Source: Deltaproteobacteria bacterium (GTDB lineage Bacteria; Desulfobacterota; Binatia; UBA9968). From it: a stretch of DNA of 62,547 nt. The position numbers were made by a program, and so were the translations under genes. The stretch is taken from contig JAUYJC010000602.1 in assembly GCA_030688735.1 (NCBI GenBank), forward strand, positions 1-62,547, written 5' to 3'. This document shows positions 1 through 62,547 of this stretch, in pieces (positions within the stretch are counted from its first letter, which is position 1; each line of letters begins with the position of its first letter). The notes under the pieces were generated by a model, which searched no databases, had not been told where the DNA came from, and saw only the letters and a list, made by a program, of their open reading frames with translations.

Positions 1-1055
1 CGCATCATCTCCGGCAGTTGGCTGCGCGGCACCACGCCGTCCTGCACGTAATAGTTCGGCGCCAGGGCGCCCATGGCGCCGAACGCTCCCTTGCGCCCTT
101 TCCATAAGAGCTGGCGTTCGTTTTCGTCGCGCGCCACCCGGGCTTCGCGGGCGCCGTCACGCTGGCAAATTCCGCGCGCCATCTCGACCGCCCTCTCGGT
201 CTGTTCGCGAACTCCTTCCACTTCGACGATGAGGACCGCCTCGGCATCGCGCGGCAGGCCCACCGGCGCGCCCCGCTCGATCGCTTCGATGGTCGTGCGA
301 TCCATGATTTCCAGAGCGGCGGGGATAATTCCCGCGCCGGTGATGTCGACGACGGTCTGCGTGGCATGATCCATTTGATCAAAGACCGCCAGCAGCGTGC
401 GCACGGACTCGCGCGTTTGCATGAGCCTCACGGCGACTTTAGTGACGATGCCCATCGTACCCTCGGAGCCAACGAAGATGCCGCAGAGGTCATAGCCCGG
501 TGTGTCTGGCACTTCGCCGCCCAACCAAATGATTTGGCCATCGTCTAAAACGACTTCGATACCGAGCACGTGATTGGTCGTAACGCCGTGGGCAAGCGTG
601 TGCGGCCCGCCGGAATTGTTGGCGACGTTGCCGCCAATGGAACATGCCGCTTGGCTGCTCGGATCGGGCGCGTAGAAGTAACCGTCTTTGGCCACCGCTT
701 TGGTGACATCGAGGTTGATCACGCCGGGCTCGACGACCGCGATGCGATTTTGCAGATCGATCTTTAGAATGCGATCCAGGCGGGCCAAGGAGAGAACGAT
801 ACCGCCCTCGGCGGGCACAGCGCCGCCGGCGAGTCCGGTACCAGAGCCGCGCGGGACGATGGGAACACTGGCGCGCTGCGCCGCTTTCACCACCTGGGAC
901 ACCTCTTCAGTATTACCGGGCACGACGACGATCTCAGGCATGACCTGAAAGATCGAGCCGTCCTGCTCGTAGACGATGACGTCTTCCTTTTCTACGAGGA
1001 CGTAATGCTCGCCGACGATGGCGCGCAACTCATTGATGAGAGCGTTCCGGCTCAT
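1..1055 (-). CDS. FAD-binding oxidase, GlcD/lactate dehydrogenase-like; 3' end runs off the window
   Basis: Minus-strand frame from ATG at 1055 reads MSRNALINELRAIVGEHYVLVEKEDVIVYEQDGSIFQVMPEIVVVPGNTEEVSQVVKAAQRASVPIVPRGSGTGLAGGAVPAEGGIVLSLARLDRI, typical of the GlcD FAD-binding domain. No stop in window, so absent from the ORF track. Confidence 0.9.
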   Translation of the reverse strand, partial: MSRNALINELRAIVGEHYVLVEKEDVIVYEQDGSIFQVMPEIVVVPGNTEEVSQVVKAAQRASVPIVPRGSGTGLAGGAVPAEGGIVLSLARLDRILKIDLQNRIAVVEPGVINLDVTKAVAKDGYFYAPDPSSQAACSIGGNVANNSGGPHTLAHGVTTNHVLGIEVVLDDGQIIWLGGEVPDTPGYDLCGIFVGSEGTMGIVTKVAVRLMQTRESVRTLLAVFDQMDHATQTVVDITGAGIIPAALEIMDRTTIEAIERGAPVGLPRDAEAVLIVEVEGVREQTERAVEMARGICQRDGAREARVARDENERQLLWKGRKGAFGAMGALAPNYYVQDGVVPRSQLPEMM

Positions 1056-1176
1056 TGCCAAGCAGACTATCTGAGGTCGAGAGGGGGTGTCAAATTGGGA
1101 TTGACCTAAATCTATTAATTGTAATATAAGCAATCTGGCGATATCTAATACCAGCTAACTCAGAAGGAGGCCGACC

Positions 1177-2331
1177 ATGACTGATCAAAAGAACGTTCAG
1201 GAACAAGGCGCGCGGAAAGTTTCGCGCCGAAATATTCTCAAGGCGGCGGTAGCCGCGGGAGGCGCGGCGGTTTTCGGCTTCCCGAATATCGTCAAGGCGC
1301 AAGGGGTCACCTCTATGCGCTGGCAGTCGACCTGGCCGTCCAAGGACATTTTCCACGAGTTTGCGCTCGACTTCGCCAAGAAGGTCAACGACATGACCGG
1401 CGGCGATCTGAAGATCGAAGTCCTACCCGCCGGCGCCGTGGTACCGGCTTTCCAGCTTCTCGAAGCCGTGTCGAAAGGGACGCTCGACGGCGGCCACGGC
1501 GTGCTTGTCTACCACTACGGCAAGCAGACCGCGCTCGCGCTCTGGGGATCGAGCCCCGCCTACGGGATGGACGCCAACATGCTGCTCTCCTGGCACAAGT
1601 ACGGCGGGGGCAAGGAGTTGCTCGATAAGATCTACAAATCGATCGGCGCCAACGTCGTTTCCTTCCCCTACGGCCCGATGCCGACGCAGCCGCTAGGCTG
1701 GTTCAAAAAGCCGGTCACCAAGTCCGATGACTTGAAGGGCCTCAAGTTCCGCACGGTGGGCATCTCGATCGACCTGTTCACCGGCTTGGGCGCCGCTGTG
1801 AACGCGCTCCCCGGCGGCGAGATCGTGCCGGCGATGGACCGCGGGTTGCTCGATGCCGCCGAGTTCAACAACGCCTCCTCCGACCGCCTCCTCGGCTTCC
1901 CGGACGTGTCCAAGGTTTACATGCTGCAAAGCTACCACCAGAACGCCGAGCAGTTCGAGATCATGTTTAACAAAACGAAGTTCGACGCCCTGCCGGCGAA
2001 GATGAAGGCGATCATCGAGCACGCCGTGGAGGCGGCCTCGGCCGACATGTCGTGGAAAGCGATCGACCGCTACTCTAAGGACTACATCGAGCTTCAAACC
2101 AAAGACAAGGTCAGGGTCTACAAGACTCCGGCCTCCGTGCTGCAGAAGCAGCTCGCGGTCTTCGACGCGGTCGAGGCGAAGAAGTCGGCCGACAACCCGC
2201 TGTTCAAGGAGGTTGTTCAGTCCCAGCGCGCCTTCGCCGCGCGTGCGGTCCGGTGGGACCTCGACACCAATGTGGACCGGCGCATGGCCTACAACCACTA
2301 CTTCGCTCCAAAGTCGGCGAAGAAGTCGTAA
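1177..2331 (+). CDS. TRAP transporter substrate-binding protein (DctP family), Tat-type signal
   Basis: 384-aa ORF; N-terminal SRRNILKAAVAAGGAAVFGFPNIVKAQG twin-Arg signal; followed by DctQ and DctM genes; RBS aaggagg upstream. Confidence 0.92.
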   Translation: MTDQKNVQEQGARKVSRRNILKAAVAAGGAAVFGFPNIVKAQGVTSMRWQSTWPSKDIFHEFALDFAKKVNDMTGGDLKIEVLPAGAVVPAFQLLEAVSKGTLDGGHGVLVYHYGKQTALALWGSSPAYGMDANMLLSWHKYGGGKELLDKIYKSIGANVVSFPYGPMPTQPLGWFKKPVTKSDDLKGLKFRTVGISIDLFTGLGAAVNALPGGEIVPAMDRGLLDAAEFNNASSDRLLGFPDVSKVYMLQSYHQNAEQFEIMFNKTKFDALPAKMKAIIEHAVEAASADMSWKAIDRYSKDYIELQTKDKVRVYKTPASVLQKQLAVFDAVEAKKSADNPLFKEVVQSQRAFAARAVRWDLDTNVDRRMAYNHYFAPKSAKKS

Positions 2332-2356
2332 TTGGCTCGATACGCTCTCGATCAGT

Positions 2357-2390
2357 GCGGCGCCTGCTGACTCAGCTCAGCAGGCGCCGC
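2357..2390 (+). promoter_or_regulatory. Perfect 14-bp stem-loop between dctP-like and dctQ-like genes
   Basis: GCGGCGCCTGCTGA-ctcagc-TCAGCAGGCGCCGC; no U-tract follows, so an intercistronic processing/attenuation hairpin is more likely than a terminator. Confidence 0.75.
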
Positions 2391-2467
2391 AGTTGCGTTC
2401 AGGCCAGGAGGAAATGAGGGCTGGCTGCAGGCAGCCTATCCGCTGTTCGCTTCCGAAGGGGTTGGGG

Positions 2468-3094
2468 ATGCAAAAACTTCTGTTGACTGTTGACAAGATG
2501 AGCACCTGGGTCGGGCATGCGTTTTCCTGGCTCATCGTCGCGCTCACCCTGTTCATCTCGTGGGAGGTGTTTTCGCGCTACGCCCTCGACGCTCCCCACG
2601 CCTGGGCCTACGATGCCATGATCATGCTGTACGGCTCGCTGTTCATGATGGCCGGCGCCTATACGTTGGCGAAAAACGGACACGTGCGCGGGGATGTGCT
2701 GTACGGTTTTTTCAGCCCCCGCACTCAGGCCACGCTCGACCTCGTGCTCTACATCGTTTTCTTCATCCCCGGAGTGGTCGCCCTCGTCTGGGCCGGCTAC
2801 GGTTACGCCGCCGAATCCTGGGCGATCAGAGAGCACTCGAGCGTCATGGCCGAGGGTCCGCCGATCTACCCGCTCAAGACGATTATCCCGGTTGCCGGAG
2901 CCTTCCTGCTGCTGCAAGGCGTCGTTGAGATCATCCGCTGTGCGATCTGCTTGAAGCAGGGTCAATGGCCCTCACGCGAGGAGGATGTCGAGGAGGTGGA
3001 TGTGGACAAGCTCAAGAAGTTGGTTCACGTCAATGAAGAGAATGTCGAGAAGCCCGATGAGCTGACGACGCAGAGGAGGGGGCCGGACAAGTGA
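2468..3094 (+). CDS. TRAP transporter small permease (DctQ family)
   Basis: Start MQKLLLTVDKMSTWVGHAFSWLIVALTLFISWEVFSRYALDAPHAWAYD; four hydrophobic segments; overlaps the next gene by GTGA. Confidence 0.88.
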   Translation: MQKLLLTVDKMSTWVGHAFSWLIVALTLFISWEVFSRYALDAPHAWAYDAMIMLYGSLFMMAGAYTLAKNGHVRGDVLYGFFSPRTQATLDLVLYIVFFIPGVVALVWAGYGYAAESWAIREHSSVMAEGPPIYPLKTIIPVAGAFLLLQGVVEIIRCAICLKQGQWPSREEDVEEVDVDKLKKLVHVNEENVEKPDELTTQRRGPDK

Positions 3095-5085
3095 AGATGC
3101 GCAAAGAGCTCTGGTTCGGATTCTCGCTCATGGCGATCATCGTTATCGCTGTGATCGCGTTCACGCCCTGGGGCAATCTCACCAACGGCCACTTGGGCCT
3201 GATCATGCTTGCGCTGATCGTGGTGACGATCATGCTCGGCTTCCCGACGGCGTTCACCCTCATGGGCATGGGGGTGTTTTTCTCCTGGCTCGCCTACCGC
3301 AGCGTCAACCCGGATCTCGCGGTCAGCCAGGTTCTCGACCTCATGGTGCAGCGCGCCTACGGCGTGATGCGCAACGATGTCCTGATCGCGGTGCCGCTGT
3401 TTGTTTTCATGGGCTATCTGGTCGAGCGGGCGGCCCTGATCGACCGGCTGTTCAAGAGCCTGCATCTTGCCCTCGCCCGCGTGCCGGGGTCGCTGGCGGT
3501 GGCGACCACGGTCACCTGCGCGGTCTTTGCCACAGCGAGCGGCATCATCGGCGCGGTGGTGACGCTGATGGGCCTGCTCGCCCTTCCGCCCATGCTGCGG
3601 GCGGGCTACAACGTCTCGGTGTCGGCCGGCTGTATCACCGCCGGAGGCACGCTCGGCATTCTCATCCCGCCTTCGGTACTGCTGATTGTCTATGGAGCGA
3701 CGGCCGGGGTTTCGGTGGTGCAGCTCTACGCCGGAGCGTTTTTCCCCGGCATGATGCTTGCGGCGCTCTATGTGGGCTACATCATCATTCTGGCAAAGCT
3801 CAGGCCAGGGCTGATGCCCCCCCTGCCCGAGAGCGAACGGAGGGTTGAGCTTCCGCCCCTCTCGCGGACGCTGGCTGGCCGCGGGCGCAATGCGTTCGCT
3901 GGGCTCCTGCGGGCGCTCGTTGTGAGCAGCGCCGGCGTGTCAAAACGCGTAGCGCTAGTGCAGCTACTTGTCACCTTGATGCCGGCACTGGCAATCGCCG
4001 CCGTGCTGGGTGTGACCTACCGGGCGGCCACCGCGCCGGCGGTCGAGGTCGAGGTCATCCCGTCCGGGCTCATCGGAGTGCCGTTAGAGGTAAAAGAGAC
4101 GGGGCTGATCGGCGCAGCGCCAGCGGAACCGGAGGGACCGGGTATCAAGGAGCCCCAGGCCGAAGGCGCGCAGGAGCTGGCTCCGCCGCCCGGCGCCCAG
4201 GAGGCAAGCTCGGAAGCCACGAATGGGAAACCGGCTGCGGGCGATCCGGCCGAGCCATCCCCCGTGCCGGGCTGGTTGTGGGCCGTGCTCGCCTGTGGCG
4301 CGGGCGCGATATTGTTCATATACGGCCTGTGGAGCTGGGAACGGCTCGAAGTGTTCAAGATGCTGCTAACCTCGTTCTTTCCCCTCGCGATCCTGATCCT
4401 AGGCGTGCTCGGCTCCATCGTCTTGGGCTTCGCTACTCCCACCGAAGCGGCCGCGGTGGGCGCATTCGGCGGGTGCGTGCTGGCTGCGGTCTACCGCTTC
4501 GTCGCGCACTGGTCCGCCGCGGGATCGGGAGGTGGGAGCCGGGGCTCGGCATTCATTCGCACCGTGAAAGAGTTCGGGGCGATCGTCAAGGAGTCCTCGT
4601 TTCTCACCGCTAAGACGAGCGCAATGGTCTGCTGGCTGTTCGTCGGTTCGGCGATCTTCTCCGCCGCGTTCGCGCTGCTCGGGGGGCAGGACGTGGTGGA
4701 GAAGTGGGTGCTGTCGATGGACTTGACGCCGATCCAGTTCATGATCCTCGCCCAGTTCATCATCTTCATCTTGGGCTGGCCGCTTGAGTGGACCGAGATC
4801 ATCGTGATCTTTATGCCGATCTTCATCCCGCTGCTGCCGCACTTTGAGATCGACCCCCTGTTCTTCGGGCTGCTGGTGGCGCTGAACCTCCAGACCGCGT
4901 TCCTGTCGCCTCCCGTGGCGATGGCAGCGTTCTACCTCAAGGGGGTAGCGCCTCCCCATGTGACGCTGAACCAGATTTTCGCCGGCATGATGCCGTTCAT
5001 GGGCATCCAGGTTATCGCGATGGTGCTGCTGTACCTGTTCCCTGGTATCGGCCTCTGGCTTCCGTCGGTGTTTTACTCTCGGTAG
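3091..5085 (+). CDS. TRAP transporter large permease (DctM family) with an internal insertion
   Basis: 664 aa; DctM-like motifs MLGFPTAFTLMGMGVFF, GGTLGILIPPSVLLIVYG, FATPTEAAAVGAFG; Pro/Ala-rich insertion mid-protein. Confidence 0.9.
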   Translation: MKMRKELWFGFSLMAIIVIAVIAFTPWGNLTNGHLGLIMLALIVVTIMLGFPTAFTLMGMGVFFSWLAYRSVNPDLAVSQVLDLMVQRAYGVMRNDVLIAVPLFVFMGYLVERAALIDRLFKSLHLALARVPGSLAVATTVTCAVFATASGIIGAVVTLMGLLALPPMLRAGYNVSVSAGCITAGGTLGILIPPSVLLIVYGATAGVSVVQLYAGAFFPGMMLAALYVGYIIILAKLRPGLMPPLPESERRVELPPLSRTLAGRGRNAFAGLLRALVVSSAGVSKRVALVQLLVTLMPALAIAAVLGVTYRAATAPAVEVEVIPSGLIGVPLEVKETGLIGAAPAEPEGPGIKEPQAEGAQELAPPPGAQEASSEATNGKPAAGDPAEPSPVPGWLWAVLACGAGAILFIYGLWSWERLEVFKMLLTSFFPLAILILGVLGSIVLGFATPTEAAAVGAFGGCVLAAVYRFVAHWSAAGSGGGSRGSAFIRTVKEFGAIVKESSFLTAKTSAMVCWLFVGSAIFSAAFALLGGQDVVEKWVLSMDLTPIQFMILAQFIIFILGWPLEWTEIIVIFMPIFIPLLPHFEIDPLFFGLLVALNLQTAFLSPPVAMAAFYLKGVAPPHVTLNQIFAGMMPFMGIQVIAMVLLYLFPGIGLWLPSVFYSR

Positions 5086-5147
5086 CGCCTGGAGCCGGAT
5101 CTCGCAATGTTTGGAGCAATCCGGAGCGCCGCGACGGCGAGCACGTA

Positions 5148-6512
5148 ATGGATCTCACCAATCTTCATTCACTCTCAGCATCTGACGCGGCGCAGTTGAT
5201 CCGCGAAAGCGTGATCAGCTCCCAGCAACTCGTTGAAGCGTGCTTGGCGCGGATACGTGAAATCGACGGACAGGTGCAGGCGTGGGCTCACCTCGATCCC
5301 GATCATGCGCTCGTGCAGGCGCGCGCGTCTGACGAGTATCGCCTTACTGGCAAACCGACCGGGCCGCTCCACGGCGTGCCCGTCGGCATCAAGGATATTT
5401 TCGACACCGCCGACATGCCCACCGAAGACGGTTCCGTGCTCCACGCCGGGCGCACACCGTCGCGCGACGCGGCGGTGGTTTCAAGGCTGCGCGCGGCGGG
5501 CGCGGTGATCATGGGCAAGACCGTGACCACGGAGTTTGCTTACTTCGCGCCGGGGAAGACGCGCAACCCGCATAATCCCGAGCACACTCCTGGCGGCTCC
5601 TCCAGCGGCTCGGCCGCGGCCGTGGCGGCCGAGATGGTACCGCTGGCCCTCGGCAGCCAGACCAACGGCTCGACGATCCGTCCAGCGGCTTACTGCGGCG
5701 TGATCGGCTACAAACCGACCCACGGCCTGATTTCGCGCCACGGCGCCTTCGCGCTGTCGCGCACCCTCGACCATGTCGGGCTGTTCGCGCGCACCATCGA
5801 TGATATCGCGCTGCTTGCCGAGCAGCTCGTCGGCTACGACGAATACGATCCCGATACACATCCGCGAGCGCGCATCCCGTTTATCGACGTCGCGGCGCAA
5901 GAACCACCCGTGCCGCCCATGTTCGCATTCATAAAGACGCCGATGTGGGAGCGGGCCGATGACGATACGAAAGAGGGATTTGCGGAGATCGTCGAGCAAA
6001 TGGGAAGCCAGGTCGAAGAGGTGGAGCTGTTCCCCTCCGCAACCCTTCGACTTAGCTCAGGGCAGGCCGAAGCATGGCAGTGGCACCAGACGATAATGGC
6101 GGCGGAGATGGCAGCGAACCTAGAGCGGGAGTGGGAAAAAGGCCGCGACCGATTGTCCGAGAAATTGCGCGAGCAGATCGAACGCGGCCGCGAAGTGCGC
6201 GCGGTGGACTACCAGCGCGCGCTTCGTCATATTACGCCGATCCACGAGAGCCTGCTGGAGCTTTTCGAGCAGCGCTATGACGCAATTCTCACTCCGGCCG
6301 CTCCGGGCGCCGCGCCCAAAGGTCTTGCATCGACCGGAGACCCTTCCTTCTGCACGCTGTGGACGCTCTGCGGCATGCCCTGTATCAGTTTACCGTTCCT
6401 GCAAAGCACTAACGGTCTGCCCATCGGCGTTCAGCTAGTCGGCCCGCGCCACGTCGACGCGCGCCTCCTGCGCACCGCCCGCTGGTTGGCGGCGAAGATG
6501 GCGGAAAGCTGA
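5148..6512 (+). CDS. Amidase (amidase signature family, GatA-like)
   Basis: GVPVGIKDIFDTADMPTEDGS and GGSSSGSAAAVAAEMVPLALGSQTNGSTIRPAAYCGVIGYKPTHG signature. Confidence 0.93.
   Translation: MDLTNLHSLSASDAAQLIRESVISSQQLVEACLARIREIDGQVQAWAHLDPDHALVQARASDEYRLTGKPTGPLHGVPVGIKDIFDTADMPTEDGSVLHAGRTPSRDAAVVSRLRAAGAVIMGKTVTTEFAYFAPGKTRNPHNPEHTPGGSSSGSAAAVAAEMVPLALGSQTNGSTIRPAAYCGVIGYKPTHGLISRHGAFALSRTLDHVGLFARTIDDIALLAEQLVGYDEYDPDTHPRARIPFIDVAAQEPPVPPMFAFIKTPMWERADDDTKEGFAEIVEQMGSQVEEVELFPSATLRLSSGQAEAWQWHQTIMAAEMAANLEREWEKGRDRLSEKLREQIERGREVRAVDYQRALRHITPIHESLLELFEQRYDAILTPAAPGAAPKGLASTGDPSFCTLWTLCGMPCISLPFLQSTNGLPIGVQLVGPRHVDARLLRTARWLAAKMAES
6043..6066 (+). repeat. 24-nt dispersed element CCCTTCGACTTAGCTCAGGGCAGG inside the amidase CDS
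   Basis: 23/24 identical to the reverse complement of 55459-55482; encodes LRLSSGQA in frame. Confidence 0.85.
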
Positions 6513-6522
6513 AACGCAAAAA

Positions 6523-6584
6523 ATCGAGGATGGAAGATCGAGGATCGAAAAACGCCATCCTCCATCGTCGATCGTCGATCCTCG
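6523..6584. repeat. GATCGAGGAT-type reiterated imperfect palindrome between convergent genes
   Basis: atcgaggatggaagatcgaggatcga ... catcctccatcgtcgatcgtcgatcctcg; about 20 of 24 stem positions pair. Confidence 0.8.
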
Positions 6585-6610
6585 GCCCATCGGGTTTTCC
6601 TCGACTTCCA

Positions 6611-7888
6611 TCACCAGTTTACGAGATTGACCAAAGCGAGGCTAAACCACGGCACGTAAGTCACCAGGAGAGTGACCAACGCCAGCACCACCGTGAACGG
6701 CCAACTCGCTTTGAAGACCTCCCAGAATGGGATGCGCGCGATGGCTGCGGTGGTAAAGAGCACCGTGGCAACGGGCGGGGTCTGTTGGCCGACGCCGAGA
6801 TTGATAGTCACGATGATGCCGAAATGGATCGGGTCTATGCCGATCTGGCGGATCAGCGGCATCACGATGGGGACAATGAGGATGATCGCCGCCGCCGAGT
6901 GGAGAAACATGCCGGCGATGAAAAAGAAAACATTCAGGAAGAGCAGGATTAAATATTTGTTCGACGTGGTCTCGAGGATCATGCGCGCGAACTTCTGGGG
7001 AATCTGCTCGCTGGTGAGATACCAGCCGAGCACCGCCGACGAGGCCACGATGAGCATGACCACCGCGGTCTGCCCGGCGGAGTCCTTGAGCACCCGGATG
7101 GTTTCGGAAGTTGGCAGTTCCCGATAAATGAAAACGCCGATAATAAACGCCGCCAACACTGCGAGGGCCGCGACCTCGGTCGCGGTGGCGATGCCCAAGA
7201 AAATGCCTCCCCAAATGACAACCGGGATGAACAGTGCCCAGAACGCCTCGGCGGTCGATTTACCGACCAGGCGGATGGAAAACTTCTGCTCAACCGGCAG
7301 GTTGTACTTGCGCGCGTAGTAGTAACTCAGCACCATCATCGCGCCGCAGGCAACAAAACCTGGGAGAAAACCGGCAAAGAAGAGCTTGGCCACGGACACC
7401 TCGGCCATCCAGGCATAGATGATCATGGGAATGGACGGCGGAATCAGAATCGCGGCCGATGCGGCGTTGGAGACGATGGCGGCGCTAAGGGCCCTTGGAT
7501 AGCCTCGCTTCTCCATGGCCGGGATTACGACGTTGCCGATGGCGGCCGCGTCGGCGACGGATGATCCGGAGATCTCGCTTTGAATCATCGTGGCTACCAC
7601 CGTCACCATCGCCAGCCCCCCGCGAATGAATCCGACCATGCTGTTGGCCATGTTCACTAGCCGCAGCGAAATTCCAGAAGTCTCCATCAGCCCGCCGGCA
7701 AGAATAAACAGCGGGATGGCGAGCAGCGGAAAGCTCGAGGCGCCGGAAAAAAGATTCAACGGAACGACGCTCAGAGACACCGTTCCCTTCCAGAGCAAAA
7801 ACAAAATCGTCGCGATCGAGAGGCCAAAGCCGATCGGGACGTTGATGAGCGTCAGGAAAATGATCATTCCGAGGATGAGCCACTCCAC
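6611..7888 (-). CDS. TRAP transporter large permease (DctM family)
   Basis: 425 aa, MEWLILGMIIFLTLINVPIGFGLSIATILFLLWKG; SAAILIPPSIPMIIYAWMAEVSVAKLFFAGFLPG. Confidence 0.94.
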   Translation of the reverse strand: MEWLILGMIIFLTLINVPIGFGLSIATILFLLWKGTVSLSVVPLNLFSGASSFPLLAIPLFILAGGLMETSGISLRLVNMANSMVGFIRGGLAMVTVVATMIQSEISGSSVADAAAIGNVVIPAMEKRGYPRALSAAIVSNAASAAILIPPSIPMIIYAWMAEVSVAKLFFAGFLPGFVACGAMMVLSYYYARKYNLPVEQKFSIRLVGKSTAEAFWALFIPVVIWGGIFLGIATATEVAALAVLAAFIIGVFIYRELPTSETIRVLKDSAGQTAVVMLIVASSAVLGWYLTSEQIPQKFARMILETTSNKYLILLFLNVFFFIAGMFLHSAAAIILIVPIVMPLIRQIGIDPIHFGIIVTINLGVGQQTPPVATVLFTTAAIARIPFWEVFKASWPFTVVLALVTLLVTYVPWFSLALVNLVNW

Positions 7889-8379
7889 GGCGCTTCAGCT
7901 CCTTTCCGTTGGTCATTCCCGCCGGCGAGATGCAGCAGGCGCTGGACGCTGATAAGCAGCATGAGGCCGCCGGTAATGGGAAGCACGCTGTAGACCCAAC
8001 TCATCCTTACCCACACAAGCGAGATTGCCGTCTCATCGCCCATCTTGTGCGTGAGCAGCCATCCGTAATAAAGCAGCACGGTTTGAAACCCCAGAACCAA
8101 GAACTCGGCGACGATCTCTAATCTTTTTCTCGTCGCCGGCATCAGTCGCGCGATAAAAGTCTCGAAGCCGATATGGCGGCGATGGTAGGAAGCGGAGACG
8201 GCGCCGTAGAAGGTCAACCAGACCAACAGGTAAGAAGCGAACTCATCGTACCAGGCGAGCGAGGCGTCGAGAACGTAGCGAAAAAAAACCCCCAGGCACA
8301 CCAGGACAACCATGAGAAACAGAAGCAACGTCGCCCACCACTCGACGAAATCGATGAATCGCCTGAAGAATCGTTCCAT
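7864..8379 (-). CDS. TRAP transporter small permease (DctQ family)
   Basis: 171 aa, MERFFRRFIDFVEWWATLLLFLMVVLVCLGVFFRYVLDASLAWYDEFASYLLVWLTFYGA. Confidence 0.92.
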   Translation of the reverse strand: MERFFRRFIDFVEWWATLLLFLMVVLVCLGVFFRYVLDASLAWYDEFASYLLVWLTFYGAVSASYHRRHIGFETFIARLMPATRKRLEIVAEFLVLGFQTVLLYYGWLLTHKMGDETAISLVWVRMSWVYSVLPITGGLMLLISVQRLLHLAGGNDQRKGAEAPWSGSSSE

Positions 8380-8395
8380 GTCTTCGCTACGCTCA

Positions 8396-8460
8396 GAATC
8401 TCAAATCGCAGATGGAAAATCTCAGATATTATGAAATCTGAAATTTAAAATGTGAGATTC
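8396..8460. repeat. AATCTCAGAT-type reiterated inverted repeat between dctP-like and dctQ-like genes
   Basis: tcagaatctcaaatcgcagatggaaaatctcagatattatgaaatctgaaatttaaaatgtgagattc; outer GAATCTCA/TGAGATTC arms. Confidence 0.55.
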
Positions 8461-8468
8461 GCGGAGCG

Positions 8469-9446
8469 TCATCGCAGTGACTGGACGAGCTTGATGAGAT
8501 CGCTCCCGCCCGGAATTTCCTTGCCGAACTCCTGGTAGACCGTCGCCGAACCCTTGATGAACGCCTCTTTATCGACCTCGTTAACCTTCATCGGCGGGAC
8601 GAGCTTGCTCATGAGTTCTTTATCGAGCCGCTCGCCCTCGCTGCGGGCGAAATCACCCATGTCCCAGGCGATCTTCGAGAGCGTGCCTTGAACGTCCTTC
8701 GGCAGCTTGGCCCAGGCCTCTTCGCCCACGACTAAGTAAGCGGGGGTATAGACATGGCCGCTGAGCGAGAGGAATTTCTGCACCTCCTGGAATTTTGCCG
8801 AGGCGATTTGCGGAAACGGATTTTCCTGCGCGTCCATGACGCCGGACTGGAGCGCGGAATAAACTTCCGCCAGGGGCATCGGTGACGGATTGGCGCCGTA
8901 GTCCTTGAACATTTTGACGCGCCAGACGCCGCCGGGCACCCTCAATTTGATCCCCTTGAGATCGGCGGGTTTCACGATCGGTCTCACGTTGTTGGTGATG
9001 TGGCGAAAGCCGTTCTCCCACACGCCGAGAATGCGCATGCCTTTGGCCGGCAGGCCGTCGAAAAGCGCGCCCTGCACCTGTTTGCTCTCGACGACCTTTT
9101 TCATATGGGCCCGGCTGACGATGATGTAAGGCATTTCGAAGACGCCGAACTTCTGCTCGGCTGTACTCATGACGGTAGAAGGCAAAAACATCTCCGGCGC
9201 GCCGACCTTGATGCCGCGCATCATCTGCTCGTCGCTGCCGAGCTGGCTCGAATGAAATACCTTGATATCCACTTTGCCCGCGAGCGCGGCGTTGGCTCTC
9301 TTGGCATACTCGTCCGTGGTAATCGCGAACAGCGAGCCCGGGAAACCGACGTGGCCGAGGCGCAGCGTGATCGTCTGCGCCCTCAAGGATTGCGACGAGT
9401 GCGCCAGCAGAGCGAGAAGGAAAATAGCCATGATAAAACGTTTCAT
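8469..9446 (-). CDS. TRAP transporter substrate-binding protein (DctP family), Sec-type signal
   Basis: MKRFIMAIFLLALLAHSSQSLRAQTITLRLGHVGFPGSLFAITTDEYAKR...; start inside the longer ORF 8469..9848, preceded by aaggagc. Confidence 0.92.
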   Translation of the reverse strand: MKRFIMAIFLLALLAHSSQSLRAQTITLRLGHVGFPGSLFAITTDEYAKRANAALAGKVDIKVFHSSQLGSDEQMMRGIKVGAPEMFLPSTVMSTAEQKFGVFEMPYIIVSRAHMKKVVESKQVQGALFDGLPAKGMRILGVWENGFRHITNNVRPIVKPADLKGIKLRVPGGVWRVKMFKDYGANPSPMPLAEVYSALQSGVMDAQENPFPQIASAKFQEVQKFLSLSGHVYTPAYLVVGEEAWAKLPKDVQGTLSKIAWDMGDFARSEGERLDKELMSKLVPPMKVNEVDKEAFIKGSATVYQEFGKEIPGGSDLIKLVQSLR

Positions 9447-9466
9447 TGTTTGCTCCTTTCTAAATG

Positions 9467-9550
9467 GTTCAAAAAGTTCAGATCGTTTAAAACGTTCAAG
9501 CCGTCGGCCGCAACAATTTGAACTTCTTGAACGGCTTGAACGACTTGAAC
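9467..9550. repeat. GTTCAA/TTGAAC reiterated inverted repeat upstream of dctP-like gene
   Basis: ggttcaaaaagttcagatcgtttaaaacgttcaagccgt...tttgaacttcttgaacggcttgaacgacttgaac. Confidence 0.75.
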
Positions 9551-9562
9551 TGGCGGTTCGCG

Positions 9563-10267
9563 TCATCGATTTTTCGTCTGCGCTTCGTCGAGAATGCGCT
9601 CGGCCCGGCTGATGTTGAACACGCCGCAGATGCAAAAGCGCGCCATCGTGCGCGTGACTTCCGCCGGGCTGCGGCGATTCTCCTTGACCCACTCGATCAT
9701 CTTCTTGACAAAATTTGCCGAAAGCATGCCGTGGCCGCACATGGTCGAAAGCTCGAGCACGGTGGCGTCGGGTAATTTGTCCACGCGCCCGCAAAAGCCC
9801 AGGGAATACTCGACGCTGTGGCGGGTGACGCCTGTCTCCCGGCAGCAACGCGCCGCCTCTGCCATCGGCGCGCTGATGTTCACCGATACTCCGAGATTCG
9901 CGGCCCGGACGTCATCGACGAACGCTTTCATATCTTCGTAACTCTCGAAGACCGCCGCCACCGTCGTGTGGCCCTCGATACCGGCGATCACTTCCTCGGG
10001 ATTGGCAAGCTGCTCGCGCTTCCAGTGGGCTGTTGGGTTCAAATCCTGCCGCGGGCGCAGCGTACCGCCCTTGGTGGCGTCGCCGATGTTCACCGGATTG
10101 TGCTTCAGCGCCAGACGCAAGAACGCGCGATACTTCGTGATCAGGTCGTCATCATTGACGCCGCGGCTCGCCATGGCGAAAACGATAAAGTCATCGTTGA
10201 CCGGCTCGGGATTGGGCAGCCGTTCGTGGGCGTAATGCTCGCTATAGCGGTGCAGCGTGTTGGTCAT
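9563..10267 (-). CDS. Conserved-looking Cys-rich protein of unknown function
   Basis: 234 aa; AARCCRETGVTRHSVEYSLGFCGR, LSTMCGHGMLSANFVKKMI, ARFCICGVFN; clustered with a ferredoxin-domain gene. Confidence 0.8.
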   Translation of the reverse strand: MTNTLHRYSEHYAHERLPNPEPVNDDFIVFAMASRGVNDDDLITKYRAFLRLALKHNPVNIGDATKGGTLRPRQDLNPTAHWKREQLANPEEVIAGIEGHTTVAAVFESYEDMKAFVDDVRAANLGVSVNISAPMAEAARCCRETGVTRHSVEYSLGFCGRVDKLPDATVLELSTMCGHGMLSANFVKKMIEWVKENRRSPAEVTRTMARFCICGVFNISRAERILDEAQTKNR

Positions 10268-10272
10268 TTTCG

Positions 10273-11082
10273 CTAGGCTTGCGCGACCGTACGCGCTCCC
10301 AATCCCAGGTTGGTTTTTCCGCGATACGCGGGATAACCCTCTCGCTCCAAGATCTCCCCGAGCGGCTCCTCGCCGACACCATTGCAGCGGGTCGAAACAC
10401 CGATGCTGATCACCGTTCCCACTTCGCGGGAAAGCTCCTTGATTCTTTTCAAAACCACCGGCACCATTTCGAGTTTGGTCTTGATCTCGACGATCGCTGA
10501 AAGAATTTTCTCGTTAAGGATATCCGGTCGAATAAGACCGCGGGTAGAATCGCTCATGAGCGAGGTGACCGGATTGTTGCTTTCGAACTCGACGCCCAAT
10601 GCAGCCAAGGCTTGGGTGACGCGCTCGATGTCGCGAAAGCGCGCGCCGATTCCCGGCCTACCGAATTCTACAACGAAGCCCGCCTCGCCTTCTTTCACCC
10701 GGTCGGTGACGTCGTTGGTCTTCACCTCGGCGGTGCCGCGCCCGTGGATACCTGTGGACTCATGCGGCACCTGCGGGTCGGAGAAGGCGCGTCGGACAAG
10801 CCGAGGCCAACTCAATTCTTCCGGAACGATCGCATCCGTGGGACAGATGTCGGGCTCGGGATCGAAGCGGAAGCGAAAAAAATTGGCCGCCTTGCGGATC
10901 GCCCGCACGAATGTGGGATTCAAGTGCTCCTTCGACATGCCGCGGTAGCAGGTAAAACACTCCACGCATTCCTCGGCGTTGATGCGCGCGCGGTTGCTCG
11001 CCGGATCGATGTAGATCGCGCCCATCGGGCAGACCGGCAAACAATTGCCGCAGGCGACGCACTTGCCTGGGTCGATTTTCAC
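10273..11082 (-). CDS. 4Fe-4S ferredoxin-domain protein with a C-terminal domain of unknown function
   Basis: CVACGNCLPVCPMGAIYIDP and CVECFTCYRGMS cysteine motifs at the N-terminus; ~190-aa C-terminal region not recognised. Confidence 0.85.
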   Translation of the reverse strand: MKIDPGKCVACGNCLPVCPMGAIYIDPASNRARINAEECVECFTCYRGMSKEHLNPTFVRAIRKAANFFRFRFDPEPDICPTDAIVPEELSWPRLVRRAFSDPQVPHESTGIHGRGTAEVKTNDVTDRVKEGEAGFVVEFGRPGIGARFRDIERVTQALAALGVEFESNNPVTSLMSDSTRGLIRPDILNEKILSAIVEIKTKLEMVPVVLKRIKELSREVGTVISIGVSTRCNGVGEEPLGEILEREGYPAYRGKTNLGLGARTVAQA

Positions 11083-12281
11083 CTGCCTTGCCCCAACCCG
11101 CCCGGCGCCGTCTGCAATAGATAAGTCTCGGCGGCCGCCAAGCCGGCGCCCAGGGGCACCGCGACGCCGAAACTCGTCAACGTCATTTCAACGCCGGCGA
11201 GCGCGCCGAGCAGCTCGAGCTCGTTCAAGCTCCCCAGGTGGCCGATGCGGAAAATTTTCCCCTTCACCGCGCCGAGTCCGGGACCCAGGGGAAGCTCCAG
11301 AGTTTTCTGGGCGTGGGCGAGATAGGCGTCGGAGTCAACACCCTCAGGCATGCAGACCGCGGTCAAGGTGTTCGACGATTCTTTGATGTTTCTCGCCAGC
11401 ACCTTTAGCCCCATCGCCGTAACCGCGCGGCGGCAGCTCTCCGCCAGGCGGGCGTGACGCGCAAAAACATTGGGCAACCCCTCTTCTTCCAGCATCGCCA
11501 GGCTCTCCTTGAGTCCGAATATCAGCGCGGTGGCCGGGGTATAGGGAAATTCGCCGCGGGCGTTGCGTTCGAAGATCGGCGCCCAGTCCCAAAAATAGCG
11601 CCCGCATCTCGCTGACCGGTTTGCTTCGCGCGCCTTTGGGCTGACCGCCAGGATCGCCATTCCCGGAGGCAGCATGAGTCCTTTCTGAGGACCCGTGAGC
11701 GCGACATCGACCCGCCACTCGTCGAAACGAAAATCAGTACATGCCAGGGAGCTGACGACGTCGACGAAGAGGAGCGCGGGATGATCCGCGCGATCCATCG
11801 CGCGGCGAATCGCGCCGATATCGGTGACGACCCCGGTGGAAGTCTCGCAGTGGAGCACCAACACGGCCCGGAGCCGGCGATCTTTGTCTGCGCGCAGCCG
11901 TTCTTCGAGCTGTTCGGCTGAAACAGCGGCTCCATAGGGAACTTCGAGCCGCTCGACTTCGATCCCATGGGCGCTGGCGGTGTCGCAAAAGCGCGCGCTG
12001 AAATTGCCATTGACACAGCCCAGCACCCGGTCGCCCGGCGAAAGTGTATTGACCACGCAGGATTCCCAGGCGCCCGTGCCGGAGCCTGGGTTCAGGACGA
12101 TGTCACCACTCGAGGTTTGAAAGACTTTTTTAAGACCTTCCAAGACTCCTTTGAGCAGGTCGGCGAACTGCGGCCCGCGATGATCGATGAGGGGTTGCGA
12201 CATCGCCCGCACAACCCTGTCGGGAACCAGCGTCGGACCCGGAATCTGCAGAAAAGGACGGCCAGGCATAGGATGGCGCAC
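11079..12281 (-). CDS. Class V aminotransferase (serine-pyruvate/alanine-glyoxylate type)
   Basis: PGPTLVPDRVVRAMSQPLIDHRGPQFADLL; DVALTGPQKGLMLPPGMAILAVSPKA PLP-Lys region; overlaps the ferredoxin gene by 4 nt. Confidence 0.9.
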   Translation of the reverse strand: MRHPMPGRPFLQIPGPTLVPDRVVRAMSQPLIDHRGPQFADLLKGVLEGLKKVFQTSSGDIVLNPGSGTGAWESCVVNTLSPGDRVLGCVNGNFSARFCDTASAHGIEVERLEVPYGAAVSAEQLEERLRADKDRRLRAVLVLHCETSTGVVTDIGAIRRAMDRADHPALLFVDVVSSLACTDFRFDEWRVDVALTGPQKGLMLPPGMAILAVSPKAREANRSARCGRYFWDWAPIFERNARGEFPYTPATALIFGLKESLAMLEEEGLPNVFARHARLAESCRRAVTAMGLKVLARNIKESSNTLTAVCMPEGVDSDAYLAHAQKTLELPLGPGLGAVKGKIFRIGHLGSLNELELLGALAGVEMTLTSFGVAVPLGAGLAAAETYLLQTAPGGLGQGR

Positions 12282-12328
12282 GCTAACTAATATTCACCTA
12301 CCATGTCAAGCGGGGGGTTCCGTTCCGA

Positions 12329-12394
12329 AGATAGAGGATGGAAGATCGAGGATCGAAGAATTCTCTCCTCCATCATCGATCCTCTATCCTCGAG
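12329..12394. repeat. GATCGAGGAT-type reiterated palindrome immediately 3' of lipA
   Basis: agatagaggatggaagatcgaggatcgaagaa/ttctctcctccatcatcgatcctctatcctcgag. Confidence 0.8.
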
Positions 12395-12395
12395 C

Positions 12396-13244
12396 CTAAC
12401 TGACATGGCTCCAGGCGTGGTAGGAGCTACGCACCAGCGGCCCGGACTCGACATGGCGGAAGCCGAGCTTCTCACCCGCGGTCTTGAATGCCTTGAATTC
12501 TTCGGGGCCCAGGTAACGCTCGACCCGCAACTGACGATTCGACGGTTGGAGATACTGTCCGATGGTGACGATGTCGACTTCATGCTCGCGCAAATCACGC
12601 AGGGTCGTCATCACTTCATCGCCGGTCTCGCCGACCCCGACCATGAATCCCGACTTGGTGAGCATGTCGCCGCGCATTTTCTTCGCTTCTCTTAGAATAC
12701 CCAGCGAGCCTTCGTAAGTGTGACCCGGCCTGACTTTGCCGTAGAGGCGCGGCACGGTTTCGATGTTGTGGTTGAGGATTTCGATTCCCGAATTGACGAT
12801 GGTTTTCAGCGCAGTCAGGTTGCCTGCGAAATCCGGGATTAGTAATTCGACGCGAATGCCGGGATTCAGGTTCTTGATCCAGAAGACCGTCTTGGCGAAA
12901 TGGCCCGCCCCGCCGTCGGGGAGATCGTCGCGGTTGACCGAAGTGACGACGATATGATCCAGGCCGAGATCCTTTACGACCACGGCTACGTTGCGCGGCT
13001 CTTCCGGGTCGAGGGCCAGCGGCTTTCCCTTGTCGATGGTGCAAAAGCGGCAGCCGCGCGTGCAGGTATCGCCGAGGATCAAAAACGTCGCCGTCTTGTT
13101 GCCCCAGCACTCGCCGATATTCGGACAGCGTGCCTCTTCGCAAACCGTGTGCAGGTTTTTTTCCCGCAGGATACGCTTGAGACGAAGATAGTTTGCATCT
13201 CCGGGAGCTTTGACTTTGATCCAGTCGGGGTGTCGGCGGGGCAT
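12396..13244 (-). CDS. lipA: Lipoyl synthase (radical SAM)
   Basis: VCEEARCPNIGECWGNKTATFLILGDTCTRGCRFCTI, VTSVNRDDLPDGGAGHFA. Confidence 0.98.
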   Translation of the reverse strand: MPRRHPDWIKVKAPGDANYLRLKRILREKNLHTVCEEARCPNIGECWGNKTATFLILGDTCTRGCRFCTIDKGKPLALDPEEPRNVAVVVKDLGLDHIVVTSVNRDDLPDGGAGHFAKTVFWIKNLNPGIRVELLIPDFAGNLTALKTIVNSGIEILNHNIETVPRLYGKVRPGHTYEGSLGILREAKKMRGDMLTKSGFMVGVGETGDEVMTTLRDLREHEVDIVTIGQYLQPSNRQLRVERYLGPEEFKAFKTAGEKLGFRHVESGPLVRSSYHAWSHVS

Positions 13245-13250
13245 GGCTAT

Positions 13251-13964
13251 TCAAGCAGGCCGAGGATCGATGATCGAAGATTGAGGATCGCGATCTTCCA
13301 TCCTCGATCCTCCATTCTCGGCGATGCCGCCTTCCTTGAGGTCTGAATAACCGAACAGTTCAGCGAAGTGATGGAGAAATCTCCCCTTAACACGCTCTGC
13401 GCTTTGCTCTTTGCCCAATTCCCGCGCCATCGACGTTACCTCGGCCCACGCTAGCCCGCACGGGACGATTCGATCGAAGTAGCTGAGATCGGTGTTCACG
13501 TTGAGCGCCAGGCCGTGATAAGTGATGCACCGGCGCACCGCGACGCCGATGGCGGTGATCTTCCGATCACCGATCCAAATCCCGGTAAACGGCGGCCGGC
13601 GGGCAGCTTCGAGAGCGAAATCTCCAAGCGTGCGAATCGCGCTCATTTCCAGATTCCGCAGATACCGATGCACGTCCTTGCGCAGCTTAGAGCGTAAATC
13701 AATGATCGGATAGATAACCAACTGACCCGGACCGTGATAAGTCACGTCACCGCCCCGGCTCGTCCGGTAAACCGGAACTTCCTCTGGAGCGAGAACATTG
13801 GACTCATTACCACCGCGTCCGAGGGTGCAAACATGGGGATGTTCCACGAAGAGTAGGATGTCGGGTGATGGCTCGCGCTGCTTGAGTTCGACGAGCCTCT
13901 CTTGCAGCGCCAGTGCGGCAAGATAGTCCATTCTCCCGAGATCTTTGTAAAGTAGCGTAGTCAT
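13251..13964 (-). CDS. lipB: Octanoyltransferase
   Basis: FVEHPHVCTLGRGG, YRTSRGGDVTYHGPGQLVIYPIIDLR, TGIWIGDRKITAIGVAVRRCITYHGLALNVNTDL. Confidence 0.97.
   Translation of the reverse strand: MTTLLYKDLGRMDYLAALALQERLVELKQREPSPDILLFVEHPHVCTLGRGGNESNVLAPEEVPVYRTSRGGDVTYHGPGQLVIYPIIDLRSKLRKDVHRYLRNLEMSAIRTLGDFALEAARRPPFTGIWIGDRKITAIGVAVRRCITYHGLALNVNTDLSYFDRIVPCGLAWAEVTSMARELGKEQSAERVKGRFLHHFAELFGYSDLKEGGIAENGGSRMEDRDPQSSIIDPRPA
13261..13320. repeat. GATCGAGGAT-type 60-bp palindrome inside the 3' end of lipB
   Basis: cgaggatcgatgatcgaagattgaggatcg/cgatcttccatcctcgatcctccattctcg; 24 of 30 positions pair, no loop. Confidence 0.82.
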
Positions 13965-14092
13965 CGAACACCGACCGTTCATTTTTATCCTCCCTGTCCG
14001 ATGGTTTCAAGTAAGCGCCCCGGATCACAGTTTGACAGCGCCGAGCAGCGACCGCTACATTTGGCCAAGAACGCTTAGGAGAATTGGCTCCC

Positions 14093-15629
14093 ATGTCCCA
14101 ACCTCAAGTTAATCCCCCCTGGTTCGTCCGCAAAGACCTCGACGGCTTTTTCGGCCTGATGATCGATAACTTGATCCAGCTCATTCTGATCGTCAGTCTG
14201 TGCCGCGAGCTGATTCATTTGCCGGACAGCTACATCTTCGGCAAGATTCTGCCCGGAGCGGCGGTTTCCATCCTCGTGGGCAATTTCTTCTACGCCTGGC
14301 AGGCGCGCCGGCTCGCGCGCGAGACCGGCCGGGAAGACGTCACCGCGCTGCCCTACGGCATCAACACGGTAAGCCTGTTTGCCTTCGTTTTTTTCATCAT
14401 GCTGCCGATCGTCCAGGAGACCAAAGACCCCGTGTGGGCCTGGAAGGTCGGGCTGGTCGCCTGTTTTTTAAGTGGCGTCATCGAGATCATCGGCGCTTTC
14501 ATCGCAGAGACTGTGCGCCGGGTGACGCCGCGCGCCGCGTTGCTTTCCGCGTTGGCAGGGATTGCCATTACTTTTATTTCCATGGACTTCACTTTCAAGA
14601 TTTTCGCCCAACCGCTGGTGGCGCTGGCACCGATGGCTTTGATCTTCGTCGCCTGCTTCTCCCATCAAAGACTCCCGTTGGGACTGCCCGGCGGCATGGT
14701 CGCGATCGCGATTGGAACCGGCTTGGGCTGGATTCTAGGAACGATGAACGGGAAGGCATTAAATATGAGCGTCGTACTGGCGCCGCCGGTTTTCGCCGGA
14801 GTTTCGCTCTGGGAAGCGTTGACCCATCCCGCATTCTTGAATTATTTCTCGGTGATTTTTCCGATGGGAATTTTCAACGTCGTTGGATCGCTGCAAAACA
14901 TTGAGAGCGCGGAAGCCGCAGGCGACCGATACCGGACCTTTCCTTCGCTCATGGCCAACGGGATCGGCTCGGTGGTCGCGGCGCTTTTCGGCAGCGTCTT
15001 TCCCACGACCATTTTACATCGGCCACCCAGGTTGGAAGCGCCTCGGCGCGCGCTCGGGCTACTCCGCGCTGAACGGAATATTCATCAGTTTTCTTTGCCT
15101 CACAGGGACGATCCAAGCAGTGCTCGGGTTGATTCCTTTAGAGGCGGGAATCGGCATTCTCCTGTATATCGGCATCATCATCGTCGCGCAGGCGTTTCAG
15201 GAGACGCCCAAGGAGCATGCGCCGGCGGTGGCGTTAGGCATCGTTCCCGCGTTGGCAGCATGGGGACTCCTGATGGTTGAAACTGGAGTGAGAGCCGCGG
15301 GAAAATCATTGGCAGGCGTCGGCCCGGCGCCTTTTGCCCAGAGTCTGGCGCTTCACGGCATGATCTCGCTGGAGCGCGGCTTTATTTTTACCTCGATGAT
15401 TCTCGCCGCCATCGGCGTCGCGCTAATCGAGCGGCAGTTCTCCAAGGCCGCAGCTTGGGCGGTTGCTGCAGCGCTGCTCTCGGCGAGCGGCATCATTCAC
15501 GCCTACGATCTCACGCCCGGCGGCATCACGAGCCGTTTCGGCCTGATGGCGGCGCCGGAATTCTTTATCGCTTATTTATTGTTGGCGGCGCTTTTCTTCG
15601 CTGTGGGGTTGCTCGCGAAAAAACCCTGA
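14093..15629 (+). pseudogene. NCS2-like (xanthine/uracil permease-type) permease interrupted by one frameshift
   Basis: ORFs 14084..15280 and 14883..15629 give one continuous permease if one T is removed from tttt at 15012-15015 ([24 protein letters not shown]). Confidence 0.8.
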
Positions 15630-15766
15630 ACCGGACAACCCGCAACCGGAATCAGTTTGCGGCCGGAACTTTCCGCCTGAAGGCAAGTTTCTGCTTCGAG
15701 TCGTTGATTTGAAGTTCCAAGTGCCAACCCGAGACGCGAGACTCCAGACCCGGGACTCCTGAGCCC

Positions 15767-16393
15767 TCACAGGGGCGAGTCCGCCGGCGGTGGATATTCT
15801 CGGCTGTTGACATGGGTGACGCTCCAAGCATTTGCGCCGTTGCGCTGGAGCCGGGTGATGCCGCAGGGGTCGAGATGAAAAGATCGATAGTTGTTCAAAT
15901 GGGTTCCGGTGACCCGACAGACAATGCCGAGGATCGGGAAGTTATGGCTCACGACCACGATGGACTCCGCGGCGACATGTCGCTCGGCGATCCGAGCAAC
16001 TCCCTCCCAAGCGCGCTCGGCTACGTCGGTCAATTTCTCTCCTCCCGGGACTTGAATCTCCGCAGGCTCGGTTCGCCAACGCGCTAGGAACTCCGAGTAG
16101 CTCTGTTTAATTTCATTGAACGTCAGTCCTTCCAAGGCGCCGTGATTCAGTTCGCGAATGTTTTCTTCGATCAGCACGGGCAAGTTGTGCGGTTGGCTGA
16201 TCAGGTCGGCGGTTTGGCGCGCCCGTCGAAGATCGCTGGAGTAAATCGCCTGGATGCTCTCGCTGCTCAGCAGCGCCGCGATCTGTTCGGCTTGCCGGAC
16301 CCCGACCTCGCTAAGCTCCCGATCGGTGACGCCTTGACAGCGGCCTTGGAGGTTCCAATCGGTTGCCCCGTGGCGCACCAAAACAATCTGCAC
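15767..16393 (-). CDS. Histidine phosphatase family protein (phosphoglycerate mutase-like)
   Basis: MQIVLVRHGATDWNLQGRCQGVTDRELSEVGVRQAEQIA; VVVSHNFPI. Confidence 0.93.
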   Translation of the reverse strand: MQIVLVRHGATDWNLQGRCQGVTDRELSEVGVRQAEQIAALLSSESIQAIYSSDLRRARQTADLISQPHNLPVLIEENIRELNHGALEGLTFNEIKQSYSEFLARWRTEPAEIQVPGGEKLTDVAERAWEGVARIAERHVAAESIVVVSHNFPILGIVCRVTGTHLNNYRSFHLDPCGITRLQRNGANAWSVTHVNSREYPPPADSPL

Positions 16394-16419
16394 GGTATTT
16401 TATCCCCAAGAATCGACGC

Positions 16420-18324
16420 TCAGTCCTGCTCCAATGCCCCGGTGTGGATTTGAATCTTGGCTTTATTCTTCAGCCCTTCGATGAATTTCTGCAGGACTTG
16501 CTGGCGTGTCTCGGCCAGGGCTTGTTTTGTTAACTCCTCTTTCTCGCTCTCGAAGCGCTCCATGTCCGCTCCCTGACTGCCTTTAAAAGCCAGGATATAA
16601 ACGACATCTTTCTGAGTGAAAACCTTGTCGGCGATCGGTTTTTCCGCCGACAGGATAACGCCCGGCCTCAGCTCCGGCAGCTCGCCGATCTTCGGCAGTT
16701 GCGGCGCGTTGCGCAGAAACCAGCCGGTCTCTTCGACTTTGAGGCCGTTCTGCGCTGCCAGTTTCGCGATGTCCTTTTCCTTTTTCAGTTGATCCAACAA
16801 GCCGTTCCCCTTTTGGACAACGATTTCGTAGGCCTTAGATTCCTTCAAGCCCTTCTCGATGTTCGGCCGGACAGTCTCAAGCGGGGGAACGGCGGGCTCT
16901 TTGCGCTGTTTGATTTTCAATAGGTAGTACGCGTTATTTCCCTCAACGACGGGACTAACGTCCTTGGGACCCAGGGCGAAGGCGTTCTTGTAAAATTCTT
17001 GGTTCTGGCCGATCTCTGGGAGCACTTCACCGCTTGAAAACCAAGCTGTGACACTGACCGCGACGCCGCCCTCTTGGGCTATTTTAGCCAAGTCGTTTCC
17101 GGAAAGCATTTTTTCGCGGTCGCGATCGGCGATCTTGGCGGCTTCGCGCTTCCCTTTATCCGCTTTAAGGCTACGGGTGATTTCCGGCGTGAGATCTTTG
17201 AGCGTCGCGGTTTTTTCTTCCCGGCTGTCTTCAACCTTGACGACCTGAAGCCTCCCCGGGGTTTCGATCACGTCGCTAACTTCGCCTTTGGCCATATTGA
17301 ATACCTTGGCAAGCTGCGGCGGCAACTGGCCCTGCGCCGCCCAACCCAGATCCCCCCCTTTAGCGGCAGATGCATCGTCAGAAAATTGCTTGGCCAACTG
17401 GGCGAAGTCCTTCCCGCCGCGCGCTTCCGCAACCACCCGATTGGCACGGGCCCGGGCGTCCTCTTGTTGCTTGGCATCGGCGCCGGGCGGGACGCCGATC
17501 GAGACATAGCGCAATTTTAGCTCTTTGGGTTTACGAAACTTGGAGTCGCGGTTGGCCTGGTAGTAATCTTCAATCTCTTTCTCGCTGACTTGCGCGCCGG
17601 CAGCGAATCGATCAAAAGGATACGAGAGATATTCGACCTGGAGCTTGAGCGGCTCCTTGAGCATTTCCTTGTTGCCGTCGTAGAATTTTTTAATGTCGTC
17701 CTCGGACAGTTTCACTTCGGCGATCGCATCGCTGACCGGCAAGCGAACATATTGCAAATTGATTTTCTCGCGCTCCAAACGATAGCGCTCGCGCACCTCG
17801 GCGTCGGTGATCCGGGTTGAATCGAGAATCACGCCATAGAGATGTTGGATCGTCAGCTGCTCGCGTTGCTCCTCCTCGAATTCTCCGGGATTCAGCCGGT
17901 TCGCCCGCAGCAATTGCAGATAGCGCTCTTTGTTGAAACGGCCGGCCACCTGAAATTCGCGAACCTGGCCGATCGCTGCCATCAGCTCGTCGTCACCGGC
18001 CGTCAGTCCGAGCGCCTGCGCTTCCTGGCGCAGGAGCCGCTTCTGAATCAGCTCTTCGAGTAAGGTATTCTTGAGATTCAAGCTCTTGAGCATTTCGGGA
18101 GTCAACGATCCTTTTAGCAATTCCCGGTAACGTTCCAAAGTTTTCTGATATTGAGCCGAAAATTCGCGCTGGCTGATCGCATCGCCATTGACCTCGGCGA
18201 CGTTCGGCGCGCCTTGGTCCTGATATTTGCTGCCACCGTAGAAGGCGATGAACACGACGATGATGACCCCCAAAAGAAAAGTGATGATCCAGGACCTTTT
18301 TCGTTTTCGTAAGAAATCCAGCAT
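16420..18324 (-). CDS. Membrane-anchored SurA/PpiD-like peptidylprolyl isomerase
   Basis: MLDFLRKRKRSWIITFLLGVIIVVFIAFYGGSKY anchor; ARANRVVAEARGGKDFAQLAKQFSDDASAAKGGDLGW parvulin-type motif. Confidence 0.93.
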   Translation of the reverse strand: MLDFLRKRKRSWIITFLLGVIIVVFIAFYGGSKYQDQGAPNVAEVNGDAISQREFSAQYQKTLERYRELLKGSLTPEMLKSLNLKNTLLEELIQKRLLRQEAQALGLTAGDDELMAAIGQVREFQVAGRFNKERYLQLLRANRLNPGEFEEEQREQLTIQHLYGVILDSTRITDAEVRERYRLEREKINLQYVRLPVSDAIAEVKLSEDDIKKFYDGNKEMLKEPLKLQVEYLSYPFDRFAAGAQVSEKEIEDYYQANRDSKFRKPKELKLRYVSIGVPPGADAKQQEDARARANRVVAEARGGKDFAQLAKQFSDDASAAKGGDLGWAAQGQLPPQLAKVFNMAKGEVSDVIETPGRLQVVKVEDSREEKTATLKDLTPEITRSLKADKGKREAAKIADRDREKMLSGNDLAKIAQEGGVAVSVTAWFSSGEVLPEIGQNQEFYKNAFALGPKDVSPVVEGNNAYYLLKIKQRKEPAVPPLETVRPNIEKGLKESKAYEIVVQKGNGLLDQLKKEKDIAKLAAQNGLKVEETGWFLRNAPQLPKIGELPELRPGVILSAEKPIADKVFTQKDVVYILAFKGSQGADMERFESEKEELTKQALAETRQQVLQKFIEGLKNKAKIQIHTGALEQD

Positions 18325-18378
18325 TGCGGATGAGACCTTTCGCGCCAGCCTATTTTGAAAAGTACCGTGTTATGATAA

Positions 18379-19557
<1,179 letters not shown>

Positions 19558-19605
19558 GCCGAAGCGATCATAGCTCCCTGCCCGCCGCAGGCGACCGACG
19601 CTTTC

Positions 19606-20466
19606 ATGCTCGCTTTTCTTCGCAAGAACCAAATTGTACTCAGCTCATGCGCCTGTCTGCTGCTTTCACTTTACATCCTAAATGCCCACGCGCGCGGGCA
19701 ACTTAAGAACGACCCCATCGGACCGATCTTGCTTTGGCTGCTGCGCCCGATGCAGTTGGGCACCCATGCCGTCACCGGTTGGTTTAGCGACATACAGAAA
19801 GAGTTCGGCACGCTGTCCGGATTCAAAGCGGAAAATGAACGGCTGCGAACCCGGGTTCAAAAGTTGGAGACCGAAAGAAACAAACTCCTGGAAGCCGAGG
19901 CCACCAATCACCGCCTGCAGCAACTCTTGGACTTTCGAGCGCAATTGCCGCCCGGTTCCGTGACCGCGACGATCATCGCCAACAGCGCCAGCACCTGGTT
20001 TCAAAGTTGCCTGCTGAATAAAGGCAGCTCCGACGGCGTACGCAAAGGCATGGCGGCGGTCACGCCTCTCGGTGTCGTCGGCCAGGTGATCAGTACGGCG
20101 GCGCGCAGCGCCAAGGTCCTGTTGATTACCGACCCCAACAGCGGCGTGGATGTGCTGGTTCAGCGCACCCGAGCGCGCGGCATCGTTTCAGGCTCGCTGG
20201 AACAGAAAACCATCATGAAATACGTCAAGCGCAGCGAAGATATTCAGGTCGGAGACCGGCTCATCACGACCGGCCTGGACGGTGTTTTCCCCAAAGGACT
20301 GATGGTCGGCACGGTGACCAAGGTACAAAAACAAAACCTCGGACTTTTCCAATATATCGAGCTGACACCGGCGGTGTCTCTATCCCAGACCGAGGAGGTT
20401 TTGGTCGTCAAGGTCGAAACCAACCAGACGAAAAACGAGGGCTCACCGGCCAACAAGATCCGATAG
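19606..20466 (+). CDS. mreC: Rod shape-determining protein MreC
   Basis: N-terminal TM, coiled coil, VIANSASTWFQSCLLNKGSSDGVRKGMAAVTPLGVVGQV; position after mreB. Confidence 0.95.
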   Translation: MLAFLRKNQIVLSSCACLLLSLYILNAHARGQLKNDPIGPILLWLLRPMQLGTHAVTGWFSDIQKEFGTLSGFKAENERLRTRVQKLETERNKLLEAEATNHRLQQLLDFRAQLPPGSVTATIIANSASTWFQSCLLNKGSSDGVRKGMAAVTPLGVVGQVISTAARSAKVLLITDPNSGVDVLVQRTRARGIVSGSLEQKTIMKYVKRSEDIQVGDRLITTGLDGVFPKGLMVGTVTKVQKQNLGLFQYIELTPAVSLSQTEEVLVVKVETNQTKNEGSPANKIR

Positions 20467-20470
20467 TTGA

Positions 20471-20974
20471 ATGAAGTTATCATTGTTGTTTTTCGCCGTC
20501 GGACTGATCCTGGTCCATCTTCAGACGACCTTGCTCCACCTGTTGCCGCTCGGTCCGATCGTGCCGGATTTTGTTCTCGTGCTCTGCGTCTACTGGGCTT
20601 TGTATCATCCGACGGTGGGCGCGGTTTTGGCTTCCTTCGTGTTGGGCTACTCGGTGGATGTCGTTTCCAGCCCGATTCTGGGACTCAATGCGTTCGCAAT
20701 GTCCATGGTTTTCCTCGCCGTGCACCTCAGCTCCCGCTCGATCTGGCTGCATGATCCGATGTCCAGCGCCATCGTCGTGCTACTGGCATCGTTGGTTAAG
20801 GGCGCCGCGCTGGCTCTGCTCTCGGCGGTATTTTTGAACGCCGAGCGCTTTTGGATTGGTGCTTTCCCCTATATAATTATCGAAGCAGTGATCGCGGCAG
20901 CGCTGGCTCCCATCGTCTTTGCCCTATTGCGGCGCGGCCAGAGCTATGTGGAACGATCCCGCGTCGCCGCTTAG
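20471..20974 (+). CDS. mreD: Rod shape-determining protein MreD
   Basis: Hydrophobic 167-aa protein between mreC and PBP2; LLPLGPIVPDFVLVLCVYWALYHP. Confidence 0.9.
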   Translation: MKLSLLFFAVGLILVHLQTTLLHLLPLGPIVPDFVLVLCVYWALYHPTVGAVLASFVLGYSVDVVSSPILGLNAFAMSMVFLAVHLSSRSIWLHDPMSSAIVVLLASLVKGAALALLSAVFLNAERFWIGAFPYIIIEAVIAAALAPIVFALLRRGQSYVERSRVAA

Positions 20975-20984
20975 GGAAACTGGA

Positions 20985-22865
20985 ATGGCTGTTTCGACCG
21001 GAATCAATAGGCAAGACGGCGCGCCCAAAGTGCGTGAGCGCGTTCGGTGGCTTTATGTGCTTGTGGTCCTCGCCTTCCTGGCGCTGATCACCCGGCTGGC
21101 ATTTTTGCAAATCTTCCAAGGCGAGCGCTTCACCTTTCTGTCGGAAAACAATCGCATCCGACTCAAAAGGATCGCCGGCACCCGCGGCATGATCTTCGAT
21201 CGCCAGGGGCAACTGCTGGTCGACAGCCGGCCTTCCTTCGATCTCATTTTCACCCCCGAGGACGCGGAGGACGCCACCGGCACGCTAAGTCAGCTGGCGC
21301 GATACCTAGGGCGCGACGAAAAAGAGTTGCTCGCCATCTTCGAGGCGAACAAGGAACGGCTCGCCTTCGAGGAGCTCACTTTGGGAAAGGACGTCGATTG
21401 GCCTACCGTCGTTGCGGTCGAAACCCATCAACTCGACTTGCCCGGCATCACGCTGCGCACGCGGCCGCGTCGCAACTACGCCGAAGGACCCAAGGGCGCA
21501 CATATCCTCGGTTATTTGGGTGAGATCGGACCGGAAGATTTAAAGGAACTAAAAAAGCAAGGCTACGCGTCGGGAGACGAGATGGGCCAGTACGGGTTGG
21601 AGCGCAGATGGGAAAACTTCCTGCGCGGTCAAAGCGGCGGGCAGCAGGTCGAGGTGGACGCGCTGGGACGGCGCATGCGCGTGCTCCACGAAGTGCCCGA
21701 CGTGCCTGGATACACCGTGCACCTGACGCTCGACCGCGAGCTTCAAGAAACCACCTTCGCTGCGCTGCAAGGGAAAGAAGGAACCGTCGTGGCGCTCGAC
21801 GTCAATTCCGGCGCGGTCCTAGCGATGGTCAGCACGCCCGCATTCGATCCCAACGTCTTCGCCCGCGGCGTGAAAGCCGAAGAGTGGCGCGCGCTGATCA
21901 AGGATCAATTGCGGCCGCTGAACAATCGCGCAACCCAGGGTCAATACCCTCCGGGTTCGACCTTCAAGATCATCATGGCCATCGCCGGCTTGGAAGAAGG
22001 AGTGCTCCAGCCGGAGAGCCAGATTTCCGATCCTGGTTTCTACTTTTTTGGCAACCGCCAATTCCGGGACTGGAAAAAAGGGGGGCACGGCGCTGTCGAT
22101 CTGCACAGGGCGATCGTCGAGTCTTGCGACGTTTACTTTTATCAATTGGGGACACGCCTCGGCATCGACAAGATTGCCAAGTGGGCGCGCGCCTTCGGCT
22201 TGGGAGAAAAGACCGGCATCGCGCTGGACGACGAAAAGAGCGGCCTCGTGCCGGACACCGAATGGAAAAGGAAAAGATTTCGCCAACCCTGGTTTCCGGG
22301 GGAAACGGTTTCGATTGCCATCGGCCAGGGTTACCTTACCGTGACGCCTCTGCAAATGGCCAACATGACCGCGGCCGTGGCGAACGGCGGAACCCTTTAT
22401 CGTCCCTGGATCGTGCGCAAAGTGGAGTCGGTGACCGGAGCAGTCATCCGCCAATACGGGCCGGAAAAGATTCGCAGCATCGCAATCAAGCCGGAAACCT
22501 TGGAGCGGCTGCACAACGGCCTCGCCGACGTAGTCAAACTTCCATCCGGCACCGGCGGCGCGGCGCGCACCAATATCGTCGCCATCGCCGGCAAGACGGG
22601 CACGGCTCAAGTCGTCGAGATGAAGGGCGCCTATCTCAAGAGCGAGCAACTCAGTTACTTTAACCGCGACCATGCCTGGTTTGTTTCCTACGCGCCGGTG
22701 GAGAATCCGCAGATCGCCGTCGCCGTCCTGGTCGAGCACGGCGGGCACGGCGGTTCCGCCGCCGCGCCGATAGCGAAAAAAGTGATCGAGAAATTCATCG
22801 AGCAACAGAACCGGCCCGCCGACCAAAACCAGGTGCGCGCCGAAGGGAACTCCCGTGCAAATTGA
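20985..22865 (+). CDS. mrdA: Penicillin-binding protein 2
   Basis: RGMIFDRQGQLLVDSRPSFDL; QGQYPPGSTFKIIMAIAGL (SxxK), AGKTGTAQVVEMK (KTG). Confidence 0.96.
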   Translation: MAVSTGINRQDGAPKVRERVRWLYVLVVLAFLALITRLAFLQIFQGERFTFLSENNRIRLKRIAGTRGMIFDRQGQLLVDSRPSFDLIFTPEDAEDATGTLSQLARYLGRDEKELLAIFEANKERLAFEELTLGKDVDWPTVVAVETHQLDLPGITLRTRPRRNYAEGPKGAHILGYLGEIGPEDLKELKKQGYASGDEMGQYGLERRWENFLRGQSGGQQVEVDALGRRMRVLHEVPDVPGYTVHLTLDRELQETTFAALQGKEGTVVALDVNSGAVLAMVSTPAFDPNVFARGVKAEEWRALIKDQLRPLNNRATQGQYPPGSTFKIIMAIAGLEEGVLQPESQISDPGFYFFGNRQFRDWKKGGHGAVDLHRAIVESCDVYFYQLGTRLGIDKIAKWARAFGLGEKTGIALDDEKSGLVPDTEWKRKRFRQPWFPGETVSIAIGQGYLTVTPLQMANMTAAVANGGTLYRPWIVRKVESVTGAVIRQYGPEKIRSIAIKPETLERLHNGLADVVKLPSGTGGAARTNIVAIAGKTGTAQVVEMKGAYLKSEQLSYFNRDHAWFVSYAPVENPQIAVAVLVEHGGHGGSAAAPIAKKVIEKFIEQQNRPADQNQVRAEGNSRAN

Positions 22866-23958
22866 CCGGCGCCTTATCTCCCATTTCGATTGGACGCTGT
22901 TCCTGCTCGCCCTTGCCTTTGTGTTGATCGGCGTCACGACGATTTACAGCGCCAACTACGACATCATCCAGAAGCACGCCGGGGCTTTACCGGGACGCCA
23001 ACTCATGTGGTTGGGATTCGGGCTGATCGCGTTGTTTGCCGCTCTCACTTTTGACTACCACTATATCGACCGGCTTGCTTATCCCTTCTACGGCGCGATG
23101 TTTCTACTGTTGGTAGCGGTGCTTTTCCTCGGCCATTCCGGCGGCGGCTCGCAGCGCTGGATCAATCTCGGCCTTTTTAGATTGCAGCCGTCCGAGCCGG
23201 CGAAAATCGCCATCGTCTTAGTGATGGCGAAATATTTCCAGGATGACGAGCCTCAGCGGGGCTATTATTTGCGGGATCTCTGGGCGCCTTTCGCGCTGGC
23301 GGCGCCGCTGGTGCTGCTCACACTGGTGCAGCCGGACCTCGGCACCGCCATCATCCTGGGCGTCGTCTTCATTAGCATGATACTCATGGGCGGTCTGCGC
23401 ACCCGCTCTTTTCTTTACTTGGTCGGCGCGGGTTTGGCATTTCTCCCGGTCGCCTGGCATTTCTTGAAAACCTACCAGCGCAACCGCATCCTGACTTTTC
23501 TCGACCCCGATCGCGATCCGCTCGGGGCCGGTTACCATGTGATTCAATCGCAGATCGCCGTCGGCTCCGGCAAGCTTTTCGGCAAAGGCTACCTGCACGG
23601 CACGCAAAACCGGCTCGACTTCCTGCCGGCCCAGCATACCGATTTTATCTTCGCGGTTTTTTCCGAGGAATGGGGTTTTGTCGGATGCTTGGTTTTGCTG
23701 CTGCTCTATTTCGCGCTGCTCGTCTACTGCCTGGGACTCGTCCAGCGGGCGAAGGACCGCTTCGGCGCCCTGTTGGTGTTCGGCATGACCGCGATCTTTT
23801 TCTGGCATGTGACGATCAACGTAGCGATGGTTGTGGGACTCATGCCGGTCGTCGGTGTGCCGCTGCCGATGGTCAGCTACGGCGGCTCGGCGCTTGCCAC
23901 CATGATGTTCGCCATCGGCGTCATCATGAACGTCAGCATGCGCCGGTTTATCTTCTGA
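22855..23958 (+). CDS. rodA: Rod shape-determining protein RodA (SEDS family)
   Basis: GGGSQRWINLGLFRLQPSEPAKIAIVLVMAKYF; C-terminal LMPVVGVPLPMVSYGGSALATMMFAIGVIMNVSMRRFIF. Confidence 0.97.
   Translation: MQIDRRLISHFDWTLFLLALAFVLIGVTTIYSANYDIIQKHAGALPGRQLMWLGFGLIALFAALTFDYHYIDRLAYPFYGAMFLLLVAVLFLGHSGGGSQRWINLGLFRLQPSEPAKIAIVLVMAKYFQDDEPQRGYYLRDLWAPFALAAPLVLLTLVQPDLGTAIILGVVFISMILMGGLRTRSFLYLVGAGLAFLPVAWHFLKTYQRNRILTFLDPDRDPLGAGYHVIQSQIAVGSGKLFGKGYLHGTQNRLDFLPAQHTDFIFAVFSEEWGFVGCLVLLLLYFALLVYCLGLVQRAKDRFGALLVFGMTAIFFWHVTINVAMVVGLMPVVGVPLPMVSYGGSALATMMFAIGVIMNVSMRRFIF
23835..23955 (+). repeat. Direct repeat, copy 1 (rodA 3' end)
   Basis: 121 bp, 8 mismatches to 29788-29908 by eye. Confidence 0.95.
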
Positions 23959-24120
23959 TCTTTTTCCGTTCCAAGTTCATTTTCAGCAGCGCTAAGTTGC
24001 GTGAAAAAGACCCCAGTCAAAGTTCACTGTCAGGGTCCGCTTTCCGGTAGCGTGGCAGTGGTTTCGAACGCACATTCTGCGGTGCCTAAAACTCGCAACG
24101 GGTTCCATCTAAAGGGTATG

Positions 24121-24711
24121 TTATTTCTGGGCGGCGGGATTGGCCTTGGCCGCATCGGGAGCCGCGTGGCCGCCCTGTTGCGGCAGGCCAGAAGCGTCGT
24201 CTTGCCTCGCTTCTACGACGTCTTGGATTGCCTCGAGAATCTGAACGTAGGCCCCGCAGCGGCAGATATTCCCGTTGAGATAGCGGCCAATCTGCTCCCT
24301 CGTCGGCTCAGAATACGCCTGCAGGAGTGCCTTGCAGGCCAGTAGCATCCCCGAGGTGCAGAAGCCGCACTGGGCTGCGCCGCGTCGGATGAAGGCCTCT
24401 TGGAGGGGATCCAGACCGTCTACTGGCGCCAGACCCTCGATCGTCGTCACACGCTTCCCCGATGCCTCGAAGGCCAGGTAGGTGCAGGAGCTGATCGGCT
24501 CTTCGTCAACCAGGACAGTGCAGGCCCCGCAGACTTGGGACTCGCACGAGCGTTTCGTCCCGGTGAGACGGAGCCGCTCGCGCACAAACTCCAGCAGAGT
24601 CTCTTCGGCGCGGACTTCGCCCTTCCACGGCCGGCCGTTGATCTGGAGGGCAACCGGCATCGTGTGCGACGTTTGTGGCATCGCGGACCCAGTGTGCAAG
24701 GCGTCGGCCAT
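24121..24711 (-). CDS. Molybdenum hydroxylase small (2Fe-2S) subunit, CoxS/XdhC-like
   Basis: CESQVCGACTVLVDEEPISSCTYLA and CGFCTSGMLLACKALL...GNICRCGAYVQI. Confidence 0.95.
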   Translation of the reverse strand: MADALHTGSAMPQTSHTMPVALQINGRPWKGEVRAEETLLEFVRERLRLTGTKRSCESQVCGACTVLVDEEPISSCTYLAFEASGKRVTTIEGLAPVDGLDPLQEAFIRRGAAQCGFCTSGMLLACKALLQAYSEPTREQIGRYLNGNICRCGAYVQILEAIQDVVEARQDDASGLPQQGGHAAPDAAKANPAAQK

Positions 24712-24712
24712 C

Positions 24713-25579
24713 TCAATTGCTCCCGTTGGTGCCCACGGCCTGAGCGAGCGCTCGGCCCAAGAGCACCCCGGTCAGGTACGTCTTGTACGCCACTGATCCA
24801 TGCAGGTCGTCCACGGGCTTTAAGACCTCTCCGTAATGGCGCTGTGCCTCGCGCAAGATCTGCTGGCCATCGGCGAGTGTCGCGCCTTGCAGGCGCGACT
24901 CGAGTTCCTGTAGCCGCATGGGCACCGGGCCAACGCAGCTCACGGCCAGCCGCACGTCGGTGAGGCGTCCGTCGTGCTGGGCCGCCGCCACTGCCACACC
25001 CAGGGAGGGGCGCTCAAAACGCGCCGCGCGCAGGTAGGCGCTACCCATGCCTGGTGGCAGCGGCGCCACCTCCAGCTCGACCAAAAGCTCATCGGGCTCC
25101 AGCGCGGTCTCATAGGGTCCCATGAAAAACGTCTCGAGGCCCATCGTACGGCCGCCGCTGTGCTTGCCGATCTTGACCCTGGTGTCATAGACCAGCAGGA
25201 CTGGGGCAGGATCCGAATGCGGGTCGCCGAAGCAGAGACTCCCGCCAAGCGTGCCGACGTTACGCACGCGCACGTTTGCTACTAGTCCGGTAGCATGTTG
25301 CAGCAACGGCAGGTGCTCGGCCACCTCTGCCGACCTCTCCAGATGGCGATGGGTGACCGTGCCACCGATGTGCATCCTCTCGCCATCCCATGCCAGCTCG
25401 CCCAGTTCGGGGATTCTTTTGATATCCACCAGGTGGGTGTATTGGACGAGTCCCAGTCGCAGCCACAGGATGAGTTCAGTCCCCCCCGCATAGACCTTGG
25501 CGTCGTCTCCGAGACGGGCGAGTTCGGCAGACGCTTCGGTCACATTCGTGGGCTGGTACACGCGCAACGGCCTGAGCAT
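24713..25579 (-). CDS. Molybdenum hydroxylase FAD-binding medium subunit, CoxM-like
   Basis: MLRPLRVYQPTNVTEASAELARLGDDAKVYAGGTELILWLR; VRNVGTLGGSLCFGDPHSD. Confidence 0.93.
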   Translation of the reverse strand: MLRPLRVYQPTNVTEASAELARLGDDAKVYAGGTELILWLRLGLVQYTHLVDIKRIPELGELAWDGERMHIGGTVTHRHLERSAEVAEHLPLLQHATGLVANVRVRNVGTLGGSLCFGDPHSDPAPVLLVYDTRVKIGKHSGGRTMGLETFFMGPYETALEPDELLVELEVAPLPPGMGSAYLRAARFERPSLGVAVAAAQHDGRLTDVRLAVSCVGPVPMRLQELESRLQGATLADGQQILREAQRHYGEVLKPVDDLHGSVAYKTYLTGVLLGRALAQAVGTNGSN

Positions 25580-25593
25580 TTTGCCTCTCTTTG

Positions 25594-27876
25594 TTATGCA
25601 AGCTTCCCCAGGCCGCGCAGTAGCTTCTCCGGCGTGATGGGGAGTTCCTTGATGCGCACGCCCACCGCGTCAAAGACGGCATTGGCGATGGCTGGCGCTA
25701 TGGGACTCACGGAAGTCTGGGACATGCCCTTGGCGCCCAAGGGGCCAGGGCCATCGTGGTTTTCCACCATGATAGACGTGAAGCGCTGCGGGAGGTCATG
25801 GACGAGGGGCAGGCGGTACTGGAAGCTGTCGCCATTCAGGAGCTGGCCGTCGCCGTAGATCATCTCCTCGTACATCGCATCGCCCAAACCCATCACGCCG
25901 CCACCGTCGAGCTGGCTCTTACAAGCAACCGGGTGGACGGCCGTTCCCACGTCGGCCGCAATGGCGTATTGCAACAGGGTCACGTCGCCTGTCTGCGGGT
26001 CGACCTCCACCTCCGCCGCGCCGACACTGAGTTCCCAATGGGGGACAACGCCTTGCCACACGTTATCGGCGCGTGGTGTGCTGTAATGGCCTTTGCCTCT
26101 GACGACCAGGCTATGCGCAAGCGCGCTGATGACCCTGCCGACAGGATAAGGCCGTTCACCGTGCCACAACTGACCTGCCGCGTACTGCCACTCCTCGGGC
26201 GTCCCGCCGACGGCCTTGGCGGCGACCTCCAGGAGCTGCCGCTTGAGATCCTCGCAGGCCCGCTGGGCGGCCATCCCCATGGACACTGTGTCTCTGGAAC
26301 TCCCGATGCCGTCCGAGTAGGGCAAATCTGTGTGCGGGTGGGTCACCTCTATCTGGCTCTCGGGGACGCCCAGTGTCTCCACGGCAACGCGGGCCAGCAT
26401 GGTATAGAGACCCTGTCCAATCTCGGCCCCCGAGTGGAGGATACGGATGATGCCGCGGTTGTCCGCCGTGACCTCCACGTCGGAGACGCTGGCGCCGGAG
26501 TAGCCATGGCGCAAGGTTGCCGCGATCCCCCGACCGCGCACCGGGGTGGTGCCGGTATAGACGATATCGGCGGGCGGCCCAACGCGTTGTGAGCGGCCGT
26601 TCCAATTCAAGGCCGTGAGAGCACGACGGACGAGATCGTCCATATCCGTATCGAAGGGACCAACCGTCTCGATGAGACGCTCGCCACGGTGTAAGAAGTT
26701 GTGCCGGCGAAACGCCACCGGGTCCATCCCCAGCTTGCGGGCGATGGTATCGTAGTGGGACTCGTAGCCCCAGGTGGTCTGTGCTCTGCCGAGACTGCGA
26801 AAGGCGCCAGCCGGGACTTTGTTGGTGTAGTAGGAGCGACCGACGATCCGGAGATGGGGCACTCGGTACGGCCCCCACGCCAGCGAGGAGCCCCGTCGCG
26901 GCACGTTCATGGCGTTTCCCTGGGCATAGGCGCCCTTATCGAAGATGAGATCAATGTCCTGGGCCATAAGTGTGCCGTCGGCCTTGACACCGGTCTTGAC
27001 ATGGTACACGACGGCATGACGGCAGTCGCTGCGAAAGCTTTCCTCGGCGCTCGGCCTCAAGGTGACGGCACGCCCCGAACGGATGGCGAGGAAGATCGCG
27101 ATCAGGTGCTCGGTCTTAAGCTCCTTGGAGCCGAACCCGCCGCCCACGTAAGGAAACCCCACGCGCACCTTGTTGCGATCAAAGCCGAACATCGCCGCGA
27201 TGTCATCGCGGGAGCGGAAGGGGTGCTGAATCGGTGCGGTGAGTTCCAGCGTATCCCCGCGCACCTCGGCGATACAGCCCCCAAGATTCTCCATAGGGTA
27301 GTGGAAGACACTCTGAAACACGTAGGTGTCTTCGAGAATATGATCGGACTCGCGCCAACCCTGCTCGACATCACCCCAGCCGAAGTCGAACCGGCCCACC
27401 AGGTTGCCGGGACGCTTGTTGTGAATCACCGGCGCTTCAGGTTTGAGCGCCTCGCGAACGTCGAAGAGCATGGGGAGGCTTTCATAGGCCACCTCGATAC
27501 AGTCTAAGGCCTGCCGGGCAAGTGACGGGGTCTCTGCAGCCACAGCAGCAACGGGCTCTCCTTCATAGCGCACCTTCTCCAATGCGACTAAAGGAGCAGC
27601 CCCCTCACCCTCCGCGCCATAGGATGCCGGGTCCAGGAAAGGATTGAGGTTCCCGAGGTGCTCACGCGTGACCACGGCGTGCACACCTGGCAGCCGCTCG
27701 GCCTGCCGGGCATCGATGGAAACAAGACGTGCGTGGGCATAGGGAGAACGCAAAATAGCGCCGAAGAGAGTCCCCAGTGGTAAGGGCAGGTCCTCCGTGT
27801 AGACGGCCTGCCCCGTAACTTTCGGCAGCGCGTCAATACGCGGTGTCTGTACGGTAACGGTTCCCACGTCTTTCAT
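25594..27876 (-). CDS. Molybdenum hydroxylase large (molybdopterin) subunit, CoxL/aldehyde oxidase-like
   Basis: TGQAVYTEDLPLPLGTLFGAILRSPYAHARL; PYVGGGFGSKELKTEH; AGAFRSLGRAQ; PLGAKGMSQTSVSPIAPAIANAVFDAVGVRIKELPITPEKLL. Confidence 0.94.
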   Translation of the reverse strand: MKDVGTVTVQTPRIDALPKVTGQAVYTEDLPLPLGTLFGAILRSPYAHARLVSIDARQAERLPGVHAVVTREHLGNLNPFLDPASYGAEGEGAAPLVALEKVRYEGEPVAAVAAETPSLARQALDCIEVAYESLPMLFDVREALKPEAPVIHNKRPGNLVGRFDFGWGDVEQGWRESDHILEDTYVFQSVFHYPMENLGGCIAEVRGDTLELTAPIQHPFRSRDDIAAMFGFDRNKVRVGFPYVGGGFGSKELKTEHLIAIFLAIRSGRAVTLRPSAEESFRSDCRHAVVYHVKTGVKADGTLMAQDIDLIFDKGAYAQGNAMNVPRRGSSLAWGPYRVPHLRIVGRSYYTNKVPAGAFRSLGRAQTTWGYESHYDTIARKLGMDPVAFRRHNFLHRGERLIETVGPFDTDMDDLVRRALTALNWNGRSQRVGPPADIVYTGTTPVRGRGIAATLRHGYSGASVSDVEVTADNRGIIRILHSGAEIGQGLYTMLARVAVETLGVPESQIEVTHPHTDLPYSDGIGSSRDTVSMGMAAQRACEDLKRQLLEVAAKAVGGTPEEWQYAAGQLWHGERPYPVGRVISALAHSLVVRGKGHYSTPRADNVWQGVVPHWELSVGAAEVEVDPQTGDVTLLQYAIAADVGTAVHPVACKSQLDGGGVMGLGDAMYEEMIYGDGQLLNGDSFQYRLPLVHDLPQRFTSIMVENHDGPGPLGAKGMSQTSVSPIAPAIANAVFDAVGVRIKELPITPEKLLRGLGKLA

Positions 27877-28383
27877 GGGGCTTACCTTTTAGTTTAAGTG
27901 CTTAACAAGAACCACTTCAAGAAAGTTTATCGCGCCGAGACGCCAAGAGCGCAAAGAAAAATCTTTTTATTTTTCCAAACTCGGCGTGCTTTAGTCTTCG
28001 CGCGAGTCATCTTTTTTTTCAGATTCCTTCAGCCATAAGCCAACTAAGAATTTCAAATATCTTTGCTTAGGCGTTCCTCCCGGGAACGAGCGTCGCTAAC
28101 GTCGCAGAAGATCATCATGTCGCTCCTCAGGCGGGTTGGTTGTACCCCATTTTTTCCTCCGCGTCCACTTGCACCGCTGCAGCCGGTCAGGCGGGTTTGG
28201 CCAGCTTGGAAGCTGCCTTCAGACACGGTATCGCTACGGGCAGCCGGTCTGGTTATTAACAAGATTGACTCCGACGAACAGATTCTGATAAGCCAGTCGC
28301 TGGGGACTGACGAGCTTTACCCGTCGTGTCGGGTTGACAGGGAAGGCAACAGTCAAGACATCCAGGAGCAGAGGGGAACGACG

Positions 28384-29373
28384 ATGATTAAGTCCATATT
28401 GCGCGGGTTGACATTTCTAGCGGTCCTGTTTCCAACTTTTGGCGGCTATCTCTTGGCTGCCCAAATGTATGCGGTCTGGACCAGCGAGGCGGGAGTTTAC
28501 GCTCCCGTGTGGGTTACGAAAGAGGCCGGGTTTTTTGAAAAATATGGAAACCAGGTGCAGCTCATATTTATCCAGGGCGCGACCTCTGCGGCGGCGGCTT
28601 TGATTTCCGGAGACGCCCACATCGCCTACATGTCGCCCCAGGTGGCGATTACGAGCACCCTGAAGGGGCTTGATCTCGTCATGCTTGCCCGGATGGGGAA
28701 CTTCATTGAAAATCAGATCTTTGGCAGAAAGGGTATAACCAGCCTGAAACAGATCAAGAGCCTGGCCGTCAGCCGGTTCGGGAGCAGCGCCGATTTTGTC
28801 GGACGGGTTTTGGTCGAGCGCGAGGGACTTAAGCCCGACAGCGAAGTTGCCTTCTTGCAGTTTGGAAATCAGTCCAGCCGGCTGGCAGCCATAGAAACAG
28901 GCAGGGCCGATGCCGCAATTTTGACTCCTCCAATAACCTTGCAGGCGAGAAAAATGGGCTTCCCGCTCCTCGCGGATGGCATGAAGCTACAGATTCCCTA
29001 CTCCAGCAACATGATGGTGGTCCGCCGCTCCTATCTGGATAAGAATCGAGAGGCGGTCCGCAATGCCTTGAAAGCGCTGATCGAGGGGGTGCATTCCTTC
29101 AAGGCCAATAAAGAGCACACCATCAAGGTGATCTCTAAATACTTGAAGATTCAGGACCGCGAGGTTGCTGAAGAAAATATTCGCGGCTACGACTTTCCTT
29201 TGAAGCCTTATCCCGCAAAGGAATACTTTGATCTTCCTATCCAGGAAGTCGCCAAAAGAGAACCCAGAGTTTTAAAAGAAAACCCCGCGCGTTTTGCCGA
29301 TTCCTCTCTGGTCAAAGAGTTGGATGAGAGCGGATTCATAGATAAATTGACTAGAGATTACGGTCTAAAATAG
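28384..29373 (+). CDS. NMT1/THI5-like ABC solute-binding protein (orphan)
   Basis: MIKSILRGLTFLAVLFPTFGGYLLAAQMYAVWTSEAGVYAPVWVTKEAGFFEKYGNQVQLIFIQGATSAAAALISGDAHIAY. Confidence 0.88.
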   Translation: MIKSILRGLTFLAVLFPTFGGYLLAAQMYAVWTSEAGVYAPVWVTKEAGFFEKYGNQVQLIFIQGATSAAAALISGDAHIAYMSPQVAITSTLKGLDLVMLARMGNFIENQIFGRKGITSLKQIKSLAVSRFGSSADFVGRVLVEREGLKPDSEVAFLQFGNQSSRLAAIETGRADAAILTPPITLQARKMGFPLLADGMKLQIPYSSNMMVVRRSYLDKNREAVRNALKALIEGVHSFKANKEHTIKVISKYLKIQDREVAEENIRGYDFPLKPYPAKEYFDLPIQEVAKREPRVLKENPARFADSSLVKELDESGFIDKLTRDYGLK

Positions 29374-29787
29374 AGAAACCACTGATGATGTCTGATTCGC
29401 GGAAGGGAATTTTTGGCATACCTCGCCGGGATCCTTCAAAAAGACAAAAGCCCGATTCCTTTTTTTCAGACGAACGAATCCATCTGATAGGGAATCGGGC
29501 TCCCATCCTCAATCCGGTTCGCCTGTGCGTGCCCGCACGCAGTCAAGCCAATGTTCGGGCAGATCTTTTACCGACGTACATGATGATGTTGCTCAATCCT
29601 CAAGAAGGGAACCCGACACGAATTTTTTTGAGCGGTTTGCTTTGCGAGAAGCCGGATGGGACAAAAGGGGCCGGGGTCAGGCGGGATATTTGCTATTTCT
29701 AAACTTCGGACTTCGAACTTCGGGGCCAGGTTTTGCAATCCCTAGAGGCGCGCCATGGCCCGTCCTCTACGACCGGAGTTTGGTGGC

Positions 29788-29908
29788 GGGACTCATGCCG
29801 GTCGTCGGTGTGCCGCTGCCGATGGTCAGTTATGGCGGGTCGGCGCTCGCTTCCATGATGTTCGCCATCGGCGTGATCATGAACGTCAGCATGCGCCGGT
29901 TTATCTTT
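29788..29908 (+). repeat. Direct repeat, copy 2: detached rodA 3'-end fragment
   Basis: Encodes GLMPVVGVPLPMVSYGGSALASMMFAIGVIMNVSMRRFIF then TAG; no rodA body upstream. Confidence 0.95.
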
Positions 29909-29951
29909 TAGGAACCGTTCAAAGGGTTCAAGTCGGGGGAATCAGTTGAGC

Positions 29952-30278
29952 CTATTGCAGGGCTTTTTCGATGGCGCTCACCAACTTCGCTTTCGGGACC
30001 GCGCCGACGATCTGCTCCTTCACCGCACCGCCCTTTAGGATGATCAGATTAGGGATACCGCGGATGCCGTAGCGAGAAGCGGTGGCGGGATGGTCGTCGA
30101 CGTTGAGCTTCGCCACTTTCAATTTGCCTTCGTATTCGCCGGCCAGTTCTTCCACAATCGGCGCGATGGATTTGCACGGGCCGCACCAGGGAGCCCAAAA
30201 ATCGACCAGCACCGGCAGCGCCGACTGAATGACTTCAGTTTCAAAATTGTTGTCGCCTACCTCGGTAATCTTTCCCAT
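29952..30278 (-). CDS. trxA: Thioredoxin
   Basis: VLVDFWAPWCGPCKSIAPIVEELA; YGIRGIPNLIILKGG. Confidence 0.97.
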   Translation of the reverse strand: MGKITEVGDNNFETEVIQSALPVLVDFWAPWCGPCKSIAPIVEELAGEYEGKLKVAKLNVDDHPATASRYGIRGIPNLIILKGGAVKEQIVGAVPKAKLVSAIEKALQ

Positions 30279-30383
30279 GATGCCCGCCTCCTTATAATTT
30301 CCGCGTTTCGAGTCTCGCGTTTCGAGTTTCTGGTTCTTCGGAACAGCGCCGCCAGTGACGCACTCTCGCAGCGAATTACCAAG

Positions 30384-31862
30384 CTAGAGCGTTGACAAAA
30401 ATCGCAGCACCGTGCGAACCCCGAACCCGGTGCCGCCTTTGTTGCACAGGGCTGTGTCGGTTTCCGCGAACGCCGGGCCGGCGATATCCAAATGCGCCCA
30501 GGGAACATCGCCGACGAACTCTTGCAGGATAAGCGCGGCGGTGATCGCGCCGCCATGCGACCCGCCGATGTTTTTCATATCGGCCACGCTGCTCTTGATC
30601 AGTTCACGATATTCTTTGACCAGCGGCAGTTGCCAGAGCTTTTCACCGGTGTCCCGCGCGCAGCGCAACAGCTGGTCGGCTAGCGGCTGGTTATTGCTGA
30701 ACAGCCCGCCGACTTCGCTGCCGAGCGCCACCATGCAGGCGCCCGTCAGGGTCGCCAGGTTGACCATGGTGTCGGGCTTTTGTTGCGCCGCTAGCGCCAA
30801 TGCGTCGGCCAGGATCAAGCGGCCCTCGGCGTCGGTGTTCAGAACTTCGATGGTCTTCCCGTTCAAATAGCGAATGACATCGCCCGGCTTTTGCGCGTTG
30901 GCGCCGGGAAGATTATCCGTCGTCGGAATGTAACCGGTGACCTCGATATCGAGGCCCAGGTGCGGCAGCCGGCTCATGGCGCCGATCACCGCCGCGCCGC
31001 CGGACATGTCGAGTTTCATCGTTTCCATGGACTTCGACGGCTTCAGGGAAAGCCCACCGGAGTCGAAGGTGATCCCTTTGCCGATCAACGCGATTCTTTT
31101 GCGCGGCTTGCCTGAGGGCCGGTAATGGATCTTGATGAAGCGCGGCTCTTCCTGACTGCCGCGATTGACCGCCAACAGCCCGTTGAGTTTCATCGCCGCA
31201 ATCTTCTGTTTGCCCCAGACTTCGACGGTCAAACCGCGACCGCGGCAATGGCGCCGCGCCTGTTCTCCGAGGAACCGGGCGGTGGTCACCGAGGGTGGCT
31301 CATTGATCAGATCGCGGGCGAGATAAACGCCCGGCAGCGTGCGCTGCACGATCGCAATCGATTTGTCCATCGCCGCGCTGCGGCTCAACCCCGGTCGGAA
31401 GAACGTCAGTTGTCTTACCGCATCGGAAGGTTTGGAGTTCGACCGGTATTTGTTGAATTGATAGGAAGCGAGTAGCATTCCTTCGACGATGGCGGCCGCC
31501 GCCTGCTCCGGACTCTCGGCCGGCGCGAAGAACAACGCGATGTCGGCGGCGCCGACACCCGCCGCTTCCCGCCGCGCCCGCGCCCCCGCTTTGCGCCAAA
31601 CATCCGGCTCGACGTCTTTCGCGCTGCCCATGCCGAGCAACAGTAAATGAGACGATGGCAGCAGGCCGGAGGCCGGGTAAAGCAAGGCGCTTCCCTCGGC
31701 GCCGGTGAACTTGCTCTTTTGGATGCGTTCGGAAAGTTTTCCCCGCAAACGCCGGTCGAGCGCGCGTAGCGGCACCTCTTCGAGCTTTTTCTCCAGGACC
31801 GGCAAGACCAGCAGGTCGGCCTTGACGGTTTCAACACGTGCATCTCTGAATCGGGTTTCCAC
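30384..31862 (-). CDS. pepA: Leucyl aminopeptidase (M17)
   Basis: LIGKGITFDSGGLSLKP, NTDAEGRLILADAL. Confidence 0.97.
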   Translation of the reverse strand: METRFRDARVETVKADLLVLPVLEKKLEEVPLRALDRRLRGKLSERIQKSKFTGAEGSALLYPASGLLPSSHLLLLGMGSAKDVEPDVWRKAGARARREAAGVGAADIALFFAPAESPEQAAAAIVEGMLLASYQFNKYRSNSKPSDAVRQLTFFRPGLSRSAAMDKSIAIVQRTLPGVYLARDLINEPPSVTTARFLGEQARRHCRGRGLTVEVWGKQKIAAMKLNGLLAVNRGSQEEPRFIKIHYRPSGKPRKRIALIGKGITFDSGGLSLKPSKSMETMKLDMSGGAAVIGAMSRLPHLGLDIEVTGYIPTTDNLPGANAQKPGDVIRYLNGKTIEVLNTDAEGRLILADALALAAQQKPDTMVNLATLTGACMVALGSEVGGLFSNNQPLADQLLRCARDTGEKLWQLPLVKEYRELIKSSVADMKNIGGSHGGAITAALILQEFVGDVPWAHLDIAGPAFAETDTALCNKGGTGFGVRTVLRFLSTL

Positions 31863-31873
31863 GAATTTCTCTC

Positions 31874-32422
31874 TCAGGCTTTCTGCCGGATCAGCGTCAT
31901 GAACTCACTGCGGGTTTCCTGGCGGGTGCGGAAGGCGCCGAGCAATGTGCTGGTGATGATCATCGAATTCTGTTTCTCCACGCCGCGCATTCGCATGCAC
32001 AGATGCTCCGCTTCGATGACCACGGCCACGCCGAGAGGATCGAGTTTTTCCATGATGATGTTGGCGATCTGGTTGGTGAGCCGCTCCTGGACCTGGAGCC
32101 GGCGCGCGTATACGTCCACGAGACGGGCGAGCTTGGAGATGCCGACGAGCTTATGGTGCGGGATATAGGCGACGTGGGCCTTGCCGAAGAAGGGCAGCAA
32201 GTGATGCTCGCAGAGGGAAAAAAAATCGATATCCTTCTGCACGATCATCTCCTCGTAGTCTTCGGTAAAAAGGGCGTCGTTGATAACCTTTTCCGGGTCC
32301 AGTTGATATCCCTGGGTCAGGAAGGTCAGGGCTTCGGCGACCCGCTGCGGAGTCTTGACCAGCCCTTCGCGATCCGGATCTTCGCCCAAGGCTTTCAGGA
32401 TATGCCGAATCTGCTCTTCCAT
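31874..32422 (-). CDS. folE: GTP cyclohydrolase I
   Basis: [54 protein letters not shown]. Confidence 0.97.
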
Positions 32423-32546
32423 TCCTATTTAACTCCACTTTTATCCGGAATTGCGCGCGGCAAGAATAAGTTTTTGCAACAAATGGTGAGTGGAAAAACT
32501 AACATTTACCCCAAGGGAGGTCAAACATGGTGTCCCGACGGCGGAC

Positions 32547-33284
32547 TTAGAGCCGTTTTAACAGCCACTCGGGTGTGAAGCGGAGGGCGTAAGCATTTAG
32601 AAAGGTCATATAATCGGTGAGTAAGAGGACGCCGACAATGGCCAACAAGACGCCGCTGGCCACATGAAAGGCACGAATGTAACGGCGGAAAGCCTGGGAA
32701 AACTGAAAAAAAGAATTGATCGCAAGGGCGCTGAGAAAAAACGGCAAACCTAATCCGGCTGCGTAGCTCGCCAGCAGAAACACTCCTCGCCCCACGTCGG
32801 CCGAAGCCCCGGCGACCGTCAGGACTGCACCCAGGATCGGGCCCACACAGGGGGTCCAGGCAACGGCAAACGTGATTCCCACGAGCACGGAACCGAGATA
32901 GCCCGCGGGTTTATTGCTGAGATTGAACTGGAGGTAGCGTTCCAGCGTGGCGATTTTAAAAACGCCCATCAGATAGAGCCCGACGACGAGTATAAAAATG
33001 CCGCCCACCGTGCGAATGACGTCTCGATAACCCAGGAAAAGGCTTCCAAGATAGCTCGCGGAGGCGCCGAGGGAAACGAAAACCAGCGAGAAACCCAGGA
33101 TAAAGGCGGAGGAGTTCAACACCACTCGCCACTTCACCCGCCCCAGCGTCTGTTCGCCGCGCATCTCTTCCAAGGAAACGCCGGAGATGAAGGATAGATA
33201 CGACGGAATGAGCGGCAGGACGCAGGGAGAAAGAAAGGAAAAGACACCGGCGACAAAGGCGACGAGCGCGTTGACCTCGGTCAT
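32547..33284 (-). CDS. ccdA: Cytochrome c biogenesis protein CcdA family
   Basis: VFSFLSPCVLPLIPSYLSFISG; GITFAVAWTPCVGPILGAVLT. Confidence 0.94.
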   Translation of the reverse strand: MTEVNALVAFVAGVFSFLSPCVLPLIPSYLSFISGVSLEEMRGEQTLGRVKWRVVLNSSAFILGFSLVFVSLGASASYLGSLFLGYRDVIRTVGGIFILVVGLYLMGVFKIATLERYLQFNLSNKPAGYLGSVLVGITFAVAWTPCVGPILGAVLTVAGASADVGRGVFLLASYAAGLGLPFFLSALAINSFFQFSQAFRRYIRAFHVASGVLLAIVGVLLLTDYMTFLNAYALRFTPEWLLKRL

Positions 33285-33838
33285 CTTTTTCCTTCGGTCA
33301 GCTCTTTGATCAAATTGCGCGCGGCCGGACCATGCCACTCCGCCGGTCCCCAAGCGCGCGCCAGCCCCTCTCCCTTGGCTCCGATGAGATAGGTCGTCGG
33401 CAGACCCCAGGCGCCGTACAAGAGGCCCACCTCACCGTCGGGATCGAGGCCGATGGGATAAGTCAACTTAAGCTCCTTCACGAAGTTGATGGCGTCTTGC
33501 TTGCGGTCTTTGATAGCGACGGCCAGCACGACGAAATTTTTGTCCTTAAACTCCTGATACAAGCGATCCATCGCCGGCATCTCTTCACGGCAGGGAACGC
33601 ACCAGCTCGCCCAGAAATTGAGAAAGACAAGCTTCCCGCGAAAGTCTTTTAAAGAAATTTTCTTTCCCTCGGGCGTCGCCACACTGAAATCGGGGGTCGG
33701 GGAATTCTCCTTCATGGGCTCCAGATTGCGAATAACCTTATAATTGACCTTGGAAGACTGCGCCAAGACAGTCGTCCAAGATCCCAAGACGAGAAACCAC
33801 GAAAGGGAAAATACCAAGGGCCGAAAAATGATTCGCAT
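33281..33838 (-). CDS. TlpA/ResA-like thiol-disulfide oxidoreductase
   Basis: SLKDFRGKLVFLNFWASWCVPCREEMPAMDRLYQEF; N-terminal signal/anchor. Confidence 0.93.
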   Translation of the reverse strand: MRIIFRPLVFSLSWFLVLGSWTTVLAQSSKVNYKVIRNLEPMKENSPTPDFSVATPEGKKISLKDFRGKLVFLNFWASWCVPCREEMPAMDRLYQEFKDKNFVVLAVAIKDRKQDAINFVKELKLTYPIGLDPDGEVGLLYGAWGLPTTYLIGAKGEGLARAWGPAEWHGPAARNLIKELTEGKR

Positions 33839-34114
33839 AATCCTCACTGTCGCATACTTTAACGAACTGGATGGGTGGGCGCAACAGCAGCTATCCGATC
33901 GATTCGGCGGCGACGAAAAGAACACGCGGGGCAATGGCAGGGGAAACGTTTTTTAGACTTCAATTATAAGCGGCTGGAGCGCATGCCGCTCGCGTCATCG
34001 AACGCGAATGTGCCGGATCAGTCACGCGCTGCTACTTCGCTGCGCCGGTGTATTGCCGTCAGTCAAGAACTGTCCGGCTCCAGCCGCGCGAGGCTTATAG
34101 AAGATTCGATCCGT

Positions 34115-34155
34115 AAAAAACAGAACCCTCCGGGTTGTACTGCCGGAGGGTCTGT
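34115..34155 (-). terminator. Rho-independent terminator reading on the minus strand
   Basis: Minus strand: ACAGACCCTCCGG-cagtacaac-CCGGAGGGTTCTG-TTTTTT. Confidence 0.8.
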
Positions 34156-34239
34156 CAAATAGGAAGCCAGAACGGCTGCCTGATCGCCTGAGATTAGGGA
34201 GGGTTTAACTTACCACCGCAACCTCACATCAGAAAACTA

Positions 34240-34287
34240 CTACTTTTTTTTGGTTTTTTTCTTAGCGGCTTTTTTCTTAGCGGCCAT
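34240..34287 (-). CDS. 15-aa Ala/Lys-rich micropeptide MAAKKKAAKKKTKKK
   Basis: ATG GCC GCT AAG AAA AAA GCC GCT AAG AAA AAA ACC AAA AAA AAG TAG, with GGAGGTG upstream of ATG plus a promoter and terminator in register. Confidence 0.6.
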   Translation of the reverse strand: MAAKKKAAKKKTKKK

Positions 34288-34400
34288 AGACACCTCCTTA
34301 TAGATTTAAAGGGTGGGTTTTAGCTTCGGAGAAGGGTATGAAATCGACTCAGGCGGATAGAAGTGAATACGAAAACCCTCCCATAACTTGTAGCTGACCC

Positions 34401-34430
34401 ACTATAGCGACACAAGAGATTGTATGTCAA
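34401..34430 (-). promoter_or_regulatory. sigma70-like promoter (TTGACA - 18 bp - TATAGT)
   Basis: Minus strand TTGACATACAATCTCTTGTGTCGCTATAGT; about 105-115 nt upstream of the micropeptide ATG. Confidence 0.7.
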
Positions 34431-34559
34431 GAAAAAAATGGCATTTTAGAATATTTTTTTGACGCCACTGAAAAAGATTAGACGCTCCCCAGAGAGTCGC
34501 GGGAACATGCGATCCTTCGTTCCAGCAAACTTTTTGCCCCGCGGGTCGTCACGCAGTTG

Positions 34560-34690
34560 TCTATCGTCGTTTCGGAACACTTAATGATAAACTTATCGGC
34601 GCCCGACTTGATCGCTTCCGCCGCCCGCTCGATGGTGCCATGGGCGGTGATGATGACGGGAAGATCGTCATGGTTCCCGCTAAGGATTTC
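34560..34690 (-). pseudogene. Remnant of a response-regulator receiver domain
   Basis: Minus-strand frame reads GEILSGNHDDLPVIITAHGTIERAAEAIKSGADKFIIKCSET; no intact ORF around it. Confidence 0.65.
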
Positions 34691-35260
34691 GCCCCACAGG
34701 CGTAGTGGCAGGCGCCATGGGCTTGCCCGTGGGGCTCCACATGCTTTTTTTGCGACCTAACGAAGCATCGCCGGGCGCAGCAGTCATACATGTCACGGCT
34801 CAGAGGAGCGATTCTAAGAACGCGATCGCTAGCGAGCCGCCGCCACGATACGTCCGGATACCACGAAACCGCCCGCGCCGACTCATGCCACTCGCGCTCA
34901 AAACATTGACAAGCTTATCACCTGCTGCCTATATTCTGCGCCGTGACAAGTCTTTGTGGAAAAAGGAAGCTGAGCGCGATTGTTCAAGCGGTCTTCTCGA
35001 AACGCTAACGGGACCCTATAACGCGATCGTGACAAAAAAGCGGCTCAGCCAGGTCGGCGCGTAGTTTGTGGTGCGCATCAAGCTCGGCAAGTTCGGTGGC
35101 CTTTACGGGAGTACGCGCGACTTTGATTCGAAAGCCTTCGCTTTCTATCAAACCAAAACCGGGAGCACCCCAAGGCCAAGAACGTGACACGCAGTGATTC
35201 AGCGACCTGATTTTTTCATCATAGAATTCAATCCGGTGGTCAGACAATGACGGGAGTTAT

Positions 35261-36154
35261 ATGACCAATCCAACAGTCGGTTTCATCGGCCTCGGCATCA
35301 TGGGCAAGCCCATGGCGCGTAATCTCATGAAGACGGGCTACTCTCTCGTCATCCACAACCGCAGCCGCGCGGCGGTGGATGAGTTGAGCAAGGAAGGCGC
35401 CGAGGTCGCGGGTAGCGGGCAGGAAGTCGCTTCACGAAGCGATATCGTTATCACTATGCTACCCGACTCACCGGACGTCGAGCTGGTTTGCGCCGGTGAT
35501 CGAGGCGTTTTCGCCGGGGTAAAGTCGGGAGGCTTGCTGATCGATATGTCGAGCATTTCGCCCGTGGTCGCGCGCAAATTGGCGGCAACGGCAAAAACGC
35601 TCGGCTGCGACATGCTCGACGCGCCGGTGAGCGGCGGCGAAGCGGGCGCCATCGGCGCCACGCTCTCGATCATGATCGGCGGCGCCGCTACGGCGGTGGA
35701 GCGGGCAATGCCGATCTTTCAGGCGTTGGGGAAAAACATCGTCCACGTCGGCGACGCCGGCGCCGGGCAGGTGACCAAGGCCGCCAACCAGATGGTAGTC
35801 GGAACCACCATCGCGATCGTTGGCGAAGCGTTGGTGTTGGCAGCTAAAGCCGGCGTCGATCCTGCCAAAGTGAGGCAAGCGTTGCTCGGCGGCTTCGCTC
35901 AGTCGAAAATTCTCGAAGCGCATGGGCAAAAGATGCTGGACCGCAATTTCAAACCCGGCTTTCGCATCCGCCTGCACGAGAAAGATATGCAGATCGCCCT
36001 GGCGACGGGGAGCGAATACGGCGTGCCGTTAATGGTTACAGGCATTGTGGGGCAAATGATGACCGCGATGAAAGGCATGGGCAACGGCGACCTCGATCAC
36101 TCAGGGTTGGTGAAGTTCGTTGAGGAATTGGCGAAGAAAGAACTGAGTGCTTAA
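35261..36154 (+). CDS. 3-hydroxyisobutyrate/2-hydroxy-3-oxopropionate dehydrogenase-like NAD(P)-dependent reductase
   Basis: VGFIGLGIMGKPMARNLMKTGYSLVIHNRS; DAPVSGGEAGAIGATLSIMIGG; GAGQVTKAANQM. Confidence 0.95.
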   Translation: MTNPTVGFIGLGIMGKPMARNLMKTGYSLVIHNRSRAAVDELSKEGAEVAGSGQEVASRSDIVITMLPDSPDVELVCAGDRGVFAGVKSGGLLIDMSSISPVVARKLAATAKTLGCDMLDAPVSGGEAGAIGATLSIMIGGAATAVERAMPIFQALGKNIVHVGDAGAGQVTKAANQMVVGTTIAIVGEALVLAAKAGVDPAKVRQALLGGFAQSKILEAHGQKMLDRNFKPGFRIRLHEKDMQIALATGSEYGVPLMVTGIVGQMMTAMKGMGNGDLDHSGLVKFVEELAKKELSA

Positions 36155-36175
36155 CGCATTTGGTACCAGTAATGC

Positions 36176-36227
36176 GTAGGGTGCGCTTGCGCACTGGATT
36201 TCGAATGGTGCGCGTAGCGCACCCTAC
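36176..36227. repeat. REP-like palindrome GTAGGGTGCGC...GCGCACCCTAC between convergent genes
   Basis: gtagggtgcgcttgcgcac-tggatttcgaatg-gtgcgcgtagcgcaccctac. Confidence 0.8.
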
Positions 36228-36273
36228 TTTAACTCGAAACCCCAAACTCGAAACACGCTACCGACGCGTAGCG

Positions 36274-37290
36274 TCAGGGCTTCCACCCTGCCCTATTTAA
36301 CTGCTGGTCCGCTTCCAGCGCGAAGCTGAAATCATAAGCCTTTGCGGTCGGGACCGTATCGTTGGAGTTGACGACCTGGCGGACGATATTCAAGTCGTTT
36401 CGCTGTGCTTCCTCGTCCACCGCGCCATTGCGCGTAAAAGTCGGGATGAGTTCGTCGTAAAGCCGGCTCGCCTGCTGGCGCGAGACTCCGGAGAACTTTA
36501 TAAGCGCGGCGATGGCGCCTTCTTTGTCCTGGCGCAGGTAGCGCAACGCTTTGATCGTTGCCCGAACATATGCGCTAACCAGCTTGGGGTTTTCCTTGAT
36601 CAGCTTGTCGGTTGTCCCGAGCGTGCCCCAGGAGTTTTTGACTTCGTTGCCGAAAAAAAACATCTCCCGCATCCCCTTGTCGAGACCAACGTAGCGCGCC
36701 TCCACGCTCAACACCGCGGCATCCACGGTTCCCGCCAGCAGCGCCGGCAGTTGGTTGTTGGTGCCGGGGTCGAGATAAATAACATCCTTGCCGGCATCGA
36801 GCCCATGTTTGGCAAGAATCTGCTTCAGCATGAAGGTTGCGATGGAGGCGACTCCCGTAGTCGCGATTCTCTTCCCTTTAAGCTCCTTGGGGTCGCTGAT
36901 ATTGGGCCGGGTGAGCAGCCATTGGAGCACCCGATCGTTGGTTGACGCAACCACCTTCAGAGGCGCGTTCGCCCTGGCGATGCTCACCAGCGCGCTCGAC
37001 CCCGCGCCGGTAAATTGGACATCGCCGCCGAGCATCGCCTGGATGCTCGTCACCGGAGAGATATAAATGACCTTGAGGTCGATTCCCTCCTCATGCATGT
37101 ATCCTTTCTCTTGCGCCAGCGGGTAGATCACCATCTGAAAGCTTTTCGAAGGAATCCCCATGTTGACGGTCTGGAGTGTTTGCCCGCCGCCATTTTGCGG
37201 GACTGCCAGTACCAGGCAAACTAGGAGCATAACCGGCGCCAGCGTTATCTTCCGACACTGGCAACGAAAGATTTGTAATCCGCGTCTCAT
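36274..37290 (-). CDS. NMT1/THI5-like ABC solute-binding protein (orphan)
   Basis: GIPSKSFQMVIYPLAQEKGYMHEEGIDLKVIYISPVTSIQAMLGGDVQFTGAGSSALVSI. Confidence 0.9.
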   Translation of the reverse strand: MRRGLQIFRCQCRKITLAPVMLLVCLVLAVPQNGGGQTLQTVNMGIPSKSFQMVIYPLAQEKGYMHEEGIDLKVIYISPVTSIQAMLGGDVQFTGAGSSALVSIARANAPLKVVASTNDRVLQWLLTRPNISDPKELKGKRIATTGVASIATFMLKQILAKHGLDAGKDVIYLDPGTNNQLPALLAGTVDAAVLSVEARYVGLDKGMREMFFFGNEVKNSWGTLGTTDKLIKENPKLVSAYVRATIKALRYLRQDKEGAIAALIKFSGVSRQQASRLYDELIPTFTRNGAVDEEAQRNDLNIVRQVVNSNDTVPTAKAYDFSFALEADQQLNRAGWKP

Positions 37291-37561
37291 GATATATTCC
37301 TCCTCAGCTAATACAGACGTATTAAGTAACGTTACCTGCTCGCGAAAGAAAGCCTTCGGACCGGGACCCACGGGTCTCTACGTCGAAAGCCCCCGCCCCA
37401 ATGCAAATACAGCATCGATAAAGCATTCTCCTTCAGTAATCAGGTTGATGGTTCGCGCACATCAGCGCTCCACCCCTGACTTCGGCTGAAGATATATCAA
37501 AAACTAGCGCTGTTGCGCCACCGGCCAGGCATTGTTCCCTCCTGATCTCCTAAAGGAACGA

Positions 37562-38467
37562 CTAGCCTCTGAGCGCACCTGTAACAATCCACTCAGAGGC
37601 GATCTGCCGCGCGTTGCTGCTTTTCTCGGGAGCCACTTGGGACAGAAGTCGCTCGAACTGCTTGAAGTCAACCGCCAGCGACTCGTCCATGCACACGAGA
37701 TACTCTTCGACGGTCCTGGCAGCAAGGGCCGGCGAGTGGCCGAATTTCCCGGCAAGCAACTTAATCGCTTCATTCCGATTCGCGTTAATGTAACGGACTC
37801 CTTCGCGATGGGCTTCAAAGAAAGCACGGAATTCGTCTCGCCGCTCTTTCGCAAGCGCCGCCGTGGTTTCAATCGTAATCGGCAACGGATCGTCCACGAC
37901 ATCGGGCCAAGCGGCAATTCTTTTGAATCCCTTTTCCTCGGCCATGAAACCATAAGGGCGCGGCAGCAACGCGGCAGCAACCTGGCCACCGATAAGTAAA
38001 TGAAAAGTCTCTTGATCGCTTTTGGGCAGCTTGAGGGTTACCTCTCCATCCAATTTTATCCCAGCGTATTCCTGAAAAACCCGCGCGAACGGCACTCCGC
38101 GCGCCGGACCTTCGCGGCAGGCAACCGTCTTCCCCTTGAGCTCTCGCAGTTCGCCGACGGCGGCATCGGCGACCAGGTAATATGGGCAACTGTTCATGAC
38201 GCAACCGAGGACGCGCGTTGAATAGGTATCGAGAAAATGTTGCAGCGAAGCACGCCCGACAACAAAAGAAATTTGCGCTTCGCCGCTTTCGAGCCGCCGG
38301 TATCTTTCTTCGGTCCCCTGGACGTGGTTCCAAGAAATCTCCAAGCCATGTCGCTGGTAAATGCCGGCCTCGATCGAAAGATAACCCGACGGGTCCCGCG
38401 CGAACTTGCGCTCCGTTCCTTCCAGGTGGCCATACATGACGTTGAGGTGTACGAGGGTCATTTCCAA
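37562..38467 (-). CDS. ABC-type substrate-binding domain protein lacking a clear signal peptide
   Basis: IEAGIYQRHGLEISWNHVQGTEERYRRLESGEAQISFVVGRASLQHFL; GKTVACREGPARG. Confidence 0.8.
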   Translation of the reverse strand: MEMTLVHLNVMYGHLEGTERKFARDPSGYLSIEAGIYQRHGLEISWNHVQGTEERYRRLESGEAQISFVVGRASLQHFLDTYSTRVLGCVMNSCPYYLVADAAVGELRELKGKTVACREGPARGVPFARVFQEYAGIKLDGEVTLKLPKSDQETFHLLIGGQVAAALLPRPYGFMAEEKGFKRIAAWPDVVDDPLPITIETTAALAKERRDEFRAFFEAHREGVRYINANRNEAIKLLAGKFGHSPALAARTVEEYLVCMDESLAVDFKQFERLLSQVAPEKSSNARQIASEWIVTGALRG

Positions 38468-38505
38468 ACCTCCGAGGTCCTTTCTCCGCTATAACCGAAT
38501 CATTA

Positions 38506-39204
38506 TCAACGGCCCTTGCCGTAACTGCCTTGCAGCGTGAGCGTGTTGATGAATCGTTCCATGGCCGTGTCGTCGCGATATTTGTTCATATCGTATTGCT
38601 CGAAGTGGACGATCTCGTCCAACTCCCGGCGCGGCGGCGTCGCAAAATTTCCCTTGGCGTAGCCGATCGGAACCAGATGATAAATGCGCAGCGGCTCGGG
38701 GATCTTGAGCATCGCCTTGAGCAGCGTTTCCATGTAGGGAGAGTTGGCGTCGCTGACGTATTGCGACGCCAGACCTAACGACGCCGCGGCCAAGTGAATT
38801 AGCAGGGTTACATTGGCCAGTCCAGTGATGAAATGCGAGTCCGCTTTCTCCAATTTCGTCCTGATCGGATAGGCCTCTTTGACCCTTGGATCGCCGAGAA
38901 TGATGATATGCACCGGAGCGTGGCGAAAGCCGTCGCCGGTCATCTTGGCCGTGCCTCTTACGGCCAAATCCATCTCGCGCTTGGGCTCCAACTGTTTCAG
39001 GTAGATGTCGGCGATCTTGTGCCGTGTTGTCTGATCTCTCACGATAATAAATTCCCACGGCTGTCCGTTGCCGCCCGACGGCGCCCAGCGGGCGCATTCC
39101 AGGATCGCGCGGATTGCCTCCTCCGACACCTCCCGGCTCTCGTCGTAACCGCGAATACTGCGGCGCTGGATCGTCAACTGGCGCAATTCATCGATGTTCA
39201 TCAT
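38506..39204 (-). CDS. Nitroreductase family protein
   Basis: MMNIDELRQLTIQRRSIRGYDESREVSEEAIRAILECARWAPSGGNGQPWEFIIV. Confidence 0.94.
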   Translation of the reverse strand: MMNIDELRQLTIQRRSIRGYDESREVSEEAIRAILECARWAPSGGNGQPWEFIIVRDQTTRHKIADIYLKQLEPKREMDLAVRGTAKMTGDGFRHAPVHIIILGDPRVKEAYPIRTKLEKADSHFITGLANVTLLIHLAAASLGLASQYVSDANSPYMETLLKAMLKIPEPLRIYHLVPIGYAKGNFATPPRRELDEIVHFEQYDMNKYRDDTAMERFINTLTLQGSYGKGR

Positions 39205-39349
39205 GGTCGTCCCCAGGTTCATCCGCTTCGATCCGTTCGCCCTCGAAGTAGTAGCGGCTGCTGAAGCTCACATGGTCCAAGAGATCCGCTGCTTTGAAAG
39301 CGACGAAATAAAGAATGCCTTCTTTCTGCGTGATCCGCGTGGCAAGCAT
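39188..39349 (-). CDS. 53-aa small protein overlapping the nitroreductase start
   Basis: MLATRITQKEGILYFVAFKAADLLDHVSFSSRYYFEGERIEADEPGDDHDEHR with AAGGAGG RBS. Confidence 0.5.
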   Translation of the reverse strand: MLATRITQKEGILYFVAFKAADLLDHVSFSSRYYFEGERIEADEPGDDHDEHR

Positions 39350-39498
39350 AGGTCCTCCTTGGTTCGGGCGAGTATAATGCCTCCGCGGGGCGATTTGCCA
39401 GTCAAAAAAATTTGTCGCATTGCTCAACAAAAAATCGACGGCGACAATTTCGTTTGTGCGAGCGGTATGCTATTTTAGCATGTACTCGTAACAATAAA

Positions 39499-42400
39499 AT
39501 GAACGGCAAGTCGGTTCCCCTCGGCCTCACGCAACTATCCTCCTTGGCCTCGCGGGTTACCCTGTTTTTAAACAAGCGCCGGCTGAAGGTTTGGCTTTGG
39601 TGGCTAGTCGCGTTTTTAATCCTGGCCGCCCTGGTCCTTGTCGAGATTCACACGTCGGTCCTGCAATCCTGGATTTTCACCCGCGTCAATGATGAAGTCT
39701 CTTATAAGCTCGCGGCGGGGGCAAGTTCGAGCATTGCCTTTCCGCGGGCGGGTCCCTTTGACGATCGCCGCGGGTACCCTAGGATCCCCGCCTTCCGAGC
39801 GAGACTTCAGACTCAGGGCTACCGCCTAACGCAACAAACACGCCAATCCGAAACGTTGCTCGATTTGATCCGCCGCGGCGTTTCGCCTCCCTACGACGAA
39901 CGGCCCGGGGCGGGCATCGATATTCGCGGTTTCGACGGCACGCCTTTGTTTCGATACGCGCAGTCGGAGTTTCTCTTCGAAAAAATCGACGATATTCCAC
40001 CACTGCTGGTCAAGACTCTGTTGTTTTTGGAAAACCGCAATCTCGGCCGTCCGAGCACGTCGTGGCAAAACCCGGCCATCGAATGGGAACGGCTTTTCAA
40101 GGCCGGGCTGCTTTACGTCAGCTCCAAGCTTTACCTTCCCGTCTCTGTTCAAGGCGGCAGCACTCTGGCCGTGCAGTTGGAGAAATTTCGCCACTCGCCG
40201 AATGGCCGCACGGATACGCCGGCGGAAAAGTTGCGTCAAGTGGTCGGCGCGAGCCTAAAAGCCTACCGCGCGGGCAAGAACACGCGCGCCTGGCGCGAAC
40301 GGATCATCGTCGATTACCTCAATACCGTACCCCTGGCGGCGGCGCCTGGCTACGGCGAGATCCACGGCTTGGGCGAAGGTCTGCACGCCTGGTTCGGCAT
40401 GCCGCTCCCGGCGGTCGTCGCGGCGCTCAACACACCCACGATGACGCCCGCGAAAGTGCGCGCCTTTAAACATGTCCTGACTTTGCTGATCTCGGTGCGC
40501 GCGCCGTCGGTGTTTCTCAGCGAAGAGCGCGCGTCGCTGGATCAAAAAGTGACGCGGTTCATCGGTCTCATGACCAAGCGGCGGATCATCGATGAGGAGA
40601 TGGCCAAGGCGCTACGGCAAACGCCCGTTGAGTTTTTGCCCGCCGCGCCGCTGCCACCCCAGCCTTCCTCAGGCAAGAACAAGGCGGCCAACGCCATCCG
40701 CGTGGCAATGATGGAGAATCTCGGTGTCACCAACTTGTATGACCTCAATCGCCTCCATGTTGACGTCCAGAGCACCATCGACGTCGAGCTGCAAAAGAAA
40801 ATAACCGACTTTCTGCACAGCCTTACCGATCCGGAAGTGATCCAAGCCAAGGGGCTCAATGGCGAGCGGCTGCTCCAGAACGCCGACCCGGCGAAGGTGA
40901 TCTATTCCTTTCTCCTGGTGGAGCCTATGGCGGAAGGAAATTTCGTGCGCGTCCAGGCCGACAATCTCGCCGCGCCCTTCGATTTCAACAAGAGCGTCAA
41001 GTTAGAGCTCGGCAGCACGGCCAAACTGCGCACACTGACCCATTATCTCGAAGTCATAGCGGAGCTGCACAAAGGACTTGGACAGGCAAGCGATGCGGAA
41101 GTGAACAAGCAAATCGCCGGCGCTCGCGACCCGCTCACCCGCTGGGCCGGCGAAGTCTTGCGCAACGAGAAAAATCTCGCCCTCGAGCCGTTCCTGGAGC
41201 GCGCTCTGGAGCGCCGTTACTCCGCCGACCCGAGCGAGACGTTTTTTACCGGCGGGGGCGTGCACCATTTCGAAAACTTCGAGCGCGAAGAGAATAGCCG
41301 CGTGCCGACGTTGCGCGAGGCCCTGCGCAATTCGACCAACTTGGCTTTCATCCGCCTGATGCGCGACCTCGTCGCTTATCACCGCGCCCGGTTGGCCTAC
41401 AATTCGAACGAAGTGCTTTCCGACCCCGGCCACCCCGAGCGCAAACGGCTGCTCCAGGAGATCGTCGAAGAAGAGTCCTTGCCGGTGCTCCGCCGGGCGT
41501 ACCAGAATTACCGCGGGCAAACTCGCGAGGAGTTGCCGAACCGTCTGATTGGGACGAAAGCCAACGCCAACCGCCGGCTGGCGATTGTCTTTTTTGCCTG
41601 GGCGATCGGCAACGATGAAAAAACCCTGGCCGACTGGCTGGCGCAAAACGGCGCGCCCGCCACCGCGGAGGAGGTCGCGAAACTGTTCCGTGCCTACCGG
41701 AGTTCCCGGCTCAATCTGGCGGATTACGCTTACCTGCTGTCGGTCCATCCGCTCGATCTTTGGTGTGCCGGCGAGCTTTACAAAAACGCCAAGCTTTCTT
41801 GGCAGGATATCTTCGCTCGCAGCCGCGAAGCCCGCCGTGTGGGCTCGGCATGGCTGCTCAACCCGCGCAACCGCCGGGCCCAGGACCTTCGCCTGCGCAT
41901 TCGTTTAGAGAAAGACGCCTTCGCTCGCATGACTCCTTACTGGCAACGGCTGGGATTCCCGTTCAAGACGATGGTGCCATCCTATGCAACGGCCATCGGG
42001 GTGTCATCCGACCGGCCCGTGGCGTTGGCCGAGCTCGTCGGCATTCTGGTCAACGACGGGGTACGCCGCCACGCGACCAGCCTGACCCAAATCCATTTCG
42101 CCCGCGCCACCCCGTATGAAACAGTCTTTGAGCGTACGACCGACAAAGGAGAGCAGGTCTTGGCCCCGGAAGTGGCGCGTACTATGCGCAAGGCGATGGC
42201 CGAGGTGGTCGAACAGGGAACCGCGCGGCGCCTCAGCGGAGTCTTTAAGCTGGCGGACGGCAAAAGCATTAGCGTCGGCGGCAAAACCGGCTCCGGCGAT
42301 AATCGCTTCCAAACTTTCAATCGCGCCGGCGACGTCGTCACCTCCCGCGCCACCAACCGCACCGCGGCCTTCATCTTTTACATCGGCGATCGCTACTACG

Positions 42401-42606
42401 GCGTGGTCACCGCCTTCGTCCAGGGACGCGAAGCCGAGAACTACCACTTTACCAGCGCTTTGCCGGTGACGGTCCTCAAGCTGCTGGCGCCGACGATCAT
42501 CGCCAGCCTCGACAGGAGCGCAACACCGACGTCACCCACCGCTCCGAGCAAAGAGAATCAGGCCGGTGTCACATCGGGCCAGTTCAAGTCTGTAGCATTT
42601 CGATGA
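39499..42606 (+). CDS. Large class A PBP-like protein (glycosyltransferase 51 + transpeptidase-like)
   Basis: PPLLVKTLLFLENRNLG...SVQGGSTLAVQLEKFRHSPNGRT transglycosylase motifs; ELGSTAKLRTL (SxxK) and GGKTGSGDN (KTG). Confidence 0.88.
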   Translation: MNGKSVPLGLTQLSSLASRVTLFLNKRRLKVWLWWLVAFLILAALVLVEIHTSVLQSWIFTRVNDEVSYKLAAGASSSIAFPRAGPFDDRRGYPRIPAFRARLQTQGYRLTQQTRQSETLLDLIRRGVSPPYDERPGAGIDIRGFDGTPLFRYAQSEFLFEKIDDIPPLLVKTLLFLENRNLGRPSTSWQNPAIEWERLFKAGLLYVSSKLYLPVSVQGGSTLAVQLEKFRHSPNGRTDTPAEKLRQVVGASLKAYRAGKNTRAWRERIIVDYLNTVPLAAAPGYGEIHGLGEGLHAWFGMPLPAVVAALNTPTMTPAKVRAFKHVLTLLISVRAPSVFLSEERASLDQKVTRFIGLMTKRRIIDEEMAKALRQTPVEFLPAAPLPPQPSSGKNKAANAIRVAMMENLGVTNLYDLNRLHVDVQSTIDVELQKKITDFLHSLTDPEVIQAKGLNGERLLQNADPAKVIYSFLLVEPMAEGNFVRVQADNLAAPFDFNKSVKLELGSTAKLRTLTHYLEVIAELHKGLGQASDAEVNKQIAGARDPLTRWAGEVLRNEKNLALEPFLERALERRYSADPSETFFTGGGVHHFENFEREENSRVPTLREALRNSTNLAFIRLMRDLVAYHRARLAYNSNEVLSDPGHPERKRLLQEIVEEESLPVLRRAYQNYRGQTREELPNRLIGTKANANRRLAIVFFAWAIGNDEKTLADWLAQNGAPATAEEVAKLFRAYRSSRLNLADYAYLLSVHPLDLWCAGELYKNAKLSWQDIFARSREARRVGSAWLLNPRNRRAQDLRLRIRLEKDAFARMTPYWQRLGFPFKTMVPSYATAIGVSSDRPVALAELVGILVNDGVRRHATSLTQIHFARATPYETVFERTTDKGEQVLAPEVARTMRKAMAEVVEQGTARRLSGVFKLADGKSISVGGKTGSGDNRFQTFNRAGDVVTSRATNRTAAFIFYIGDRYYGVVTAFVQGREAENYHFTSALPVTVLKLLAPTIIASLDRSATPTSPTAPSKENQAGVTSGQFKSVAFR

Positions 42607-42680
42607 GGGCTTCCATGGGAGAGTTTGAGAGATAGCACCCCACACCACTTCCGGATCGTTCAGGGCAGTCAAGTGATAGG

Positions 42681-42754
42681 ATGGATCGAAAGTAATCACT
42701 TTTATTTCTTTGCTGGGAGGCTGGCTTTCAGGAGGGGCCTGAGATTCTTCCCAT
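42681..42754 (+). repeat. Repeat module C, copy 0 (truncated unit)
   Basis: gatcgaaagtaatcacttttatttctttgctgggaggctggctttcaggaggggcctgagattcttcccat, matching 43738-43813. Confidence 0.75.
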
Positions 42755-42787
42755 CCCCTTATTTTTGATCCCGCGCCGGCGACCGAT

Positions 42788-43174
42788 TTACCATTTCAGA
42801 GCACGCGCCTTTTTGATGTGCGCCTGGTAGTAGCTCATTCCGATGTTACGGACGCGCACAACTCTACCCATCCGCTGCACCTGCGAGCGAAAGGCCCTGC
42901 ACCGCAAGAAGCGGCGGATGAACTCGGCAGCTTCGTCAAAAGCGACGTCAAGATACACCAGGCAGTATCCCCGGTGGCACAGGTCGGCTTTGTAAAAATC
43001 GTGATCGCGGGTGAAGAAGGTTTGGCGGCGCAAAGTGTGTAAGAGCGGAATAATCTCACCGCGGTCTTTCATTCCCGCTCGTCCGAGATCTCCGCCAATA
43101 CTTCGAAAACGAACCTTCCACGATCGGAGTAGTAGGCGTTGCGTAGCGACGATGTTCTCATCAAGGATATTCAC
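42788..43174 (-). CDS. DUF5615-like (PIN-like) putative toxin
   Basis: GTG start: (M)NILDENIVATQRLLLRSWKVRFRSIGGDLGRAGMKDRGEIIPLLHTLRRQTFFTRDHDFYKADLCHRGYCLVYLDVAFDEAAEFIRRFL; overlaps antitoxin stop (GTGA). Confidence 0.75.
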   Translation of the reverse strand: MNILDENIVATQRLLLRSWKVRFRSIGGDLGRAGMKDRGEIIPLLHTLRRQTFFTRDHDFYKADLCHRGYCLVYLDVAFDEAAEFIRRFLRCRAFRSQVQRMGRVVRVRNIGMSYYQAHIKKARALKW

Positions 43175-43425
43175 GCCGCGCGCCGTGGCTTGTCGCTCTT
43201 TTCGGTTAGAGCCTTTGAAGCTAAAGCGATCGCTTCGGCGATAGCCGCGTGACTCAGGCGGCCATCGAATTCGGTAGAGATGCGATCCCAATTGTAGCCT
43301 TTGGCGAGCATCGCCAGAACATCTTTGACAAAGATGCGTGTGCCTTTGAACGTCAACTGCCCACCACAAATCTCGGGGTCAGCAACTACATACCGTCCGA
43401 GTTCTTTGCGTTTACGTGCTTTCAT
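43171..43425 (-). CDS. DUF433-family putative antitoxin
   Basis: RYVVADPEICGGQLTFKGTRIFVKDVLAMLAKGYNWDRISTEFDGRLSHAAIAEAIALA. Confidence 0.85.
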   Translation of the reverse strand: MKARKRKELGRYVVADPEICGGQLTFKGTRIFVKDVLAMLAKGYNWDRISTEFDGRLSHAAIAEAIALASKALTEKSDKPRRAA

Positions 43426-43490
43426 AGCGTGCTCCGGGTCTGTCCGATGTATCGAATCTTCGCATACTCTATTGGGCTAGGCAAATCGAG

Positions 43491-43813
43491 AGTGATGGCA
43501 ATTTGCTCTGAAATTCCGCCACCGAGGACTCAAAAAATTCCGCCAACAATGGCGCGCCAACTCGACTTTAAGAGACCAAAGGAGCGGCCGGAAAGAGCGA
43601 ACCGGCCTCGGACCCCCTATCTCGGGCAAAACACTATCCAATGAGAGTGTCTTATCTCAACTTCATCCCGATTTGCGGGTAGGGCTCGACAACTGCCCCC
43701 CGATTGCGGTATGAGGCTTTTGAAATACCTGGCTGTTGGACAGATCGAAGGTAATCTCTTTTATTTCTTTTCTGGCAGGCTCGCATTGAGGCGGGGCCTG
43801 GGATTGTTCCCAT
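43491..43813 (+). repeat. Composite repeat unit A-B-C, copy 1
   Basis: A 43491-43640 matches 45499-45647; B 43635-43732 matches 45814-45911; C 43738-43813 matches 42681-42754. Confidence 0.85.
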
Positions 43814-43910
43814 AGAGACAGGTGTTAAAGATTCTTTTTAATTTAATCTCTCGGGGTCAATTCCCCGCAGCTGGCTGCGCTTGGGATTCTCCGAGTCTTT
43901 TGGATTTTGA

Positions 43911-43934
43911 TACCCCGCAGCTTGCTGCGGGGTA
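43911..43934. repeat. Perfect palindrome TACCCCGCAGC-TT-GCTGCGGGGTA with a degenerate copy near 43860-43888
   Basis: Read directly; partial copy attccccgcagctggctgcgcttgggatt. Confidence 0.85.
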
Positions 43935-44013
43935 GTTCATTGACATCTTTATCTTGTCCACAAAAGTACTACTTGACAGGAAAGATATAGGAGGTCCCGT
44001 TTCTAACTCCGCG

Positions 44014-45213
44014 TCAGAAGGGAAAGTCTCTCAAGTCCCATTTCATGGCGCGCTGCTCCTCGCGATAGGACCGGAGTATCGCCTTTAGCGTTTCAAGCCC
44101 ATCCTTGGACTGGAGGTCACGAATGCTCGCTTCCATGCTGGCGTTGACCTCGTCCATTGCGCGGGCTTCGGCGGGCCCGTTGGTCCGTATAGTGGCACCG
44201 AACGGCCCGTCGATAACGGCGATGGGCTGGTATCGCGGCTGGTACGGGAGTTCGTGAAGTTCCCGTTCTAGGTCTTGAACCTGTTCTTTCAGCGTCTGAT
44301 TGTAGATGGCCAGTTTCTCGTCCGTCAGACGTTCGATGTCGCCTTCTTCACGCTGAATCCATGCCATCTCAAGCCGAAGCAACGTGTGCATGTCGTTGTT
44401 GCGGTAGGCAACGGTGAGTTCCTGCATGAGGACTTCTTTTTGCCCCCTGCGCGCGGCATCGAGTTCCAGATCGGGATGCAGGACCTTGGCAAGCTGCTTG
44501 TAGACTCTCGCAATCGTCTTTTTACGGAGTTCCTCGGCCTGTCTCTCGCGTTCTTCCTTTTCCATCTGGCGTTGAGTCTTGCGGCGCGGCTGGCTGGACG
44601 ACTGCCATTTTTCTTCGCTCTGCCGGAAACGATTCGCCATTTCGGCGGCCTTGGCGGCCATGGTCTCCTCGCTCATTCCGGGCTTGATGTCTGAAAGGTC
44701 GATCTCGATGCCAAGATCGCTAAACACCGTTTCGATTTGCTGGCGCGCCTTCTCGATCTCCTCGCGTTCAAACTCCTCGAAGCCGCGTCCGTGGACGCGC
44801 TCAAACAGCGCCCGAAGGTCACCGTCCGATAATGAGCCCTCCTCGGAAAAGATTCCTTTCAGCTGGTTTGCGATGACCTGGCGCAGCGTTGAACGCGCGC
44901 TTTTCGCCTTCACTCGCTTATCGTCCAGGAAGGCCGCGAGCGCCCGCGCGAGTTCCTTACGCAATTCCGTTTGACGCCGCAGTCGCGGATGAAGGTGTTC
45001 GCCGTAATAGGCAAGAGCATCGTCGAACAGCCGGGTCTCGCGCTCGATTTTCAACCGGAGCGTTTCGATCCTTGCGACCAGACGATTGAAAGTCTGCTGG
45101 GCCTTCGTCAGCGGCCGGCTGTGCCGCGAAACTAACGTTAGGCCCGCGGCCTCTGGTTCCTGGCGCCCCACGCTGTCCTCGAATAACGAAATCTGTTCGC
45201 TCGCCATCGCCAT
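44014..45213 (-). CDS. Atypical J-domain-like protein, coiled-coil rich
   Basis: IARVYKQLAKVLHPDLELDAARRGQKEVLMQELTVAYRNNDMHTLLRLEMAW contains an HPD motif in J-domain-like context. Confidence 0.75.
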   Translation of the reverse strand: MAMASEQISLFEDSVGRQEPEAAGLTLVSRHSRPLTKAQQTFNRLVARIETLRLKIERETRLFDDALAYYGEHLHPRLRRQTELRKELARALAAFLDDKRVKAKSARSTLRQVIANQLKGIFSEEGSLSDGDLRALFERVHGRGFEEFEREEIEKARQQIETVFSDLGIEIDLSDIKPGMSEETMAAKAAEMANRFRQSEEKWQSSSQPRRKTQRQMEKEERERQAEELRKKTIARVYKQLAKVLHPDLELDAARRGQKEVLMQELTVAYRNNDMHTLLRLEMAWIQREEGDIERLTDEKLAIYNQTLKEQVQDLERELHELPYQPRYQPIAVIDGPFGATIRTNGPAEARAMDEVNASMEASIRDLQSKDGLETLKAILRSYREEQRAMKWDLRDFPF

Positions 45214-45498
45214 CTCCCATTCAGTTCAATCTGTTTGGATATCGTGCATCGCGCCGGGGCACAGGTGTGGTCGGGGAGTGTAAAGGGTTCCGCACACGAA
45301 ACATTCCTTCGCTGCGCTCAGCCAGTGTCAGTGGAGCGTATCTCATACCTAGGAATCAATAACCACGATTAGAACCCCGTGCTAATTAGGCCACATTTCG
45401 CGCGGCTCGAATTCAGCGCTAGTATAATTTGGCTCAGGACTACTTCTCTCTGAAATGAACCAAAAACGGGCCGCAGTGCCGAACACTGCCGACCACCA

Positions 45499-45911
45499 AG
45501 TGATAGGAATTTGCTTTGAAGTTCCGCCACCGAGGACTCAAAAAATTCCGCCAACAATGGCTCGCCAACTCGACTTTAAGAGCCCAAAGGCGCCGTCGGA
45601 AAGAGCGAACCGGCCTCGGACCCCTATCTCGAGCGAAACACTATCCAAAAGTATTTGAAATTCGGAAACGAAGAAGAGATCGGAAAAACCATGTTTCCCG
45701 CAAAGACGCGAAGTTCAGAGAATTGAAAAGACATTTTTAACTTTGCGCCTTGGCGCCTTGGCGGGATAAATTTTCCTGGAGTCGCTCTGTTCAACATTTC
45801 CTAGGTAAGTATCTATCCGATACGAGTGTCCTATGTCAACTTCACCCCGATTTGCGGGTAGGGCTGGGCACCTGCCCCCCGATTGCGGTATGAGGCTTTT
45901 AAAATTCTTGG
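45499..45911 (+). repeat. Composite repeat unit A-[166-bp insertion]-B, copy 2
   Basis: A 45499-45647, B 45814-45911; intervening CGCAAAGACGC/GGCGCCTTGGCG-type inverted repeat. Confidence 0.82.
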
Positions 45912-45931
45912 GATACCGAGCGCAGCGAGGA

Positions 45932-46618
45932 TCAGGTTCCTCGTCGATTGCCGAACAAATCGATATGCAGCCGCGGGGTAAACCCGTAACCATGTTCTTT
46001 GCACAGCGCCACGATCCAACTCGCCTTACGCCGCAACGCCGCCGTCGTCGTCCCTTGCGCCATGACCATAACCCGCGCGGGGTCCACCCCGTCAAGCCGG
46101 TCGAGGAGATTGCGAATCTCCGTGAAATCTTGCCGCTGCTCCGCGACAAATTTTAGCTGGTAATCGTAGCCGTCTAGAAACTCTTGCATCACGCCGAAGT
46201 TCAGCCGCCGCGCTTCGTGCATCTTGGCGAATTTCCCCTTCTCTCTTTTCCAGGGTGTGGAATTGGCGAGCTTCGGGCTCATTGAAATCAAATCACAGGC
46301 GACCGGCTTAAAAATGGTCGACGCGGTTTCGATCGTGATATGAGCGCCGGTTCGTTTTAGTGCTTTCATCAGCTCCACGATCTCAGGGGCCAGCAGCGGC
46401 TCGCCGCCGGTGACTACGATATGCCGAGCCGGATACTTCTGAACCTCTCGCAGAATCTCTGCAACGCTCCGCTCCCGCCCTTGCGGCCGCCATGAGGTGT
46501 AGGGGGTATCGCACCAAACGCAGCGCAGGTTGCAACCGGAAGTCCGGATAAATACCGAAGGCATGCCGAGGAGCCGGCCTTCACCCTGGATGGAATAGAA
46601 GATTTCCGAAATGCGCAC
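45932..46618 (-). CDS. queE: 7-carboxy-7-deazaguanine synthase (radical SAM)
   Basis: GTG start; RISEIFYSIQGEGRLLGMPSVFIRTSGCNLRCVWCDTPYTSW. Confidence 0.94.
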   Translation of the reverse strand: MRISEIFYSIQGEGRLLGMPSVFIRTSGCNLRCVWCDTPYTSWRPQGRERSVAEILREVQKYPARHIVVTGGEPLLAPEIVELMKALKRTGAHITIETASTIFKPVACDLISMSPKLANSTPWKREKGKFAKMHEARRLNFGVMQEFLDGYDYQLKFVAEQRQDFTEIRNLLDRLDGVDPARVMVMAQGTTTAALRRKASWIVALCKEHGYGFTPRLHIDLFGNRRGT

Positions 46619-46676
46619 GCTAGGACAGTAACAAAGACATCGGCCGCACGAAAGCGTGCTGCGGGGGGTTCCATGT

Positions 46677-46750
46677 TCAAAGTTCAACGTTCATAGTTCC
46701 GGGTTTGAATCCGAAAACCTTGAACCTGGAACATTGAACTTTGAACCGGC
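46677..46750. repeat. GTTCAA/TTGAAC reiterated inverted repeat
   Basis: gttcaaagttcaacgttcatagttccggg...ttgaacctggaacattgaactttgaacc. Confidence 0.75.
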
Positions 46751-46967
46751 GCGGTTACGCGCGGGACTTTGAACCCACGGTAAATTTGTTCTCTCCATAA
46801 CCAATTGATTGTCGTGTTTTCCAAAAGGTGGGCCATCGTTGATTTTTCAAACAAATTCGCGAGAACAAATTCACCCTGCTTTGAACCCCTTATGTTTGAT
46901 TCACCTGTTTCGTATGTTAGATGTTAAAGGTTGGCGCAGCGGAAGGACTGCCGCGCCACTACCAAGG

Positions 46968-47219
46968 ATGATCCTCATGACCGCGAACAAGGAAGCATTG
47001 CTCGCCGAAGAGCGTAAGCTGCGCAGGTTGCGCCGGGCGATGGATGTCACCGCGACGCTGCTCCGGCAGGTGGATCTCTCGCTGGAGGAAGCGCAAGACG
47101 TCGTGAGCCACGCCAAGCAGACCGCCCTACAGCTCTTTCCCGATAAAGAAGAGACCTTCGATTTGATCTACGGCCCGCGCTTCCGCCGGATTCTCGTGGA
47201 AAAATACCAGCTTCAGTAA
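46968..47219 (+). CDS. Small hypothetical protein upstream of uvrA
   Basis: ILMTANKEALLAEERKLRRLRRAMDVTATLLRQVDLSLEEAQDVVSHAKQTALQLFPDKEETFDLIYGPRFRRILVEKYQLQ; ends 10 nt before the next start. Confidence 0.75.
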   Translation: MILMTANKEALLAEERKLRRLRRAMDVTATLLRQVDLSLEEAQDVVSHAKQTALQLFPDKEETFDLIYGPRFRRILVEKYQLQ

Positions 47220-47228
47220 ATCGCCGCG

Positions 47229-50200
47229 ATGAGCAACGCATTCATCGATATCAAGGGCGCCAAGCAGAACAACCTCAAGAATCTGGATTTGCAGATTCCG
47301 CTCAACGCGCTCACGGTGATCACCGGCGTGAGCGGCTCGGGAAAATCGACCCTAGCTTTCGACATTCTCTACGCCGAAGGCCAACGCCGCTATGTCGAAA
47401 GCTTCTCCGCCTACGCCCGCCAGTTCCTCGACCGCATGGACAAGCCCGACGTGGAATCGATCGAGGGGCTGCCGCCGACCATCGCCATCGACCAGAGCCG
47501 GCCGGTGAAGACTTCGCGCTCCACGGTCGGCACCATGACCGAGCTGCACGACCACTTCAAGCTGCTCTTTTCCAAGATCGCCGTGCTTCACTGCCGCGGT
47601 TGCGACCGCGTGGTGGAGCGCGACACCGCCCAGTCGGTCTTCAAAAAATTATCGACGCTGGCGGAAGGAACACCGGTCATCCTGACCTTTGCGCTGGCGC
47701 CCTCGGCGCTGCCCTGGGAAGAAATGAAGTCGGGCTTGCAGCGCGCCGGCTTTCACCGCCTGCTCTGCGGCCAAACCTTGCGCGAGCTGGAAGAGCTCAA
47801 TGAAAATCCAGCCGGCGGTGAAGCGCTGCAAGTCGTCGCCGACCGCTTTGCCTACCGGGCGCAAAACCGCAAGCGCATCTCGGATTCGTTGGAACAGGCG
47901 TTTCACTATGGCAAGGGAAAATTGAATCTCTTCCTGCCGCAGGAAGATTGGCGCCGCGAGCCGTTCAGCAACCACCTCCATTGCCCGCACTGCGATATCT
48001 CATACCGCGACCCGACAGCCAATCTCTTTTCTTTCAACAGTCCGCTCGGCGCGTGCGAGACCTGCCGCGGCTTTGGCCGGGTAATCGACATCGATCTCGA
48101 TCTGGTCGTTCCCGACCCCGGCAAATCACTTAGCGACGGCGCCATCAAGCCGTGGATCCATCGGGCGCGGCGCATGCGCCGCCTGCTCGATTTCTGCGAG
48201 CGCAAGAAAGTTCCGACGAACAAGCCCTACGGCGAACTGACGGAGAAGCAGAAGCAGCTCATCGTCAACGGCGGGGGCGAGTTCAAAGGCATCCGCGGCT
48301 GGTTCCGCCGTCTCGAACGGCGAAGTTACCGCATGCACGTGCGCGTGATGCTGGCGCGCTACCGCGCCTATCTGCTCTGCCCGGTGTGCCAGGGAAGCCG
48401 CCTCAAACCGGACCCGCTCCTTTATCGCATCGACGGCAAGAACATCGCTGAGATCAACGCCATGAGCGTGGGCGAGGCCCAGCGTTTTTTCGATGCGCTC
48501 AAGCCGGCGGGCGCCGCGGATCAAGTGGCGCGCCTGATCCTCGACGAGATTCGCCGCCGCCTCGGCTATCTGGTCGGCGTCGGACTCGAATACCTCACGC
48601 TGGACCGCCAGTCGCGCACCCTCTCCGGCGGCGAACTCGAGCGCGTCGATCTCACCACCGCCATCGGCTCGTCCCTGGTCAACACGCTCTATGTGCTCGA
48701 CGAGCCTTCCATCGGCCTGCACCCGCGCGACAGCCGGCGGTTGGTGGAAATTCTTCATCGCCTGCGCGCCAATCAAAATACCGTGGTCGTCGTCGAGCAT
48801 GATCCCGAAATCATCAAGGAGAGCGATTACATCATCGACCTCGGACCCAAGGCCGGTGAGCAGGGCGGGCAGATAATGTTCGCCGGCACCTACGACGCGC
48901 TGCTCACAGATGAGCGATCGCTCACCGCTGCTTACTTGAGCCGGCGCAGGGCGATTCCGTTCCCCAGCCGCAACCGCAAGCCGTTCTTGCAGCGCTCGAT
49001 CAAGATCAAGGGAGCCCGGGCCAACAATCTCAAAAATATCGACGTGGAGATTCCCCTCGGTATCTTCGTTTGCATTACCGGCGTTTCCGGCTCGGGAAAA
49101 TCCAGCCTGGTCGACGAGGTTATCCATCGCAACTTAAAAAAACTCAAAGAGGCGCCCACCGCCAACATCGTCGATTGCGCCGCCATCGAGGGGGCGGACA
49201 AGATTTCCGAGATCGTCCTGGTCGATCAGTCGCCGGTGGGCACCACGCCGCGCTCGAATCCGGCGACTTATATGAAAGCCTTCGACGCGGTTCGCCGGCT
49301 CTTCGCCGCCGCCGATCTGTCGCGCCTGCGCGGCTACGCCCCGGCGACTTTTTCTTTCAACGTGGAGGGCGGGCGCTGCGAGACCTGCCGCGGCGAAGGT
49401 TTTGAAAAGGTCGAGATGCAGTTTCTTTCCGACGTTTACACTTCCTGCCCGGAATGCCACGGCAGCCGCTACCGCGAGGAAATCCTGGAAGTCACCTACC
49501 GCGGTCGAAACATCCGGCAGGTTTTGGATCTGACGGTCACCGAAGCTTTGGAGTTCTTCAAAGACAGCGCGGAAATCAGGCAAGCTCTCTACCCGCTGCG
49601 CGCCGTCGGGCTGGAATATGTCCGTTTGGGGCAACCGCTTACGACGCTTTCGGGCGGCGAGTCGCAGCGGCTCAAATTGGCCGCGCACATGGCGCGAGCG
49701 AAGAAATCCGGCACGCTATTTATTTTTGACGAGCCGACCACCGGCCTGCACTTCCACGACATCGAAAGACTGCTGCGGGCTTTCAACGAGCTGATCGACC
49801 AGGGCCACTCCATCGTCGTCATCGAACATAACATGGAAGTGGTGAAATGCGCCGACCATATCATCGATCTAGGGCCGGAAGGCGGCGACGGCGGCGGCGA
49901 GATCATCGCGATCGGTACGCCCGATCAGATTGCGGAAGTCGACCGCTCTCACACGGGCGTTTACCTGCGGCCGTATCTCGACAAACAGACCTCATCCCCC
50001 TTCACCCCTGCCCTAGAGAGAAGTTCAAGGGTTCAAGAGTTCAAGGGTTCAAGGGTGGAAGACAACGCGATTACGATCGTCGGCGCCAAGGAGCATAACC
50101 TCAAGAACATCAGCCTGAACATCCCGCGCGACCGCTTCGTGGTCATCACCGGCTTGAGCGGCTCCGGCAAATCGTCGCTCGCCTTCGACATCATTTATGC

Positions 50201-52934
50201 CGAGGGGCAGCGGCGCTATATCGACAGTCTGTCCGCCTATGCGCGCCAGTTTCTCCAGATCATGGCGCGGCCCAACGTCGACCTGCTGGCCGGCATTCCG
50301 CCCACCGTCGCCATCGAGCAGCGCTTGAGCCAAGGTGGGCGAAACTCGACGGTAGCGACGGTCACCGAGATCTATCATTATCTCCGTTTGCTCTATTCCA
50401 AGGTCGGCAAGCAACATTGCGTTAAGTGCGGCCGGCAGATTCGCTCGCTCACGCGCAGCCAAATCCTCGACCGCATCGGCCGCGGCTTTCGCGGCAAAGA
50501 GGTCATGGTCTTGAGCCCCATCGTGCGCGGGCGCAAAGGGTTTCACAAAGAAGTCATCGACGGGGCCCGCCGCCTCGGCTACCGCCGCGCCCGCATCGAC
50601 GGCGAGGCGGTCGACCTCCGATCTCCCGCACTGTTCAACGGGCTCGAACGGTATAAAGAGCACGACATCGACATCGTCATCGGCAAGGCCAAGGCTGGCG
50701 GCCGCGAAGTCGAATTGATGGTCGATCGGGGACTACGCCTGGGCAACGGCGTCATTCATCTGATCACCGAAGGCGGCGAACAGATTTTCAACCGGCGGCT
50801 CTTCTGCCTCCCCTGCGGCATCGGCTACGAGCCGTTGGACCCGCGGCTTTTTTCGTTCAACAGCCGCCAGGGTGCTTGCGCGCAGTGCGGTGGCATGGGC
50901 TTTCAGTGGGATTTCGCTCCCGAACTGATCTTCGCCGATCCGCGCAAGTCCGTTCGCGCTTCCCTCACCGCCATCGCTGATTCCTTCAGCGCCAACGCGG
51001 CGCACTTGCAGCGCGCCGTGCAACGGCTGCTCAAGGAATTGGCAAGCCACATCGATCCCGACAAATCCTTTGGCCGGCTGGCGAAAAAAACCCGCGAAGA
51101 AATTCTCAACGGCGGCAGCGGGCCTGCCCGCCGCCAGGCAGGCGGCCGGGCGGCTTTCGGCGGCGTGATTCCCTATTTAAGAGAGATCTGGAAAGACGGC
51201 GCAGACGAAGCGAACAACGAGCTATCCGCATTGCTCAACGAGTCTCCTTGCGGAACCTGCCAGGGCCGCAGGCTCAACTCGCGGGCGCAGGCCGTGCGCG
51301 TCGACGGTAAAAGCATCTGGCAGGTCACGGCGCTGTCGGTGGAGGAAGCGAAAGAGTACTTCGACGCGCTGAACCTCGGGCAAGGTAAAGATGGCAATGC
51401 CGAGCGCGACCGCGCCGTGGCCGAAAAAATTACCAGGGAAATCCAGCAGCGGTTGAACTTCCTCTCGGAAGTGGGCTTGCCCTATCTCACGCTCGACCGG
51501 CGCGCCGACACCCTTTCCGGCGGCGAGGCCCAGCGCATCCGCCTGGCGGCGCAACTCGGCTCCAACCTGCGCGGCGTCTGCTACATTCTCGACGAGCCCA
51601 CCATCGGTCTTCACCCGCGCGACAACGCCATGCTGCTAGGCACGCTCAAACGGCTCCGAAAGGTCGGCAACAGCGTGCTGGTCGTCGAGCATGACGAGGC
51701 AACCATCGAAGCGGCGGACTTGATCGTCGATCTGGGGCCGGGCGCGGGAGTTAACGGCGGCCATGTGGTCGCCATCGGCTCGCCGGCGGAGATCAGGAAC
51801 AACCCGGACTCGCTCACGGGCGCGTTTCTCCGCGCCGAGAAAAAACGGCTCGGGCCGCTACGGGAATTCAAGAAGTCACACTGGCTCACCATCCGCGGCG
51901 CCAAGGCGAATAATTTAAAAAATCTCGACGTGCGCCTGCCGCTCGGCATGTGGACTTGCATCACGGGCATTTCGGGATCGGGCAAGAGCACGCTGGTGAA
52001 GGAAGTCTTATACAAGGGCCTTAAAATGAAGCTCGGCCAGTTCGCCGGACGACCGGGCGTTCACAAAGAGATCGCCGGCTGGCAGTCCCTCACTCGCGTC
52101 GTCGAAGTCGATCAAACGCCGATCGGCAAAACGCCGCGCTCGGTGCCCGCCTCCTATGTCGGCCTGCTCGACGAGATCCGCAAGATCTATACGCTGACAC
52201 CCGAGGCGCGGCTACGCGGCTACACGCCGAGCCGTTTTTCGTTCAACGTCAAGGGGGGCCGCTGCGAAGAGTGCGCGGGCCAGGGAAAAATCCGCAAAGA
52301 AATGAATTTCCTTCCGGACGTCTTCATCGACTGCGACGCCTGCGACGGCGCGCGTTTCAACGAAGAAACGCTGAGCGTTCGTTACAACGACAAGAGCATC
52401 GCCGACGTTTTTCGCATGACCGTGGCAGAGGCCGTGCCGTTCTTTCACGCTTTTCCGAAGCTCGCCCGCCCGCTCAAGATCCTCGACGACATCGGCATGG
52501 GCTACATCACCCTCGGCCAGGCGAGCAACACGCTTTCCGGCGGCGAAGCGCAGAGGATCAAGCTCGCCTACGAACTTGGAAAAGAATCCCACGGCAAAAC
52601 GCTTTACGTCCTGGATGAGCCCACCACGGGGCTCCATTTCGCCGACGTGGAAAAACTCATCCATATACTCCACCGCCTGGTCGAGATGGGAAACAGCGTC
52701 GTCACCATCGAGCATAATCTCGACATCATCAAAGAGGCCGACTATCTCGTCGACTTAGGGCCGGAGGGCGGCGAGCAAGGCGGCCGCCTGGTCGCCTGCG
52801 GATCGCCGCTGGAGATCATTCAAGACGGCAAGCAATCCTACACCGCCCGCTTCCTGCGCGATTATCTGAACGGCGGTGCGACGAAGCCGGAAACTGCACG
52901 GCGCAAACCTGCCCACACTGAGGTATCGGCGTAG
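47229..52934 (+). CDS. uvrA: Double-length (tandem-fused) excinuclease ABC subunit A
   Basis: 1901 aa with four Walker A motifs ([52 protein letters not shown]) and four LSGGE signatures. Confidence 0.97.
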
Positions 52935-52935
52935 C

Positions 52936-53328
52936 ATGGCAAATCGAATCCTGTCGCTGGTAGGCCACGGCCTGTGTCTGCGCTGTCCGCGCTGCGGCGT
53001 CGGGCCGCTGTACGCAAAACCTTTTCGAATGCATTCCAACTGTCGCCAGTGTGACCTGCAGTTCGAACGGGAGCAGGGCTATTTCGTCGGCGCCATCTAC
53101 ATCAACTACGCCGCCACCGTGGCGATCGCCGTGCCCGGCTTCTTTCTCCTCGACGCTTTCACCGGCATGACGATCAACCAGCAACTCGCTCTCTGGGTTC
53201 CCTTCGCAATCATTTTTCCGCTGCTCTTCTTTCACCACTCTCGGAGTCTCTGGCTGGTGGTGGATCATTATTTTAATCCCACCGCGCCTCTCTACGGCAT
53301 CCCGCCGCAAGAGTCTCCTGACCGCTGA
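52936..53328 (+). CDS. DUF983-like Zn-ribbon membrane protein
   Basis: GLCLRCPRCGVGPLYAKPFRMHSNCRQCDLQFEREQGYFVGAIYINYAAT, then two TM segments. Confidence 0.85.
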   Translation: MANRILSLVGHGLCLRCPRCGVGPLYAKPFRMHSNCRQCDLQFEREQGYFVGAIYINYAATVAIAVPGFFLLDAFTGMTINQQLALWVPFAIIFPLLFFHHSRSLWLVVDHYFNPTAPLYGIPPQESPDR

Positions 53329-53504
53329 CGCGCCAATTCACAGGCGCTGTTTCGATCGCGGTCTCATGCGGTTGCGCGCGGAAAAATCTATTATGTCAGC
53401 CGTGTGCCCCCAATTCGACTTGAGCGGGAGCGCACTGCTTCGGTGAGTTGACTTGTCGCCCAGGTCTGAGCTAACTTCCACTCAATTCAGAGCTTGCTAG
53501 CAAA

Positions 53505-54270
53505 ATGAATCGGCATTCAGTACCAAATGCGATCTATGGTTTGCCCGGAAGGCCTGCGGATGGGGGCTCGAATCCCCGCTTTTACGAGTTTGATGATGGG
53601 GCCACACGGCTCGTAAAATGGCACCCGTCTGCACATGGTGCAAAAGCCTGTTATAATTGAACTTGTCGCTTCTCGGCTCGGGCAGTTGATCGGAGCACCG
53701 ATCTTGCGCGGTGGCGTCGTTTACGTGCCCAAGGAAATAATTCCGGGCGATCATTTAGCGGTTGGCGCCAAAGAAGGATTTCACTTCGGCGTTTACATGA
53801 TGGACGGCGGTAATTTTGTGCCTACGCAACACTACACGGAGATCGAGAATACCTCACAGTTGCCATACGCCGGCGTTTTTCTTGCCTGGCTAGCGATTGG
53901 GGATCAAGAGGGCCATAATCAATACTTGCAACAGCTAGAAGTGGGCGGCGTTAAAACCAAACGCTTTAAGCTGGTGGATATGGGATTCATGTTCGGGAGC
54001 CCAGGTTGGACAAAGGGCAGCATCGTTAAGGTTCATGACCAGTATAAAATTCCAACTCATTTGGCCGGAAAGCTTACATTCGAAAAGCTTAAACCGGCAA
54101 TTAAAGAGCTTACAGCAATTGATAATGAATCAATCCGCCAATGTTTCGATGATTGCCCGGAGGAATGGGGAATTTCGAACGAAGATAGAGAAGCCGGAGC
54201 TAACAACGTTTGCGCGGCGAAGGACAACATCGAAGAGATTATCCGTAAAGGAAATCCTTCGATCCGTTGA
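53505..54270 (+). pseudogene. HipA_2-like kinase-fold protein with one +1 frameshift near the N-terminus
   Basis: Frame from 53505: MNRHSVPNAIYGLPGRPADGGSNPRFYEFDDGATRLVKWHPSAHGAKACYN, continuing after removal of one T at 53657-53658 into ELVASRLGQLIGAPILRG... of ORF 53635..54270. Confidence 0.7.
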
Positions 54271-54284
54271 ATTGGGAGGTAGTT

Positions 54285-55094
54285 ATGCCATTCGGCGCGT
54301 ACTCAGTCGTGCGCTTTAGCAACAATGCCAGCGATCAACGCGTTAATGTTGGAGTCTTAGTGTGGCATCCATTGGAGGGGGTTAAGTACAAATTCTCACC
54401 GTCACTTGATCGGATTCAGGCGGTTGACCCTCGGGTTTCGATTTCGTCGGTCAAGGAGCAATTGGAAGTCATCCGAAGTGAATTAGCGAGTCCCGTCTCA
54501 GAGGAAGGGCCTGTGACTCTAAACCATTTATCTTCGTGGTTTAAGAACGGCGTCGAGGTCAGCACACCCTATCCTGCTCGGATCGCCAGCGCCGACGAGC
54601 TCTTAGACCGGCTCTACGAAACGCTTGTTTACCCCGTTCCAGAGATCCAGCGTGCGAGCTCCCAACGGCAATTTGAGCGTTCTTTCGAAAAAACGCTCAA
54701 GAACGTAATCAAGGATGTTGCCCCGAAGATTAAATGCGAGCGCCTAGGAACTCGGAAGATCGGTAAAGTTCTCGTGAACGTTGGTATTCGTACTACGGGT
54801 CCTCATCACAAGACTCTCTGGCATCCTCTTTCATTGCTGTCCAAAAGACGGCCAGATGAACAAATCGCTTTGTCAAAGGCAACTGCGATGGATATCAACG
54901 TGATCCGAGCATCTGCAAACGGATTCACTAATTACAAGCACCTGGTGACGCTTCAGACGCCGAGAGTGAAAGACGCGCATGCGCTCAAAGATTCTGTAGA
55001 CTGGTTAAAGCATGAGGCTGACGACGTGATCGAGGTGAGAGAAACTCAGGACTTAGGGCGTTTAATTCAGCAAGCTATCCAGGTTCCCACATAA
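54285..55094 (+). CDS. DUF3037-like protein paired with the HipA_2-like gene
   Basis: MPFGAYSVVRFSNNASDQRVNVGVLVWHPLEGVKYKFSPSLDRIQAVDPR. Confidence 0.65.
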   Translation: MPFGAYSVVRFSNNASDQRVNVGVLVWHPLEGVKYKFSPSLDRIQAVDPRVSISSVKEQLEVIRSELASPVSEEGPVTLNHLSSWFKNGVEVSTPYPARIASADELLDRLYETLVYPVPEIQRASSQRQFERSFEKTLKNVIKDVAPKIKCERLGTRKIGKVLVNVGIRTTGPHHKTLWHPLSLLSKRRPDEQIALSKATAMDINVIRASANGFTNYKHLVTLQTPRVKDAHALKDSVDWLKHEADDVIEVRETQDLGRLIQQAIQVPT

Positions 55095-55133
55095 ACGGTT
55101 CCAGGCCTTTTGACAGGTGCCAAAGTATCGCTC

Positions 55134-55562
55134 TTACGCGTCAAATGGGTGGACAGCTTTTGTCACAGCCTCATTCACCTCGCTCATCTGCCGCACCATC
55201 GCATACGCCCACTTCCCGTACGTTCCATCCGCGTTCACCGCGTCAACCCATCGCTTTGTTGCCCCGGCCTTGGTCTCCGCTAACGGATTGAAACCTTTGG
55301 TTTCGAGAACCAAGTGCATTGGCGGCGCCGTCTTCAGCGTCACGATAAAGTCAGGCACGTAGTCGTGCGGTTGGCCGTTGTGCAAGTAAGGAATCGCGAA
55401 CCCGACCCCGGCGTTTTTCACGGAACCATCGACCATCCGGTACTTGATGTCGTAGTTGCCTGCCCTGAGCTGAGTCGAAGGGATGAAGTCCAACTCCTCG
55501 TCCGTGAACCCGTACCGCGCCGCCAGCACCCGGTCGATTTCGTCGCGGATAGGTTGAGACAA
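55134..55562 (-). pseudogene. C-terminal remnant of a helicase-type restriction endonuclease, possibly chimeric with a methylase tail
   Basis: MSQPIRDEIDRVLAARYGFTDEELDFIPS...NYDIKYRMVDGSVKNAGVGFAIPYLHNGQPHDYVPDFIVTLKTAPPMHLVLETKGFNPL...ATKRWVDAVNADGTYGKWAYAMV; no helicase domain upstream. Confidence 0.65.
55459..55482 (-). repeat. 24-nt dispersed element (CCCTTCGACTCAGCTCAGGGCAGG on minus strand)
   Basis: 23/24 identical to 6043-6066. Confidence 0.85.
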
Positions 55563-55661
55563 GCTCGGGCGAAATTCCCAACGAGAAAGAGAAAACTGCC
55601 CATTCGACTAGCGTATTCATTCCCTCATTCAAGCCGCCCCCGGCTGAGAACCCGGTTACCG

Positions 55662-58600
55662 TTACGCCGCCCATTTGAGACCTTGGCTTGCGTAGTTGAG
55701 CATCAAATCAAACACACTGTCGCATTTTTCTTTGAAGACAATGCGGTCGTAGCTCTCCGGCAGATGGGTGTGCAAAACCTCCTCAACTGCCGACTGAACC
55801 CTGCGCTTGGTTTGCGAGTCCTTGAACCAGTCTTGAACGAGAACCTTTGGCGTCTCTTCGCGCAAACGATGTAGGAGGGACTTCGCAGCCAACCGGACTT
55901 TTTGCGTTTCCTCCTTCGTCATCTTGTCCTTTTTCAGCAAGTCGAACAGTTCAAGTTCGTCCTCCGTCAGACCTTCCCGAATGTGACGCTCAGACTCTTC
56001 TTTCAAGTCCTTTGTGAATTTGACCAGATCGTCGAAGTAATTGTCCGCTGAGGAACTGCCGGCGTTGTAGGCGTCAATGATCCCCTGCAACCGCTGGGCA
56101 AAGTCGGTGCGCGTCGCGTTCTGTTTCATCATCTGATCGAGCTTGTGCTGGATAAAGGCTCGCAGATCGGCGATCTCGATGTTCTTGTAGGTCGCGAGTT
56201 GGAACTCTTCTTTGAGTTTCTCGAAGTCTATTTTGCTCAAATCCCACGTCTTGCCTGATTGCACAATGCGCCATTCGGCCTTGTGCTCGTGGACGAACTC
56301 GGCTTTGTCCACTACAAGACTTTCGTCCAGCAGTTGACCGACGCGAACACTCACGGCATCGATATCTTTTTGCTCGATGATAGCATCCACGACGCCGCGC
56401 AGGTATTGAAATACGGCGACCGTGCGCACAACTGGACTGCGCAGAATCTCCGGTTTGCACGCTTCGTAGAGGGAGGTGATTGTGTTCTCGTAAACGGCAA
56501 AGCCCTTGCGCCACTCGTCTTGGCTCAACAACAGGTCGGCATATTCCTTGAAAAGGCTGACATTCTTGAAAACATCTTTGCCTTTCAACAGGAAGTCGAC
56601 GTCAACACCCTTCTCGTAACAGAACTCCTTACCTTGCACGATGGAGTCGTCGAGGAGTTTGAACAGCACCCTCTTTTCCTGGACCGGCCCCTCCTCCTGT
56701 CCCTCCTGTCCCTTGGCATAATCTCTCAACGCTTTCCGCATGTTTCGAAAGACGTTGTAATAATCGACAATTTCGCCGATCCTCTTTTCGACGCCGTTGA
56801 TCTTCCATGAAGTCACCCGGTTCGCCCGGGCGATGGTCTGCATCAAGGTGTGATCCTTCATCGGCTTGTCGAGATAGAGCGTCGAGACTGTCGGGGCGTC
56901 GAAGCCCGTCAACCACATGGCGCAGATGAACACCAGTTGCAGCGGATGCTCAGGATCTTTGAAGTTGTATTCCACGTCATGGCCGTGCTTATCGAGTCTG
57001 TTCATCCGGGCACGGTGCGGTTTGATATCCAGCTTTTGCTTCGCGAACTTTTTCTCTTCGTCGGCCTCCTCGCTAACGATTACGGCCATCTCTGCGGACC
57101 GCATGTAATCCACGGTTTTCTTCAAACGTTCCTTTTCCAATTCATTCTTTGAGTTTTTGATCTGGCCGCGCAGTTGTTTGACCTGCTCCTTCCAAAGTCG
57201 TTGGACTTTGTCATACATCTTTACGGCGGTGAACTTGTCGAGCGAGACGACCATTCCCTTGCCCAGGTAGCCCCGCCGCGGGAAGTGATAAACGATGTCC
57301 TTGGCGATTTCTTCCAACCGGTCGTCGCGCTTGATGACCTCGATCTCCGCCGCGAACTTGTTCTCCAGTTTTGCCTGCTGCGCGTCGTCGAGATTCTCGT
57401 CCTCCAGAATTTGGTAGAACTCTTCGCTAAGATTTTCGTTCTGGATGAGCACCTGGGGGACGCGCTTCTCGTAAAACAAGGGCACGGTTGCCCCATCGTC
57501 CATGGACTGCTGGAAATTGTATTCCGAGACGTAGTCACCGAACCACTGGTTCGTCTTGCGCTGACGCCCCAGCAATGGCGTGCCGGTAAAGGCGATATAC
57601 AGGGCGTTCTTAAGTCCCGCCCGCATGTTTTCCGCGAGATCCTTGTATTGCGTGCGGTGCGCTTCGTCTACGATCACGATAATATCGTCGCGAGGCGAGA
57701 GCAGTGGATACGCTTTGCCCTTGGGCCAGCGAAATTTGTGAATGAGTGTAAAAACCAACCTCTTGTTCTGACCGAGGAACTTGCGCATCTCCTCGCTGTC
57801 CTTAGGTTGGGCAGCTTCGGCTTCGGTTACTGTGCCGGTGTGCAGAAAATTCCGGTAAATCTGTCCATCCAAATCGTCGCGGTCCGTGACGACTACGAAC
57901 GTGAAATTGCCCGTCTGCTTCCGGAAGATCTTGCGGGCGTAGAAAATCATAGAGAAACTCTTACCGGAACCCTGTGTGTGCCAGAACACGCCGAGCTTGC
58001 CGTTAAGCTCGTCGCGTTTGAGAAAGGTGTCATAGGCTCGATTCACTCCGATGAACTGGTGGTTCTGGGCTATGATCTTCTCGTTTTCCTTGTAGTAGAG
58101 GATGAAGTTCTCGACGTAGTCCAGCAGCTTCCGCCGGGCGAACAAGCCCTCGATCACGCGCTCCAGGCTGGTGCCTTTCTCGCGGATCTGCTCACGGTCA
58201 ATCTTCTCCCTCTCGTCCTCCGCCCGCAGCCAGTTGAAGAAATACTCCCAATCCGCCGCAAAGCTGCCTACCTTCGTCTCGATGCCGTTCGACAAGACGC
58301 AGAACGCGTTCGCCAGATAGAGCTGGGGAATGTCGGTCCGGTAATTCACCACGTTGTCATCGAAAGCAGCTCGAAGTTTGACGTTCGAGTTTTTCAATTC
58401 AATAAAGACCAGCGGGATGCCGTTGACGTATAGCAACACGTCGGGACGGCGGAAGCCGCGCTCCCCTTTGATCCAAAGCTGCGTGACCGCCAGATAACGG
58501 TTCTCGTCCGGCTGGTTGAAATTAATCAACTGCACGCGCTCCTGCTGCTTCTGGCCTTTGGCGTTGTCGAACTCTACCGGGATCCCATCGCGCAGGAGGT

Positions 58601-58886
58601 TGTAAATATCCCGGTTTGCAGCGACGAGCGACATGGCTCGACGCCGATCGAGCAGCTTGTCCAGCGCGTCATCTACGGCCTTGGATGGGATGTCCGGGTT
58701 CAGCCGACTGGCGGCTTCCCTGACCCGATCCACCAGAATCACTTCGCGCTTGTTGGTCCGGTGGGAGCCATCGTTCAAATTCTCTGGGTCTTCCGTGTAA
58801 CAGTCGAGCGAGTCGAAACCGTGCAGATGCTCAAGTCTCTGCACCAGCGCCTGCTCAATCTGCTCCTCGGAGATGAAATTAGGCAT
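55662..58886 (-). CDS. hsdR: Type I restriction endonuclease R subunit
   Basis: 1074 aa; HTQGSGKSFSMIFYARKI, IIVIVDEAHRTQYKDLAENMR, IAFTGTPLLG. Confidence 0.97.
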   Translation of the reverse strand: MPNFISEEQIEQALVQRLEHLHGFDSLDCYTEDPENLNDGSHRTNKREVILVDRVREAASRLNPDIPSKAVDDALDKLLDRRRAMSLVAANRDIYNLLRDGIPVEFDNAKGQKQQERVQLINFNQPDENRYLAVTQLWIKGERGFRRPDVLLYVNGIPLVFIELKNSNVKLRAAFDDNVVNYRTDIPQLYLANAFCVLSNGIETKVGSFAADWEYFFNWLRAEDEREKIDREQIREKGTSLERVIEGLFARRKLLDYVENFILYYKENEKIIAQNHQFIGVNRAYDTFLKRDELNGKLGVFWHTQGSGKSFSMIFYARKIFRKQTGNFTFVVVTDRDDLDGQIYRNFLHTGTVTEAEAAQPKDSEEMRKFLGQNKRLVFTLIHKFRWPKGKAYPLLSPRDDIIVIVDEAHRTQYKDLAENMRAGLKNALYIAFTGTPLLGRQRKTNQWFGDYVSEYNFQQSMDDGATVPLFYEKRVPQVLIQNENLSEEFYQILEDENLDDAQQAKLENKFAAEIEVIKRDDRLEEIAKDIVYHFPRRGYLGKGMVVSLDKFTAVKMYDKVQRLWKEQVKQLRGQIKNSKNELEKERLKKTVDYMRSAEMAVIVSEEADEEKKFAKQKLDIKPHRARMNRLDKHGHDVEYNFKDPEHPLQLVFICAMWLTGFDAPTVSTLYLDKPMKDHTLMQTIARANRVTSWKINGVEKRIGEIVDYYNVFRNMRKALRDYAKGQEGQEEGPVQEKRVLFKLLDDSIVQGKEFCYEKGVDVDFLLKGKDVFKNVSLFKEYADLLLSQDEWRKGFAVYENTITSLYEACKPEILRSPVVRTVAVFQYLRGVVDAIIEQKDIDAVSVRVGQLLDESLVVDKAEFVHEHKAEWRIVQSGKTWDLSKIDFEKLKEEFQLATYKNIEIADLRAFIQHKLDQMMKQNATRTDFAQRLQGIIDAYNAGSSSADNYFDDLVKFTKDLKEESERHIREGLTEDELELFDLLKKDKMTKEETQKVRLAAKSLLHRLREETPKVLVQDWFKDSQTKRRVQSAVEEVLHTHLPESYDRIVFKEKCDSVFDLMLNYASQGLKWAA

Positions 58887-60201
58887 GGACGGTTGCGGTT
58901 GGCTCGGCTTTCAATTCCTCGGCCATGCTAGGCGGGAACTGGATGTCGAGATTGTCAACGGAGAGTGTGCCGGAAATGAGGCGCGGGAGAAGCATGTCGC
59001 GCGACTTCGTCAGCACTTCGTTTTGCTCCAGCAACGTGCCAATCTGTTTGAAAATTGGCGCAGCACACTCGTTGAAGCGCTCAATCAAAGGCCCAGGTGG
59101 CATAAAGATAGGGATAATCTTGAAAGTGTCCACGATGATGTTGTCAAACACGCCGGATTTTGAAACGCCCTTGATGTAGGCGATGGCATTCTTCATCGAA
59201 AGAAAATAAAAGTACGCGTCGCCTTCATGACTTGGGGACAACGCGTAACATGTTTGGTTCATGGCCATCTCCCGGTGGGCCAGGCATATCTTCCCGACTG
59301 TGCCCCGAGCGGTAATAAAGATTGTATCTTTCTGGTAGAGCCGGCTGTTGCAACTATCCAGACCCTTTTGTGTAATCGCCCTTTCGGTCTTCAGGACATA
59401 AAAGTTATCGTCCGCATCTTTCGGTGTGAAAAACGGAATGTCGCCATCCCAATAAACGGGATTGTCTGTGTTTGGCGTTCCTCCGCTCATCACTCGGAAA
59501 ACTTTGTTGCTCGGAGTTGGAGTCCAGCCCGCCGGCACACCTTTGACCTTCTTCACCTTTTCGTATCCGGGGAAGCGGAGGCGCACGAACCATTCGCGGT
59601 AGATTTCCTCGGCCAGCTTTTCCAGTAGCGCGATACGCCGCTTGTTGTTTTCAATCAGCTCATCATACGCCGAGAGAATGGCGGCAATCTTCTGCTGAGT
59701 TGGCAAAGCCGGAATACGCAGTTCGGTGTGGTTCTTAAACGCGGTATACTGAAACCTAGAAACGCCGGTGTGCTGGATGTTGAAGACCGCCATGTATCCG
59801 TATCGGTGGAGTGTCTGCAACAAGTAGTAGGTAAACCGTGGCGAGTAGTTCTCCGTGTCCAATCGGAGATGGCGACTAAAACTCGCGCACAAAACTGGTA
59901 GGTCGCGGTGTTTTTGAAAAAATGACTCTTTTAGCAAAGCACTGCGACCTGTTGATTGTGTCGATGTGCCGCCCGCAGTTTCAAGGATGATGTCACCGGG
60001 TCCGAGTTTCTTTCTTCCGATGAGATGGTCCTGAATCCACCTCTTCGGGAATTCCGCCGCCGGATTATCGAGGTCGGCGAAATCCGTTCCTCGAATGATG
60101 ATCGCTTGACGCAGACCGACAGCCTCTTCGCCTGCTCCCCATTCACCGTCTTTGCTGTCAACGAGGAGCTTTGCGAACGGTGTTTCTTTCCAGCCGCTCA
60201 T
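58879..60201 (-). CDS. hsdS: Type I restriction specificity S subunit
   Basis: Two TRD-like regions and TQQKIAAILSAYDELIENNKRRIALLEKLAEEIYREWFVRLRFPG. Confidence 0.95.
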   Translation of the reverse strand: MSGWKETPFAKLLVDSKDGEWGAGEEAVGLRQAIIIRGTDFADLDNPAAEFPKRWIQDHLIGRKKLGPGDIILETAGGTSTQSTGRSALLKESFFQKHRDLPVLCASFSRHLRLDTENYSPRFTYYLLQTLHRYGYMAVFNIQHTGVSRFQYTAFKNHTELRIPALPTQQKIAAILSAYDELIENNKRRIALLEKLAEEIYREWFVRLRFPGYEKVKKVKGVPAGWTPTPSNKVFRVMSGGTPNTDNPVYWDGDIPFFTPKDADDNFYVLKTERAITQKGLDSCNSRLYQKDTIFITARGTVGKICLAHREMAMNQTCYALSPSHEGDAYFYFLSMKNAIAYIKGVSKSGVFDNIIVDTFKIIPIFMPPGPLIERFNECAAPIFKQIGTLLEQNEVLTKSRDMLLPRLISGTLSVDNLDIQFPPSMAEELKAEPTATVHA

Positions 60202-62294
60202 GCTTCGCCCGTTAACGCCTTGATATTCGCGCCGATGTTCTTGTCTAATTTCGACGCAGCGGCGGTCAGCTCCGCAAGCTGATCGTTGATGTCCAAAACT
60301 TCTGCGATGAACTCCTCTTCCGTCTTTCCGTCCTCCTCAATTACCACACCGACATAGCGGCCGGGGTTTAGCGAGTAATCTTGTTCCTTCAGTTCCGCCG
60401 GGCTGGCGAGTTTACACAGGCCCGTGACATCCTCGTACTCCGCCTTCGGGAAACGTTCCTGCAGCCAGTGAATGTGCCGGTAGAAGATTTCGGCGTTCTT
60501 CACCTCCGTGTGCAAAGCTTCCAGCGCGGTCTTGAGCGCCTTGGTCTTGCGATCGGTGGCGGCGCGTTTGCCGTCGGCTTGTGCCTGCTCGGCCTGATGC
60601 TTCTCGTGTTGGCGCACTGTCTTGTCCAACTGCTTTAAGCCCTCGTGGAGCGCCGCAAAGAAGGGATCGAAGACCTCGCGCAACTGGTGCTGGGCTTTGT
60701 TCTTTTGGTCCACCGCTTTTTCACCGGCGTGCTTCTCGCGGAATTGCTCGTAGCGGGTCCGGAGTTTGTTGAGGCCGGCCCATTGCCTCACGAGTTCGGC
60801 CACGGCCTGTTTCCCGGCTTCGTCCTCCAGCACGTCGATCAGTTGCGCGGAGACCGGTTCCACGCGGGTCTTGTTCTCGATGAGCCGTTCCATGCCCGCC
60901 GCGAAGTAGCGGTCAATCAGTTGCACGAACTTTTCGCGCCGGCCTTTGTGGAGCTGGCTGATGATGGCGATGTTCAGGAGTTGCTCGTCAGAGAACTCGC
61001 GGTGGGCGCGGTCAATCTGGGTGAAGATGTTCCGGGCGTCTATGAAGAGGATGCGGTCGTCGGTCTTGGCGCGGTCGAAGAACCAGAGCGTGGCCGGGAG
61101 TGTGACGGTGTAGAACATGTTGGAAGGCAGCGTCAGCATCGCGTAGATGAGGTTCTCCTCGATCAACGTTCGCCGGATGTCGGCCTCGGAGTGGCGCGCG
61201 TCGGACGCGGAGTTCGCCATGACAAGCGCGGCACGGCCCTTCGGTTTCAAGGAAGTAGCGAAGAGATTGATCCAGAGGTAGTTCGCGTTGGGGACGGTTT
61301 CCTTGCCCTGGTCAGCTTTCTTGGCCTTGGATTTGTTGCGCGGGATGCCGTAGTTGTTGAAGCGTTTGTCCTTCTCCACGCTGCTCAAGCTCACGTCGTC
61401 CACGTTGAACGGCGGATTGGCGAGGACATAATCGAACGCGCCGAGACTGCCGAAAGCGTCCTCATAGTAGGTATTAGCCTTTTTGATCTCGCCCCGTAGA
61501 CCGTTCACGGCGAGGTTCATCTTGGCAAGATTGACGGTTTCAAGCGTCTTCTCCTGCCCGTAGACGTAAACGCCGCTGTCTGAGTCCTTCGACAGTTCCT
61601 TGCGGTGCTGTTCGATGAAGTGGACCGACTGCACAAACATGCCGCCCGAACCGCAAGCCGGGTCGAAAACCTTGCCCCCGTGCGGCTCGATCATCTCGAC
61701 CATCAGGCGTACAACCGAGCGTGGCGTGAAGAATTCCCCGCCCTTTTGTCCTTCGCTTCTGGCGAACTCTGCTAAAAAGTATTCATAAATCTGTCCGAAC
61801 AAATCGCCGTCCGTGTCGGCCGGAATGTCAGCAAACGTTTTCAGAAGTTGGTTGGGAATCGTCCGCGTCTTCTCGTCGCGATTAAGCCGATAGTATTCGT
61901 CCTTTGGCAAAACGCCTTCGAGCTCCGGTTTGTACTCCTCGATCGCTTTCATCGCCTCCTTGAGCGCCTTGGCGATATCCTTCTCCTCCGGCAGATTCAG
62001 CAGGTGCTCGTAACGAGCGTGGTCAGGCAGATAGAACCCGCACTTTTCAATGGCAATTTCGGAAAGCTTCTTCTCGCGTCGTGTGCCTTTGAGTTTTTGA
62101 TACTCCGCGATGATTTCCGCTTCGTGGCGGCGATAATTGTTGTCAGCAAACTTGAGAAAAATCAGCCCCAGTACCGGCGTCGAATACTCGTTGGACTTAA
62201 GATCGGAGTTCGCACGCAGATTATTTGCGGCACTCCAGAGATCGTTTTCCAGTTGTTTCAGTTCTTCTTTTGTCATCGTCGTCGATAGCGACAA
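60198..62294 (-). CDS. hsdM: Type I N6-adenine DNA methyltransferase M subunit
   Basis: GEFFTPRSVVRLMVEMIEPHGGKVFDPACGSGGMFVQS; FDYVLANPPFNVDD. Confidence 0.97.
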   Translation of the reverse strand: MSLSTTMTKEELKQLENDLWSAANNLRANSDLKSNEYSTPVLGLIFLKFADNNYRRHEAEIIAEYQKLKGTRREKKLSEIAIEKCGFYLPDHARYEHLLNLPEEKDIAKALKEAMKAIEEYKPELEGVLPKDEYYRLNRDEKTRTIPNQLLKTFADIPADTDGDLFGQIYEYFLAEFARSEGQKGGEFFTPRSVVRLMVEMIEPHGGKVFDPACGSGGMFVQSVHFIEQHRKELSKDSDSGVYVYGQEKTLETVNLAKMNLAVNGLRGEIKKANTYYEDAFGSLGAFDYVLANPPFNVDDVSLSSVEKDKRFNNYGIPRNKSKAKKADQGKETVPNANYLWINLFATSLKPKGRAALVMANSASDARHSEADIRRTLIEENLIYAMLTLPSNMFYTVTLPATLWFFDRAKTDDRILFIDARNIFTQIDRAHREFSDEQLLNIAIISQLHKGRREKFVQLIDRYFAAGMERLIENKTRVEPVSAQLIDVLEDEAGKQAVAELVRQWAGLNKLRTRYEQFREKHAGEKAVDQKNKAQHQLREVFDPFFAALHEGLKQLDKTVRQHEKHQAEQAQADGKRAATDRKTKALKTALEALHTEVKNAEIFYRHIHWLQERFPKAEYEDVTGLCKLASPAELKEQDYSLNPGRYVGVVIEEDGKTEEEFIAEVLDINDQLAELTAAASKLDKNIGANIKALTGEA

Positions 62295-62410
62295 ACGTCA
62301 CCGATTGATAATACATGGACTGGTTGCCGCAAGCGCTCGCTCGAAAAGAGAATATGCCAGCCCCGAGATTCGCAACTGTCAGACCTACCTACGTCCCACG
62401 TTTGCAATTC

Positions 62411-62547
62411 TTACCCCGGGCCTTTCTCAACCCCGCCTACCCAACTCTCCCTCAAAGCATCGATCTCCTTCCAGCCCCGGAGATTGAAATAGCCGACGCA
62501 GAAATCGGAACGGGTAGACAACTCTATCGTCTCGCGAAGCGCGGGAA
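62411..62547 (-). pseudogene. N-terminal fragment of a PLD-like/helicase-type defence protein, prematurely stopped and cut by the window edge
   Basis: Minus strand reads [44 protein letters not shown]. Confidence 0.55.

Follow-up and report, generated by a model that had tools for sequence, protein, structure and literature searches.

How did the 3' end of rodA come to stand at both ends of a block of metabolic genes while rodA itself was left intact? The question is raised by a window of 62,547 nucleotides (the whole stretch of DNA analysed here, a contig from a Deltaproteobacteria bacterium) with one long direct repeat around the end of rodA. In a repeat search of the window, positions 23828-23954 and 29781-29907 matched over 127 bp with 93% identity. 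The features that bear on the question are as follows.

22855..23958, plus strand: rodA, intact, 367 aa, GTG start, TGA stop (Pfam FTSW_RODA_SPOVE, E 8e-103)
23828..23954, plus strand: repeat copy 1, the 3' end of the intact rodA, with V327 and T349
23959..29780, no strand: inserted cargo region of 5.8 kb, which relatives lack at this position
24121..24711, minus strand: MoCo hydroxylase small (2Fe-2S) subunit (Pfam Fer2, Fer2_2)
24713..25579, minus strand: MoCo hydroxylase medium (FAD) subunit (Pfam FAD_binding_5, CO_deh_flav_C)
25594..27876, minus strand: MoCo hydroxylase large subunit with Gln in place of the catalytic Glu (Pfam MoCoBD_1/2; 1rm6 alignment)
27893..28070, no strand: dispersed intergenic repeat (multiple 72-85% DNA matches in family genomes)
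28384..29373, plus strand: NMT1/SsuA-like periplasmic solute-binding protein (Pfam NMT1, E 1e-14)
29781..29907, plus strand: repeat copy 2, an orphan rodA 3' end that ends TTT TAG; displaced or remnant allele
29952..30278, minus strand: trxA, ancestral convergent neighbour of rodA (Pfam Thioredoxin; synteny)
30384..31862, minus strand: pepA, conserved next gene after trxA (synteny)

The repeat and the block it encloses

The earlier note on this DNA, made from the sequence alone, had described a 121-bp repeat (23835-23955 and 29788-29908) with 8 differences. The count is exact (identity 113/121), and so is its reading of the changes: seven are synonymous third-position differences and one is Thr/Ser (ACC/TCC at 23899/29852, first codon position). 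The repeat is thus real, but it starts 7 bp earlier than 23835 and takes in two more differences (23832 and 23834), the latter a Val/Ala change. It holds exact blocks of 42 bp, the longest, and 32 bp. Within the 6.76-Mb genome its E value of 1e-48 excludes a chance origin, and as a query against that genome it retrieved only its two copies and a weak match (64 bp, 75%) to an FtsW-type paralogue on contig C210, with no third RodA end. The stop codons are unlike, TGA in copy 1 and TAG in copy 2, and no rodA lies upstream of copy 2.

The window also has other repeats. Non-coding direct repeats of near 93% identity lie within 42679-45911 (43491-43616 / 45499-45624, 126 bp; 43634-43732 / 45813-45911; 42679-42754 / 43738-43813), where they bracket a 399-aa open reading frame with no Pfam match (44014-45213); single diverged copies occur on contigs C126 and C397. 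A palindrome-like 65-bp intergenic repeat beginning GAGGATGGAAGATCGAGGATCG occurs three times, at 6520-6584, 12328-12392 and 13256-13320.

Between the two rodA ends the gene content is as first described, only the small, medium and large subunit genes of a xanthine-dehydrogenase-family hydroxylase and an orphan solute-binding protein for which the insert holds no ABC partner genes. The hydroxylase genes are transcribed opposite to rodA and the solute-binding protein gene in the same direction. The best solved-structure match of the large subunit is 4-hydroxybenzoyl-CoA reductase alpha. Its scores fall far short of all curated NCBIfam cut-offs, and its nearest relative among 148 class genomes (E<=1e-200) is 61% identical. 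Neither a close donor of the cargo nor a donor with rodA and the same cargo was found in these 148 genomes, a collection so sparse that the miss says little; a donor with both would in any case be support for homologous capture, and is no strict requirement of it. GC content is 63.6% in the hydroxylase genes, 51.8% in the solute-binding protein gene and ~57% in the flanks, a contrast which suggests that the block may itself be composite in origin. The insert ends gave only trivial short matches when sought as dispersed repeats in the same genome. As also stated before, trxA comes after the second copy; it lies on the minus strand at 29952-30278, and pepA is the next gene. The earlier statement that the interval has no integrase gene agrees with Pfam on the named open reading frames, by which none was detected. 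No tRNA or tmRNA that could serve as an insertion target lies within the window.

Two further observations concern the cargo. The intergenic repeat at 27893-28070 has dozens of copies of 72-85% identity in family genomes, most of them in G002. The large subunit reads GAKGMSQTS, with Gln where 1rm6 (GAKEASEGM) has the catalytic Glu. Homologues inspected from other family genomes likewise carry Gln, and several of these genomes encode an adjoining paralogue with the normal Glu (GMGEGG). The Gln-bearing large subunits look like a conserved, perhaps catalytically altered subfamily.

Gene order in relatives and divergence between the tails

A RodA search covered 58 genomes: the window's own (G000), one congener (G001) and other members of the family, order and class. 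Where family relatives have rodA and trxA on the same contig, the two nearly always stand side by side and converge, with pepA next, and among resolved family members the gap is with few exceptions 6-217 bp (a printed gap of 486 bp in G024 reflects a split RodA match, the real gap being ~140 bp). The exceptions are G009, with a gap of 1.23 kb and a GT9-like glycosyltransferase gene recognized by reading rather than by profile, and G006, with a gap of 1.56 kb; in G018 a truncated contig starts after rodA, as in G006. None of these three has a rodA remnant before trxA. Since the empty site, rodA joined to trxA, is present in relatives, the 5.8 kb between rodA and the orphan tail is, judged from gene order, an insertion between normally adjacent genes. 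The comparison of rodA-trxA spacing that had been proposed thus bears out the earlier claim that DNA entered at the rodA 3' end.

Divergence between the tails was estimated by the NG86 method. The two copies differ by dS 0.32 and dN 0.02, copy 2 and the rodA end of G001 by dS 0.48 and dN 0, and the whole rodA genes of G000 and G001 by dS 0.38 and dN 0.03 (94% amino acid identity in RodA). Because the differences are almost only synonymous, the orphan tail appears to have been a working rodA end until recently, under constraint, and not a decayed tandem duplicate; on these values its divergence is about that between species within the genus. This agrees with the earlier view that the tails are different rodA alleles and no recent tandem copy. 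The odd one in the family alignment is copy 1, that of the working gene, which has Thr349 where almost all others have Ser, and Val327 against Ala in copy 2 and G001. At the 10 informative sites along the repeat (2222212111, 2 marking sites where copy 2 is like G001), copy 2 resembles G001 towards the 5' side and copy 1 towards the 3' side; this weak mosaic should be taken as a hint only (max-chi-square permutation p 0.047).

A second insert in the sister species

In the only congener, G001, ~6.1 kb lie between rodA and trxA. Its rodA contig (C127) stops 137 bp past the last rodA codon, and the last 84 bp of C127 dovetail with the first 84 bp of C77 at 93%. As the dovetail is not exact, it is very likely, rather than proven, that the two contigs adjoin. 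The cargo on C77 consists of signal-transduction genes flanked by an unknown open reading frame at either end; these genes encode a GAF-PAS histidine kinase, a response regulator, a sigma-54 response regulator and an adenylate/guanylate cyclase. At its far side, positions 6101-6115 of G001 L096 (CGGTATATCTTCTGA) match the last 15 bases of rodA from G012 exactly, whereas the longest match in 500 trials with shuffled spacers was 12 bp. Past this remnant come a spacer of ~100 bp, resembling the rodA-trxA spacers of G020 and G012, and then trxA. The spacer repeat ATGGAGTACTGGAGTG (G001 L096:6115-6210), located between the remnant and trxA, occurs dispersed in many family genomes; in G012, G020 and G023 it is native between rodA and trxA.

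The cargos of G000 and G001 share no DNA, and the DNA after copy 1 has no significant homology to that after G001 rodA (score 27; shuffles up to 38). Both genus members examined thus carry ~6 kb of different cargo and a scrap of rodA tail (127 or 15 bp) beside trxA, with joins at different positions. The remnant lengths and the unrelated insert ends come from two inserts only, and erosion of the G001 remnant is possible. On this comparison the rodA/trxA gap is a recurrent capture site for new genes. The unrelated insert of G001 at this site is new in this analysis.

Routes of entry at the rodA/trxA junction

We hypothesize that the block was captured horizontally through one-sided homologous anchoring in rodA and an illegitimate join at the far end, a reading to which we give a probability of roughly one in two. 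Incoming DNA from a relative would have had the cargo behind a rodA 3' end of its own. The rodA part would have paired with resident rodA and recombined normally, so that rodA kept a complete, slightly different donor end, while the non-homologous far end would have been joined illegitimately inside the resident tail, 127 bp before the stop codon. The resident tail would then stay as an untranslated scar beside trxA, in a gap that is probably tolerant since two genes converge there. A homologous anchor exists on one side (tails 93% identical, dS 0.32 between the supplied and the remnant allele), and the variable remnant lengths, the lack of shared insert ends and the failure to detect an integrase are as expected of an illegitimate join whose position varies. 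Joins of this kind typically use a few bp of microhomology, which here would be readable only against the donor's sequence. A parallel argument has been made for T6SS immunity arrays of V. cholerae, where the displaced effector 3' end is retained (PMC5361080). We observe an insertion, allele-level divergence of the tails and the same outcome with other cargo in a sister species, and infer the mode of pairing and joining, the assignment of the copies to donor and resident, and the recent date. Several points count against one-sided anchoring. In experiments, homology-facilitated illegitimate recombination occurs only rarely (PMC5361080); no genome was found to have the donor order, with the same cargo after rodA (nearest large subunit 61%, 148 class genomes); the weak mosaic (p 0.047) rather suggests a crossover within the repeat, of Campbell or site-specific type; and the genome is a draft of 634 contigs, analysed without reads.

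The earlier note had proposed a cassette entering as integrative elements do at the 3' ends of conserved genes. Insertion, different alleles and the failure to find an integrase stand; an element of the tRNA/icd type is less favoured, given that G001 has an unrelated insert and a 15-bp remnant against 127 bp here. In an account modelled on e14 in icd, attP would have brought a replacement rodA 3' end, copy 1 being the element's end and copy 2 attR, with the integrase gene later lost or acting in trans. The layout exactly matches attL/attR with an extended identity block, and for integrases whose target lies deep within a gene, e.g. icd, such blocks reach ~250 bp (PMC10111431). Moreover, the replacement end has diverged synonymously, the repeat contains 42-bp and 32-bp exact blocks, and the same site was used in G001. 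However, neither cargo contains an integrase, excisionase or other mobility gene by Pfam/NCBIfam; no integrase, transposase or phage gene was recognized in the named open reading frames of either, a scan that did not take in all very small ones. Such an element also predicts a constant crossover core, and the two remnants, 127 and 15 bp with insert ends that share nothing, show none (erosion in G001 could hide one). A single shared core gives no simple account of the two lengths; one-sided recombination with a random end does. RodA tails, sought in viral contigs as a sign of proviruses at the rodA site, had no match there. We consider an e14-like origin possible but unlikely. That small cargo islands in this Binatia-like family, mobilized in trans by an unrecognized recombinase, use the rodA 3' end as a true attachment site seems distinctly doubtful. 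In the titles and abstracts searched, there was no lead to a paper that names rodA as a target of integration.

Integration of a circular molecule with the cargo and a short piece of a relative's rodA 3' end, by a single Campbell-type crossover within the repeat, would leave reciprocal mosaic tails, and the informative sites follow each other as expected if it lay near 23900-23921. The mosaic has only 10 sites (p 0.047), though, the insert holds no replicon genes, and the 15-bp remnant of G001 would be left unexplained by this route alone, which makes it improbable. An assembly or strain-mixing artefact in a draft metagenome-derived genome of 634 contigs with 5.4% contamination also comes into question, and G001 breaks at this very spot, with the 84-bp, 93% dovetail between its contigs. 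Yet no k-mer by which a false join might arise is shared between the junction at 29780 and the sequence upstream in resident rodA, exact repeats do not exceed 42 bp, the flanks on both sides are equally far from G001 (~89-90%), and a separate genome has the same kind of structure; we hold an artefact to be very unlikely. Least probable is an ancestral tandem duplication of rodA in which both copies were long kept until cargo replaced most of the second. It would account for the signature of purifying selection in the orphan tail, but in the ancestral order one rodA stands next to trxA, and in none of the family genomes searched were two RodA genes present apart from the FtsW paralogue; nor did any of them carry the complete second rodA that the earlier note had set against its own reading.

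Returning to one-sided anchoring with an illegitimate far join, the structure is most likely a known kind of recombination scar, recurrent at one site. As in the T6SS scars of V. cholerae (PMC5361080), a new block is joined at a conserved gene with homology on one side, the old 3' end persists downstream as a remnant (in T6SS clusters, displaced effector 3' ends together with orphan immunity genes), and the process is repeated at one locus with different cargo and no integrase. Here, however, the anchor is a housekeeping gene whose product is functionally the same, metabolic or regulatory genes take the place of toxin-immunity cargo, and what remains of the old end is non-coding debris. The e14 and lambdoid prophages in icd (PMC10111431) similarly display a conserved gene's 3' end as near-synonymous alleles around an insert with the gene intact, but the present locus has no integrase or phage genes and its remnant length varies between two inserts. 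Also comparable is the microcin H47 island (PMC5426353), which is small, is flanked by short direct repeats and lacks a recombinase of its own. Its excision was shown by experiment, whereas the present case is known from sequence, and here the repeat is the 3' end of a gene (127 bp, 93% identity).

Should the attachment-site reading be true, a cell-elongation gene would be a new kind of integration target, with replacement ends borne by the element. The locus is a test case for housekeeping gene ends as homologous anchors versus integrase targets, and the two unrelated cargos in sister species make the rodA/trxA gap a place to look for recent gene gains. Its well-preserved scar shows how, in an uncultured lineage, blocks of genes are exchanged at a conserved junction of convergent genes with an essential cell-shape gene left intact.
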